Shown here piece after piece: positions 1 to 64,000 of a DNA stretch of 64,000 nt. The stretch's first letter is position 1; every line of letters begins with the position of its first letter. The DNA is taken from contig JAMXDE010000020.1 in NCBI GenBank assembly GCA_026770025.1, forward strand, positions 682,001-746,000, given 5' to 3'. Below the pieces are notes generated by a model that had not been told where the DNA came from, did no database searches, and saw nothing but the letters and a program-made list of their open reading frames with translations. The translations under genes were made by a program, and so were the position numbers. The DNA is from Craspedostauros australis (taxonomy: Eukaryota > Bacillariophyta > Bacillariophyceae > Mastogloiales > Achnanthaceae).

Positions 1-839
1 TAAACGTCAAGACCGACGACCATCCAGTGCTCCTCACAGAGGCACCCATGAACCCGAGACAGAACCGCGACAAGGTGGCAGAAATCTTCTTCGAAACATT
101 CCGCGCACCGGCCGTTTTCTTCGCCCCTCCAGCTGTCCTCAGTCTCTACGCATCCGGAAGAACGACCGGCGTCGTCCTCGATGTTGGTGAAGGCGTCACC
201 CATGCCGTTCCTGTCTACGAAGGATTCGCGCTGCCGCACTCCGTCACCCGCTCCGATGTGGCAGGACGGGATGTCACCCGCCAAATGCAGCTCCTGTTGC
301 GGCGCTCCGGCCTCACTTTCACAACCACAGCCGAGGCCGATCTCGTCAAGCGAATGAAGGAGGAGACGTGCTACCTGACGCAACCAGGAACGCTGGAGGA
401 GACGGCCGAGAAGGACGCGAAGACACAGTACACCTTGCCGGACGGACAGACCGTCACGTTATCATCGGAACGGTACCAGGCACCAAACATCCTCTTCGAC
501 CCATCCCTGGTCGGTTCCGAAGAAGCTGGTGTTGCGGATATCCTGGTCAACTCAATCATGAAGAGCGACATCGATCTGAGATCCACCCTGTTCTCCCAGG
601 TCGTCCTTGCGGGAGGTTCCACCCTGTTCCCTGGCTTCGGAGACCGCATCCTGCACGAGGTCCGCGCGCGATCGCCATCCCACACTCGCATACGAATCTC
701 CGCACCACCAGAGCGCATCAATTCCACATTCGTTGGTGGGTCCATCCTTGCCAGTCTCGCAACGTTCAAATCCATGTGGGTTTCCCGAGCCGACTTCGAA
801 GAGCATGGCACGGCGATTTTGCATCAAAATGAGATGTAA
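1..839 (+). CDS. ARP1: Actin-related protein 1 (centractin), 3' part
   Basis: The reading frame is open from the window edge (codon phase begins at base 3) to a TAA at 837-839, so the 5' part lies outside. The protein follows Arp1 almost block by block: HPVLLTEAP, FFETF, LSLYASGRTTGVVLD, GVTHAVPVYEGFALPHS, AGRDVT, TLPDG, a GGSTL nucleotide-binding loop, then GGSILASL and FKSMW near the C-terminus. Arp1 forms the short actin-like filament of dynactin, the dynein cofactor, in the cytoplasm. The ending differs from actin's own C-terminus, and the stretch after AGRDVT follows Arp1 rather than actin. No intron is seen in this part. The gene converges with the SR-protein kinase. Confidence 0.9.
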   Translation, partial: NVKTDDHPVLLTEAPMNPRQNRDKVAEIFFETFRAPAVFFAPPAVLSLYASGRTTGVVLDVGEGVTHAVPVYEGFALPHSVTRSDVAGRDVTRQMQLLLRRSGLTFTTTAEADLVKRMKEETCYLTQPGTLEETAEKDAKTQYTLPDGQTVTLSSERYQAPNILFDPSLVGSEEAGVADILVNSIMKSDIDLRSTLFSQVVLAGGSTLFPGFGDRILHEVRARSPSHTRIRISAPPERINSTFVGGSILASLATFKSMWVSRADFEEHGTAILHQNEM

Positions 840-1502
840 AGAGCAGCGTACGAGTAAGAGCAAAAGCACAACAACAAAACAATACCAAGCAACCTCGCAA
901 ACCAAGCAAGGAAGCAAACCAGCCACATATTTTACAGCGCTCCGTCGTGCAAGTATATCATGTTGACTTGAAGCGTCACCAAGATGGAGCCAAAGACGAA
1001 GTATAAGATCTCTGTAGTCCAAGATCAAGACTTAGGTTGATTGTCTTTGCATGGTTTCCACGGTATTTACACCATCATGCTCACCCCGTACTCATACGTG
1101 GAGAAGTGCAACCTTGTTCTCTGGAGGACCAGCCGTGCTTCCATTTGTCGCATGCCAAATCTACGAGCGTTGCCTGAGCTCGACGAAGATCATGAAACAA
1201 ACGAAGGAAGACAGGAGGAACCATCACTCTGCCATCGACTGATTTTGCTGGCGCATTGATGGTCGGTATGTCATGTCGAAGCATCCATGCTGGTACTCAA
1301 GTAGTGCAATCTCTGGCGATGCTGTCGACGACGTGATTAACCATGCGGTTGTCTAATAGTGATGATGTTGTCACAAGCAGCAAACACGGCGAGATGCTGG
1401 TCGCAAGCTATGGTTTGGGTCTTAACTCGATTATTCTATGATCCAAGGAAACAGCTCCAATACGAGTGCGGTGCGGACGCCCCCCATGCGGATGGAGTCG
1501 TA
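840..1502. other. Intergenic, between convergent genes
   Basis: 3' flanks of Arp1 and of the kinase. No convincing coding sequence, RNA gene or repeat was seen. Confidence 0.6.
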
Positions 1503-5831
<4,329 letters not shown>

Positions 5832-7510
5832 TGTGGACCTCCGTGGCCTAAACTCCGTGACAAAAATGATGCTGCTGCCTGCCTGGCGTTGGGTTGGAGT
5901 TGCGTCCCACCTCCTTCTTCTTGCTGTTGCTGCTGTTGCCGTTATCAATGATGGCTTTGCTCTGCTCTGCCTTGTGTTACGTTGCCTTGCGTTACCTTGC
6001 GTTGCGCTGTGTAACGTCAGGGTGTCCTTGCGCGAGCAATGTCGTGAGGGTGGAGTTCTGCTGGTGATGGCCGGAGATGAGGGGAGTGTCTCCAGAGTGC
6101 TCTTGTTGTGAGTCGTCTTTGGGGACTTATCGCGTGTAATGCAGTGCAATGCAATGCAAATGGTGTGGAGATGATGAAGAGCACGGTGCTGTTGTGAGGC
6201 TCCTGTGCGGTTGTGGTGCTGTGTCTCGCGTCCTCGAGCGCGGATAGACTATCTTCCTTGCTTGCCTGGGTTGCTTGCCTGCCTGGGTTGCCTGATGACG
6301 CAGTGGCGGGGCGCTTCACCTTGAGAAATGAACTGGTTCCTGCGGTGGCTGTTGTCTTCGCGCGCCAAGCTTCCTCACGTGCTCCGCTCCAACAATGGCA
6401 ATGCCTCTGTCTTTGCCTCTGTCTTGAGTCCGTTGCGCAACTTCCCACCTCGTCGAGACCTCCGACTGTCCTGCGGTCTTCGGCTGTTTGGGTTGTTCAA
6501 AGTCGGCGCGCGGTTTCCGGCTGCTGTTGCTTCTTCTTGCTGACCTTCTCTCGCTGTCTTGGTCTCTTGAGCTGTTCCTGTTGCTGTTGGTGCCGCTGCT
6601 GATGATGGTGCGGATGAAGCCTGTCTGCCCAGGCTCCGCCATGCGATGTCCGTGCCTTTGCGTGTTTGTCTTGCCTTCGTCTCTCTGTGTTGCGTTTGGC
6701 GCATCAGCCATGGAGTGGCAACTCGCGCCGTTGAAATCATCATCACCACGAAGCCCCAGCCAACCACCAACGCGCAAAAGCGGACATTCCACCTTACTTC
6801 AAGTACTACAGTCCTGGTACAAAGGCTACGTACCGCTGTCGGATGCGCAGGTTTCGTTTGTTCTTTTCCTCGCAGATCCACGGTAAAACCACCTTAACGA
6901 CGCCCAACGGCAATTCGGCGCGCACACACCAGCGAAACTTGGTGCCTCATCTGCTCTCGTTGCTTTCTCGGTCACAACTCGAGCACGCCAGTTTCCTCGA
7001 TTTTCGAATTTGCCGCAATGATCGACGCAACTCGATTATGGGACGTGTCTCAACAGCGTCTTCCAAGACACATGACCTGCTTTTTTCGCCACAGTCAAAA
7101 ACCCCAAAAGACATTTCGGTCATTCCAGCCAGTCGACGTTATTGGCGACATCTACGATACGAGTCTAGAGTGGCGTAGTTTTCGTCGTTCTGTCCAAACA
7201 GATCGGTTGGCCGAAGAGGATGCCAACGACAGTTGGTATGCAGTCTCTGGAGAGACAGACAAGCGCAGCTTTCTTTGCGGATACCCAGTCAGCACAAGAT
7301 GGCACAGCATAGCACAGCACAGGTTGGGAGTCCTGCTCTGTCTGACGTCTGACGTCTGTACTGTAGTAGTCGTATGCGGAGTACTCGTCTCTCTCTCTCT
7401 GGAGAGTATTGTGCTTTGGTTCGTATGGTTTAGTATTCGTAACGAGCTTAGAATGGTCTGACTCCCAGTACTACTGATCGTACTCTGGGCCCTTAGCCCG
7501 ACGTAGATGT
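5832..7510. other. Intergenic, 1.7 kb
   Basis: 5' flank of the kinase and 3' flank of ClpC. Several open frames up to about 170 codons overlap on both strands around 6300-6900, but none resembles a known protein and they shadow each other. A CT-rich run followed by GGAGAG lies near 7381-7405. No gene is supported. Confidence 0.5.
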
Positions 7511-10500
7511 CTATTGGAAGCCTTCTGGTTCCCTCTTGGGAGGATCATCCAAGGATGGGAGATCGCCGAATGCGGCAAGGTAATCCAGATCCTCAGATGA
7601 GGTAATGCCGCCATTGCTGTCCACTGACACGAACATATCGTCGCGTCCTGCCAGCGACTCGCGCGTGACCTTCACGATGGAGGTGTCGCCGTTGGGCTCC
7701 TTCAGGTTCACGATCACCTTGTCTCCCTCGTTCACGAACTCGCTCATGATGGCCTCCGCCATGGTGTCCTCCAGGTACCGTTGCACGGCCCTTCGAATTG
7801 GCCGGGCACCGTACAGGCTAGCCACTGGCAGCGCATCGCGCGTCACGATCTCGGCAATGTTGTCCGACACCGTCACGTCGATGTTCTGGTCGTCGCTCAC
7901 GCGCTTCACGGTCTCCGCGATCAGGTTGTCGGCGATGGCCTTCAGGTTCTCGTACGACAGAGGGGTAAACACCACGATCTCGTCGATGCGATTCAGCAGC
8001 TCCGGCTTCATGGTCTGCTCCAGCTCCTCCTTCACCACGTCGTTCATGGCGGCGATGTTCTCTTCGGAGTCGCTGGCGCCACCGTCAGCGGACTTGGCAG
8101 TCTCCAAGATGCGCTGGCTGCCGACGTTTGATGTCATCACGAAGATGGTGTTCTTGAAGTTCACCGTGCGGCCCTTGCCGTCAGTCAGCGTACCTTCATC
8201 CATCACCTGCAGGAGGATGTTGAGGACGTCCTCATGCGCTTTCTCCTGCATGTGCATGAGTAAGTGAGTGCGTTCGTGCGCACCGCACCATATTTGTATG
8301 AAAGATGGGATGGGCATGCGAGTGAGTGAGTGAGTTAGAATAGGGAATGTACGAGTAGAATCACGGGTTGGGACGTCAGCGTACTCGTACAACGGCTGCG
8401 GCAAGAAGAATCCGTCGGTGGGGGCGTCTCCTTTCCATCAAGGCAGCAAGACGGTTGTATGCAACAGCCATCATGTCTCTGACATCACTTACCACCTCGT
8501 CGAACAGGACAACAGAGTGTGGCTTCCTTCGCACAGCCTCAGTAAGTTGACCTCCTTCGTCCTGCGGGCGCAAAATGAGGTTGGTGCGATACAGTAGATG
8601 AATACAGAAGACGAATGAGGAATGGGGAAGACGCCGAATGGTGAGAAGCTGCTGGTGCATGTAGTACGTAGAGTAAATGCATCAACACAGAAGGTGGTGT
8701 GGAAAGTGTTGCACTGTTCTACTCGTGGCGAGTACCAATACATCGCAATAGAATTGGAATCGCATCCAGCACACGCGATCGACTCGCAGTTCATTCTCTG
8801 GCAAGAACATGACATGGTAGGTCAAACAACACATGGCATGTTGCACAGACAAGCACTTACGTAACCGACGTATCCTGGTGGTGCACCGACCAAACGGCTT
8901 GTGGAAAAGCGATCCATGTATTCACTCATGTCGATACGGATCATGTCCTTCTCCTGACCGTAGTATGTCTCGGCCAGGGCCTTGCAAACCTCGGTCTTAC
9001 CGACACCCGTCGGACCGCAGAACAGGAAGCTTGCCACCGGCCTCTTTCCATCGCGCATGCCGCTACGAGCTCTGCGGACAGACTTGGCGACGGATCGGAC
9101 CGCTTGGGTCTGTCCCTTGATACGCTCTCCAATCTCCTCCTCCAGATTGCGAAGGCGAGCCTTCATGCCCGTATCCAGCTTCCCGATCGGAATCTTGGTC
9201 ATCTGCGAGATGACCTCGTTGATGGCATCCTCCGTCACGAAGAAGGATTCCCCAGTTTCCGACATCTTGATCATGGATCCGGCCTCATCCAGCAGATCAA
9301 TTGCCTTGTCGGGAAGGAATCGATCCGACACGTACCGATCGCTGAGCTTGGCCGCCGCGAGCAGCGCGTTGCTGGTGTACTCCACTCCGTGGTACTCTTC
9401 GTACTTGGGCATGACGGCTGCGAGAATGTCCAGGGTCTCCTCGACGGTGGGCTCCTTGACCTCCATCGGTTGGAATCGGCGCTCCAGCGCACCGTCCTTC
9501 TCAATGTATCGCCTGTATTCTGGCGTCGTCGTGGCACCGAGGATACGGAGCTCGCCTCTGGCCAATGCGGGTTTGAGCAGGTTGGCTGCGTTCATGGCAC
9601 CGTCACCTCCTCCACCTGTTCCGATGAGGTTGTGGATCTCGTCGATGAAGAGGATGACGTTGCTGCTGCTGGCCTCGGCGATGAGATTCTTGATCTTCTT
9701 TTCAAAGTCTCCACGGTTGGCGGTTCCAGCCACCAGGCTGGCCAGCTCCACGTTGATGAGGCGGAAGCCTGCCAACGAAACAGGACACGGTGGCAGCGTG
9801 TACTCCACCTCCTCGACGGCTTCCGTGGCCGTCTCCGTCTCAACCTCCTTGTTGCGTCGGAATGGATTACGAAGCTTGATTTTAGGAACTTCCACGGCGA
9901 CGGGGCTTGGCTGGGCCTTGCGAAGCGGTTCCGCAAGCACCTGCGCGATGGCTTCCGCGACCGCAGTCTTTCCGACTCCTGGATCTCCGATGAGGCAAGG
10001 GTTGTTCTTGCGACGGCGGCCCAGCGTGCGCAGCGCCGAGCGGATCTCCGCATCACGACCGAAGACGGCATCGAGCTTGCCATCGAGAGCGAGCTGCGTC
10101 ATGTCCACGCCGACCTCGTTGAGCGTGTTGGTGTTGCCGCTGCTGGCGCCGATGACCACCTGCTCTCGGATGATGGTGCTGGTGGCACCGCCGTTGAGGG
10201 ACGCGATGAGGTCTTCGCAGAAGGTGTAGACGGAGAACTTGTTGTCGACCTGACGGTTGGCGAGGTTCTCCATGTTGCCGAGCACCTTGATGACGGGCGC
10301 CGACTGGATCTTCTGCCCGTAGTTGTATCCCATCAATGCCAGCAGAACGTGCTCGGAATGCACGTCGTCCGAGGACATACTGTCCGCGATCTCAGCCGCC
10401 TTGGACAGCACCGCCTTGGAGGGAACGGAGAAGGGGAGAGCGTCGCGTTCCTTGTTGCCGCCGATCTTCAAGGTGACGCTCGGGTCCTTCTTGATGGCAC

Positions 10501-10957
10501 GGATGGCGCCGCGCTTCACGCCCTCGTTCACGATGCCTGAATCCTCCAGCAGTGGAGCTGCCCGTTCTGGATGTGCCACAACACCAGCAAACATGAGCTC
10601 TGGACTGAGATAGTCGGCTCCGATATCATTTCCAATGTCATGCCCTACCTGCACGGCTCTGACGCATTCGTCGGACAGCCGATCGATGACCATGGTCATC
10701 TGGGACGAGGACGACGCCGTGACTGACGTACGGCCAACGCGACCCGTTCGCAATGCACTTCTGCCATGCTCGATCATCCCATTGCGGACGAAGTTGGAAG
10801 ATCCAACGGATCCGCGACCGCTCAAGGTCGGAACGGAAAATGCGGACACGTGGCCTGCTCCATTGTGTTGCGTGGATGCAACAGCGAGCAGCAGCACCAA
10901 GGCTGCTGTTGCCGACAATGGCGAGCCTGCCGGCATCCCTGTCGATCTCATCGTCAT
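7511..10957 (-). CDS. clpC: Plastid-targeted ClpC/Hsp100 AAA+ chaperone, three exons
   Basis: Exons 10957-8861, 8561-8493 (only 23 codons) and 8245-7511 give about 966 residues. The short middle exon supplies the junction GYVGY/DEGGQL...FDEV/EKAH, which fits the family exactly. The leader has a hydrophobic signal segment and then SAFSVP, the bipartite plastid signal of red-lineage secondary algae. After a Clp N-domain, NBD1 has Walker [14 protein letters not shown] and Walker [15 protein letters not shown]2 has [10 protein letters not shown] and the VVLFDE Walker B. The linker between them is short and lacks the long ClpB middle domain, so ClpC is the better call. About 45-50 extra residues sit in NBD1 between Walker A and the AGT-RGDFE loop. 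The role would be unfolding clients for the stromal Clp protease. The start is the first ATG in frame. Confidence 0.88.
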
Positions 10958-11276
10958 CCGGTTGGAAGCTCGGTGATGCCGATGCTTGCTCAACTCTTTG
11001 GAGAATACTCGCTTCTCGCAAGTACTCCACGAGCTGTCTTGGATTGCTGCGCAGCGCCACTACAACGAGTAGTACGGACGACGATGGTGCCTTCGGTGTG
11101 GGTTGGATCAGGTGGATGCCGATGGAATCAGTCTGCTCCAGTCCAGTTCAAGTGCAGTGATGCTCTCTTTGCTCTCTTGGTATGCTCTGCCTCTGCCTCT
11201 CTTTCTCCTTCTTGTCGCCCTCTCCTTTGCTTTTGCCTCGATGCAACAGCAGAGGTGAAGAAGAATAAGAATAAGA
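10958..11276. other. ClpC 5' flank up to the transposon edge
   Basis: About 320 bp between the ClpC start codon and the left inverted repeat of the transposon. It must hold the ClpC 5' leader and promoter, unless the promoter lies beyond or inside the element. No clear TATA element was seen. Confidence 0.5.
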
Positions 11277-11435
11277 TATGAGCCCCCCGAGTGAGTCGAC
11301 CTGCACTCCGTTATTGGCATCTATAAAATTTGTCTTCGATATCCAAACCAAGCACATATTCATAATCCTCGTAGTCTCCATATAAATAATTAACCGATGG
11401 ATTTTTTAGTTAGATCCTATTTTAAGTTTTATGGA
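11277..11435 (+). repeat. Left terminal inverted repeat
   Basis: Pairs with 17184-17342 over 159 bp without length change. Positions 11277-11318 match perfectly, 11319-11383 match only partly, and 11384-11435 match with one mismatch. Confidence 0.92.
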
Positions 11436-11799
11436 TAGTCAAAAATATGATAAAGTCGTATGGGTCGACCCCGTGAAACTACTTGTTGTTTTTCAGAAGG
11501 TTCCATGCTGTTCCGATGCATTTATCATGAGGCAGTCAGTCATGGACCGGACGCAGAAAATGTCGTTCGTTTGGTACGCGTTAAATACACGTTAGCCTGC
11601 GCCACATGATCTCACATTTTGATCGTCACAAAACACATCACACAAAACACATCACACAAAACACATCACACATCCAACATCATCGCCATCCGCTCACAAT
11701 TCCGCAAATCATCGCCACTCTTTCGCTCCATTTCACAACTTTCCTCGCCAATGCCATGCGCACTCGCTGTTGTGTTCCATGCTTGTGCTCGCCCTATTA

Positions 11800-11848
11800 G
11801 TGTAGTAGTAGTAGTAGTAGTAGTAGTAGTTGTTGTTGTTGTTGTTGT
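11800..11848 (+). repeat. Microsatellite (TAG)n then (TTG)n
   Basis: A run of about ten TAG units changes into about seven TTG units just upstream of the transposase start, inside the transposon. It is probably in its 5' leader. Confidence 0.9.
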
Positions 11849-11913
11849 CAACAAATGGTCGACCTTGCATTGTATGCTCTCCGTCGTCACTTCGTCTCAT
11901 ACCAGTGCAGTTC

Positions 11914-14900
11914 ATGACATCAAACCAAGTATCAACTATACCCTACACCAACAACTACAACATGCCTCTCTCCACCACCGCCAAGGCCAAGGATGCCAAC
12001 CCCTCCCCCTGTAAGAAACCGCGCTCTGCTTACCCTGTGTCTGCTCCTCCTGTTGACTCCAAGGGAAACTTGCTCCCTACCGCGGAGCAACTGTTGCCCG
12101 ACAAGCCATCCCCTGCAGTCCAGAAGCCAACCACCATCACGCAAGTGATTGATGTGGAGCCGATGCATGCAGCGGATGGCAGCCTCGTCCCGAACAGTAC
12201 GGATGCGCACGCTCGCGTGCTGCATGTGTTCGTTCACATCCTCGATGACAACGGAGGCGTCTTCGACGACTCCAACGTCAGGGTGCGATCCGAGGGACGA
12301 GGTGTCGGCGATGGAGCAGTGGTGAGCGTTATCGTGAACGCGCCACCCCCTGCTGTGCCTGACGTTGCACCACCTGTCGAGCCTGCCCCACCAGCGAGGC
12401 TCCCTCGTCGCTGCAATGCTGTTGTAGCTGGTGGCTATGCAGACACCTCCAATGACAGCGACACCACCTACGACGACAACGACAGGGGGGAAGGAACGCG
12501 TGCCAGCAGGAACAGGAGAGGAGGTCAGTTCGGGTATGATCCGCAAGAGGGGGAGAACTGGAGGCGCCCTGCTGTGATTCGCGTGATGGAGTTGCTCACG
12601 GATCACTTCGACATGAACGTGTTTACTTCCATGCCTCCCAAGGGATTCGTGCTTGGCTGGAATTGCGACAGGCACACATGGTGGAATGTAACACGTGTGT
12701 GGGTCAACGTGGCTTCTGCGCTCTGGGGTGTCTTGCTCCCCCAGGAGGAGTTGCCAACACGCCAGATGCAGCAGGTCGTGGAGTTTGTCCGCGCGCGCGC
12801 GGATCTACCGCCGCCTGCACTCGGTCCAAATCTGTACACCCTATGTGTTGGGGGGGAACAGACACTGGCTATCGCAGCTAGAGCTGTCCTCGCTGCATCT
12901 ACGTCATTCACTAACAGCTCCGCAATCCTCTCTCGTCACCTGGAGACCATGTCAGAGGAACAGCGTATTCGTGTCGAGCCTGCACGCACTGCAATCACCC
13001 GGAGTCAATTAACAACATTGCGACGCGCCTATGACATGTTCAGCCGTGGCGAACTCATCCCGCCAAAGGTTCTCCAGTATCGTGTGCGTGCTTGCAATCT
13101 GTCTGGTGTGGCATCATTTCTCATGACCACCGCTACGTACAAGGCAGGCCTGAGTCACACGGTACAGTTCGGAGGCATCAAATTTGAAAATGTCCCCGTC
13201 TTCGATCGTGGAAGCACGTCAATCGAACAACTATTCGACATGTACGCGTCAACGACTAACAACCCAGTTGGAATGCCTGCATTCACCCTCATGACTAACC
13301 TGCTCACACGCAAAAGTAAGATCAAGACGGGCCTTTCTTCCTTCGAGAGTTACTTCTGGATGGCGACGGAGAAACTCAAACAGGCAATTTCGCGCCTAGT
13401 AGACCTCCTGAAGGCTAAGTATGAAACAGACGGAGAGGAACAAAACGATGCCAATGACGAGAGCGACAACGACAACGACAACGACGAGCCCAATGACGTC
13501 ATCTCTCCACATGTGCGCACGGCCGATTCCCTCTTGAATGCACTCGAACTGCTTGTTGTGTTCCTCAAATGGGAGTTCACCGCCTCCCACATGCAGCTTC
13601 AGTGCGACGATCCAATGCATTCGGCCGCGTTCGCTCTCACCACCAAAAAGGAGAAGAAGAAGAAGGCAACAACCACCTCAACCAACCAACGCAAAGCACG
13701 CACCAACAAGCACAAACGCAAGAAGACCACTCTCAAAAGCGACACGCCAACCATCACAAATGACATTCCAGTGGTCACAACAAACGAACAACCGCGTAAA
13801 GTATGCAACCGTTGTGGATCAGCAATGCGATTTGTGAATGATCGTTTTGTCCCATTCGTCGAAATGCTTAAGGACAACGAACTCGCAGAACACAAGGACG
13901 AATTGCAATCAATGCTTGCGGCGGCGCCGGGATTCGCTGATGAAATCACTAATTACATGGCTCACAAAGTGCGTGCCAAAGTGCAATTCCGACAAATCGC
14001 TTTTTATCAATCCGAACTCAATGATAAGCCTGAAAGAGCCTATGTGGTACTTGACCATAAGCAAAAAATTCTACCAACAGGCCAAAGCGAAGCCCAACAA
14101 GAATATTGGGGGAAAAAGGGAATGTCACTGCTTGGGGCGATGGTCATCACGTGTCGCAACGACATTTTTACTTATCGGTTCATTGACATTGTGGTCGGTG
14201 GAAGACCGACACAAGACACTCTTCAAGTTGGTGCACTGCTTGACATTGTGCAAAAAAAGGTCAAAGACATTCACCCATCCGTGACTGAGATCATCCTACA
14301 GAGCGATAACGCGTGTTGTTTCGCCAGTCACGAGCACATCGCGCTCATCACATCGGTACTCAACAAGAACCTTGCAACACGAAAGGCCGCCAAAATCATC
14401 GCATGGATTTACACGGAGGCCCAAACCGGTAAGAGCATGCTGGACACCCACTTCGCGTACATCACCCGTGTACTGCGAAAATACGTGCAAAGTGGCAAGG
14501 ACATCAAGACCCCGTTCCAACTCTTCCTCGCGCTCCAAGCAGGTAACATCGCAGGTACGACAACGGTACTGGTCAACGCAGAGACCCTCGAAGGCAACAT
14601 CACGACGCTTCCTGGCGCACCAAAACGACGATTCCGCGCGAACGGGCAACAGGTGCGTCAAACTCACGAGGTGAAGTATGATGATGACCAGGCGCGATTG
14701 GTGGCTGCATCTGGCATCACGGAAGACGTCGTTGTGAAGAGCGCTGAATGGGACGGCTGGATCATCAACCAGCTGGGCGTTGCCGATGTTCACACACACA
14801 AGTCCGACAAGCTGCCGATAACGTCCGAATCGTTCAGGAAGACGGACAAGACGCGAAAACTCGGGCGCACAGCGGCAGAGAGCAAGGGGCTGGTGTTCGG

Positions 14901-15507
14901 CAAAGCGATCCAAGACGTACAAGGATGCGTGCCGACCGACCGCACCGCGGAGTTGAAGGACAAGACCGCAGAAACCGAACACCCACCACTCGCAGTGCCA
15001 GGCTGGGCGAGCAAAACCGTACGGATCAACGCGAAACTACCAGACTACATCGCGGACAAATTGAAGGACATCAGTGAAGCGTCCGCGAAGGACTCGAAAA
15101 ACAGACCGTCCGAACATGAAGCACACGAACAATTGATGGCCAACGAAAGAACGAAAACTGACTGGTACGTACAACTGCACGCTAATCCCATGCGGGTGAA
15201 AGCATCGCTGTCTGCAGCGTACAACGCCAAACAACGCAAAGAAAAGAAGCAGGCTGCCCTCATCAAGGCAGAAACCAACACCAACACCAACCCAACAAAC
15301 AAAGCAACAGCATCTGCAATCATGGCGACCCACAATGCGCCAGCTGTAACAGAGGAGGAACGAAGAGAAGAAGAGTTGCAGAGAGAAGAAGAGGAGCTGA
15401 ATCATCAGATGTGGTGTGATGCTCACACAATGAAGGCCAATGCAGAAAGTGAGGCTGTGTTGGATGATGAGACGGAAAATTGTGATGGGCATGAACTGCC
15501 GCGATAA
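11914..15507 (+). CDS. DDE-like transposase of the transposon
   Basis: About 1197 residues in one exon; a second ATG at 11962 has an equally good context. The N-terminal half is weakly featured, with Asp/Asn-rich and Lys-rich stretches and a CNRCG zinc-knuckle-like motif near residue 630. The C-terminal half has a likely catalytic core: an Asp in VVLDHKQKILP (about residue 714), an Asp in QSDNACCF (about 798), and TEAQTGKSMLD (Glu about 835, Asp about 844), followed by SGKDIKTP. From memory this order (LP..ESQ..W..K.G, SDNAGCY, EPQ.GK...D, GN.I.TP) matches a large, poorly named group of animal and protist proteins thought to be transposases. That relation is recall, not a search. It lies between matching terminal repeats, which supports the transposase call independently. 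A coiled, Glu/Arg-rich tail ends the protein. Confidence 0.75.
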   Translation: MTSNQVSTIPYTNNYNMPLSTTAKAKDANPSPCKKPRSAYPVSAPPVDSKGNLLPTAEQLLPDKPSPAVQKPTTITQVIDVEPMHAADGSLVPNSTDAHARVLHVFVHILDDNGGVFDDSNVRVRSEGRGVGDGAVVSVIVNAPPPAVPDVAPPVEPAPPARLPRRCNAVVAGGYADTSNDSDTTYDDNDRGEGTRASRNRRGGQFGYDPQEGENWRRPAVIRVMELLTDHFDMNVFTSMPPKGFVLGWNCDRHTWWNVTRVWVNVASALWGVLLPQEELPTRQMQQVVEFVRARADLPPPALGPNLYTLCVGGEQTLAIAARAVLAASTSFTNSSAILSRHLETMSEEQRIRVEPARTAITRSQLTTLRRAYDMFSRGELIPPKVLQYRVRACNLSGVASFLMTTATYKAGLSHTVQFGGIKFENVPVFDRGSTSIEQLFDMYASTTNNPVGMPAFTLMTNLLTRKSKIKTGLSSFESYFWMATEKLKQAISRLVDLLKAKYETDGEEQNDANDESDNDNDNDEPNDVISPHVRTADSLLNALELLVVFLKWEFTASHMQLQCDDPMHSAAFALTTKKEKKKKATTTSTNQRKARTNKHKRKKTTLKSDTPTITNDIPVVTTNEQPRKVCNRCGSAMRFVNDRFVPFVEMLKDNELAEHKDELQSMLAAAPGFADEITNYMAHKVRAKVQFRQIAFYQSELNDKPERAYVVLDHKQKILPTGQSEAQQEYWGKKGMSLLGAMVITCRNDIFTYRFIDIVVGGRPTQDTLQVGALLDIVQKKVKDIHPSVTEIILQSDNACCFASHEHIALITSVLNKNLATRKAAKIIAWIYTEAQTGKSMLDTHFAYITRVLRKYVQSGKDIKTPFQLFLALQAGNIAGTTTVLVNAETLEGNITTLPGAPKRRFRANGQQVRQTHEVKYDDDQARLVAASGITEDVVVKSAEWDGWIINQLGVADVHTHKSDKLPITSESFRKTDKTRKLGRTAAESKGLVFGKAIQDVQGCVPTDRTAELKDKTAETEHPPLAVPGWASKTVRINAKLPDYIADKLKDISEASAKDSKNRPSEHEAHEQLMANERTKTDWYVQLHANPMRVKASLSAAYNAKQRKEKKQAALIKAETNTNTNPTNKATASAIMATHNAPAVTEEERREEELQREEEELNHQMWCDAHTMKANAESEAVLDDETENCDGHELPR

Positions 15508-17183
15508 CACTAGTTGTGGAGTTTTGTGGGTGGCAGACCATGCTACTAAAACGAGTCTAGAGGCCATCCAAAAAGCACATCCAATATCTGCTTGTCATGC
15601 CATATCTCAACAACACATCGCTTAAAATTAAAACTAAACATTGCGCTCAGACGCCTGGCTATCTGTTGATCAGAATATCGAAGTTAAATGAGTATTGAAA
15701 ATATTTTGGAAGTCATGTTGGTTTCCTGTGTGTTGTGTGGTGGATTCGGAAAAAAAAAATGGTCGATGGCACAATGTTGCCCTCCAATGAGCACACATGA
15801 TCATCATCATCATCCTTGCATTTCAGCAAACTGATCAGATCATTCGCTCTGCATACCCCCCAGCTATCCGCTCCATGAAGGTTGGCCTCAGACATCGGCT
15901 CTGCATGCAGCAATGCAGCCACACACTGAAACAGAGCGATTTCGAAAAATCATTTTCAATCCGGATGCGGTATGGATACGGATCCATACCTCATCCATAC
16001 GATCCTTGCAGCCCCTCCTTGTGCCCCTCGTGCATTACCACGCTCCATGGCGACAGGCAGATGCATCCAGAATGGGCTGGGAGTGCATGGCTGACGCGGT
16101 ACACCTCCATATGATGATGTGGTTGGGCATTTTTTGCTCCCACCAACAACGACCATTCTGCAGATATGGTCGGCTGCAGCCTCTTGTACACCGTCTCTGT
16201 GGCGCACGCTTCACGACGTGCATCTTCAAATGATGCCGCACGCATCTTGTATGGGTACCTTGGCGATTGAGGGGCGTCTTCCCATCGCCCCTCACCGCCA
16301 AAGCCACGCGACTGGTGCCAGGCGAGCCCCAACCAAAACTCCCAAAAACCACCTTTCTCTCCGCGCGGAGACCTTCCCGGTGCTCTGCGAGCCTCGAACT
16401 TCGAGGGGGCCTTCTTCTTGCCCTTCCTGAGGCGTCTTGCCCATCTGTAGGCGCTGATATGACCTGTGTGTGGCGTACACAGGCCAAAACCAACGAGCCG
16501 ATTTGGAGCCAAATTGTGGCCGTATTTCTGGGGCCTACGACGGCCCCAAATCAACCCCTCTTCCCGCCTCCGTTCGTCCACCCACCAAACGCTGCGTGGA
16601 GATGACGGCGATGTGCTTGGATCTTGAATTGGCCGGCTGGTTGGTGCGGCGCCAAGCATACCGTTCGACGGCCATTGTGGTATTTTTTTGGTGTGGCTCC
16701 ATTTTCATCTTGGTGTGTCGAGTTTGCCGCTCTCGACCAGCCTCACATGTTGGGGGATGTGGAGATTTACCTCCAGTTGTTTCGACTGTCCAAAAAGACC
16801 ACGACACAAAACACTCGAGGAGTACCAACCCCACTCAACCACTTCGCCACGAAGAAGCAAACCTGACGATGTTTCGCATCGTGATATCATTGGTGTTTCA
16901 TGACGAAGCATCTAGTTGCGTGACGTCGATGACGGATTGGATAAGCACATGATGGAATGAATGTAAAAGCGGATTCACCGCTTCCCCCAACATTCTACAA
17001 CTAGTGCTATCGTGGATGGACTGTTGGGTGGTCCCATCCGAACACCTGAAAAAGAGACTAAACAATTCAAAATCAGAACAATGTCGCTGAAACAAAGAAC
17101 AGCAAAGGGTTAAATTGGATCGATGTAGTCGGTTGTCAAAGGCTGAAACCCGAAAGAGATCGAAAATTGCGCATATCCATCGG
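15508..17183. other. Transposon 3' part, no clear gene, hairpin-rich
   Basis: Open frames up to about 220 codons occur (for example on the minus strand at 15991-16659), but they overlap frames on the other strand and look like chance in a GC-rich stretch. Six short perfect inverted repeats lie between 15969 and 16548 (see findings). Confidence 0.55.
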
Positions 17184-17342
17184 TCCATAAAACTTAAAAT
17201 AGGATCTAACTCAAAAATCCATCGGTTAATTATTTGTATTAGACCTACAAGGATTACAAATATGTGGTTGGTTAGTATGTAGGAGAGAAAATTTCTGGAG
17301 GCCAATAACGGAGTGCAGGTCGACTCACTCGGGGGGCTCATA
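17184..17342 (-). repeat. Right terminal inverted repeat
   Basis: Reverse complement of the left repeat; see the left copy for the block structure. Confidence 0.92.
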
Positions 17343-17346
17343 TCTT

Positions 17347-17372
17347 TCTGTTGTTGTTGTTGTTGTTGTTGT
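17347..17372 (+). repeat. Microsatellite (TTG)n beside the transposon
   Basis: About eight TTG units lie directly outside the right end of the transposon. Confidence 0.85.
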
Positions 17373-18547
17373 GCGCACCTGCTTCTGCTCGTCCGATTAC
17401 ACGTAGTCACGCGCTGTTGCTCGTGGCAGGAAGCGTGTTCACCGTTCTCATCGCGTGGATCGGCACAAGATCTCGTTCTTCGTTTTTGCGTTCGATTGAC
17501 GTCATCAACCATCTCGTGCGGGACACGATTCTCGTGACTGATGTTGATCGTGTTTGCTTTTGAATTTGCAATGCTTGAATTCATCCATGACTGCGAAGAT
17601 ATCCATGGAAGTCGTCTTTGTCGAGGACGGAGACGAATCCGAACTGTGATTTGACGAATTTCGCGGAAGTCTCCGCCCGTTTTACGTGGGGAACAGACAC
17701 GGGAACATCACGCACTGAGTCGACAACATCTCCGACTCTTCTGGTGGCAACTTCGTCGAGTTGCACATGTTACAACAGATTTGGATACCCGTTTTAACCG
17801 CTCAAATTTCGAAGTGGATGTCCTCGAATTTGACATTCTCCGCCAAATATGTCCACTGGGTCATCCACCTATCTGAATTAACGGCCGTGGCCGAAATCCC
17901 ACCCATGTGACAACATGTGTGTGAGAGGAGTTGGCCACGCCGTCGCGCGATCATCCCGCCACAATAACATGCGGAACAAACACGAAATCAGGTTTTTGGC
18001 ACGACAAGATTCTGCTCAAGGCCACGATGATCGCAACATGACATGAAGAGAGCACAGGTTTTGTCAACACACGACCGCTTCCGACAAGACCATCATTGGT
18101 TTTCCCCACCGCCAACAACCGGGCGACCCAGCAACCGAAACGACGGCTTTGGTGATACACACACGCCGATAGCCACACACAACTTCAAACAACGGGCACG
18201 CTCGCCTCAAAGACCTCGCGATAGGACGACTGCAACGACGACACAAGATGCGAAGCAAACATCAAACTTGGGAAAGAGAATGTGAATCGAGTGGTTGCGC
18301 CCGTCCTCGCACTCGCACTCGCAGAGTGGAACAAACCAAAGACACGGAACACCCCCTTCGACACCCACGCTCACGACAAAAGATCATCATAATACTCATC
18401 TCGGGCACATCACCACTGTCATCATCGCCATCACCATCGTCGAACGAGATCAGCTGCCTGCCATAATCCGGTCACCCAAGCAGAAAACGGAAACCGCTAC
18501 ACGACAAACGACAAACGATTATCGTTCACCAAGCCAACATTAACAAG
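17373..18547. other. Intergenic
   Basis: About 1.2 kb between the transposon and the PT-repeat protein gene. No supported gene. The last part before 18548 is C/A-rich, as a 5' leader might be. Confidence 0.5.
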
Positions 18548-21147
18548 ATGCCGATGACAAAGACAAGCATGATGGGCAAGCTGGCGATCGCCGTCGCTTG
18601 CATTGCTGCTCAGGTCGCATCAGAAGACCCCGGTCCATGCTACTCGTCGACAACCGAGATCCGCAGGGCTGAGCAACTGATCGGCAATACCGCGACGCAG
18701 CGTGTCTACACCATCTGCCCAGGAACAGAGCTCCGAATGGGACAGTTCGACGTCGATAGCGAGCTCATCGACGACGGCAGCCGTACCTTCCATCCCCTTC
18801 CAGTCCGATCCAACATGGTCATCCGCTGCGGTCCTGACGGAAAGTCGAGCAACGAATGCGTCTTCACCGGAGGCGATTATCACGTCGATGCAACCAACTT
18901 CCTGGGCATGGACGACGATATTGCCGAGAACGTTCGCTTTGAGGGTCTCACATTCGAGGACGCCAAGAGATACTCTGTCTGGGCCTCCATGAAGGGAGAC
19001 ATCACATTCAAGGACTGCATCTTCCAGGTATGTTCCTACGTGTGTGCTTGGACTTGGGCGTATGCCTACATTGACATCAGCACTGGCACCTGCGGTTGCG
19101 CTCAGTCAGGACAACAGAGGTCTCCTCTTCGTCCTCCGCTGCTGCTCGCGCCTTTCGTGCTTGGTGTTCTGTGTCACATCGCTGCATGCACCGAATTCAT
19201 TGCTCTTTGGCCATTGTTTGCTCTTCTGGGTGGTGGACAACGAGACTGTTGGCATGACACCATGCCCGCATGCGCAGTGGGACTCCGAGAGACTGCGACG
19301 AATGAGGAGAAGGCCGCGCGCGCCTTTTTGTATTTTTGCTCTTGTCAGCATTGTGTTCGCTTTTCCTCGTCATTTTTTGGTACCGACAACCATGACGGTT
19401 TCTGAGGATGGCAGCGCAAAACGCTGTCTGGCCACAAATTTGACACGATAGGCGAACGGAAAATGTGGATCGGCTGGGCTCTGCTCTGCTCTTGTCCCAT
19501 TTCAAAACACTGCCATGGAAGCTTGCTCGTGCAGCCTCTGCTTTGCCATTCACATGTGTCTCCATTCTTATGGACGGGTGCACGTGCATGGCATGAGCAG
19601 TCGAGCAGTTGAGCAGCCGCTTACCAATCTCTCCTCGCATGCACACTGCACTCGGTAACACACGCTCTTTTGATTTGGTCTCACCCATCGTTCTTCATCA
19701 TTTCTTCCTTTTTTCGATTCTTCCGCTCTACTTCATCATCAATGCTCGACTTCCACTATGTTTGCAGGATCACAAAACAGCAATCGTTCCAGTACTTCTG
19801 GATTACACCGATCCAGAACAGCCCGAGTCTCATCTCTCCGTCACGTTCGAGCAATGCAGCTTCACCGTAAGTCTACTTGCAGGTGGCAGGCTGGTTCCAG
19901 AACATTATGTCTCTCTGTCCCGCGTACATCTGCAACTATCCTTTTCACTCCCTGACACTCTCCTTCCGCTTCTCGGTTCCATTGATTGCTGCCGAACCAT
20001 CGATCGTCGATGACCATTGTGTCTTGGCGGTCTTGGATATGGCATCGTCCCCTTGCCAATCTTCGATCGCGATACTCAACCCGCGCGGCTCTACCCATGC
20101 TCTCACCCAAAATACGTGATCACAGAACAACCGCTTCTTTGGTATGGGATCCAACACAGCGATTGTATTCGGAAACGGCAACCAGAATCATCTGGACTTC
20201 CGCCAGACCACATTCACCAACAACAACATGCTCCACAACAATACTTTGGTAAGTTGCGATGGCATCGTCACGCACTGTGTTTGCCTATGAGGAGCTCTGC
20301 ATGACAGAACCTGATGTGTGAATGAATGGCAGTTTCTTTGAAGCTGGCTGGTATTCTGCCTCTTCTTCATCCACTCATACCTTTCCCCTTCCATGGTTTA
20401 TTTTCCACCACACGTCACACGCCACCACTCAACTGTGTCTCACACATTCGATGCCTCTGCCCTCACGACGAGCAGCAAGCCACCAGAAGCTTCCTCATCG
20501 AGACGTTGGGACCGCTCAACGTCGAATTCAGCTGCTTCACCGACAACCAGCTCGGTGTGTCCCCCATCTCTGTCTTCGGAAACACCTTCACCTCCAGCGA
20601 GAACTATGCCGTCAGCAGTAGCAGCAACATTGTGACATCCGACACCCAGTACTGCTCGTTCGCTTCCGTCTTCGAGACCCTTCAGCAGTTCGAAGACTTC
20701 AATCCAGTCTGTGCCCAGGCAACAGCGACTAGCTGCAAGTCTGAGAGCACTGATGCACCAACGAGCGCACCAACTATGGAGCCATCGGAGATGCCAACCA
20801 TCGCACCAACGGCAGTCCCAACCCGGGCACCAACCACCTCGCCAAGCGGAGCGCCATCCAGCATCCCAACCATCTCACCAACGGCAGTCCCAACAGGCGC
20901 TCCATCAGCAACCCCAAGCAACACGCCAAGTGCCCAGCCAAGCGTGGGCCCAACCGCGACACCGACTTCCATGCCAACCCGTTCGCCGACTTCCACCTTC
21001 GTCTTCAACACCGAACAACCGACTGCCAACACTGACCGATCTATCAATGGTGCCGAAGGTGGTGACGACGGCAGCGGCAGCAACAGCATCAGCATGATGG
21101 CATCGGCTGTGGCGATGCTTGCCGCGATCATCGGCCTCCTCCTTTAA
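18548..21147 (+). CDS. Secreted beta-helix-like protein with PT-repeat tail, four exons
   Basis: Exons 18548-19027, 19768-19866, 20126-20248 and 20476-21147 join in phase to about 457 residues. Donors are GTATGT or GTAAGT, acceptors CAG. An N-terminal signal peptide (hydrophobic segment ending near VASE) precedes a Cys-containing region. That region has short, regularly spaced motifs such as FEGLTFEDA, DITFKDCIF, VTFEQCSF, LDFRQTTFTNNN and VEFSCFTDNQ, which look like rungs of a right-handed parallel beta-helix. About 75 residues of APT.EPS-type Pro/Thr/Ser repeats follow, the sort seen in many diatom surface proteins, and then a hydrophobic C-terminus that could be a GPI signal or membrane anchor. 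The likely place is the cell surface or frustule. No enzymatic role can be assigned. The first intron is 740 bp, longest of the window. Confidence 0.82.
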
Positions 21148-22586
21148 TTGCCGCGTCCATACAGCATCGACAGCAGCAACAACAGCAACAAGAACGATGG
21201 ATGACAACGACAGCAAATGCTGAGCATCCACGCCTACCAATTAATGGACCAATAACTGGCACCACCCGAAAATCGAACAGAACACAATCTTCCACCGCAA
21301 GCTGCACATCCTGGTGCACTTGCTTTTACGTCAAATCCGCATCCACTTGCCATCTCTGCCTGTGGATGTCCAAAGTGACACAACCTCGTACTTGACAGTA
21401 CTATAATGTGGTGAATTTGCGGACAAATGAATCAACATATTGCGCCGCACGGATACAAGCCATACATGAGATAAAACAGAGACACGGAACTATTCGATAC
21501 AGGCATACTCGTACCTTCCAGAAATAAACAACACATCCTGGGGAACATGAGAGGACACTGATTGCCAAGCCACGCTTTGCATGCCCCCGTTATTTGGGCG
21601 GCGCAGCGCAGAACAACACAGCAGACGAAGCATCAACAGTCCAAGTTTATGTAAAGATAGTAGAGCAAAGCAGCAACATACAATAATCAATGAGCCCTCG
21701 GGTCATTCATCACGCGAGCGCTGCGAACTGCGGAGTGGCAACAAACAGTCAACACACTCTTGTGTACATGAATGAACGAATGAAGCTGTTACAAGATGTG
21801 CAAAACTTCAGCGCTCCACTGATGTGACGCCTTGGTAGGATCCCTTCCTCTCCCGTGACATGTGGCATGTTACCATGCTCGGAGGTGGCAAACGGATGGC
21901 ATCGACGATTTCATCGCCAACTCCACTTTGGGCATTTGACGGTCGGTTTGCTCCCTCCACGGCGCTGTCATTTGGTTCCCGCAACACGTTCGTTCCTTGT
22001 GGGAGTATGGTGTTTCAGTGTTGGATCCCACACAAGTTGTGGGGCGCAGCGTCCACGATCATGTCCCATGTTCGATGGCACATGGCACGTGGCGCAAAGC
22101 TGATGCTGGCGCCAATGCCCACGTCAATTTTTGTGTGTTCCGGTTGCAATCGTGGATGTGGATCGCTTCCGCAATCACATTCGCCAAATCTCCATCGTGC
22201 TTCTCGAATCGTGTCTGTTTCGGCTGCACCAATTATAATCCGCCAAGTTCCGATTTCCATTTTATCCTATCGGTCGATTGCAAACGTGGACACGCCTAAT
22301 CACGTCTCAAAGCGAGAATCGCAACCAAACAAGCGAACAACGAGGGGACGCGCATTCTTTGTGTGTGCGTTGATCCTTTTTTGGTTGATGTCACCATCAA
22401 CGATACTCTGCGCGGATCGCGACCACCACCACCACCACCACCACCACAGACCACAAGTCCGAACACACGAAGCAACAAACGATCGGGCCGACCGAGCCGA
22501 CAGGAAAGATCGTTTGGAGCATTGAGAAAAAAACAGTCCTCGCAGATCTGTCGCGCAATCGAGATTGCGCCGCAAAGCACCCCACG
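21148..22586. other. Intergenic, 1.4 kb
   Basis: Contains one TACTCGTAC motif (21506) and a (CAC)n run (22421-22447). A 221-codon open frame at 21860-22525 is not supported by composition or similarity. Confidence 0.5.
22421..22447 (+). repeat. Microsatellite (CAC)n
   Basis: About eight CAC units, about 140 bp upstream of the phosphoesterase start. Confidence 0.9.
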
Positions 22587-23915
22587 ATGTCCAAGTTCTG
22601 GAGATCATCAGGTTCATCAGGTTCCTCAAGTTCATCGTCGTCGGAAGAGTCGGATGTGGGCGCAGATTCGGCAGCAGCATCTGGTGAATGGTCGGAGGCA
22701 TCTCGCTCTGCGCCTGCAACGGCACCAGCGTCGAGCGAAATGGAGGATGGACAAGTCGGCGATCCTCGCGGTCTCTTGTCATCGGACTTGTTGTCATCAC
22801 GGCGACAGCGGGAGGAGCAGATAGATGATGCGGACGCCAAGGAAGATGAAGCCTCAGACCAGACCGATGCATGGCGGAGGATCAAGTCTAGCCAGGTGTT
22901 TGCGGCCGTTCCCAAATCAACCAAAGTCAAACCAAGCGACTGCACGAGGTTGGTTTGCATCAGCGACACTCACGGCAAGCACAACGATGTCATCCTGCCA
23001 CCCGGCGATATCCTGCTGCATGCCGGGGACTTCACCAAGAGCGGCGAGGTGGGCACCATGCGAGATCTCAACAGGTACTTCGAAGCGTCCGGCTTTGATG
23101 AAGTCGTGTGCATCGCCGGCAATCACGACATGACGTTGCATCCCGAATTCTATGAAACGAACTGGAGACGCTTTCACACGAAGAAATTCGACACTCAAGC
23201 TGCCTCGGTTGCATTGACGTCGTGTACGTACCTGCGCGATGAGGAATGCACGAGCGGAGGGTTGCGGATGCATGGCACCCCATGGTCACCAGAATTCTTC
23301 AACTGGGCTTTCAACCTGACGCGAGGTCCAGAAATCCGCAAGCTGTGGCAGGCCATACCAGACCGTGCCGACGTGCTGTTGGTTCACGGCCCGCCGTTGG
23401 GCCGCGGTGACATTACCACCTCCGGCGTACGTGCCGGGTGCCTCGATTTGCTGGAGGAAATTCAGGATCGCATCCAACCTCGGCTGACTGTGTTCGGGCA
23501 CATCCACGAAGGTGCGGGGGTGTCGTTCGATGGGACGACGATCTACGCCAACGCAAGTTCGTTGGATCGCAAGTACCGCACATCGCACTTCCCAATCGTC
23601 ATCGATGTGCCACACGATACCTCAAAGCCAGCCATGCTGGTGGAACCAGAGTGCACGCTGACTTTTGACGACTTCATCAATTGGTTGCAACGCCGTGGAC
23701 ATGGAAACTTGGTCGAGCATTGTGGCGTGTTGGGCAGCGGAGACGGGGCAAGCAAGCAATACGCACAGGACAAGAGCAGGATCACGGGCAACGCTCTATT
23801 CGAATCTGAGAACTTCTTCACCACGTGCTCCTTGCTCGGGATCCACCATCTGGGAAAGCAGGGATCCCAACAGCTCCATGGCGCAGTCGCGGAGTTGTAT
23901 GCAGAATCATTCTGA
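22587..23915 (+). CDS. Calcineurin-like metallophosphoesterase (MPPED-like)
   Basis: An intronless 442-residue protein. A Ser/Glu-rich N-terminus of about 110 residues comes before a catalytic domain with all the metal-binding blocks in order: ISDTHGKHN (D-x-H), LLHAGDFT, IAGNHDMTLH, LLVHGPPLGRGD and VFGHIHEGAG. The spacing and the GPP after the VH block recall the MPPED1/MPPED2 (239FB) group, which binds two metals and hydrolyses phosphodiesters. The substrate here is unknown. About 110 further residues after the domain look poorly structured. The start ATG has G at -3 (CACG-ATG) and opens the Ser-rich region. Confidence 0.87.
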   Translation: MSKFWRSSGSSGSSSSSSSEESDVGADSAAASGEWSEASRSAPATAPASSEMEDGQVGDPRGLLSSDLLSSRRQREEQIDDADAKEDEASDQTDAWRRIKSSQVFAAVPKSTKVKPSDCTRLVCISDTHGKHNDVILPPGDILLHAGDFTKSGEVGTMRDLNRYFEASGFDEVVCIAGNHDMTLHPEFYETNWRRFHTKKFDTQAASVALTSCTYLRDEECTSGGLRMHGTPWSPEFFNWAFNLTRGPEIRKLWQAIPDRADVLLVHGPPLGRGDITTSGVRAGCLDLLEEIQDRIQPRLTVFGHIHEGAGVSFDGTTIYANASSLDRKYRTSHFPIVIDVPHDTSKPAMLVEPECTLTFDDFINWLQRRGHGNLVEHCGVLGSGDGASKQYAQDKSRITGNALFESENFFTTCSLLGIHHLGKQGSQQLHGAVAELYAESF

Positions 23916-24153
23916 GTCGATTCAGACAGCGACGACTGATCACAACTACTCTCCTTCGAGTCCCCCGGTGTCTCTAATGCAAGCTGACTGCGTGCTCGTA
24001 GGACACACAAGCAGGCAAACACCGACGTTTACTAATACTACTATATTATGGAGGACTCTACACAAAGATGCCGAGCAAGAGCGATGATAGTAATAAATAG
24101 CGTTAGCAGATAGTAGCATCCATGTCCACATCCATGTTCACATCCGTGTCCAC

Positions 24154-25722
24154 TTATGTGAAGGTGGCAGCAGCCAACAAGGCTGCACCGTAGCTTGCTT
24201 CCGTGCTGTCAGCCTTCAGCACATCGATCGATGCGCCGTCATGGAACGCTTCATTGAGACGGCGCTTCCTCAGCTTGCTCCACATATCGTTCCTGGAACC
24301 GCCTCCGCAGGTGTACACGGTGGTGGGTTGGGAGGATCCAAGCTCCTTCAGGACCTGGAATCCATCGCGCTCGACATCGCCGATCGACTGCAGGATGCCA
24401 TGCAGATACTCCTGCCTGCTATCTGGGACAGGTTCCAGGACAGGTTCCTTGCTGCCGTCAGCAATCGGAAAGCGTTCGCCGACCTTCGTGAGAGGGTAGT
24501 ACGATAACGGACTATCCGTATTCGGATCGATGATGGCGCTGAGTTCCTGGAGTTCATCGACGCTGAAGTCCAGCTGCCTCAAGATCGCGCACCCGACGTT
24601 GCTGGCACCGCCAACAAGCCAGGCATCTTCATCCGCACCTGAAAAGGTTGGAAACCTGTGGCTGTAGACGCCGCGATCCGCATCCTCGACGTAGGTTTCG
24701 CTGAGCTGCTTCATCGCAAGAGTGCTGCCCAGTGATGTCACTGCCGTCCCGAATGCAGGCTTCGTGCCAGCCGCCGCAAAGAATGCAGCATTGGAATCGG
24801 TGGTGCCACCAACAATGGTGGTCCCAGCCGGCAGTCCGAACCTTTGGCACATCCGATCGCACACCGTCCCCATCTGTTTGCCTGGCGACACCACACCCAT
24901 TGGGATGGGCGTCTTCGCTGGTTGGTGCGTGTCGACAATTCCAGCATCTTCAAAGCATTGATCCATCCAGCGTGGCCACGCCTTGTTGCGAACGTCGTAT
25001 CCCAATTTCAAGCAGTTGTGCCAGTCGCTGCTGACCGGCGTTGCTTTGCCCATGAGGTTTGCCGAAATGAAGTCCGATTGGTGACACAGCACTTCATCCG
25101 ATGACAAGGGCCGTTCCTTGGCCCAGGATAAGAGCTTGGCAAGCGATCCCGTCTTGGCGCGGGCCGTGTGCCTGGGTGGCGCATACTTGTCGAGCAGGTC
25201 CACAGCGTGCTGACCAGCCGCGCGTTCCTCATCGGTGCTCGCACTTCCGACAACATCGTAGTTGTACATGCGCGGTGGCCTCGTCATCTCCAGCGTGTGC
25301 TTGTCAACCAGCAAGCAGCTGGCGGATGTGCCCGAAATGCACATGGAAACCACCTGCGCCAGCTTGTCGTCCTTGGCAGCGCCATCCAGCAAGGTCTCCA
25401 CCGCCTTCCACCACGCATCCGCATCGTCGTATCCTCCTATGTCGAGAGTTTGGTCGTTCCATGTGATGGCCTGCGTGTACACCTCCTCGAATGGCTCCGT
25501 GGCGGCGCTGTTCGTCGCAGGTTCGATGATGGAGATTCTGGCCCCGGATGTGCCCAGATCGAATCCAACGAAGCGTCCGCCTTGCGATTGCTTGTTGGTG
25601 GCTGCAGATGGCGTGGATGCCGACATTGCCAATGCCTGGGCCTGGTGCTCTTGCTGCGATAGAAGGACAGCGAACGTGCCAATGCTGATGATGCATGAAG
25701 AGACCATGAGAGTGCTGATCAT
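24154..25722 (-). CDS. FGGY-family sugar kinase, D-ribulokinase/xylulokinase-like
   Basis: A single exon of about 522 residues. The start at 25722 has a CCACC-ATG context, and the N-terminus has a hydrophobic segment (about residues 3-20) ending AQA, so entry to the secretory route or plastid is possible. The kinase domain has FVGFDLGTSGARISIIE (phosphate-1 loop), SGTSAS, GGTTDSNAAFFAA with the likely catalytic Asp, SLGSTLAMK, GGGSRNDMW and EASYGAALLA. The order and the DLGTSGAR form resemble the plastid D-ribulose kinase (XK1-like) group of plants and algae rather than glycerol kinase. It would phosphorylate D-ribulose, or less likely D-xylulose, with ATP. The Leu at +1 after AQA is not the ideal plastid cleavage residue, so plastid location is uncertain. 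It converges with the metallophosphoesterase across a 240-bp gap. Confidence 0.85.
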   Translation of the reverse strand: MISTLMVSSCIISIGTFAVLLSQQEHQAQALAMSASTPSAATNKQSQGGRFVGFDLGTSGARISIIEPATNSAATEPFEEVYTQAITWNDQTLDIGGYDDADAWWKAVETLLDGAAKDDKLAQVVSMCISGTSASCLLVDKHTLEMTRPPRMYNYDVVGSASTDEERAAGQHAVDLLDKYAPPRHTARAKTGSLAKLLSWAKERPLSSDEVLCHQSDFISANLMGKATPVSSDWHNCLKLGYDVRNKAWPRWMDQCFEDAGIVDTHQPAKTPIPMGVVSPGKQMGTVCDRMCQRFGLPAGTTIVGGTTDSNAAFFAAAGTKPAFGTAVTSLGSTLAMKQLSETYVEDADRGVYSHRFPTFSGADEDAWLVGGASNVGCAILRQLDFSVDELQELSAIIDPNTDSPLSYYPLTKVGERFPIADGSKEPVLEPVPDSRQEYLHGILQSIGDVERDGFQVLKELGSSQPTTVYTCGGGSRNDMWSKLRKRRLNEAFHDGASIDVLKADSTEASYGAALLAAATFT

Positions 25723-26327
25723 GGTGGTGGTCCTGCTTCGTAAATACATGTTGTACGAGCAGCTCGTAAGCACGCGAAGAAGACCGATGTATGGCACAGC
25801 ACTACTCCTCCACAATGGATACCCGGAGGCGTTTGCGTATTCGTAGCTCTTTTGGATGATGGATGAAGAGCAATGGGATGTGAGGACAATCAAGGGAACC
25901 GACCCCGCTTGTTGCGCCGCCGTTCGCCTGTCTTGGCCATCAACAAAGATCTGTTTGTTTCCGTGTCTGTGTGTGCGTTGTAGTTGTGCCGATTGGCGAA
26001 TAGGCCTTTTTCAGTCCATCACAACAAAAGATTCAGATTTTCTGCGGTGTTCTCCTTTCTTCGACTTTTGTGGCAAAGTTTTCGCCGCAGAGAGAAGGGG
26101 GAATGACCAACAACCACAACAGCATTGTCCGAACCACAAGTCACCTCGGGTGCGCCAAGGCGAAGGACACATCAAGGATCGCAGCTGTCCAGGTCTGCTT
26201 CTGTCCGCTGCTATTTCTTCTTCCTCCTTGTGTGGTGCTGTGAATGTTGACTTGGCGTCGACGTTTTGTCAACATCTGTACAATCTACTGATTGCATCTG
26301 ATCGTCATCAGGGAAGTACGCGGACGG
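25723..26327. other. Intergenic between divergent genes
   Basis: A shared 600-bp 5' flank of the sugar kinase and the large membrane protein. No gene or repeat is supported. Confidence 0.5.
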
Positions 26328-29300
26328 ATGGTCAGTGACAGGACCATTATCAACAACCAACAAGTCCACGAGCTATCGCCTGTCCTTCAGTGCCGTCCTC
26401 CAACCCGCGCATCAACGCTGTTGCATACTATACATACTGCTCGTGCTCCCAGAGCGGAGGATCAAGCATCAAGCATCACTGGACGGCCAGACTCCTTCTG
26501 CTCTCCAAATCCCTACCATACCCGAGCTAACCAACCGGGTTACATCACCATCGAACTGGAATCATCCGCGGACGACTCGGGAGACGAGACACCGCAGACA
26601 ACGGCAGAAATGACTTCGTCGGGATCAGCAACGCCGCATGGCGACGATCACAGCGTCACGAGTGAACGAGACAATGACGCCCTCAGCGACAGTCACCAAG
26701 ACCAACATCATGAGCACGATCAACGCCATTTGAATGAGCACGATCAACACCACGAGCACGAACATGAGCACGACGATGACTGGAGCAGGAAGGTGGAGAC
26801 GGACGAGACCACCGCGCACTCTGGCATTGACTTCCCAACTCGGGCGGAGACGGTCACCAGCACGCCAATGGGAGCCGCATCCATGACAGCGATTGCTGGA
26901 GATCACGACGTGGGCGACGCCCTCATGGGCCAGCCGGCTATTGCATCGCTGGGATTGGCTCCCAAACGCGACGAGCCCACGCTCAAGGAGATCCTGGTGG
27001 AGCGGGAACGGCAGAAACGGTTGGAATCGGAACGGGCGCGGTTGAAGAGACAGTTTGCGTTGGCCAGCAGTGGCAGGGGAGCTGCTGACGATGACGCCAG
27101 CCTGGGCCTCCACGATGCAACGCTGATCAGAGAGCACGGCAGCGTGCAGGGGACGGTGGGCGATGAGAGCACCATCGCCCATGCCGAGTTGGATGACAAC
27201 GACGAACGCAAGCTCACCTACCCAATGGAACGATTCTTGCAGGAGCAGGAGTCGCAGGTTGCCGGTGCTCCGCAAACACCGCCCTCCGACGCGCCATCGG
27301 TGACACAGTCGATCTCACGAGCGGACCAAGCACTCGCAATGTCAGCAACACCCGAGAGCGAAGCGGCGCAGGATCTGGTCTGTCGCGATGCAGTCTCGAC
27401 GGCAACGCCGGAAGCATCTTCAATCCACCGCTCTCAAGAGGATGCATCTCTTGATGCACGCCCGGTGACCAGCGACGATGATGACAATGCTGCTAATGCT
27501 AACGCTCGCACAGACAATGGCGTCCTCATGGAACGATTCCTCACCCAACCCGTCGAGCTGGGATCGTTGGAGGACCGACCCGCTGATGTGGCCTCGCAGC
27601 GCACCGTGTCGTTTGACATGGGACAAGAAACCCCCGACAGGAGCCGAGCTGTGGCTTCTGGCAGGACAACGCCGGCCGACGAACCCCGAGACGAACTCCT
27701 GCACGCGTCAACGGATGTCATGACTTCAATGTCCTCGCTGCCTCCGATTGGTCAGATCATCCCCAGTGTAGACCTGCCATCAGGGACAGCGCCAGCGACA
27801 ACGGAAGGCGCACTGTCAGAAACAGCTGCAGCTGCCGCCGGTGCAGGAAGAGGCGATGCAGGAGGAGCAGGTCTCAACGCTGGAGCGTCACTTCAACAGC
27901 GACAGCGCCACGAAACGCCGCCTTTGACACCAGACCATCTCGTGCCGGAGATAATCACAAACCGCCACGATGGCAGCCCGACCCAAGACAGCCCATCTCT
28001 CGGAGTCTCATCCATTGCATCAGATCAACCACGTCTGCTCAGATTGACCGAGGCGGAGATCCAGGAAATGGCAGCGATCGAAGAGGTCAGCACCGGAAAC
28101 GCCCCTCCGTCCGAGAGAGGCGATATTTCGGAGTCATCGTTTGTGGGGGAACTCATGGGCGACTTTGGACCAAACGTGGACCCTGCCGGCACGCTTAGCC
28201 AGGGAACTACTGCCACCGCCGTCGAGTCCATCTCGGTGCGAAGCGGCAACCCAAGTGCCATGCATTCAATCGAACACTCCCATGATCACGATCATGATCA
28301 CCAAAGCCTCGATGGGATGGGCGGTGCACCATCGATCTCCGACCATTCCAACATACTCGCGTCCAGCGTCACAGCGAACCCGCCCAGTGTCATCGAACCG
28401 GACAACCAAGGTCCTGCGTTCGCTCCAGATGATATCAACCCTTCGACGAGCGATTCTCTGGCTGACAACATCAGCGACGGCAACGTCTCCAACACACCCC
28501 CAGGACGCGCTTCAGTGCCAGATTCAGGATCGCCGGAGCTCCAAGCGCAGCTCGGGGCCCAACCATCGTCGGACGAGCCAATCCATGCAACTGCTCCAAG
28601 TTCGGAAAGCAATGCTGTCATCCGCCAACTAGCATCGGTCGACGAAATCGAGCCTGACATCGCCGAAGTGGTGAACAGGCGAATCCGACCGGGCATGGTG
28701 TCGCTGCTTCCCGGCCAACGGCGATCGGCCAGAGACCTCAACGCTGACGTGCTGGAGTCCCCGGTGCGCCGCGTAGCATCGGTCCCCGTCAACATGGACA
28801 TCAACGTCGATGGGTTTGATTACGACAAGTTCGCGCCGCTCTCTCCCAACTCCAAGTTCTCAGACTCCTTGCGAGATCTGCCACCAGATGTATGGAGCCC
28901 GGCCGGAAAGATGGCCATCTCTCCATTGCAAATGGCCCGCAAGCCCATCGTAGTGCCTGAAACCGCGCAAGCAATGCCCATGTCGATGTCGATGCCAAGA
29001 CCGTTGCCAACACCAGATGAAATCGAGATTCGTGAGTCGCCGGTGTACGGATCAACTGAAGACATTGACAGAATGCTGCGAGACAGCAAGCCACCAGCTG
29101 TGAAACGATCCTCAGAAGCACTGGAACATGGTCAACCAATCAGTGAAGAAACGCCGCTTTTGTCGGCTTCAGGTATACCCAGAGAGATCGTGGCCAACAG
29201 CTGGGATTCGAAGCAGAAAGATGAAGACAAGCAGGCGCAGCAGCAAGGCCCATCGCCGTCGAATCTCCCCACATCAGCATCACCCTCCGAGACAGATTCT

Positions 29301-29921
29301 CCCATTCAACGAACGTGTTTCTCCGCCACAAAATTCACAGTAGCAACGGTGGCCGTGGAGTTGATAGTGGTATGGATCCTGACCAGTTGGTCGTCAAGCC
29401 TTTGCACCACCTTGGGACTTCGGCGGTTGTTCACTCTGATGATTCTGCTCCCACTACAACTGGCGCAAACGAGCAGCGTTGGATTGCAGCAAATGCACGC
29501 GACAGACTCCCAGCTCAGGCGAGCTCCTGGTTCCCTGATGTCGTACGAAGACAAGCAAGAATGGGCCCGGCAGAAACTCATAGATGCCTGCCGTACTGGT
29601 GCAGCAGTGAGCATCTTGCTGGCAGCCATCGTGCTATCCATGAGTGATTTTGACGTTCTATTCGCATTATCCGTCGCCACCGGCGGAGTGCTGAGCACCG
29701 TTGCTTCTGGTTTCGTCGGTGTCGTGGTCGCCTTCCACCTAACAAAGCTGGACGACAATGACATGGAGATTGCTCGGGCGGGCATGATGGCAGTTCACAA
29801 TGTCGTCTGCGTGGCGGTGATGATTCTATCAGTCATCGTCTTCTTCAACGTATTCGATGATGCCCAAGATCTTGGTGCAGCTTCCATGGAGATCGAGTGC
29901 CAGAATCTTCTGGGCAACTAG
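26328..29921 (+). CDS. Large disordered protein with C-terminal membrane domain, unknown
   Basis: One exon of about 1197 residues if started at 26328; an ATG at 26610 (better -3 base) would give about 1103. I do not recognise the family. Roughly the first 950 residues are low-complexity Asp/Ser/Pro/Glu-rich sequence with a His-rich patch (HEHDQ type) and a short charged coiled segment (KEILVERERQKRLESER). The last 200 residues hold about four hydrophobic segments: VATVAVELIVVWILT, LFTLMILLPLQLA, AAVSILLAAIVLSM with FALSVATGG, and VVCVAVMILSVIVFF. These suggest an integral membrane domain with a long cytosolic arm. A phrase, LAQTSSVGLQQM, is faintly like the NxxTQ region of MgtE-type transporters, but this is too weak to use. 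Confidence 0.7.
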   Translation: MVSDRTIINNQQVHELSPVLQCRPPTRASTLLHTIHTARAPRAEDQASSITGRPDSFCSPNPYHTRANQPGYITIELESSADDSGDETPQTTAEMTSSGSATPHGDDHSVTSERDNDALSDSHQDQHHEHDQRHLNEHDQHHEHEHEHDDDWSRKVETDETTAHSGIDFPTRAETVTSTPMGAASMTAIAGDHDVGDALMGQPAIASLGLAPKRDEPTLKEILVERERQKRLESERARLKRQFALASSGRGAADDDASLGLHDATLIREHGSVQGTVGDESTIAHAELDDNDERKLTYPMERFLQEQESQVAGAPQTPPSDAPSVTQSISRADQALAMSATPESEAAQDLVCRDAVSTATPEASSIHRSQEDASLDARPVTSDDDDNAANANARTDNGVLMERFLTQPVELGSLEDRPADVASQRTVSFDMGQETPDRSRAVASGRTTPADEPRDELLHASTDVMTSMSSLPPIGQIIPSVDLPSGTAPATTEGALSETAAAAAGAGRGDAGGAGLNAGASLQQRQRHETPPLTPDHLVPEIITNRHDGSPTQDSPSLGVSSIASDQPRLLRLTEAEIQEMAAIEEVSTGNAPPSERGDISESSFVGELMGDFGPNVDPAGTLSQGTTATAVESISVRSGNPSAMHSIEHSHDHDHDHQSLDGMGGAPSISDHSNILASSVTANPPSVIEPDNQGPAFAPDDINPSTSDSLADNISDGNVSNTPPGRASVPDSGSPELQAQLGAQPSSDEPIHATAPSSESNAVIRQLASVDEIEPDIAEVVNRRIRPGMVSLLPGQRRSARDLNADVLESPVRRVASVPVNMDINVDGFDYDKFAPLSPNSKFSDSLRDLPPDVWSPAGKMAISPLQMARKPIVVPETAQAMPMSMSMPRPLPTPDEIEIRESPVYGSTEDIDRMLRDSKPPAVKRSSEALEHGQPISEETPLLSASGIPREIVANSWDSKQKDEDKQAQQQGPSPSNLPTSASPSETDSPIQRTCFSATKFTVATVAVELIVVWILTSWSSSLCTTLGLRRLFTLMILLPLQLAQTSSVGLQQMHATDSQLRRAPGSLMSYEDKQEWARQKLIDACRTGAAVSILLAAIVLSMSDFDVLFALSVATGGVLSTVASGFVGVVVAFHLTKLDDNDMEIARAGMMAVHNVVCVAVMILSVIVFFNVFDDAQDLGAASMEIECQNLLGN

Positions 29922-30461
29922 GCAAGATGGCAAGGCCGGGGTGGAGAATGATGGGTGCTCGTTGGTCGATGGTGCGAGCGCACGAGGCAACGGTCTACCT
30001 TGAAACCATTGGAGGTTGCGGTCTCATCTGAAAGTAGTAAAGCCGGATTGGTCATCCGAGGCAAGCTATCATACTTGCAGAGCCGGAAACCATTCTCCAT
30101 AAACCAAGGTTCTCCTCCCCTTCCTCTTCCTCCCTTGCTGTCGGAGACACTACTACAATGCTTCGAATTGGCTCATCTTGTGATCATCGTGTTAGCGTCC
30201 GGTTGCATGTTCGTGCTCGGGCCAATGAATTGGGTAGATACACGTGCGTAGTCGTCGTTTACCTCAGCTGCGTGGATGAAACAAACGAAGACATGGAGAC
30301 ATGGGTGACAAGTCAATAGTCGTAAGGATGGAACCAACTCCACCCGAGCAAGGAACCGAGCCGTGTACTTCTGAAACTACGAGTATAGAGTATCCTCTAC
30401 TCGTACTATGCATACTCTACTGTTACTGCGTATATGGGATTCTCCATTTATCACCGTCGAT
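29922..30461. other. Intergenic between convergent genes
   Basis: 3' flanks. Contains TACGAGTA (30378) and TACTCGTA (30398) as a close inverted pair. No gene seen. Confidence 0.5.
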
Positions 30462-31418
30462 TCATTTCTTCTTGTTATCGTGGATGACATCGCTGTAGAT
30501 CAGATCAAAGTTCCGGTTGACGAACCAGGTCGATCTTTTGATGTTGCCAACAAAATCGTATCCAGCACGTGCTAAGAGAGTCTTGATGCCCTGATCTTTG
30601 CGGGCGTTGGATCCATCTGCTTCTACAAAGATGACGCCGAATTGGTACTCATCGAAGTTGAGCGACTGCAGGGCCAGCAGCTCGGCTCCTTCCACGTCCA
30701 ACGAGAAGAAATCAAAGTGATAGGGCTTGCCCACGGCCTCGTGCAGAAGGGTATCCAATCGACGGCACTTCACGGGCAAGGCATTGTCGATAAGCTCCTT
30801 ATTCCACCACGTCTTCTTGAAATCTTCGCTGGCGAACTCCAAGAAGCCAGAAACGGGGGGAGTATGTTTGACCTGCACCCAATGCAAGTCTTTCTCGTCC
30901 AGACATACACCTGCGTGGATTCTCGCGATTTCATGGCGACGATTCTTCCGCAACTTCTCGTAGCTGATGGGATCTGCCTCAATGAGCACGCCCTTCCACT
31001 CCAATAGCTTGGAAAATACGTAGGAATTGCTGAACCAGACACCATCGAGGGCACCCATTTCGATGTAGGAGCCACCACAGAGGTTTTGGAACCAAGTCTC
31101 CAAGAGGTACTTGTCTTCTTCTGTTTGTGACTTGAAGAATTCTTCTCGCACACGTCGGTGGCACAGGGTCGCTCTCGTTTTGAGAAGCGGCGGTTTCACA
31201 GGCGGCATCGTCATGGGCGTTGCAAGCCGTGATGGCGGCTCGTAAGGTGGATCAGAGCGGATACTTTCATATTTTGCGATGGTTGTCTCCTTGGCAGGCT
31301 GGACGGGCTGGAGCGGCCTCAGCAGAATGGCAGCAACCAGGATGACTGACAGGAGCGCAGCCCATTTGCGCGATGGCTTTGCGATTTGCGACAATGATGA
31401 TCCTTGCACCATCGTCAT
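30462..31418 (-). CDS. FkbM-family methyltransferase, type II membrane protein
   Basis: A single exon of about 318 residues. A hydrophobic stretch near residues 15-35 (WAALLSVILVAAILL) after a short basic N-terminus suggests a signal anchor. The catalytic part has SYIEMGALDGVWFSNSY (SAM-binding loop, in place of E.GA.DG..SNT), VLIEADP, HAGVC, FDFFSLDVEGAELLAL (the conserved D.EG.E of FkbM enzymes) and GVIFVEAD. FkbM-type enzymes O-methylate sugars or other small hydroxyl groups; a Golgi/ER-facing glycan methyltransferase is plausible here. The start is the first ATG in frame (31418), and a second ATG two codons later is equally usable. Confidence 0.85.
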   Translation of the reverse strand: MTMVQGSSLSQIAKPSRKWAALLSVILVAAILLRPLQPVQPAKETTIAKYESIRSDPPYEPPSRLATPMTMPPVKPPLLKTRATLCHRRVREEFFKSQTEEDKYLLETWFQNLCGGSYIEMGALDGVWFSNSYVFSKLLEWKGVLIEADPISYEKLRKNRRHEIARIHAGVCLDEKDLHWVQVKHTPPVSGFLEFASEDFKKTWWNKELIDNALPVKCRRLDTLLHEAVGKPYHFDFFSLDVEGAELLALQSLNFDEYQFGVIFVEADGSNARKDQGIKTLLARAGYDFVGNIKRSTWFVNRNFDLIYSDVIHDNKKK

Positions 31419-32762
31419 GTTGAATCGGATTGAAGCGGAGATGGGGTGGGGCACTCGTAGTCGTACGTGTGGTAGATTTGGTCAGGGCTGGGGCAGAGCG
31501 GGCCTGGATTTGGCCGATGTTGAGGCGATGCGCCGATGATGGGGATCACCGCGCCTCGCTGTGTTTTTGGCGGCGTTTCTCATCCGTGTTGTTGTTGGGC
31601 GGAGCCAAAACAGAATCGGAAATCTCTCCTGAGTTTCGGATACTTCTGTGACGTGTGTGAGGCGATGACAGACCACAAGACTGGATTGAAACCATCATTC
31701 CCGAATCGGAATTGATGTTTGACACGTCATAGTGACGACAGTATACATATGGTTCCAATGAGCTACGACATGCGAAGCATCAACATGCTGTTCTCTGCAG
31801 CTGTCGTTCACACGGACACCGAAGACACAAAACAGACGAGAACGGCTGCGCACAAAACCCGAACCGCGCACTCGAACTTGAGAACTGGCGACAACCGACA
31901 CATCACTGAAAAACGACATCACAAGCCCAGTCCACCAACAACGAATCCAGCCAACCCGAGCACAATCCTCCATCCATGTGGCCCACGCACAACGATGGCT
32001 GATCTCCCTGTTCAATTGGCGCCTCCTGCTGGAGGCAAACACAATGGGGTGATGGCAAGGCGCTCAGATCGATAGATCGTGCGACTACTCGTGTCAGCAC
32101 AGAACAAGCAAACATGCAGAATCTTCGCGACGATCCCCCCACAAAGAAGCACCACAAAAGCAAGGAACGTAGCATCGAGAACAGCAGTGAAATCTACGAC
32201 GACGTCGACAACGACGACGACGACGACGGCTCGAAAGCAACAACTCTATCCGCTCCCACAAGGGCAGCAACGGCAGAGGGAGCTTGATTTGAAGTTGCGA
32301 GCAGAGTGGGACAGCCGCTCCTGCGAACAGACGTTGGGATCTCCCACATCACCCTGCCACGACACCGACCCCACAGCATCGATAACCTTTTCGTTGTTAG
32401 TGGTGATCCTGCTACTACTGCCTTTGGTTTTGTTGATTGTCACGCTCCGTCGACGAGTGTTCAGACACTGCAGATACGTTGGCAACAAAGGTGCCAGGAA
32501 CATCGTCTTTCCATCAAAACGGCCAACCTGGAAATCCAACTTCCACTCATTGCTTCGCCCCCTTGCATCCTATTCCATCGTACCGCAAGAAGCAACCGAA
32601 TCAGCAGCAGTGTCCGTATCACCATCAGCATCAGCGTTTGCACTGCTACTGCCAAATCTATCACGACCGCGACCGCCATCCTCGCCATCAGGAGCGACAC
32701 AATCAGCAGAATTGGTAGTGGTAGCGACAGCGACAGCGACAGCACGCGTATTTGAAGTCAAG
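31419..32762. other. Intergenic between divergent genes, 1.3 kb
   Basis: The frame of the downstream gene stays open from 32079 to its ATG without another ATG, and includes a hydrophobic stretch around 32380-32450. I treat it as 5' leader. A (GAC)n run lies at 32195-32229. Confidence 0.45.
32195..32229 (+). repeat. Imperfect microsatellite (GAC)n
   Basis: About eleven units of GAC with a CGT and a CAA interruption. Confidence 0.8.
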
Positions 32763-35700
32763 ATGTCAGACGCTCCAAACATGCGCGGGCGCATCGGAAA
32801 GAAGCTGCGTTCGTTGACGCCAAATCGAAGACGTCATGGAGAAGCAACTTCAGTTGCTTCCAAAAAGAGCGGTTCCATAACTCCAAAAGGAAAGCCTCTC
32901 CCCGAACCGATCCTTGTGTACCACGAGAGCGCGAGATCCATCGTGTTTCGGAACTACGCCAGGAGATCTGCCAGCAACGACTCTCTCGAACGCCACAGCC
33001 ATATCCATGAGCTCGACTCAACTCCAGAAGAGGCACACGGCACAGCCGACGATAGCAACGCACAATATCACAAGGCTTCCAGCGACGGCGCCATCCATGA
33101 TTCCGAGCGCAACCTTTCGCAAGAGCTCAGCGATTTCGCAACCGTCTTCCTCCCGAACGCTGGCGCCGACTTGGCAAATCTGGAGAAGAACAACGTCCAA
33201 GTCCAGGGGTTCCAACCCAACGTCGTCCCGCTGGAGAAACTGGAGCTGGGCCCGCACGATGAGTACATTCCGCTTCTCGAGCAGCCTGCCGATGCGCCCA
33301 TGGCAGAGTGGACCGACGCCGAGAGGGAGGTCATCGGTATGCTGCGCGATCAGCGCGCTGTGGTGAAGACCATCAAGGACTCCGATTGGACAAACTTCCT
33401 CATGAGGTTCCGCTCTTCCGACAAGACCAAGAAGGCCAGCAAACATCCCAACGTCCATGACGACATTGACCCGCACGAAAAATTCCCATTCAATAGCTTT
33501 GTGACATCGACCACCCTGCTTCCCGCCAATGGCAAGAAGATGCGGTGCTACGGTTCCTTGTTGCATTACAGCACGGGCGTGGTTTTCGCCTTGCCCACCT
33601 TCGAGGGAGCGGCAGAAACGGAAGAAGAGGCCGTCCAAAGGACCGAAACGTGGAGCTGGCCCAGCGGCTATTCCGCAAAGACGGAATTCAACATCGATGG
33701 CCGAGGGCAGCTGATCAATGGCCGCAAGGAGGCGCTGGTCTCGCTTGAGCGCTTGAGGGAATACAATAATGATTTCCTGACGAAAAGAGACTACATCATC
33801 GGAGGCCGCACCGTCAGAGGTGGTCTCAAGGTCGTGCCCTACAACGAGGTGTACGTTCGAGTTGGTGGGCTGGGGCGAATCGTAGCAGAACGTGACGTTG
33901 CTACGGGACGAACGTGCGTGGACAAAGATGGCTCTGGCAGGTCGTTGGATCTTGGCGTGGGCATTCCCGCTGCCCTGTTCGTGCGGTCGGCGTCGTTTGG
34001 ACACCTCATCTCGCTCTTTCGCACAAGAGCAAGACTTCTGCACATGTTCGGAGAGAAGCATTGCAAGAACATCCCACTTCTCTTGCTCTCGCCTGATGCC
34101 GGCGCTCGTGTTGTGACAGAAGCCATGCAGCATGACATTTTGAAGTTGGCTGCGCGTTCCCTGAATCCTTTCCAAAATCGTAAGTGCGACAACGTGGCCT
34201 CGTCCTTGGGAATCTTTGAGGCTATCATGAATACTCGTACGAATGCTAATATTGCTGGTACGATGTGCTATTCGAACGCGGCTTCTTTGCGTCGGAGCTG
34301 TTTCATATCTCTGCTTCAGTCTGCATTTATGGCCTTCCCTCACCATTGCAACGCTTTCTCGTGCCGCTTCTTCACTCTCGCATTCGTTCATCCGTCTGTT
34401 CATCCATCCGCTCATTCTCCTGATACCTTGCGCATCCTCTCATGATCCACGTTTCTTCCAGCCGTCATCGCATACGACACCACCATCGAGAATAGCTCGA
34501 GCTCCGGTCTTCAAATGAAGCTGGAAGAACTGATTGAGCTTGATGAGACGATCCGCACCACGCTGACCCTCGAGGAATGTGTCAGACTCGCGGGTGGGTT
34601 TGGTGCCACTGACGAGACCGTGGTGGAAGTGCTGAGAGATGCTTTGGTCCAGGACAAGTCCTCACAGACTCGGGATGGTGCTCCCAGCTCTCACATGCTG
34701 CAGGAGATCGTCAATGAAGGACTTTCCGGAGCTGTGCGTGCCGGGGATTACCACACGGCACGGCAGCTACTCATTCTCTACACTTTGGTCGCATCCGAAG
34801 GCAACAAATTGGACGAACAGGCACTGGCCAAGCACGACAAGGAGGACCAGGCGAAAGAGGACGCACAAGATCGGGATGGGAAGAAGAAGAGCAAGAAGTT
34901 AGAGTCAAAAAGCTCGTTGGGTTCAGCTGCGGTCATGCTCTCCAGGCAGGGCAGCTCGATCAGCACGTTCAGCGAGGAAAGCCTCGGGGCGCCATCCCCA
35001 GCACCGCCACCGCCACCTTTGGATACGGATCGACTGCGGAGTGCGACGAACTCGGATGGGCTTTTGGCAGTGCTCGGGGCTGCTCAGGTGCTGAAGGCAA
35101 TGAAAGATGGAAGCGCCCAAAAGCGAGCTGATGAAACCATTGTCTCAATCGAAGAGTGAGTTTCCGGGGCAACGAGTGCCTCTTCGTTGCGAACCTTGTC
35201 GGTTCAATTTGGCTTGGGCTTGGGCTTTGCTTGATCTTGGTTCGTTCGTGTCGCTTACCTGTCTGTGGCATATACTCCCTGTACTTGTTCCCACGCCACT
35301 GCGTGTGAGCTCAATCTGTCACCGTTGTTCCTTTCGCGCTCACTCTCGCCGTGTGCCTACTCTCTGTTTCATCTTCGCCGACCGTCAATGCGAATGCTCC
35401 TACCAATGCACTCATATCAACGCCTCGTGCTGCTTGCGCTGCTGCGCATCGATTCAAAAGATGGATTGAACATGGCGAACAATCCATGGCCTTCCGTCTC
35501 GCATCGTGGCGAGACCAACGAGCTGCGCAGGGCGACCTCCGAATCGCCACAGAGAAGGACAGCAACTTCATGGCGTTTGTCAGCAACAAGGCGATATCCA
35601 ATCGAAAGGCATTCGCCACGCAGCTGAAGGATGCAGTCGCGAATACGGACTTCAAAGACGTCAGATTCCTGCACGCCATCCTGCAGATCCTCGGTCAGAT

Positions 35701-35836
35701 GCACTCCCCATGCCTCCGATTGGAGTTGCTACAGTACGTGCTTGGACTGGACAATCGCTACTCCGTTGCACATGTCAAACGATCTGTCGAATTGGCCGCC
35801 ACGTGCTTGAGCATCGCAACAGCGTGCAGCAGCTAA
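32763..35836 (+). CDS. Uncharacterised protein, three exons
   Basis: Exons 32763-34179, 34462-35155 and 35461-35836 join in phase to about 828 residues (donors GTAAGT and GTGAGT; acceptors CAG and AAG). The first in-frame ATG is 32763 (AAG-ATG). I do not recognise the family. The N-terminal 100 residues are basic and Ser-rich (GRIGKKLRSLTPNRRRH). The middle has a well-mixed, probably folded segment around the end of exon 1 (SFVTSTTLLPANGKK, IIGGRTVRGGLKVVPYNEVY, LHMFGEKHCKNIPLLL). Exon 2 is helical (MKLEELIELDETIRTTLTLEE), then Lys-rich, then a Pro run. Exon 3 ends in a helical Arg/Leu-rich part. No membrane segment is seen in the annotated protein. The third acceptor has a poor pyrimidine tract, so that junction is the least certain. 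Confidence 0.68.
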
Positions 35837-36038
35837 ATTGAACTTTGATCGAGGCTGAACACGAATCCCGCATAGTGAAGAATTGGTCTAATGTGGACAT
35901 TGCAAAAATACGTAACATACATACTCGTACGCATAGCACAAGTAGGAATTCATTGGTGCGTGCATGCTGATGCGTGCATACAGACAGACACATTGTCCCC
36001 CAACGCTTCAAATTTCTGAAGAAGTCTATGTTGGGCTG

Positions 36039-36060
36039 ATGGATGGATGGATGGATGGAT
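36039..36060 (+). repeat. Tandem GGAT tetranucleotide repeat
   Basis: Five and a half GATG units abut the stop codon of the neighbouring minus-strand gene. Confidence 0.85.
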
Positions 36061-39000
36061 CACTTCAGTGTTGCCCATGCGGCGATGGAGGATCTGATGA
36101 CATCTTGGGTCACATCAGATCGATGTAATTCGTCTGCGTTGCCTTGCTCTGCCTGCGACAGGATGGTCGGGTCCATTCTAGATCTGTTTTTGGCAAGTCG
36201 CTCATTGTTGGTTGCGCAATGCTGGCCTTCCTGCTCGCCCACGGTTCTCTGGGGGGATCGGGAGGTTGTTTGAGTCAGCGCGTTCATAATAAAATCAATA
36301 GAAGACTCTTCATCCTCTCGTGTCGCAAGGTTGGTGTTAGAGGCATCGATTCCGCCTTCTCCGATTTGTGATTGTAATTGTGACGATGAACGTGACGACG
36401 TCTGCGACGCCTCTATCTGTTTGCCTTCGCGTGGTTCGAACATTTCAGAAATCTCCACCTCCAAGTGTCCATCGCAAGCAGTGTGCCCAGCAGCTCCCAT
36501 GGGACGAGCATTTCTGCTGATATCATCATGGGTGCTGCTGCCTTTGGCGGCCGTTACAGCTGCTGCATTCAGCACCGTCTGCGCTGATTCCGTGGGGAAC
36601 TTGTTGTTTGCATCGAAGATAAGCCGAGAACTGAGAGAATAACTTTGAGCGATGGTATTCACTGGGGCGCTGTCGTCGTGGACAGCATCTTCGGCATGTT
36701 CGACATCTCCACGGTCCCCATCAATGGGCACGGCCAACGCCCGGATTCCAACCGCGAGACCTTCAAAATCTGCTCGTTTTGGCCACAGTTGAGGCGCGTC
36801 AACCAATGCGTGGGCCATCAAGTCACCTTGATTCGTTGAAGTCAGCACGCACAGTGCAGAATTGATGGGTGATGAGACACCCATGGCTCTGCTCTGTTGT
36901 GGCGACAGAATTTCTTCAATCGGAACTTCAATGGCAGACAAGCCGGAAATGAATGACGTGCTATCAAACAGCTTGGGGATGGGGTACACTGCGGTCGTTG
37001 CAACGCTGGATGATTGTTCGAGGTGGCGTAAGTTTGGCGTTGAGATTACTTCGACGGGTTCTGTTTGCAGCAGCGGTCTGCTTCTTGGCGACTGGTACAG
37101 ATGCAGACCGAACGTTGATCGCGACTTGTTCACTGCGAAGATGGCCGAACTGAGATACGAGCTTGATCTGGTGGGGGAGTTGGGGTGGATGGGAGAAAAT
37201 ATCGTGCCACCACCACGCAACCCGTTGGTTTGGAATGATGTGAAGTGATCGTCCGTCGAATGGCCGAGCAACCATGCCGTGACGGGCTTGAACGGCATGC
37301 GGCCATCAAATTCCCATACCTTGCCGCCGTCGATGGAGCTGATCCAGAATCGGCTGTCGGTCCTCCAGTCCGTGTGAATTCCACTGATCGAGAGCATTCC
37401 CTCGGTCATCATCTCGTTGGCGCTTGGACTCCATTGGAATGTCGCCTTGTTGCTGCGCAGATCGATGTGGTACAATCCAGTCCCGTTGCTACTCGCAGAT
37501 CTTCGATGGACCGGGTCTGCCGACAGAGTCGGTGCGACGAATGATCTCCCAGCGGCCCAAAGACACATGGGATGCGCTTGTGTGAAGTCCACCAACGTTA
37601 TTTCTTTCAGATGCTGCATCGTGTGCTTCTTATTGTGCATCGGGCATGCAGCATCGACTTCATGGATGACATTCCGTACCGTCTTTTGCGTATGACTCAC
37701 AATCACCAGTTTGGGATCGGTGAAGCTGTTGCCATACTTGGGATGAGCAGCGACACACACGGGATGATACGATCCGAAGAGGCTCGTCATGGAGCGAAGG
37801 TCAATGCGTTGTGTTTCTTTCATGCTGATGTGGCTGCCGCAGTTTCTGCAACTGCAAACGCCGACATTGATCCCCATCTCATCATTTGCGCCCTGCGTCA
37901 CATTGCCATCGTCGTCCATGCTCTCGTCATCAACGCATTGAATTTTCAGCAGACTGACATGGGTACTTGTGCGAACGGCTACCGTGAGTGATCGATTTTC
38001 GACATCCCACGTGCCGCACTGCTTGACTTCAAGAATCGTATCCCCGACATCGACAGAGGTAATAGAAGTTGAAGCTTCGTGCCTCCGTTCATTGGAATTT
38101 GCCGTCTCCTGATTGCAGTTGCGATACTCGGGACGAGCGAAAGGCTGATGGCGGAAAGTGAACGCCGAGAGTCGCAGTCGCTCTTGGAAGTGCCCACATG
38201 CGTGCAGAATGTATCTGCACTTGTCCTTGTGTTGTATTCGGCTGCCATCTGAAGTACGAGTATGACATTGGCACGAGATGCACAGGACACAGTTTCCGTA
38301 TTGCAACGGATCCACATCCGTATCGGGCTGGCTTCGCTTCCAGCCTTTGATGCCTTCGGTCCATTCGATTTCGTCCCTTTCCCCGTCCATGCAAGTATTG
38401 ATGTTATCCAACCCGAACGGGGCTAGATACGCTGGATCTGACGTCATCTGCCGCTGGTGACATATGGGCGTTGCATTCGAAGCCAATCCTGTGCCGTGGC
38501 TTGCTTTCAATTCATTTGACTTCGCATATGGAGCATCATAACTGTCCATGTTCTTGATCATGCGTTCAACGTCGGCGGCACCCCAATCGGTCCTCGTTAG
38601 GATAGCAAGGCGGCCGGCTTGTGTGAAGTGGTCCGCATTCGAGTGTTCATAAAGCGTCCGCGTGGGAACTTCTGGGGACGATGACGATGACGAAGATGAT
38701 CCTGAGGCTATGGTGTGGGCAGAGGTCGACGAGCTTGGTCTCGCAGGTGGCGTTGATCCTGACACGAGCGAAGATGATTCTGATGACGATCGTGCGAGGG
38801 ATGATTGCGCTCGTGCCTTGCGCTCCGGCTGTATTTCCTCCGGCGTAGCATCGCCATTATCACTACGGCGCGATGTGCTGCCTTCGTCTACGGGAGATCC
38901 ATCCTTCACGGTTTGGCCAGCAGGGACGCAGATCGTTTCTGGTGCTCGCTTTCTATTACGGCTCTCAGCATCTTCTCCCGCATCTATGGGCGAACCAGTA

Positions 39001-39365
39001 TTGCCGTCCGCGGTAGCGTCGGCAGGGCCATCCCGCAGCCGACCCTTCTGCCAATGACTCCAGTCCCCCTCCCGCAACACCAGCCGATCTTTGACGAGCC
39101 CTTCATCCAACGTGTAGTTCCACTGCGCCTTCAATCGTGTGATCTCGCTGTGCATGTGATGGATGGGCATGCCAGCAGTGAAGTTCTCCCTGGGCACCCG
39201 CCATGATCTGGCCATCTTTCGTCGCGATTCCTCCCTGTGTGCACCATCATTTCGAAACAGCACGACCGGTGCGCCCAGTTGCTGGAACGACCTGTGCTCC
39301 AGCTTCTCCGCCTCGGAGTCTCCTCCTGTTCCCGATCCGAAGCTTCTCCCTCCGTATCCTTGCAT
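36060..39365 (-). CDS. Large uncharacterised protein, possible beta-propeller
   Basis: One exon of about 1101 residues from the ATG at 39365 (A at -3). An upstream in-frame ATG at 39521 has a T at -3 and adds a Cys-rich stretch that looks like leader. I do not recognise the family. The N-terminal third is charged and Ser-rich, with a run of seven Ser. The middle third has Cys/His pairs (CVLCISCQCH, CSCRNCGSH) and several short strand-like repeats such as TVAVRTSTHVSLLKIQ, CVAAHPKYGNSF, LYHIDLRS and WRTDSRFWISSIDGGKVWEFDG. These would fit WD-like propeller blades. The C-terminal third is disordered. A transcription- or rRNA-related scaffold (TAF1C/RRN6-like) came to mind but is not supported. 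Confidence 0.65.
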   Translation of the reverse strand: MQGYGGRSFGSGTGGDSEAEKLEHRSFQQLGAPVVLFRNDGAHREESRRKMARSWRVPRENFTAGMPIHHMHSEITRLKAQWNYTLDEGLVKDRLVLREGDWSHWQKGRLRDGPADATADGNTGSPIDAGEDAESRNRKRAPETICVPAGQTVKDGSPVDEGSTSRRSDNGDATPEEIQPERKARAQSSLARSSSESSSLVSGSTPPARPSSSTSAHTIASGSSSSSSSSPEVPTRTLYEHSNADHFTQAGRLAILTRTDWGAADVERMIKNMDSYDAPYAKSNELKASHGTGLASNATPICHQRQMTSDPAYLAPFGLDNINTCMDGERDEIEWTEGIKGWKRSQPDTDVDPLQYGNCVLCISCQCHTRTSDGSRIQHKDKCRYILHACGHFQERLRLSAFTFRHQPFARPEYRNCNQETANSNERRHEASTSITSVDVGDTILEVKQCGTWDVENRSLTVAVRTSTHVSLLKIQCVDDESMDDDGNVTQGANDEMGINVGVCSCRNCGSHISMKETQRIDLRSMTSLFGSYHPVCVAAHPKYGNSFTDPKLVIVSHTQKTVRNVIHEVDAACPMHNKKHTMQHLKEITLVDFTQAHPMCLWAAGRSFVAPTLSADPVHRRSASSNGTGLYHIDLRSNKATFQWSPSANEMMTEGMLSISGIHTDWRTDSRFWISSIDGGKVWEFDGRMPFKPVTAWLLGHSTDDHFTSFQTNGLRGGGTIFSPIHPNSPTRSSSYLSSAIFAVNKSRSTFGLHLYQSPRSRPLLQTEPVEVISTPNLRHLEQSSSVATTAVYPIPKLFDSTSFISGLSAIEVPIEEILSPQQSRAMGVSSPINSALCVLTSTNQGDLMAHALVDAPQLWPKRADFEGLAVGIRALAVPIDGDRGDVEHAEDAVHDDSAPVNTIAQSYSLSSRLIFDANNKFPTESAQTVLNAAAVTAAKGSSTHDDISRNARPMGAAGHTACDGHLEVEISEMFEPREGKQIEASQTSSRSSSQLQSQIGEGGIDASNTNLATREDEESSIDFIMNALTQTTSRSPQRTVGEQEGQHCATNNERLAKNRSRMDPTILSQAEQGNADELHRSDVTQDVIRSSIAAWATLK

Positions 39366-39973
39366 GCTTTGGGAACATGCACGGCGCGTCGCAGGTCCCG
39401 CGGACGGATCGCAACCAACCCAATCCACCAGACCTCCGCAGCCTCGATTTGTTCTTTGTGCCTTGAGTTCTTGTGTGTGATGATGGCGACAGGGCACACA
39501 GACATCAAACTCTGACAACATGCAAAAAGAGGTGAAATTGTTTGGTGGCAGATTTTGGCGGGACTCGGCCACATGATTGACTGATTCTTAGTATTGGCAA
39601 CCTGTGAACTAGACGCTCCATGGTACATGCGCTCTACTCTCCGCAGAGGAGATTGATGTGCATCGCTGCTCATGCAATGACTGCAACGTTTCCAACAATC
39701 TACACATAGTACGAGTGCATACGTTCCTCAATTCTACTCTACGACTTATTCTACTCCGCGCGCCCATATGACTTTGCGACTTTGTCATGTCTGTCTTCAT
39801 GATGAATGTGGACGACATGGAACGAGACTCCTCTGGAGGGAGCCATGCTTTGTCGCGGGCTGTGGGTGACGACACCCGAAATCACAACTTGGCTGTGAAT
39901 GCTACAACCTAATGCTGGTAAATGCGAGTGCGGGACTGCTTGTCTCGTGCATCAGCTTGGCGCCTTGATGGGT
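39366..39973. other. Intergenic
   Basis: The 600-bp 5' flank of the unknown gene and 3' flank of the ankyrin gene. No gene is supported. Confidence 0.5.
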
Positions 39974-42451
39974 TCACATCTCGTCTAGTTTGGAGCGCTT
40001 CTTCGGTCGTACCCCGCTCAGCAATGCGACGGTGGGGTCGTTGTCCCTGCTCTTCGCAATACCCATAGCGGTCTCACCTTTGTTGTTCGTGATATCCAAG
40101 TCGATTGTCACATGCTGTGCCTTGACCAGTAGACTCGGCACTGCCACTTCATACCAGCAACTTGCAAGGTGGAGTGGTGTGTTGCCATCGCGATTTTGGA
40201 TGGTCGCGTCCACAGCCTCCGACTCGATTAGCCACTCCACCATGTTGGCATTTACTTTTCTGGCAGCACGGTGCAACGGCGTGTCGCCATCCTTGTTCTG
40301 AATGTTCCCGATCGGTAACGCCGACGCGAATAGGCGGCTCATCGAATCCCCAGGTTCAATACTGAAACCCTGATCCAAATTGTGGTTCGGAACAACCTCC
40401 GTCCGCAAGAGGTTGTAGATTTTGGTGATCTTCATTTCATGGTTGATTTGAAAGAAGCAGTCATCTTCGTGGCAGAGATGTGCTGGAGTGATGCCGTCCT
40501 TGTTCTGGATGCTGAGATCAAATTTATCTTTGTGTGACTCGAGCAGGTACTTCAGAACAGCTCGTGATGGATTCGTGAAAGCAACGTGGAGAGGGGTGTT
40601 GCCATCGTTGTCCTGGACATTGATATGCATCTTCACTTCGTCGGAGTCGAGCAGTGTCTTGACAGCTCCGTGTGTGTCGGCCATGCACGCGAGGTGAAGC
40701 GGTGTCCGTCCATCTTTCGTTGGGAGGTTGGCGTTCAGATTGATTTGATCAGACTCAATCAAAAACTTGACTGCCTCTTCAATCCCCAATCTGCAGGCGA
40801 TATGCAACACCGACTCGCCGTCATTGTTGCGGATATCACCATCGATGGCACCGGCGGCGCACTGGAGGAGATCGAACATACCATAGTCGTGCCTTTCCTT
40901 GAGGGAAAGGTGAAGTATCGTGTCACCGTTCTTGTTTTGGATGGTGAAGTCCAGATAGTCCACTCCCGACTCGCCCAGCCACTCGAAGACTTGCTCGCTT
41001 TCTTTGATAACTGCAACATGTAGCGGCGTGTTGCCATCATTGTTTTGCAGACTCATGCCGACCTTGCTTCCATCTGACTCAAGTAGGTACTCAAGTAAGC
41101 CCAAAAAATCGGAAGAGCACGCAATGTGAAATGCCGTGTCGCCGTTCTTGTTCTTGAAGTAGATCCCATCTTCCACAAACCCTGATTCGACGAGGTATCT
41201 GATGACGTCGACATTGAAGCTCCTGCATGCGACATGAAATGGTGCATGGCCATGCACATTCGTCACTTCCAAATCAATCGCGGTTTTCTTGGACTCGAGG
41301 AGGTATCGGATCAGATCAATGCCTCCAGACCTGCAGGCACAGTGAAATGGCGTCTCACCGTCTTTGTTCTGAATGCCGAATGCAACCTTGATTTTCTCCA
41401 ATGTTACCAAGCGTCGCATCACGTCCAGGAACCCGTGTCGGCACAAAGTATGAAGTGGGGTATCTTGTTCCCTGTTGTCTTGCAAAGTGACATCGATGGC
41501 GTTTGGATACATTTCGGCCAGATACAGGGCCACGTCTTGACGCCAATTCGTGCAAGCGCAATGAAACGGCGTTTCCCCTGCCCCGTTCCTGCAGGAGAGA
41601 TCCACCTTCACTTTGTCCCACTTCACCATGAGCTCAACCAGTTGTCTGGAGGCGTTTCCGCAGGCCAGATGAAACGGAGTATCACCTTGTTCGTCTCGGA
41701 CGTTGGGATCAATGTCGATTCGATCCGATTGAAGCAAAAGTTCCATCGTGCCATTGGTGGAGGTGAGGCAAGCATGGTGGAGTGGTGTCCGTCCGTAGTC
41801 GTCCCGAACGTTCGGGTCGATGCTGACGCCGTCTGCGTTGATCATGCACTCCAAGATGCGCGAATTGTGACATTTGCAGGCATGATGGAGCGGCGTCATC
41901 CCCCACCTGCCCGCTGAATTGCAAATGGTCTTGGTTGGATCGATTTCCACGAGGCGCTTCACCACGGGGAAGTCTTGCCTGAAGCAGGCAACGTGAATCG
42001 CTTGATCGCCATGATGGTCCCGCAGGAGCTGATCGACGTTGATTCCATCTGTTTGCAGCACGTATTCGGCCACGGCAACAGATCTATGCATACAGGCATA
42101 ATGCAGGAGTGTCCGTCCGTACTTGTCCTGCATGTTGACGTCGGCCTGCCCGCGAGTTGATTCGATCACGTATTTCACCATGTCCACATCCCTCTTGCAG
42201 CAGGCGAGCATAAGTGGCGTCATCCCCTGCGTATTGGTTGCGTTCACATCGTCACTCCTCTGATGTGTCTCGATCAAGTACTTGATGACAGCAATTGAAT
42301 CGCCGAGACAGGCACTGTGCAGAGCTGTGCCGCCCGAAACGTCTCGCGCATTCAGGAGATCGCTGGCGTGATCTGATTCCAGCATTGACCGGACCGTCTC
42401 AAGGTCGCCTTGCTGACATGCATCGTGCAGATTCTGGACGAGTTCTGACAT
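39974..42451 (-). CDS. Ankyrin-repeat protein, about twenty repeats
   Basis: One exon of about 825 residues made nearly throughout of ankyrin repeats of 33-37 residues. Each shows DGxTPLHxAC in variants such as GGTALHSAC, GMTPLMLAC, GRTPLHHAC, GDTPFHLAC, GETPFHCAC, GNTPLHVA and GRTPLHLAC. The repeats start almost at once after MSELVQNLHDACQQGD and run to a short basic tail (KKRSKLDEM). Ankyrin stacks are protein-binding scaffolds, and no other domain is present to tell its partner. A second in-frame ATG at 42526 would add 25 residues that do not look like a repeat; 42451 is preferred because the first helix begins there. Long intronless ankyrin proteins are often lineage-specific. Confidence 0.9.
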   Translation of the reverse strand: MSELVQNLHDACQQGDLETVRSMLESDHASDLLNARDVSGGTALHSACLGDSIAVIKYLIETHQRSDDVNATNTQGMTPLMLACCKRDVDMVKYVIESTRGQADVNMQDKYGRTLLHYACMHRSVAVAEYVLQTDGINVDQLLRDHHGDQAIHVACFRQDFPVVKRLVEIDPTKTICNSAGRWGMTPLHHACKCHNSRILECMINADGVSIDPNVRDDYGRTPLHHACLTSTNGTMELLLQSDRIDIDPNVRDEQGDTPFHLACGNASRQLVELMVKWDKVKVDLSCRNGAGETPFHCACTNWRQDVALYLAEMYPNAIDVTLQDNREQDTPLHTLCRHGFLDVMRRLVTLEKIKVAFGIQNKDGETPFHCACRSGGIDLIRYLLESKKTAIDLEVTNVHGHAPFHVACRSFNVDVIRYLVESGFVEDGIYFKNKNGDTAFHIACSSDFLGLLEYLLESDGSKVGMSLQNNDGNTPLHVAVIKESEQVFEWLGESGVDYLDFTIQNKNGDTILHLSLKERHDYGMFDLLQCAAGAIDGDIRNNDGESVLHIACRLGIEEAVKFLIESDQINLNANLPTKDGRTPLHLACMADTHGAVKTLLDSDEVKMHINVQDNDGNTPLHVAFTNPSRAVLKYLLESHKDKFDLSIQNKDGITPAHLCHEDDCFFQINHEMKITKIYNLLRTEVVPNHNLDQGFSIEPGDSMSRLFASALPIGNIQNKDGDTPLHRAARKVNANMVEWLIESEAVDATIQNRDGNTPLHLASCWYEVAVPSLLVKAQHVTIDLDITNNKGETAMGIAKSRDNDPTVALLSGVRPKKRSKLDEM

Positions 42452-43590
42452 CCCTGCACGTGTTCGGCGCGGTTTGCGTATGGCTGGATGGGCGGGTAGG
42501 TGGGTGGAATCAAATGTTACCTGCATGAAGAGAAGCAAATGGAGAGAGCACGCGCGAGTTGTGTTGGCCTACGCGAGGGATGGCTCGTTGGCAGTTCCAG
42601 TTCCATCGATCGATTGTCCTGATCGACTGGGGGCAGCAAGGAACGACACCCTGGTGGCTTCGAAAAGAGAAGGTGGAGGCTGTCACTCACTTGAGTACTC
42701 GTACGGATGGCGGGAAAGGTGTGCAGCAGCGGATGAGAGTGCCTGCGGGTGCAGAGGCTGACGCAGAAAAAGTGGGCGGAGGTTGAAAGGGAAGGCAGAG
42801 TCGCCACTGGGGTACGCAATGCGTTGGAAGACGGCTGGAGTAGGAGCTACGAGTACGACCGATTGTATGAACAGGGCAACAATCGTCAAGGAGGGAAGAC
42901 ACCCATTGTTCTCGTTGTTGGTTGCATTTTCCTTCGTCCGAGACTTCTGAGGATGTCGTTCTCGTTCTCGCGCGAGTGCGTGTGTGCGGATACTCGCCCA
43001 CAACGCAGCGCCATTGTGACGCCGGTTCCACTTCTGTGTTGTTCCATCACGAAATTCGCAACCAACAATCCAATCTGGTCCAGTCCACTCGTGAAACAGA
43101 GAAGATTCGATCGAATAAGTCGAATGGAAGATTCGCGTTATTGTCTTGTGTTCATCTAGGACAGTCTTAATCAGAATCTTCCGTTCTTTCTCTCATATAA
43201 TAAATTATTTCCCATGGCTTACCACACTGAGTACTAGAAATGATATGGTAGTATATCATATATACTATGTATGTGATACTAGTACGGCAACCATTTTGAA
43301 ATCGTGTGAGTCCATTGTATCCTATGAGAATTAATGTAGACGTAGCTGATTTCCAACAACGGATTTGGCCGCCGTCGGTGGTTGTGTTTCGATGAGTGTA
43401 TATTTCTCACTATATTCAATGTAACGAAACAAGTTTGTATAACTGCCGAAATCTAAGTTGCAATATTATGAAGGAGAGGAGAGTAATGATTGTTCTCCTG
43501 TCCTGTTGATGGGGCACCTTGTGGGTGAGTCATTTCATGCACCCATTTCATGCAGCCGGTTCCGGTGCCCTCCAAGTGAGCGCAAAAGAA
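42452..43590. other. Intergenic, 1.1 kb
   Basis: Two TACTCGTA-type motifs (42696, 42848). The stretch 43170-43340 is markedly AT-rich. No gene is supported. Confidence 0.5.
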
Positions 43591-45742
43591 TCACGTCGTC
43601 GTTACATTGTTGTATAGTTGGCTGGTGGTCTCCTGACTTCTGTTTTCTTGCTGTTTCCTTGTCCGCAGCCACTTCAGGTGATTACTCCGGTCGAGTTTGC
43701 CGCTCTCTGTCAGCGGTATGCAATGGGGTGGGATTCCGCACGTCAAGAGAGTGTACTGGCATTCTGTGTGCGATCCTGTTGGTGTTGAGGAATGCAATGT
43801 AACATAATACAATGGAATGCAACGTACGTGGAAAGGTACAGGTGCGGATATGAGTGAGATGTTGGGTGTGGGATGTTCCCAACGTGCGTTGAGAAAAGAC
43901 GAATACGACAGAGGCGATGTGAGTAAGTAGAATAACAGTTTGCAGGTGCGTACTCCACCAGACACAAATCATAATCGATTGTGTGACATTGGAGCTTCAA
44001 TGATGGCACTCGCAGTTGTATTCGTCGAGAAGTTACTTTTGCGTCTGTCTTGTGTGTTTGCACAGCACCGTGCACAGCGCCATCCCGGCTCGTATGTTTG
44101 CACGTACCTGCGAATACTCTCAGATTCTGCGAGTGCGCCCAGCCTGCCTTGATCATTTCCACGACGGATTGGAGCTTGGCATCCTGGAAGCAAAACATCA
44201 TCTTCAAGGTGAATGGCATGACTTGGCTTGTCTGCACAAGCTTTCGGAGCAACTCTAATTGGACTCCTCCGAATTGAAACTTGAGACCCATTCCATAAAC
44301 GACGACCAATACCTCCCCTGGTTTGGAATCGCTTGTTCTCTCTGAAGCGCAGCTCTCGTTGGCCGCAGAACATGTGTACCAAAGATTCCTGATCTGAGTT
44401 CATCCAAGTGGGATGCCATTCCAAAAGGGGTAGGAAGAAGTCGTCAAAGGTCATCAAAGATGAATCCAGAGCAACAGGATAGAATGCAACAGAACGGAAC
44501 AGAGCAGAGGAGAACACAGTGGAGGAGAATCAATGGAGAGGGTTTGTGAGCCAGTGCCAGCCACTGAATCTCGAAAGAGCAGCAGTGCATGGAATTCAAC
44601 CCAATGAGCGCGTTCGTCACTGCATGAATTGACGTGATATCACAAGAGAATGCGGCCTGAGAGCGCACGATCTCCCGGCAATCCAAGTCAATTTGATTGA
44701 AGCCATGCGCGGAACCCGAACAACTTACAATGGAGTTGACATCGTTTGAATCCACCGGGAATGATTCGGACGGGCCGTTGTCATCAAAGGCTGAAGGATA
44801 CGCGACAGTCTCGGAATGGATCATATCCAATGGCCTATGCCGCGTCAAGCAGCACAATACGACCGGCCGCCGCATTTGCCGCGTCGTTCGCTTTGTCTCG
44901 TTGCAGCCGGCAGGTATCGTCTTCCCACAGGACAGAATTTGGATATGGCCCGTCGATAGCTCCGCCAAATCTTGCCATGACAGATCGCAAAGCTCAATGC
45001 ATCGCTTTCCAATTGCGGTTGGCCCGAAGAGGTCTCGTTTCAGCTGATAGTACGCTACCATTCGTTGCGCGGCAGCTTTGGGGTTCCGTGACTCCGTGGC
45101 GCAGATAAAGGAATGGCGGTAGATCGGATTCTTGATGTTGGAGTACGCAACCGACAGCGCTTGATCGAATGCAGGCTTGTCGACAATGCGCGACAGCTCC
45201 ACCTCCAGCTGATCTAGTGACGTTTGTTCTGGTGAATACAGATCCGCAGATCCGCATGCGAGAATAGGAGTCGTGGAATGTTGCTCCGCATTGGAGGTGT
45301 ACTCCGAGGTTGCTATCGTTGTAATGCTGTCCTCATCTCGTCCCTCATTCCGACTGCCCGACGTGCCACCATATTGAGGCCTCTTCTCTGCCACGCCTTT
45401 GCTCGCGTTTGGATCGATCCGCCCCAGCAGCGATGTCCTCTCCGATACCACGTCGGCATCTCCGATGCTGCTGCATTCTTCCGTCACCAGTGATGTTTGA
45501 GATATGCTTTGCGCAAGCGATCCCGCATGAGGAATGTTGCCCAAGGTACCAGCGATCGCCTCTACCCCTGCCTTTGCCTTTGCAGATGATGTGTTTCCTG
45601 CTGCGTTGTCTGCAGGAGCGCTGAGCGATGTTGCTGCGGCCGCAACAGACGCCATCAACCATCCTAGCACTCCGTCGTCGTGAGCGTCCTCTTCATTTCG
45701 GTCGCTTCTGATGGCAGGGCCCTGCCTCTGTATTCTGTCCAT
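43591..45742 (-). CDS. SEC14-like CRAL-TRIO domain protein, three exons
   Basis: Exons 45742-44729, 44393-44108 and 43775-43591 join in phase to about 494 residues (donors GTAAGT and GTACGT, acceptors CAG). The first 190 residues are Ser/Ala-rich and probably disordered. The CRAL-TRIO-like part covers about residues 200-480: a helical start (QALSVAYSNIKNPIYRHSF), AAAQRMVAYYQLKRDLFG, TGHIQILSCG, then exon 2 with WYTCSAANE, VLVVVYGMGLKFQFGG and MPFTLKMMFCFQDAKLQ, and exon 3 with ECQYTLLTCGIPPHCIPLT and NHLKWL. From memory, this final GIP.....T..G.L...NHLKW pattern is typical of a multigene diatom SEC14-like family. Such proteins carry or sense phosphoinositides or other lipids. The CDS starts at the first ATG in frame (45742). 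Confidence 0.78.
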
Positions 45743-46631
45743 CCCCACTCTTTCAGTTTGGAGGGCGTACGAGCTAGAGATGCTGCAACCCAATGGAGCA
45801 GAGGAATAGCGTATGTCCGTGGTGGTGCGTGTATGTCTGTATTATATTCTATTATATTATATGAGTTATGGGGTATAGTGTACAAACAAGGACTCATCCC
45901 ATGTCTCGTCTTGGCCTCCAAGATGACGGAAAGTGCTTTCTTTGTTGTGTGATACGAGCGACGAGTGCGTCGCGTCTCGTCCTCTCTCCATGTTTTTGCG
46001 TGCGTTTTTTGGCGGGAGTTCCTCGGTTTTGGTCGTGTTTCGTGTTCGTTATTTTGCTTTGCTATCAATCCCATACTCGTTCACGAATTATCCAGGACTC
46101 AATCATCGCCCGCCAAAATGCAGACGTGCTGAACACCACCGATCGCATCACCTCATGTCAGATCATGTCACATGCCATCCCTCTCGCTCTCTCTCTTTGG
46201 AGAGTGTATTCATGTGTGAAGGCAATGTTACCTGCTATAATCTACCGCTCTAATCTACTGCTCTTCTATTCTCCTGTCTCTACACGAGCACATGCTCGGA
46301 CTGGGATGAGCACTTGATGCCACTGCCTCCAAGTTGCGCACGCATGCACGTGGATGATCCGTCGGTTCCATCTGCCGCTGTGTAGAGATGCGAGGGGGAA
46401 GCGTCGTGCGAGCTGTGCATTGCCTGTGTTTGTGTGCGTGATTGTGGAGCAACGATGAAGACGGAAGAAGGCGAGCGATGGACCCAAGCGAAGCGGTGAT
46501 GTATAATACAATACAGTACTTTGATGGCGTGAGGGGATATTAGTGGCTTCTTCCTGTTTCGTCCAAGCGAGCTACATGTATTTATCAGGGAGGACTGTGG
46601 CTGGCACAAATCCCGGAGTACGCGGCACTGT
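45743..46631. other. Intergenic
   Basis: About 890 bp between tandem minus-strand genes. A CT-rich run ending TTTGGAGAG lies near 46183-46205. No gene is supported. Confidence 0.5.
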
Positions 46632-49600
46632 TCATTGGACACGGCTTCTCCGCAAGTCAAATTCATCGACGTCGTCAATGGTCGGACCCCAAGGAGCTTG
46701 TCTATCGTGGCTGCTGCGACGATCATTGGAATCAGAAGTGCCATCGTCGCCGTCTTCGTTTGGAGGAGCGCTGTTGGATCTCAGAGGCTTTGGCCAGCGC
46801 TGCCTGCCTGTCTCCTTTCGTTCCTGGCTTTGATGCCGTTGGCGCTCATGCGCTTGCTGCTGTTGCGTCGGTCGCTGTCGCTGATGTTGATGTTGATATT
46901 GCTGATGGTGGCGTTCTTGTGGCTGCGCCTGTTGAGGTTGCTGTTGAGGTTGCTGTTGTTGATGAGTCGGTCGCTGCCAATCGTAATCTTGTTGTGTATT
47001 CTGCGGCTGCTGTTCCCGTTGGTTTTGCCCCTGCTGAGGGGGGACCGTGGCTGCGAATGTCCCAGTTGTCTGATCTGCCTCGGGCGAGTTCCGGTACTCT
47101 TTTTCAGGTTCTGTCTCCGGTACTTGCGCATTCGCCTGCTCGGCGTGAAGGCTCATAGATGGAGGTGTGCCAGACAAGGCAGCATTGGTTTGCGCTTCTT
47201 CAATATCGTCTCCATTTGCTTCGCCCGATACTTCGGCGTCGACGGTCATTGCGACCTGTACTTCAGGTTCCGGCAAAGTCAGCATGCGTGGAGGTCGTTG
47301 AAAATTGTATCGCGGTTGCAAATTAGGCTTGGGCGCGACAGATATTTCAACATCGCTGTCGACACCAGCCATGCCTCTCTTCTTTCGCCGTCGGAGGAAA
47401 GTGGGCACTGGCAGCTCGAATGGTGTCCACACCGTCTTGACGGTCATGATTTCCATCCTCTGCGGTAGCACAGGGCGGAAGAGCTTGGAGAACACCCTGT
47501 TCTGCCAACCAGGAATGACCTGGCTTTCGCCGCCAAGCAATGCCATCACGCCATGGTGCGCAACGGTTTGGGCGGACTTGACATAAAAGGGGATGTGCCA
47601 GCACAGCGCTCTCTGCGTATTGCTCCGTGCCCGGAACTGGGTGCTCACGGGGCCAGGAACCAAGCATGTCACGCCCACGCCATAGGGCTCCATCTCGTTG
47701 CCAAGGGAGCGCGAAAGCGACAGTCCGAAGGCCTTGGTCGCGCCGTACAAGGCGCACTTTGGAGACGCCGACGCGAGACCGGCCATGGATGACAGCATCA
47801 GGATACGCCCTCGTCTCTGCTCCTTCATGTCCTTTCCATACAGCTGGGCCAATTTGCTGTATGTGAGAGTGTTGACTGTGACCATGCGGTTGATCTCGTC
47901 AACCGGCATATCCACGGCGTCGCCTTCCCCGCCAATTCCTGCGTTGTTGACGAGAATGTCCACACAAAGTCCCGCTCCGGTCGTGGCCTGGTGGATTTTT
48001 TCGGCTGAATTCGGATCCGATAGATCAGCCTCCAAGACGCAACATCGCACTCCGTAGCATGCTTCCAGATCGTACGCCAGTGACGTCAATCGATCGACGT
48101 CTCGTGCAACAAGTATCAGCGGCACCTCCCACCGTGCCAATTCGACAGCTATGGCCCGCCCGATACCTTGAGAAGCACCAGTGACGAGTGCGTAATTGGG
48201 CTTTTCTTCTTGCAGATACTCCGATTGTTGTTGCTGCTGCTGTTGCTGCTTCTGCTGTTGGTTTGACAGCCTCTTTCTGGCGTTGTTTGCTTGATGCGCT
48301 GACCGGCGTTTCAGTGCTTGCAGTGCAACCAGTTCATCAAACACCGACAGCCGATGGATTTTGGCGATCTCACGCTTGCGAGCGGATCGGACGCGGCGCA
48401 TCTGCGCAATGGTGTTGTGGAGAGTCCTTGCATTTGGTGATTTTTCGTACAGCATCGACAGCGGTTTCCGCAACTTGGGATAGCCGTTGGAACCTGACGA
48501 GTCAGTGTCGCCATCACTGCTGCCGTTGCGTCTGTCGTTTGCGCTGGCGTTGATGCCGTTGATGCCGCTGTCGTGTTGTGATTGCTCGATTGATTCCAAG
48601 GCCTCAATCTCTGGTTCCGGCACATCTTCCGGCAAAGGAGGCGGGAGAAAAACCTGCCAGACGCCACGCGATGGCAGCCCAGGCAGCGGCGCAAGGATGC
48701 GCTTGCGATGCACCTCCATGTGAGCCCAGCTCGTGATCGCCATGCCCAATCCAGCCAGCGCCACATTGCGCGCGAACGGATCCGAAACCAACGGAATGAT
48801 GCGCTTTGCCAGTGCCTCTCCGCCTGCCTCTGATGCTCCGGTCACGACGCGCGATGGAATGGTCGCCAGCAACATGAATGGCGGAGCGGCCGGGGGCATG
48901 TGGTACCACAGCTGGCTGCCGACCTGCTGGCACTGACGAAGCCCGATCCTGGCACGCTGTTGGAAATAGGCCCAGAACAGCGCCGCGGTGCTCGGGTAGA
49001 CAGACGAAGGCCTCGTGTCGGTCGCATCAGACGCGTTTGCCTTCTCATTGGACTTGTCGTTCACGTCGCTGAGCAGCGAGAATGGCCATGGCGGCCACAT
49101 CTTCACCCGGCTCACCAGCTGCACATCATCATTGTTGCAGCACGAAGTTCCGATACCTTGCATTCGTCTCCTGCTGACGCCATCGATGCTGACAGTGACT
49201 TCGTCCGCGCTGCCATCAAGACTGTCATTGCCACTTGATCCCGCGCTCATATCGATGCGCCGACGCATGCAAGCGTCCAGGAAGCGCGAATCGACAGCAC
49301 CTCCATCGAGTCCGCCACCATCGCAGTCATCAGCCTTGCTGATATCGTTTCTTCCACCTGCTTGTTGCGTTGATGATCCTACGAGTACATTCTCGAGGAG
49401 ACCAGAATCCACAGCGGCTGATCGAGAATACAGTTGGAGTTGTGTGCGCTGGTCATGTTTTTGATCTTGATCTTGCCCGGGCTGTGGGAACTGGAATGGT
49501 GAGATCTGCGACTGCTGTTCCTGCTTCGGCTCTTGCTTTCGTCTTGTGACCGCTGAATTCCAAGCACTGTTGGGATGAGCCCATTCGGACAATGCCCTTG

Positions 49601-49715
49601 CGCAGTGCGATGCTGCCAGGACTGCGAACAGCACGGCCAACATCGTAAGCCGCAACGGTTTCAGCTTCGGTGTTCTGAGTTGTGCTTGCTTCATTCCATT
49701 CGCTTCGAATCCCAT
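46632..49715 (-). CDS. Short-chain dehydrogenase/reductase with long disordered arms
   Basis: One exon of about 1027 residues from the ATG at 49715. A hydrophobic segment near residues 23-40 (LTMLAVLFAVLAASHCARA) suggests a signal peptide or anchor. About 400 poorly conserved residues follow, including a glutamine run coded by CAG/CAA (about 48213-48270). The SDR domain spans roughly residues 515-760: ALVTGASQGIGRAIA (TGxxxGxG), LILVARD, LEADLSD, LVNNAGIGGEGD (NAG), ILMLSSMAG (catalytic Ser) and LYGATKAF (YxxxK). The closest type I recall is the ER 17-beta-hydroxysteroid dehydrogenase/3-ketoacyl reductase group. The last 270 residues are Gln/Pro/Asn-rich. Normal SDRs have 250-350 residues, so the arms are unusual. 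Substrate unknown. Confidence 0.82.
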   Translation of the reverse strand: MGFEANGMKQAQLRTPKLKPLRLTMLAVLFAVLAASHCARALSEWAHPNSAWNSAVTRRKQEPKQEQQSQISPFQFPQPGQDQDQKHDQRTQLQLYSRSAAVDSGLLENVLVGSSTQQAGGRNDISKADDCDGGGLDGGAVDSRFLDACMRRRIDMSAGSSGNDSLDGSADEVTVSIDGVSRRRMQGIGTSCCNNDDVQLVSRVKMWPPWPFSLLSDVNDKSNEKANASDATDTRPSSVYPSTAALFWAYFQQRARIGLRQCQQVGSQLWYHMPPAAPPFMLLATIPSRVVTGASEAGGEALAKRIIPLVSDPFARNVALAGLGMAITSWAHMEVHRKRILAPLPGLPSRGVWQVFLPPPLPEDVPEPEIEALESIEQSQHDSGINGINASANDRRNGSSDGDTDSSGSNGYPKLRKPLSMLYEKSPNARTLHNTIAQMRRVRSARKREIAKIHRLSVFDELVALQALKRRSAHQANNARKRLSNQQQKQQQQQQQQSEYLQEEKPNYALVTGASQGIGRAIAVELARWEVPLILVARDVDRLTSLAYDLEACYGVRCCVLEADLSDPNSAEKIHQATTGAGLCVDILVNNAGIGGEGDAVDMPVDEINRMVTVNTLTYSKLAQLYGKDMKEQRRGRILMLSSMAGLASASPKCALYGATKAFGLSLSRSLGNEMEPYGVGVTCLVPGPVSTQFRARSNTQRALCWHIPFYVKSAQTVAHHGVMALLGGESQVIPGWQNRVFSKLFRPVLPQRMEIMTVKTVWTPFELPVPTFLRRRKKRGMAGVDSDVEISVAPKPNLQPRYNFQRPPRMLTLPEPEVQVAMTVDAEVSGEANGDDIEEAQTNAALSGTPPSMSLHAEQANAQVPETEPEKEYRNSPEADQTTGTFAATVPPQQGQNQREQQPQNTQQDYDWQRPTHQQQQPQQQPQQAQPQERHHQQYQHQHQRQRPTQQQQAHERQRHQSQERKETGRQRWPKPLRSNSAPPNEDGDDGTSDSNDRRSSHDRQAPWGPTIDDVDEFDLRRSRVQ

Positions 49716-50378
49716 CACTGCGCCAATGATTCGCACGAGGACGAGAACGAGTACTCTTGGAGCAGCAACCTCTTTTCGCAAGTGCTTGAGCTGCCGTCTC
49801 TCTGTTTCGCTGAGTTGCCTCCGCGTTGTTCTGTTGAATGTTGAATGTTGACTATTGAATGTTGAATGTCGAGCGTGGATTTTGTTGTGTGTCCGTGGAA
49901 GTTGTTTCTCTCGGACTTGTTGGCATCCCCTTTGGCAAATCTTGATTGGATTGATGTGTGGTGGATGTTCGCGTTCTCTGTTGGCTGTGTTCTTGCGATC
50001 CCTTCGACTCCCGTGGTTGCGCATCTTTTGTGTTGCTTGCGCTGGTCGTGACAGGCACGGGCAGACCGTCGCAGGTTTCCGCAGTCGCGATCATGCCCAT
50101 CACTTGTCGAGGGTAGAGCACTCTTCTCGAATTTTTTCTTACGGAAGGCATCGAGGCAGCTCCAAGTCGAGGGCAGCACAGGTATAATACATACTCATAA
50201 CGCAACAAGAGGTGTTTCAATGAAGCCCATCGCTATACGGAACCACTTTGCTCATAAAATGCATACCCGCCAAAGCGATGGGTCAATGATTATTGTCATC
50301 TGATCTTTCTGCGGAAACTATTATAGTTTGACAACATGGCATAGAACGGCCCCTGTGTACAGCGAGCACATCGGACAG
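49716..50378. other. Intergenic
   Basis: About 660 bp, 5' flank of the dehydrogenase and 3' flank of the thioesterase gene. A small tandem ATTGAATGTTGA repeat lies near 49830-49870. No gene is supported. Confidence 0.5.
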
Positions 50379-51273
50379 TCACTTCCTCGGTTTCATCTTG
50401 GTAAGGTCGTCTTCCGTCGCAGATTGCCGAAAGGCTTCATCAAGCTTTTCAAAAGCTGACCGCATTTGGCCCACCGAGGCAGGCGTCTCCGTTGGCGATC
50501 CTTGTGCGATGGAATCAATAAAATCCGCATCGTATCCGTGGTCCTTCAGCAGCTCGCGCGGATCGATCACCTCCCTATCTTTCACGGCGACGCCCTGCAG
50601 CAACACCTGTCCACGTATGCGGTTGTTGGCCTCTTCCGGATAGCGGAAGTTTTGAAATCTGTTCCAACAATCACAAGATATCATCGGTGACGCATTCGAG
50701 TACGAAGCATCATGAGTGGGTGGATGAATACGTGGATGCGTGAGCACATGAGTGAGGCCACGAACGTATGCAAAGTATGGAGCACTCAGGTTGAGCCAAC
50801 ATAGCAGCTTTCACAGAAGTGGCATCCAAGATATGGTGGAGTGCGAGTGAAATGCGACGAACAAGTGCTCTTCCAGCATGACGCGCAAAGCGCAAACAAA
50901 CACCGGCGACTTACATCCACAAATTGCGCTCGTCCAATGCACCCACGTAGGATTCCACGACAAACTTGCGAAAGAGTGGCCGCAGCTCCTGGCGGTAGCG
51001 AATGGCGGCAGCGGAGACAACCAGGTGCGTGTCTCGTTCCAACGCGGTTTTGAGCAACCCATTTTCGGACATCAGCTCCCATCTCGCGTACTCCGCGTGC
51101 GATAGGAACGCCGCGTGGTTCATGTGACCGAGGTAATCGACGTCGACAATGCCAACCCTCGCCGTGTAGGTGTGCGCGTTTGCGTGTCCCAAACCCAGAA
51201 GCTTGGATCCTCCGGTGCGCTGGTAGCCACGGGCGATGGATGTCAACACGCGAGGGATGTGAATTGGTGCCAT
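50379..51273 (-). CDS. 4HBT hot-dog thioesterase-like protein (THEM6-like), two exons
   Basis: Exons 51273-50915 and 50658-50379 (donor GTAAGT, acceptor CAG) give about 212 residues. The hot-dog core begins with ARVGIVDVDYLGHMNHAAFLSHAEYARWE, where Asp and His/Asn take the usual D..GH.N..RY.. place of the 4-hydroxybenzoyl-CoA thioesterase family. AAIRYRQELRPL and KFVVESYVG follow, and across the intron FQNFRYPEE and RIRGQVLLQGVAV. This fits the THEM6/Tmp-like subgroup. A short N-terminus with Arg and Ile may be a mitochondrial signal, but this is weak. The true substrate is unknown; acyl-CoA is the family default. The C-terminal 60 residues form a charged helical tail. Confidence 0.83.
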
Positions 51274-52261
51274 GACGGAATGCTGCGATGTCGCTTGAGT
51301 GTAGAGTGAGTGTTTCCCGATTCTTTGGTGTGCGTGTTGCTGAATGTGTGTGTGTGTGTGGTTGGGTATGTGGTTGGGTATGCGTGTTGTTGACTACTCC
51401 ATGAGGTATCGAATGCAAGTGATCGAAAGCGAAAAAGTGATAAGGTGAGACAGCGGACTTGTTTTGGGGGAATGGTCAGAGCGATTGTCACGTCAGCCGT
51501 CAGCCGTCTTCCGCTTGACGATGGCAGCGCTGGTAGCGGTGGTCTTGACTGCTGTCACTTTGAAGTCTTGCATCAAAATGGTCTTGACAGCATCGCGGCA
51601 ACATCATCGCTCCAGCACGCAGCAGTGACGCCGACATGAGGAGGAGGAGATGGAGCTGCAGCGCTACATGGCGATGACGACACTTGCATCCGCGCCCCCA
51701 ACATCCGATGCGGCGCAGTCGCAGCAAAGGAACGATCCGCGCAACGAAAGAAGGCTCGAGATTGTCCCAGCCGACATCTTGGTTGATGTGGATGGTTCCA
51801 GGAAGGTCTCTGCAACGCAGAAATGGGAGCGTCGATGGTTTTGGTAGCGATGTATCATCGGATTCTTGATGTCTGTTGTCAACGAGCACAAACGAGAACT
51901 GCGTTCGCGTTGACCCATGATGTGACGAATGATGACGTGGACGACAACGTCGATGCACAATTCGTCAGCAGAAAAGCGAAGCGTGATGACCGCAACAAAC
52001 CGAAGTGTCACCATCCGTATCCACGATCGAGCGGGCGAGTGTGGTGTTACTGACACACAACTCAAGAACATCACGAGGACACGGACGACAACGCAAGAGG
52101 AAGAAAATCAATCACAGCAACCACGCCAACATCTTCATCCTCATTTTCGTGGGATACTTCAACCCTTGTGGGTTCCTGTTTGGTGCAATCTGATCGATTG
52201 CATTGTTGAAGGAAGACATCACACGGACCTCAATTTTAGATGCAGCACTTGGGGTCAAAAC
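51274..52261. other. Intergenic between divergent genes
   Basis: About 990 bp. A short (GT)n run lies at 51343-51361. No gene is supported on either strand. Confidence 0.5.
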
Positions 52262-54036
52262 ATGCAGCTGCAGCCGCCTCCGAAGATTGATCGCCCTTCT
52301 TCCTCCGGCGGTCATATTAGTACTCGCACACTGGCACTGGCCATCGCAGTTGCTGTGGCAATGGTGATGACGACGATGATGATGCCGTTGCGGCATTCGA
52401 TTCTCCCAGTTGCGCATGGGTTCACCCACCAAGCCAGGGCCTACTCCCGACCTTTCCACAGGCAGCGTCACAATCTCCAACTGCGCCAACCTACCAAATC
52501 ATCTCATCGTCATGGTAGTGTCGGTGGTGCGACTCGACGCATGGCTTCCCTTCCTCACGATAGCAGCCTCAATGGCCAGGTGAACGGCAACAACATGGAC
52601 GATGCTCCCAAGACGGCCACGACATTACCCAACATCCCGGCCAATGCCCACAGAGTCGTATTCATGAGGCACGGTGAATCCGAGTTCAACAATGCCAATA
52701 TCTTCACGGGGTGGTGTGATGTTGCGTTGACAAGGCGCGGTACGTTGACGCATACTGCTCGCTGTATTGGTCGAATGGCACTGCACTGCACTCAATAGCG
52801 AAGTGTTGTGCTTCGCAACAGTGTCATGACTGACGCACAAGCAGGTGATTTCTTTGGAATCACATTCCAACATGCTATGCTGATACTCGCCGTACTCATG
52901 CCCGTACCTGATCCACCGTTCAATTGCTCCCATTGCGTTCTTTGGGCATCGCACGAATCGTGCACACTCGTGTCGTGCACTGCAACAACCCATCTCTCAC
53001 CGATCCGCCCACAAAAGGTGTCGTTGAGGCCATCGAGGCAGGACAGGTATTTCGGTCGCATGGTCTGGTGTTCCAAAGATGTTATACATCCTTGCTGACC
53101 CGATCCATCGTGACTGCGCACCGTGCCCTCGAGGCTGCCGGCGTGTCGTACACTCCGCTGGAGTACGAGTGGAGGCTGAACGAGCGGCACTACGGCGCCC
53201 TGCAGGGATTGTCGAAGGAGCGCACGGCCGTACGTTTGGGTAGGGAACGGGTGATGCGGTGGCGACGTTCCTTCGAGGGTCGGCCGCCACTGATGGCAAG
53301 CGAGCATCCGCACCATGATACGATCAACAACGACCCGCGATACTCAACTTTGGAGAGCGTACCGCTGGGCGAGTCGTTGCAAGATTGTCAGGAACGCGTC
53401 GTGGATGCGTGGAAGGGCATCTTGAACGATTTGAAGTCCAGAAATCCTGCGTCGAATGATGAAGAGCAGCAGCGGCAAACGACAACGCAGACGCTTGGTA
53501 CGGACGACCGCTACACGCTGGTGGTTGCACATGCCAACTCCTTGCGTGCTCTCGTGATGCATCTGGATGACATCGCCGCGGATCGGATCGAATCGTTGAA
53601 CATCCCGACAGCAATCCCATTCTACTACGATATCGATCTGAGAACCGGAGAGGTCCTGAATGCCAACAGGTCCGGCTTTGGACAGCAGCAGCAGCAGTCG
53701 TTGGACGATGTGCCAGGAGTTGGCAAATTTCGCGGTATCTACATCAGCGATGAACGCAAGAAACGAAGCTTCTTGGAACGCCGCCGTGCCGCCAATGACC
53801 CCTGGCTGTGGGCTTTGCATGACCATCAGGTGGACGCTTCCATGTTGGCAGAGGATGGAACCAATGTCAGGAGTGGTAGCGGTAACGATGTTCCAGGAAT
53901 CGTCAGTGGCAGCAACAATGATGACAGTATTGACAACAACTCCCTCGATGGATTGGACGGTTTGAATGGATTGGAAGAGGAAGCACGGCAGAATACGCAG
54001 ATGTTCAGCAACCTGAAAGGTAACTTGTTGAGTTAG
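52262..54036 (+). CDS. PGAM: Cofactor-dependent phosphoglycerate mutase, plastid-type leader, two exons
   Basis: Exons 52262-52739 and 53018-54036 (GTACGT donor, AAG acceptor) give about 498 residues. A hydrophobic segment (LALAIAVAVAMVM, residues 25-37) leads to PVAHG/FTHQARAYSR, with Phe at the likely cleavage point, as in red-lineage plastid leaders. The enzyme has VVFMRHGESEFNNANIFTGW (phosphohistidine), RLNERHYGALQG (catalytic Glu), RWRRSF, GESLQDC and LVVAHANSLRALV (second active His). It interconverts 3- and 2-phosphoglycerate with a 2,3-bisphosphoglycerate cofactor. After the usual end it continues about 120 residues, the last part Asn/Asp/Ser-rich with repeated LDGL; normal enzymes are about 250 residues. 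The intron falls right after the LTRRG loop. Confidence 0.9.
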
Positions 54037-55168
54037 TGATTGCACCGATGGACACGAGAAGAGATTGTGCATCGCCTTTGGAGCAGTAGAATACACACAC
54101 ACTCTCTTGCAGAGTACAGATGGGACATCTTGGTAGACACAAGCTTCGTGGGCGATGTTCAACCATGATCATGATCATCATCGGTCATGCAGTGCTCCTA
54201 TGAGCTCTGGCTCCTACGACATGAAAGAAATGCCTCCTTTCATTTCGATCGAAACTTCTCTAGTCTACAGTTTGACCAAGAGTCTACGAGTCCCGCAAAT
54301 TTGATAGGAGTGATTGAAACGTCATTCAATCACGCAAAGTTTGGACGGCGATGCCGGAGCGCTTCCCACGCTCGCGCGTGAAAGGGCTTTTCACGCCTGA
54401 CATGCTTGCCACATGGTTCGGTGGACACCAAGTTTGGATGTGCCCTTCCGTTTTCAACTCGTACATTTTGTTGTATCCACGTATGTCTTGGTACTCATGC
54501 TACGCAAACTTGGATGACATTCGGGATTGACATAGGGCGATGTGGAAGGAAACGGAGAAAGGAACAATGATGACTTCGTCACAGCGAGGATGACACCCGA
54601 TTCAGGGCGGGCCTTGTGCACGATGGCTGCGCCAAAAATCGCGTCCGACGCGCTTCTCTTGGTGGGGGTTGGAGGGCGTAAAACGAATGGAAACGTGAAG
54701 AACGACAGAGAGGCAGCGAGGCAGAGAGGCGGAAAGAAAAGTGAGGAGAGGGTTCTATCCGAAATCACGTAACGACAGCGATGTGACGCGCATAGATAGG
54801 AGGGGAGGGGAGAACATCAACAGCGACTGTGCATGCAGGCGTAGCAGAAACGGTGATGGTGAGAAGCCCCGAAATCATCAAAGTGTTCATGGCAGCCACC
54901 CAACGAAGGTGGAAGAAGGTGCAAAAGCAAATTCAAGGCAGAGCACACATGCACAAGGGCACAGGCAAAGAGAGAGAGAGAGAGAGAGAGCAACGCATCA
55001 AGGGAGAAGAACACAAGCAACGAGAAGCGCAGACAGAACGACAAAACAGAGGAAGCCCAACCGCTCTCTCATTCAATCGGCATCATCCATTCTGACAACG
55101 CAACACCTCCACTCCATCCAACTTCACTCCACTTCATTGCGCTGCACGCCACCACACTGAATCAGACC
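54037..55168. other. Intergenic, 1.1 kb
   Basis: Ends in the GA-rich 5' flank of the TPR gene. Small open frames (for example 54454-54768 on the minus strand) have no support. Confidence 0.5.
54969..54990 (+). repeat. (GA)n microsatellite
   Basis: Eleven GA units about 180 bp upstream of the TPR gene start. Confidence 0.9.
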
Positions 55169-56260
55169 ATGCTGGAAGTCGAAGCAACCGCACCAAGGTC
55201 TCCAATGGCCGCATCCACAGCCACGTCATCGTTGAGCGATCTGCTGAGGTCCTCCGGGGTGAGCTCGCACTCCAGCGCCCCGTTTCTGCGAGAGGACGAG
55301 GACGATGATGACAACGAGATCGTGCTGTTCGGCGATCCGGCAGAGCACGAGGAGGAGGAGCTCAACTTCGGCCGCGGCTACGGCTTCGACTACCAATACG
55401 ACTCCGGCTTCTACTACAGCGACGTCCAAGGCAGCGATGATGCTGACAACCAGGGCGAGGTGGCTTCCTACGCATCGGGAGGATCATCGACGGGGTCTGC
55501 CTCTGCGGGGGTGGAGACCAACCGACCGGGCTACACGCGCGGAGAGCTCGCTCAGACCGTGACCTTCGTGCACTCCAACAAGGATGCTGAGACCGGGGAC
55601 TTCATCCAAGAGCGGAAGCCGCTCTCGTGGTGCCTGGAGCAGAACAAGTGCGAGCAGGTGGAGCCCGGTGTCTGGGCTGGTGCCTGGTACTTCACGTACC
55701 TCTTCGGAAAGCACCAGGGCGAACGGGCCTGGGCGGAGGCCAAGAACACGCGCCTGGTCAAGGAGAGCTTCGGCAAGGCGCAGAAGGTGGACAGCGACAC
55801 CATGGATCAGATGCTGCAGGCCAAGGCCAAGGGAAATCGCGCCTTCAGCCGCGGACAGCACAAGACCGCGCTTGACAGCTACCTCGCGGCGGAGAAGCTC
55901 ATGGGCGGCGACGTCGCCGGCATGTACCTAGTGCCCAACCAGCGCGCCGAGCTCGTCAAGATCCTGTCCAACCAGGCCGAGTGCTACCTGCGAATGAACA
56001 AGTACGAATCCGCGCTGCTGCAATCGACGGCAGCGCTCAAGCTCGACAAGACGCACAAGAAGAGCATCCTGAGGCGCGCCAAGGCGCTCTTCCATGGGTG
56101 CAAGCAGGAGGGGGCCTTCCATGATGTCATCGCCACGCAGATCATGGATGATCTCAAGTCCATCCTGGATGATCAGAACGAAAATCAGAATGCTGAAGCC
56201 CTGGACTTGATGAGGCAGATCAGCACCAGTCCCATCGATGGAAAGACACCGACAGCCTAA
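55169..56260 (+). CDS. TPR-repeat protein
   Basis: An intronless 363-residue protein; the start ATG has A at -3 (ACC-ATG). Residues 1-110 are acidic and Ser/Gly/Tyr-rich (DEDDDDNEI, GRGYGFDYQYDSGFYY). A mixed segment around residues 110-200 (WCLEQNKCEQVEPGVWAG) may be a small folded domain. From about 210 to 310 there are tetratricopeptide motifs: QAKAKGNRAFSRGQHKTALD, then ILSNQAECYLRMNKYESALL with a following helix KSILRRAKALF. This arrangement resembles co-chaperone-type TPR domains, but the two-carboxylate-clamp residues cannot be judged by eye. Cytosolic protein-binding role inferred. Confidence 0.8.
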   Translation: MLEVEATAPRSPMAASTATSSLSDLLRSSGVSSHSSAPFLREDEDDDDNEIVLFGDPAEHEEEELNFGRGYGFDYQYDSGFYYSDVQGSDDADNQGEVASYASGGSSTGSASAGVETNRPGYTRGELAQTVTFVHSNKDAETGDFIQERKPLSWCLEQNKCEQVEPGVWAGAWYFTYLFGKHQGERAWAEAKNTRLVKESFGKAQKVDSDTMDQMLQAKAKGNRAFSRGQHKTALDSYLAAEKLMGGDVAGMYLVPNQRAELVKILSNQAECYLRMNKYESALLQSTAALKLDKTHKKSILRRAKALFHGCKQEGAFHDVIATQIMDDLKSILDDQNENQNAEALDLMRQISTSPIDGKTPTA

Positions 56261-57040
56261 GCACAGACCGACAAAGATCGAGGCGACGTACCGACCCACG
56301 CGCGATTTAGAGTCAGCAACACCAGGCTCAACCGCCAACAACAACAACGACGACGACGGATGCATCGAATGGCATCTTGTGTCATTGATCTTCTTGCATT
56401 GCCTGAGAATCATTCGTTGATTTCATATGAAGACTCTCTGCAGATTGGCGACTGCCACTTCTCAGCCAACAACAAACAAAATCTCACTGCCAACTCCGTG
56501 GCGCCAGCACGACAAGGCATTGCTTTGCCTTGCGCAACACGCACATGGCCATGCGTTTCGCAGAAAACTCCTGCCGGCAAACAAATGGCGAGAAGTGCGC
56601 CATGAGACGCGGGAGCACGGACGGCGGAAAGCAAGGCTCCTTTCCACGAAAGCAAGCCCAACCACAAAAAGAGAGCATGAAGGATTGAATCGTTCCATGC
56701 TCTCCATTGCACCAACGCAAGAAAACGGCCACATCCACCGTTGCTTGCGCTGTTCACAACAACTTCCAGGGAGCCACCATCGTCCCATCAAGCTCACGGG
56801 GACGAACTCAAGAATCCAATTGTATTTTGCATACTACATACGTCGATCAACACTATCGACGCACACACTCTCTCGTTCTCTACCAATAGAGAGAGAGAGA
56901 GAGAGAGAGAGAGAATCAACCATAACTCTACGAAACTCAACTCCAGCCTGTCATGTTCGATTGCATGCTCGTACTAGTCGAGTAGAACACTATGTTCCTA
57001 TCCCCGCTGTTCCTTACTGAGATTAGATGAGTGTCGAAAC
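56261..57040. other. Intergenic between convergent genes
   Basis: 3' flanks; includes a second (GA)n run at 56889-56914. No gene is supported. Confidence 0.5.
56889..56914 (+). repeat. (GA)n microsatellite
   Basis: Thirteen GA units in the 3' flank of the TPR gene. Confidence 0.9.
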
Positions 57041-58189
57041 TCAGCGCTGCCCGTCCGCACCTGAATATTCCCTCGCTTCCACCAAGTTGAAGTTGCCGTA
57101 CTGATCAATGTTGCGGATCACAGCTACACCACACAATGTCTTGCAGATCTCCACGTTGATCGTCACATCGGGATTCTCCAGCTTGACCTTGCAATCTGGT
57201 TTCACCTTCATCACCTCCCCCGCAACAGCCTGGATGATATCGTTGCTGCGTAATGTCTTGCCGCAGTTGCGTCGCTTCGATGTCACAGCAAAAGTCTTGG
57301 CTTCAGCTGGGAAGTACCGCTTCAGCAATGCCGCGGTTGTGAGCTGAATCTCTTCGGCTGATGCAAAGCACGTGGCTTGCACGGGGATCATCCTTGCGAG
57401 GAACCGGGAGCAGGGGATACCGCGCTTCTTCTCTCGCAGGTCGGTGATGATTGTGCGCACTGTTTCGATTGGGTCCCATGGTGGGACATCAAGGACAGTC
57501 GCCGCTGCCGTCGTTGAACCTGCAGCTGTAGATGATGTCGACGCTGCGATTGATTTTGACTCGGAACCATCTGGGATCGAAGCTCTACTTGTTGCGTCGT
57601 TGACATCGTTTTTTATTGATTCATCAGCCTTGTCCTTGACAGCCTCTTCGGCATCGGGTGCTACCTCATCTTCAGACTTCCGTTGCTTCTTGGCTGCATT
57701 CGACACATGTTTCGTTTCCAATGTACTTGCATCAACTGTGTCGGCATCACCCGAAGCCTCATTCTGCGCCGTATCGTCGCCATCCTTCGCTTCCTGATCC
57801 TGTTGCTGTTGTTGTTGCTGCTGCTGCTTGTCAGCCTTAATGGACGGAATGAGGTTGCAGTTGTCCATCACGCACATCACAAAAACGGTGCCCCTGCAGC
57901 CTGTGTCAAAGATCCGAAAGTCGGAATTCTTTTCTCGCTTGGATTGCTGCAGCATCGCGATTTCATCATCCAGACTGAGCTTGGCATCGGATGGCTTCTC
58001 CGCTACCGCGTCCTGCTCGACATAATACCGCAAGATGTCCAGTCCTTCACGTTCGCACTTGATCTCCCTGCTCGTCTCGGATGTCAGCAACATGGCCGGT
58101 CCGCCGCGTCTCGGATTGTTCCTGTACTTGGCGCCTGGTTTCTTCTGATCACCATGGAACTTGCGCTTCTTTTCGCCAGATGAGCTCAT
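57041..58189 (-). CDS. TAN1: TAN1/THUMPD1-like tRNA acetylation adaptor
   Basis: An intronless 382-residue protein. The basic N-terminus and the block FDTGCRGTVFVMCVMDN match the start of the Tan1/THUMPD1 family. The THUMP part follows after a long insertion: CSRFLARMIPVQATCFAS (R.L.RM.PI..TC), FAVTSKRRNCGKTLRSNDIIQAVAG, and LENPDVTINVEICKTLCGVAVI near the end. Tan1 helps the acetyltransferase Kre33/NAT10 make N4-acetylcytidine at position 12 of Leu and Ser tRNAs. Here about 130 residues of Gln-, Asp- and Ala-rich sequence, including nine consecutive Gln, separate the two conserved blocks; the family has a shorter link there. The start ATG at 58189 is the first in frame. Divergent to the FAD pseudogene. 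Confidence 0.87.
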   Translation of the reverse strand: MSSSGEKKRKFHGDQKKPGAKYRNNPRRGGPAMLLTSETSREIKCEREGLDILRYYVEQDAVAEKPSDAKLSLDDEIAMLQQSKREKNSDFRIFDTGCRGTVFVMCVMDNCNLIPSIKADKQQQQQQQQQDQEAKDGDDTAQNEASGDADTVDASTLETKHVSNAAKKQRKSEDEVAPDAEEAVKDKADESIKNDVNDATSRASIPDGSESKSIAASTSSTAAGSTTAAATVLDVPPWDPIETVRTIITDLREKKRGIPCSRFLARMIPVQATCFASAEEIQLTTAALLKRYFPAEAKTFAVTSKRRNCGKTLRSNDIIQAVAGEVMKVKPDCKVKLENPDVTINVEICKTLCGVAVIRNIDQYGNFNLVEAREYSGADGQR

Positions 58190-58592
58190 GGTTTCTGTGA
58201 TGTGGTCTGCAGGAATAGAATGGCTCAGAACGGATCAGAATGGAGTCGAGTTTCGTCGAGTGCAGCCAAGCAACAGATTTCGAGTCTGCTCGAAGCATTG
58301 TACGAATACCCTGGAGTGTGGATGCTGGTCACCTATCCATGCGAGTTTTCCGATGGATCTCGGAACGCTTGTGTGTTGTCCACCACTTCGATGTTTGGTT
58401 CTCACAGTTCCACCTCCTGAAATCCAGGAATGCCACGATGGGCCTTAAATCGTGTTGATTTCTACGGACATCCGTACGTTAATTTCGTTACCACACACAA
58501 CTCTTGATTTGGGACGTCATTTACAACACTAGTTTTCACAAGCACTAATGGCATCATTCGAGTCCACGAAACTCGAGAGGCTTCAGATGCTG
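58190..58592. other. Intergenic
   Basis: About 400 bp of 5' flank; nothing further seen. Confidence 0.5.
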
Positions 58593-58782
58593 TGGTTCCT
58601 CACTCGTTGATCGCCCAACCACAGAGACAGCCGCAATCAGAAGAACCGCAGCAACGGCAGCAATGGCAGCATTGGCAACAATGACACCAACAATGTGGTT
58701 GATGCATCAAAAGAGGATGATTGGTGTCATCTTCATCGCGTGCATGGTGGTGGCAACGAACTCACTGTCATCACCATCCCTG
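58593..58782 (+). repeat. Duplicated segment, copy 1
   Basis: Runs through the 5' leader and first codons of the FAD pseudogene; it recurs, slightly diverged, at 62165-62345 in the same direction. Confidence 0.85.
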
Positions 58783-58951
58783 TCATCTTCATTCCAACGC
58801 AGCAGCAGCAGCAGCAACGGGAATGAGAATCACCAACCAATACGGAAGAATGCCGTGATCGGCGGTGGCATCGCCGGTCTCGCCTTGGCGCATGCCTTCG
58901 AGAACAACAGCAATACCGACAGCATCCACACCAACAACGACAACGACAACG

Positions 58952-59009
<58 letters not shown>

Positions 59010-59585
59010 CGTCGCTTAGAAGGCATGATTCGAGGCCGAGCACATCCAGCAACAGATGCGACAGAAGATCGATGATGCCATGATCCCCACACACACCACA
59101 AGGCCCATCATCGATCGACTCATCGACAATGCCGATCGTTTCTTTGAGTTAGGGATCTACTTCCACAATCCCTTTACGCAATGGACCAAGGCGATGATGG
59201 CCACCAACGGAAATCGCAACCGCAATGGAAGCACCGGCGAACGCCATGCCACAGTTTCTTGGACAGGACACCAATCAGTCCATCCAAGGCGCCTACTGTT
59301 AGGCCAACGCCATTCAGCAGTACACCATGTAGTACAATGAACAAGCCGATGGTGGGAACAACCTCGAAGGCCTCCTGCAGATAGAATACAAGGACAAGCG
59401 ATGGTCCACCATCACGAGAATCATGGACATCACAGGTGTCACGACCAAGGCTGATTGGTCTGCTGGGGTATCTGGAGTCCTCGTCGGGACCGTTGGCCAA
59501 GTTCTGGGATGTGTTCTTCTTCACCATGGATAAGACGGGCGTTGCGAAGATGATCTTTTTGGATGCCGCAGTGCCGAGGGTATGA
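58663..59585 (+). pseudogene. Broken FAD-dependent monooxygenase
   Basis: The frame opens at 58663 with a hydrophobic leader and KNAVIGGGIAGLALAHAF, the FAD-binding GxGxxG. It then runs into a CAA repeat read as Asn and stops at 59017-59019. Downstream, family-like pieces follow in changing frames: IDRLIDNADRFFELGIYF (about 59107); AMPQFLGQDTNQSIQGAYC (about 59245), the second FAD motif, ended by an in-frame TAG and later a second TAG; then after another frameshift LGYLESSSGPLAKFWDVFFF ending at 59585. The central substrate-binding region, usually 200 or more residues, is missing where the CAA repeat sits. So the gene has an internal loss, at least two frameshifts and two stops. Such enzymes (zeaxanthin-epoxidase/salicylate-hydroxylase type) use NAD(P)H and O2. 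An intact relative would be expected elsewhere in the genome. Confidence 0.8.
58931..59010 (+). repeat. (CAA)n expansion in the pseudogene
   Basis: About 26 codons of AAC/GAC, the last 18 or so pure AAC; it replaces the middle of the FAD enzyme. Confidence 0.92.
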
Positions 59586-59990
59586 GAATGTATGGAGCAG
59601 TGTGAAATCGCGATTTGAAATCGTGATGCGGTACAGATAGGTTATGTGGATGGCTTTCGCTTGGTGTTGATGGACCAGCCATACTCGTACGATCCAGACA
59701 TTCCATACTTCTCACAAACCACAACACGCATTCACAATCACAAACGGACACCTCCCAATCAATCAATTAACCAACCAATCAACCATCTCCCTTTTCCATC
59801 CTACTCGTACAACAACACACTCACATTCACCAGAGTATCAATGCTGTCTCCATGAGCCGTTCTAATTACTCGACCAGCAGAATACTCCAAGACAATCCAG
59901 GATTTCATCAATCATCGATGTACCTTTCCTTTTCACATTGCGGGCAGAAGCATCATCAACTCGGACGAGCCGATCCCCTCTCTTGTCATG
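59586..59990. other. Intergenic
   Basis: Two TACTCGTAC motifs (59682, 59802) lie 120 bp apart. No gene. Confidence 0.55.
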
Positions 59991-61295
59991 TCATGCCCGT
60001 TTCAACATCTCACTGCCCTGCAGCAGAATGTTAAATGTCTCGTTCGTGGAACCCATTATACCCCGACGTTTGTTTGTTCTCATCAGCATCTCCCCAAACA
60101 GAGCCTGTGGCCGCGACCATGTTGGAAGGGAACACAGCACTGCTCTCACCTTGTTGCGATGATTTCGCCGCAAGATGCGTTCAACAAGCGCATCGTACCA
60201 ATGGGCATGTTCGTTGGCACGCGGGCGTGGATCAATGTGGAGATAGGTGAGTTGGGAAGTTTCCTCCAAGGCTTGCTGAAGTACTTCCATTTGGGCCGAG
60301 AGGATCTCGGTCGGAACTTCAAACATGCCAGGATGCCCAACGACACCGTATAGGAGAGATGACAAACCCTTGTTTCTCAGGAGCGATATCAATGTGTCGA
60401 ACATGATCATCTGCTCTTGTCGCGATAACCCGGTACAAAAATTGCAAACCTGTAGCTTCTTCAGGTGTGATGCATTTGAAAGGAGTTTGATGATTGGGTC
60501 GATTTCTTGTTGTGGACAGATTTGTTCGGCGCTGCCGAAACAATAGAAACCTATGGTGAGCCTGTCGATGCGCTTGTTTGACCGGAATAGCTTTGCCAAG
60601 CTATCACAAGTGAAACGGGTGTCAACAAAGGATATTTCGGTGACGCTGCAATTCTTTGGAGACAGCCATCTGCACAAATCAGCGCCCCCATTGGCGAGCT
60701 CGCAGGAACTGAACCTTACACATTTCGAGTGTTGGGAGATGTTGAACATGAGCTTGTCACAATCAACAAGATCACAAAAACTCAACTCCACATGATGTGT
60801 CACAAGAGGGATATTGTGGAGCTGCTTGATCTCCACGAACCATCGATGCAAGCGAATGCCTTTGTCGAATGAAGATTTGTGTGGATGTTCGGCAGACAAT
60901 TGAATTACGAAACGAATCGCTTGCTTGTCTTCTTCTCCGAATTGGTCATCGTTGCCAAATTCCAGATTCAGGGATAGGATGTGCATCTGCCCGCATCCCC
61001 TGCAACACGGATCGTTCAGTAGAACACGAGGTGATAAAGCAATGGGCTTGTGCCGCTTCGCCATTGATTCCAAGTCAGCAAAGGTGAATCCTGCTTCAAT
61101 GGCCAAGTCCCAATATTCCATCCGCTTGGGTGTGACACTGTAGCAGTCGATGTGCTCTGCTGGTGGGTACTGCGGAGTGAACACGGTCTTCGGGACCCAC
61201 CATTTTCCATGGAGTTGTTTCCAGAAAGTCTTGAAGTCTGGATCATGGTTGATGTTGGCATTGGTGTTGGCGACGGCATCCATGTCGTGGTTCAT
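59991..61295 (-). CDS. Uncharacterised protein, possible leucine-rich-repeat fold
   Basis: An intronless protein of 434 residues, starting at the ATG at 61295. I do not recognise a named family. After about 110 residues containing FKTFWKQLHGKWWVPKTVF and a CCRGCGQMH cluster, the middle shows irregular repeats of strand-helix type: LSFCDLVDCDKLMFNIS, CVRFSSCELANGG, VTEISFVDTRFTCDSLAKLF, RIDRLTIGFYCFG and HLKKLQVCNFCTGLS. These are spaced 22-35 residues apart and resemble degenerate ribonuclease-inhibitor-type LRRs. The C-terminus is basic. No signal peptide or membrane segment. It sits between the broken FAD gene and its partial second copy. Such proteins are often members of expanded lineage-specific families. 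Confidence 0.7.
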   Translation of the reverse strand: MNHDMDAVANTNANINHDPDFKTFWKQLHGKWWVPKTVFTPQYPPAEHIDCYSVTPKRMEYWDLAIEAGFTFADLESMAKRHKPIALSPRVLLNDPCCRGCGQMHILSLNLEFGNDDQFGEEDKQAIRFVIQLSAEHPHKSSFDKGIRLHRWFVEIKQLHNIPLVTHHVELSFCDLVDCDKLMFNISQHSKCVRFSSCELANGGADLCRWLSPKNCSVTEISFVDTRFTCDSLAKLFRSNKRIDRLTIGFYCFGSAEQICPQQEIDPIIKLLSNASHLKKLQVCNFCTGLSRQEQMIMFDTLISLLRNKGLSSLLYGVVGHPGMFEVPTEILSAQMEVLQQALEETSQLTYLHIDPRPRANEHAHWYDALVERILRRNHRNKVRAVLCSLPTWSRPQALFGEMLMRTNKRRGIMGSTNETFNILLQGSEMLKRA

Positions 61296-62164
61296 CCTTT
61301 TCTTGTTGTCGCTGTTGCTGGTCGTTGCTGTTGGTGGTACAATCGTACGAGTAGAGCTGGTAGAGTGCGTCGTCCCAAATCAGTTGCGCTTGGATGGCGA
61401 TTATGAGCTCATCTGCTCAAGCTTACTGTCCTCCATTTCATGATCCTGTGCATTGATCACGAAGCAACATGTCGTCAGTCAACATGCTTTCATGGACTTG
61501 CGCAGTTCCACCCACGGTGTATGGTATGGTATAGTACGACCGTGGACAGCCACATCACGATTCGAAGCTGGCTAGCTGGCCCACACGATACGACCTTCGA
61601 TGGTGCCCAACTTGGCCACGCTGTGCAGTTGCGCCTCTTCATGTGATACCATTGTTTGTGTATCATGAGTAGGCACATCCTCTGTGATGGTCTTGGGGAG
61701 TCGACCACGATACTGTTATATTATACTCCGATCGATACAGTTCTTCGGCAGTTGCATGTCATCGAACGACTACCATGGGCGGACCCACGATGTGAAGAAT
61801 CCACGATGTGAAGGAATCACCACGATGTCTTCTTCGGTCGGCATCAGAGAGGCGTTTCTCACGTTTTGTTGCGAGGATGACGACGATGACGATGTTGGTG
61901 ACACCACTCGTGTTTCAATCGACAACAAACGTATCCAGGACTCATCTCGCCTCACTCAATCACTGCGAACTCTGTGGCGATGACGATGGCCATGGTGGTG
62001 CTGCAGACATCGTCGTAGAATGCTGATACAGATCGTCACAACCGCAACACTCACATGATGATCACCGTTGCCATCAAGTATCTATTCACAGAGCATGCCA
62101 ATGCTCCGTCTCTCCCTCTCTCTCTATTTCTAGAGAGACTTCGAACGATGCCGGCTGGTTGACT
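61296..62164. other. Intergenic
   Basis: About 870 bp with one TACGAGTA motif (61346) and a CT-rich run with an inverted AGAGAG near 62107-62138. No gene is supported. Confidence 0.5.
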
Positions 62165-62345
62165 TGGTTCCTCACTCATTGATCGCCCAACCACAGAGAC
62201 AGCCACAACCAGAAGGATCACAGCAACGGCAGCATTGGCAGCAATGACACCAACGACGTGATTGATGCATCAAAAGAGGATGATTGGTGCCATCTGCATC
62301 GCGTGCATGTTGGTGGCAACGAACTCACTGTCATCACCATCCCCG
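62165..62345 (+). pseudogene. Truncated second copy of the FAD gene 5' end
   Basis: Matches 58593-58782 closely. The hydrophobic leader is still recognisable (KRMIGAICIACMLVATNSL), but the tryptophan codon seen in copy 1 is a TGA here. Similarity ends abruptly near 62345, before the FAD-binding motif. Confidence 0.82.
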
Positions 62346-62683
62346 ACACTTTTCTTCCATCGTGAATTGAGAACCACCGACGGCCATTTCCTTTGACAGG
62401 CGCAACAATCGCAGCAACGACACCATCACCAACATCCACCACATTGTTGTATCCCATCGCATCAGCCCATTGCCTCAGTATGATCACTGGAGAGAGAGAG
62501 ATCAGATCCACCACTGGACATTGGACATTGGATACTGGATACTGCGCCATCAGCAATCACGTTTGTCGCAAAAGGCCTTCCATTGGACATTCAACATTGC
62601 GCGATTGGAGGATTGAACGAAGCAACAGAGCAGATCATTCCCAAAACAACACAATACAAGGCAACAGAAGGCAACACAAATCG

Positions 62684-64000
62684 ATGGAAGACAACAGATT
62701 CCCGTTCACCAGCAAGGCTTCACGGTCGTCCTCCTCCACGCCTGGCATTGAACGCAAGACCGGTCACCAGTACGATCGCAACTCTGCGCCATCACCAAGC
62801 TCCATGTCGTCATCGGCAGCATCATCGCCCACCGGCTACAGCTCCGCCTACACCTCCAAGTACATGGACGACCTGGGCAGCAAGCAGCAGGCTGTGTCGG
62901 CGACGACAATGAGGCAGAGTTCTACATGCACTCGCAGCAGAACTTCGACGCCGACATGATTGACTCCACCAGCGCGAGGAGGGTGGTGGACAGCGACGAG
63001 GAGCCCTTCGACGAAGGCCTGGACGATGACATTGACAGCGACAACAGCGACGACAATGAAGGTGCCGACGCCAACAGCCGCAGTCGCAGCCACAGTCGCA
63101 ACGTCAGCGCGGGTGCCAGCGACAACACGCAGCAGATAGATGATGACATCGAGAGCCAGTGTTCCGATGAGGAGGCGGGCGACAAGATGACCGACAAGAC
63201 GACCGATGGAGGCTTCGACGAGTTCACAGACGAGGACGACTCCATGCGAGACGACTCCTTTCGTGGCGAATTCCGTTCCACATCCTGCCAGCCTCCACGC
63301 ACGATCGGAACATCTCCCGACACCAGCAACACCAACACCGCGCCGTCCAGGACGTCCCCGCCAGCCAGAGGCAGCCCAACACCTCCTCCAACGGGGGCTC
63401 GTCCTTCGGCTTCTCCTCCGCCAAGAGGATGTCTTTCATCTGCCAGGAAGGTGGACTGTAGACCGTCATCGAAGGCGAGGAGGGTGACGAGACGGAGCGA
63501 CCATCCACCAGAACTGTCAACAAACGCAAGCCAGGCGAATTCGGTGCCCATTCCAATGGGGATTCCGGACTCTTCTCCTCCATGGTCTCCGCCAAAAACG
63601 ATGGGACCCAGCGCATGGCCGCCACCTCCAATTCATCCAACAGCAACCACGGCAACCAGGACTCCACCAACTCCCTTCCCAAGGAATCCAACCACAGCAA
63701 TGTGGACATGGACATGGACGGTGAGGATCCAGCTTCCACAAAAAACCCAGCGTCAACCTACATCTCCACATCCACCAACCGCCTCATGAGCGGCAGTTCC
63801 GCTTCAGCCGGAGTGGTCTTGGACAAAAGCCAATCCACTCATTCCGCCATCCTCCTCAACAAGACCAACGGCACCAACGAGGACATGCCCACCCAGCTCG
63901 TCTCGCGCACCAACTCCATCGAAATATCTTTCACTCCCATGATGCCCGCAACTGCTCCGGCGCAAACCATCACTCAAGGTCCACCAGCCAAACAGCTCCC
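62684..64000 (+). pseudogene. Frameshifted Ser/Asp-rich protein gene, runs off the window
   Basis: An ATG at 62684 opens a Ser-rich frame (NRFPFTSKASRSSSS). Near 62890-62910 the coding-like frame shifts to one reading DDNEAEFYMHSQQNFDADM and then a long acidic stretch. Near 63250-63280 it moves to a third frame, reading NTSSNGGSSFGFSSAKRMSF, with an in-frame TAG at about 63459, and stays open to the window end with many Ser/Asn/Thr codons. Third-base GC preference follows this path, which suggests one ancestral gene with two frameshifts and a stop. I do not recognise the protein. Sequencing errors or unrecognised introns could explain part of it; no clear GT-AG pair was seen at the shifts. 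Confidence 0.55.

Follow-up and report, generated by a model that had tools for sequence, protein, structure and literature searches.

Introduction

According to PMC9587614, DDD/E transposases are encoded by twenty eukaryotic superfamilies. Sola is characterised in PMC10741241 by a DDD transposase, a 4-bp target site duplication (TSD), a length mostly of 2–9 kb, terminal inverted repeats (TIRs) of 11–1124 bp and a wide host range. Records of Sola in stramenopiles include Sola-1 and Sola-2 from Ectocarpus, a brown alga (PMC12477816), and Sola from Cyclotella cryptica, a diatom (PMC7466962). Bivalve Sola1 elements have a mean length of 5445 bp (PMC10294476). Sailor elements (DD82E), according to PMC8533490, occur in stramenopiles, reach up to 6979 bp and mostly produce four-base TATA duplications; their transposases measure 323–676 aa, with a spacing from the second D to the E that is mostly 82 and ranges from 78 to 111. 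KDZ/Zisupton elements are likewise known in brown algae (PMC12477816).

Here we characterise a transposon found in the diatom Craspedostauros australis, in a stretch of 64,000 nucleotides (C18:682001–746000, hereafter the window) belonging to a 74.8-Mb assembly of 90 contigs, which served as the genome searched. Whatever its superfamily, it is very probably a DDE/D transposon that is autonomous and has moved recently. Among the named superfamilies, Sola comes closest to it in anatomy, as judged from published descriptions.

Results

Ends and target site duplications of the element

The element ends were set from a comparison of 17 full-length copies (the window copy and 16 fetched from the genome, picked for paired ends ~6 kb apart), and were afterwards verified on three empty sites. 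They place the transposon at window positions 11280–17339, a length of 6060 bp that begins GAGCCC and finishes GGGCTC (Table 1). The raw inverted-repeat arms cover 11258–11435 and 17184–17361, and the TIRs proper are 156 bp each, identical at 135 of 156 positions (86.5%). The preliminary description had reported an intact-looking transposon of 6.07 kb bounded by matching 159-bp ends: the inverted repeats are real, and the true ends lie 3 bp further in on each side, so that the 156-bp TIR and the 6060-bp element replace those figures.

Identical tetramers reading NTAN flank both ends in all 17 full-length copies. This duplication was first read by eye on the 17 copies and afterwards verified on the empty sites. 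The end pattern occurs 115 times (57 + 58) in the genome, compared with 0 for a reversed control, and every one of these occurrences is preceded by TAN. Together with the exact duplication in 17/17 copies, this count argues that the inverted-end structure is not due to chance. Twelve NTAN sequences were inferred as TSDs of 34 paired 6-kb copies from the bases adjoining both ends (among 100 ends listed of the 115), the full 4-bp match being read directly only in the 17. The two outer bases of the tetramer differ from copy to copy and are duplicated exactly in 17/17, so that the TSD is 4 bp and not TA.

To look for empty sites, the two flanks of each of six copies out of the 17 were joined and searched against the genome, and 40 of the 84 candidates were scored. 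Three paralogous empty sites were found for L011, with matches of 98, 96 and 94% that span the junction; none was listed among the scored candidates for the other five copies. All three have CTAG once, whereas it flanks L011 on both sides, which establishes that the duplication is 4 bp and that TA is part of the target. A further copy, L014, is inserted in the TIR of another copy and is flanked by two ATAT, the window's TIR having one at that place. Searching the genome for further copies and empty sites, as the preliminary description had suggested, therefore found both and settled the TSD as 4 bp.

Table 1. Features of the transposon in the window, with the evidence for each.
Feature	Position	Strand	Evidence
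Left TSD, ATAT	11276..11279		Exact 4-bp match to 17340–17343; NTAN pattern in 17/17 copies
Left TIR, 156 bp, starts GAGCCCCCCGAGTGAGTCGACCTGCA	11280..11435	+	Inverted-repeat comparison
Transposase gene, 1181 aa + stop	11962..15507	+	Open frame, conserved ATG (MPLSTT), dN/dS 0.16–0.30
Possible zinc-binding segment (C548, H553, C615, C618)	13603..13815	+	Conserved in 17/17 copies; zinc role inferred
Proposed first catalytic Asp, D698 (VLDHK)	14053..14055	+	17/17 copies; end of predicted strand 1, low-confidence model
Proposed second catalytic Asp, D782 (QSDN)	14305..14307	+	16/17 copies; directly after fourth predicted strand, low-confidence model
Conserved Glu, E819 (TEAQTGK), alternative third acidic residue	14416..14418	+	17/17 copies
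Proposed third catalytic residue, D828 (SMLDTHFA)	14443..14445	+	17/17 copies; starts predicted helix, low-confidence model
3' non-coding part	15508..17183		Minus-strand 222-aa frame 15994–16659 without coding constraint
Right TIR, 156 bp, ends GGGCTC	17184..17339	-	Inverted-repeat comparison
Right TSD, ATAT	17340..17343		Exact match to left TSD

The surroundings of the element are gene-rich and include frames for actin, a kinase, a methyltransferase and ankyrin repeats. A ClpC/ClpB-like ATPase frame lies on the minus strand (8825–10957; Pfam AAA, AAA_2 and AAA_lid_9), and the element is ~0.3 kb upstream of its apparent start.

A single transposase gene under purifying selection

The transposase frame is open from 11830, and its ATG at 11962 is kept in 11/11 other open copies compared; an in-frame upstream ATG at 11914 is absent from 6 of these 11. 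The protein of ~1200 residues without stop or shift that had been described earlier is thus present, at 1181 aa, and all four of its highlighted core motifs (VLDHKQKILP, QSDNACCF, TEAQTGKSMLD and SGKDIKTP) are found in it. Three alignments were used: A1, with 9 of the 12 open transposases (near-identical L009–L011 left out); A2, with 8 sequences; and A3, with 10 (L016, L017, L021, L022 and near-identical copies left out). Whole-gene dN/dS was 0.155–0.298 over 8 pairs computed of 36 possible, falling to 0.11–0.15 across residues 610–900 (3 pairs) and ranging over 0.15–0.54 in segments outside this core, where selection is weaker. The transposase evolves under purifying selection.

A second gene was considered in the 3' part of the element and rejected. 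Of six copies checked, three (L012, L023 and L018) keep the minus-strand frame there open and two more keep it nearly so; its dN/dS against L012, L023 and L018 is 2.3, 0.94 and 0.82, respectively, not below that of other frames in the same region.

Four Cys/His positions of the transposase (548, 553, 615 and 618) are invariant across the 17 copies and may bind zinc. Of the acidic residues, D698, E819 and D828 are likewise conserved throughout, and D782 is replaced by Asn in one copy (L014); the spacing from D782 is 36 residues for E819 and 45 for D828. Two AlphaFold2 models were of poor quality (pLDDT 33 and 38). The one covering 245 residues (pLDDT 38, pTM 0.35) predicts the order strand, short helix, strand, strand, helix, strand, helices. 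In it, D698 lies at the end of strand 1, D782 comes directly after the fourth strand and D828 is at the start of a helix. RNase-H strand 5 is not predicted in this model, and there is an extra short helix after strand 1. With the low confidence that such a model warrants, the predicted order comes near to an RNase-H core, and the three Asp would stand where such a core places them. The layout looks DDE/D-like, in keeping with the DDE-type transposase proposed in the preliminary description, except that D828 is probably a better candidate than E819 for the third catalytic residue, which would make the triad DDD and not DDE.

A recently mobile multicopy family

The element defines a multicopy family, as had been surmised, with 17 full-length copies bearing exact TSDs and 115 end occurrences. 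The nearest copy, L009 on contig C11, differs from the window copy at 2 of 6060 bases and occupies a CTAT site, the window copy being at ATAT; so small a difference at another site indicates recent transposition. Identity to the window copy is 99.87% for L010, 99.22% for L011, 96.2% for L012 and about 92% for L022 and L023, and the remaining ten copies are 85.5–86.9% identical. At the protein level, L009 and L010 are 100% and L011 99.9% identical to the window's transposase. The frame is broken by a stop or shift in 5 of the 16 fetched copies. In a wider protein search, all 39 scored places, the best 39 of 543 first-look candidates, were nearly full-length and 83–100% identical, and the aligned stretch was free of stops in 30 of these best 39. 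Loci L001–L008 and L036–L040 were fetched but lie outside the later analyses.

Differences between close copies cluster in patches. A tree of the 3' part groups the copies differently from the coding part: the window copy is closer to L012 than to L011, and L022 and L023 are separated. This disagreement suggests sequence exchange between copies. The patches, as a hint of some gene conversion, are also what could be said for the copies being old, or having spread by segmental duplication instead of transposition. Against this explanation stand the differing flanks of the 17 copies, their exact TSDs and the empty sites of one of them. For the copies examined, the TSDs and empty sites already refute it, and we consider it vanishingly improbable overall.

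Ten of 44 adjacent end pairs are 7.7–28 kb apart. Large members of this kind were considered as cargo carriers, and in the one inspected (C12, 14.6 kb) an LTR retrotransposon is nested, whose 714-bp LTRs are 99.86% identical.

Searches for relatives

Profile searches of the transposase against Pfam, NCBIfam, PHROGs and PADLOC gave no credible match, and no relative was seen among the PDB entries searched. We know of no Sola model in these four libraries, and a missing profile match is for that reason weak evidence. A protein scan of IMG/VR returned three pattern stretches, none a relative, and a scan of the same collection with degenerate motif patterns confirmed no relative; among GTDB genome contigs, 45 stretches were returned, again none a relative, and plasmid and phage collections gave one hit each (E = 2 and 6), with no relative confirmed. 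Scans of this kind depend on peptide words that match almost exactly or on clear similarity in tblastn, and distant relatives may escape them. Six core motif strings had no match in the literature searched, nor was a description of this family found there, the founding Sola paper and Repbase being outside its scope.

Comparison with named superfamilies

The features that recall Sola are the 4-bp TSD, the probable DDD triad, and a 6-kb size and TIR length within the range published for Sola (PMC10741241), together with the recorded occurrence of Sola in stramenopiles. On the other side, the slime-mould Sola2 TSDs described in PMC3627910 are AWWT and other AT-rich tetramers, a narrower target than the NTAN seen here, and no target consensus for Sola1 was found in the literature searched. 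Formal membership of Sola (most likely Sola1), in which case the superfamily is already named, is in our judgement an even call, comparing descriptions only. On the same descriptive footing, the element would most likely represent a new family of Sola-like kind.

Sailor and IS630/Tc1/mariner likewise have a target centred on TA, and an outlying member of these groups that targets TA could account for the TA preceding 115/115 ends; the size of Sailor elements, their presence in stramenopiles and their predominant TATA duplication point the same way. The target here is, however, N-TA-N with free outer bases, and the 4 bp are duplicated as a whole. The transposase, at 1181 aa, is also far from the 323–676 aa given for Sailor in PMC8533490, and the last spacing of 36 or 45 residues is shorter than any listed there. 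No Tc1/mariner or Sailor transposase was matched in Pfam, and a TA or TATA duplication combined with a matching transposase domain was not found. We regard such an origin as quite improbable.

Kolobok and piggyBac, with their TTAA TSD, resemble the element in having a 4-bp duplication that contains TA. In contrast to these, TTAA is the TSD in only 3 of the 34 paired 6-kb copies, which display twelve inferred TSD sequences, and there is no Pfam transposase match. The C/DxxH signature, common to five superfamilies and found in the Kolobok group (PMC9587614), is absent between D782 and D828. A large single transposase is what the element has in common with KDZ/Zisupton. The TSD of that group is 8 bp, as opposed to 4 bp here, and a KDZ Pfam domain was not matched.

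This absence of the C/DxxH signature, the lack of a credible library match and the strictness of NTAN targeting at 115/115 ends would all suit an undescribed transposase superfamily, which might also take in certain animal proteins that are poorly named. The library result weighs little here, since the libraries are not known to hold a Sola model, and we hold this reading to be possible but rather unlikely. As to those proteins, the core may resemble a broad set of animal and protist proteins with poor names, as the preliminary description also suggested. A bolder proposal, that the element represents an undescribed DDD superfamily with an absolute NTAN target and a core common to that group, seems to us unlikely, and is put forward tentatively.

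Discussion

TIRs, a TSD of fixed length, dispersed copies, empty sites and a self-encoded protein under selection are together the marks of a class II TIR DNA transposon, and the element is a transposon with one gene between its TIRs, ordinary in type. The earlier reading of an intact-looking DNA transposon holds good, with TIRs, exact TSDs, dispersed copies and, for one of the six copies whose flanks were searched, empty sites. From this anatomy, we infer that mobilisation is by cut-and-paste chemistry involving the proposed catalytic residues, and that the element may be active at present. The 1181-aa transposase, made from the single gene, would bind the 156-bp ends and cut at the GAGCCC termini, excising the element, which would then be joined to a 4-bp staggered cut at NTAN, centred on TA; repair of the staggered cut by the host would create the 4-bp NTAN duplication. 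DDE/D transposons in general multiply by donor-site repair or by transposition during replication, and copy number may rise here by the same routes.

What has been obtained is a fully bounded, recently mobile family with exact ends, a strict NTAN rule, empty sites and several intact frames, which makes transposition directly testable and the element a possible tool for integration in algae. If the superfamily is undescribed, a structure and a target rule would become available for a group of unannotated eukaryotic proteins. Should the bolder proposal also be true, the poorly named animal and protist group would for the first time have defined ends, a target rule and a candidate for a working element.

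Window frames and the neighbouring gene

In addition to the transposon copy, the window contains two long open frames, for both of which a Pfam search at an E-value of 0.001 returned no match. In the 8825–11279 part of the window, the insertion point of the element lies approximately 0.3 kb upstream of a frame for a ClpC-like ATPase, the expression of which may be affected by the insertion.

Coordinates of open frames in the window and of family copies or ends elsewhere in the genome
Feature	Position	Strand	Size
Open frame	window 26328–29918	+	1197 aa
Open frame	window 36063–39521	-	1153 aa
L041, copy with retrotransposon	C12:528437–538300
L019, copy with duplicated right end	C21:510224–516688
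L025, facing ends	C4:3215874 and 3216102
L014, nested copy	C9:1067391–1073453
Second, apparently nested copy	C9:1599224–1605329, within C9:1593306–1605482

Other repeats associated with family copies

The 3′ non-coding part of the L041 copy harbours an LTR retrotransposon (bases 288–8800 of the locus) with a frame of 1831 codons and LTRs of 714 bp each, 99.86% identical to one another; it is a young retroelement. In the right flank of L012, the copy 96.2% identical to that in the window, an abundant repeat, also present at L029–L035, starts at the CTAG target of L012 or a few bases from it. This boundary probably represents the terminus of a different repeat family; left flanks appeared visually different among the seven loci opened (L029–L035).

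Irregular and nested copies

L019 carries its right end twice, with the extra GGGCTC terminus lying ~167 bp inward of the outer one and followed by ATATCCATCGG, just as the native inner sequence reads; its outer ends are flanked by the same ATAG TSD on both sides. L025 comprises two ends, one right and one left, in facing orientation ~230 bp apart; both are bordered by TTAT, and their inner sequences appeared near-identical by eye.

L014 sits inside a TIR of another family copy. A second copy, which appears nested as judged from end positions alone, ends 153 bp from the outer end of its host. From this small number of cases, transposon ends may be preferred targets for insertion of the family.
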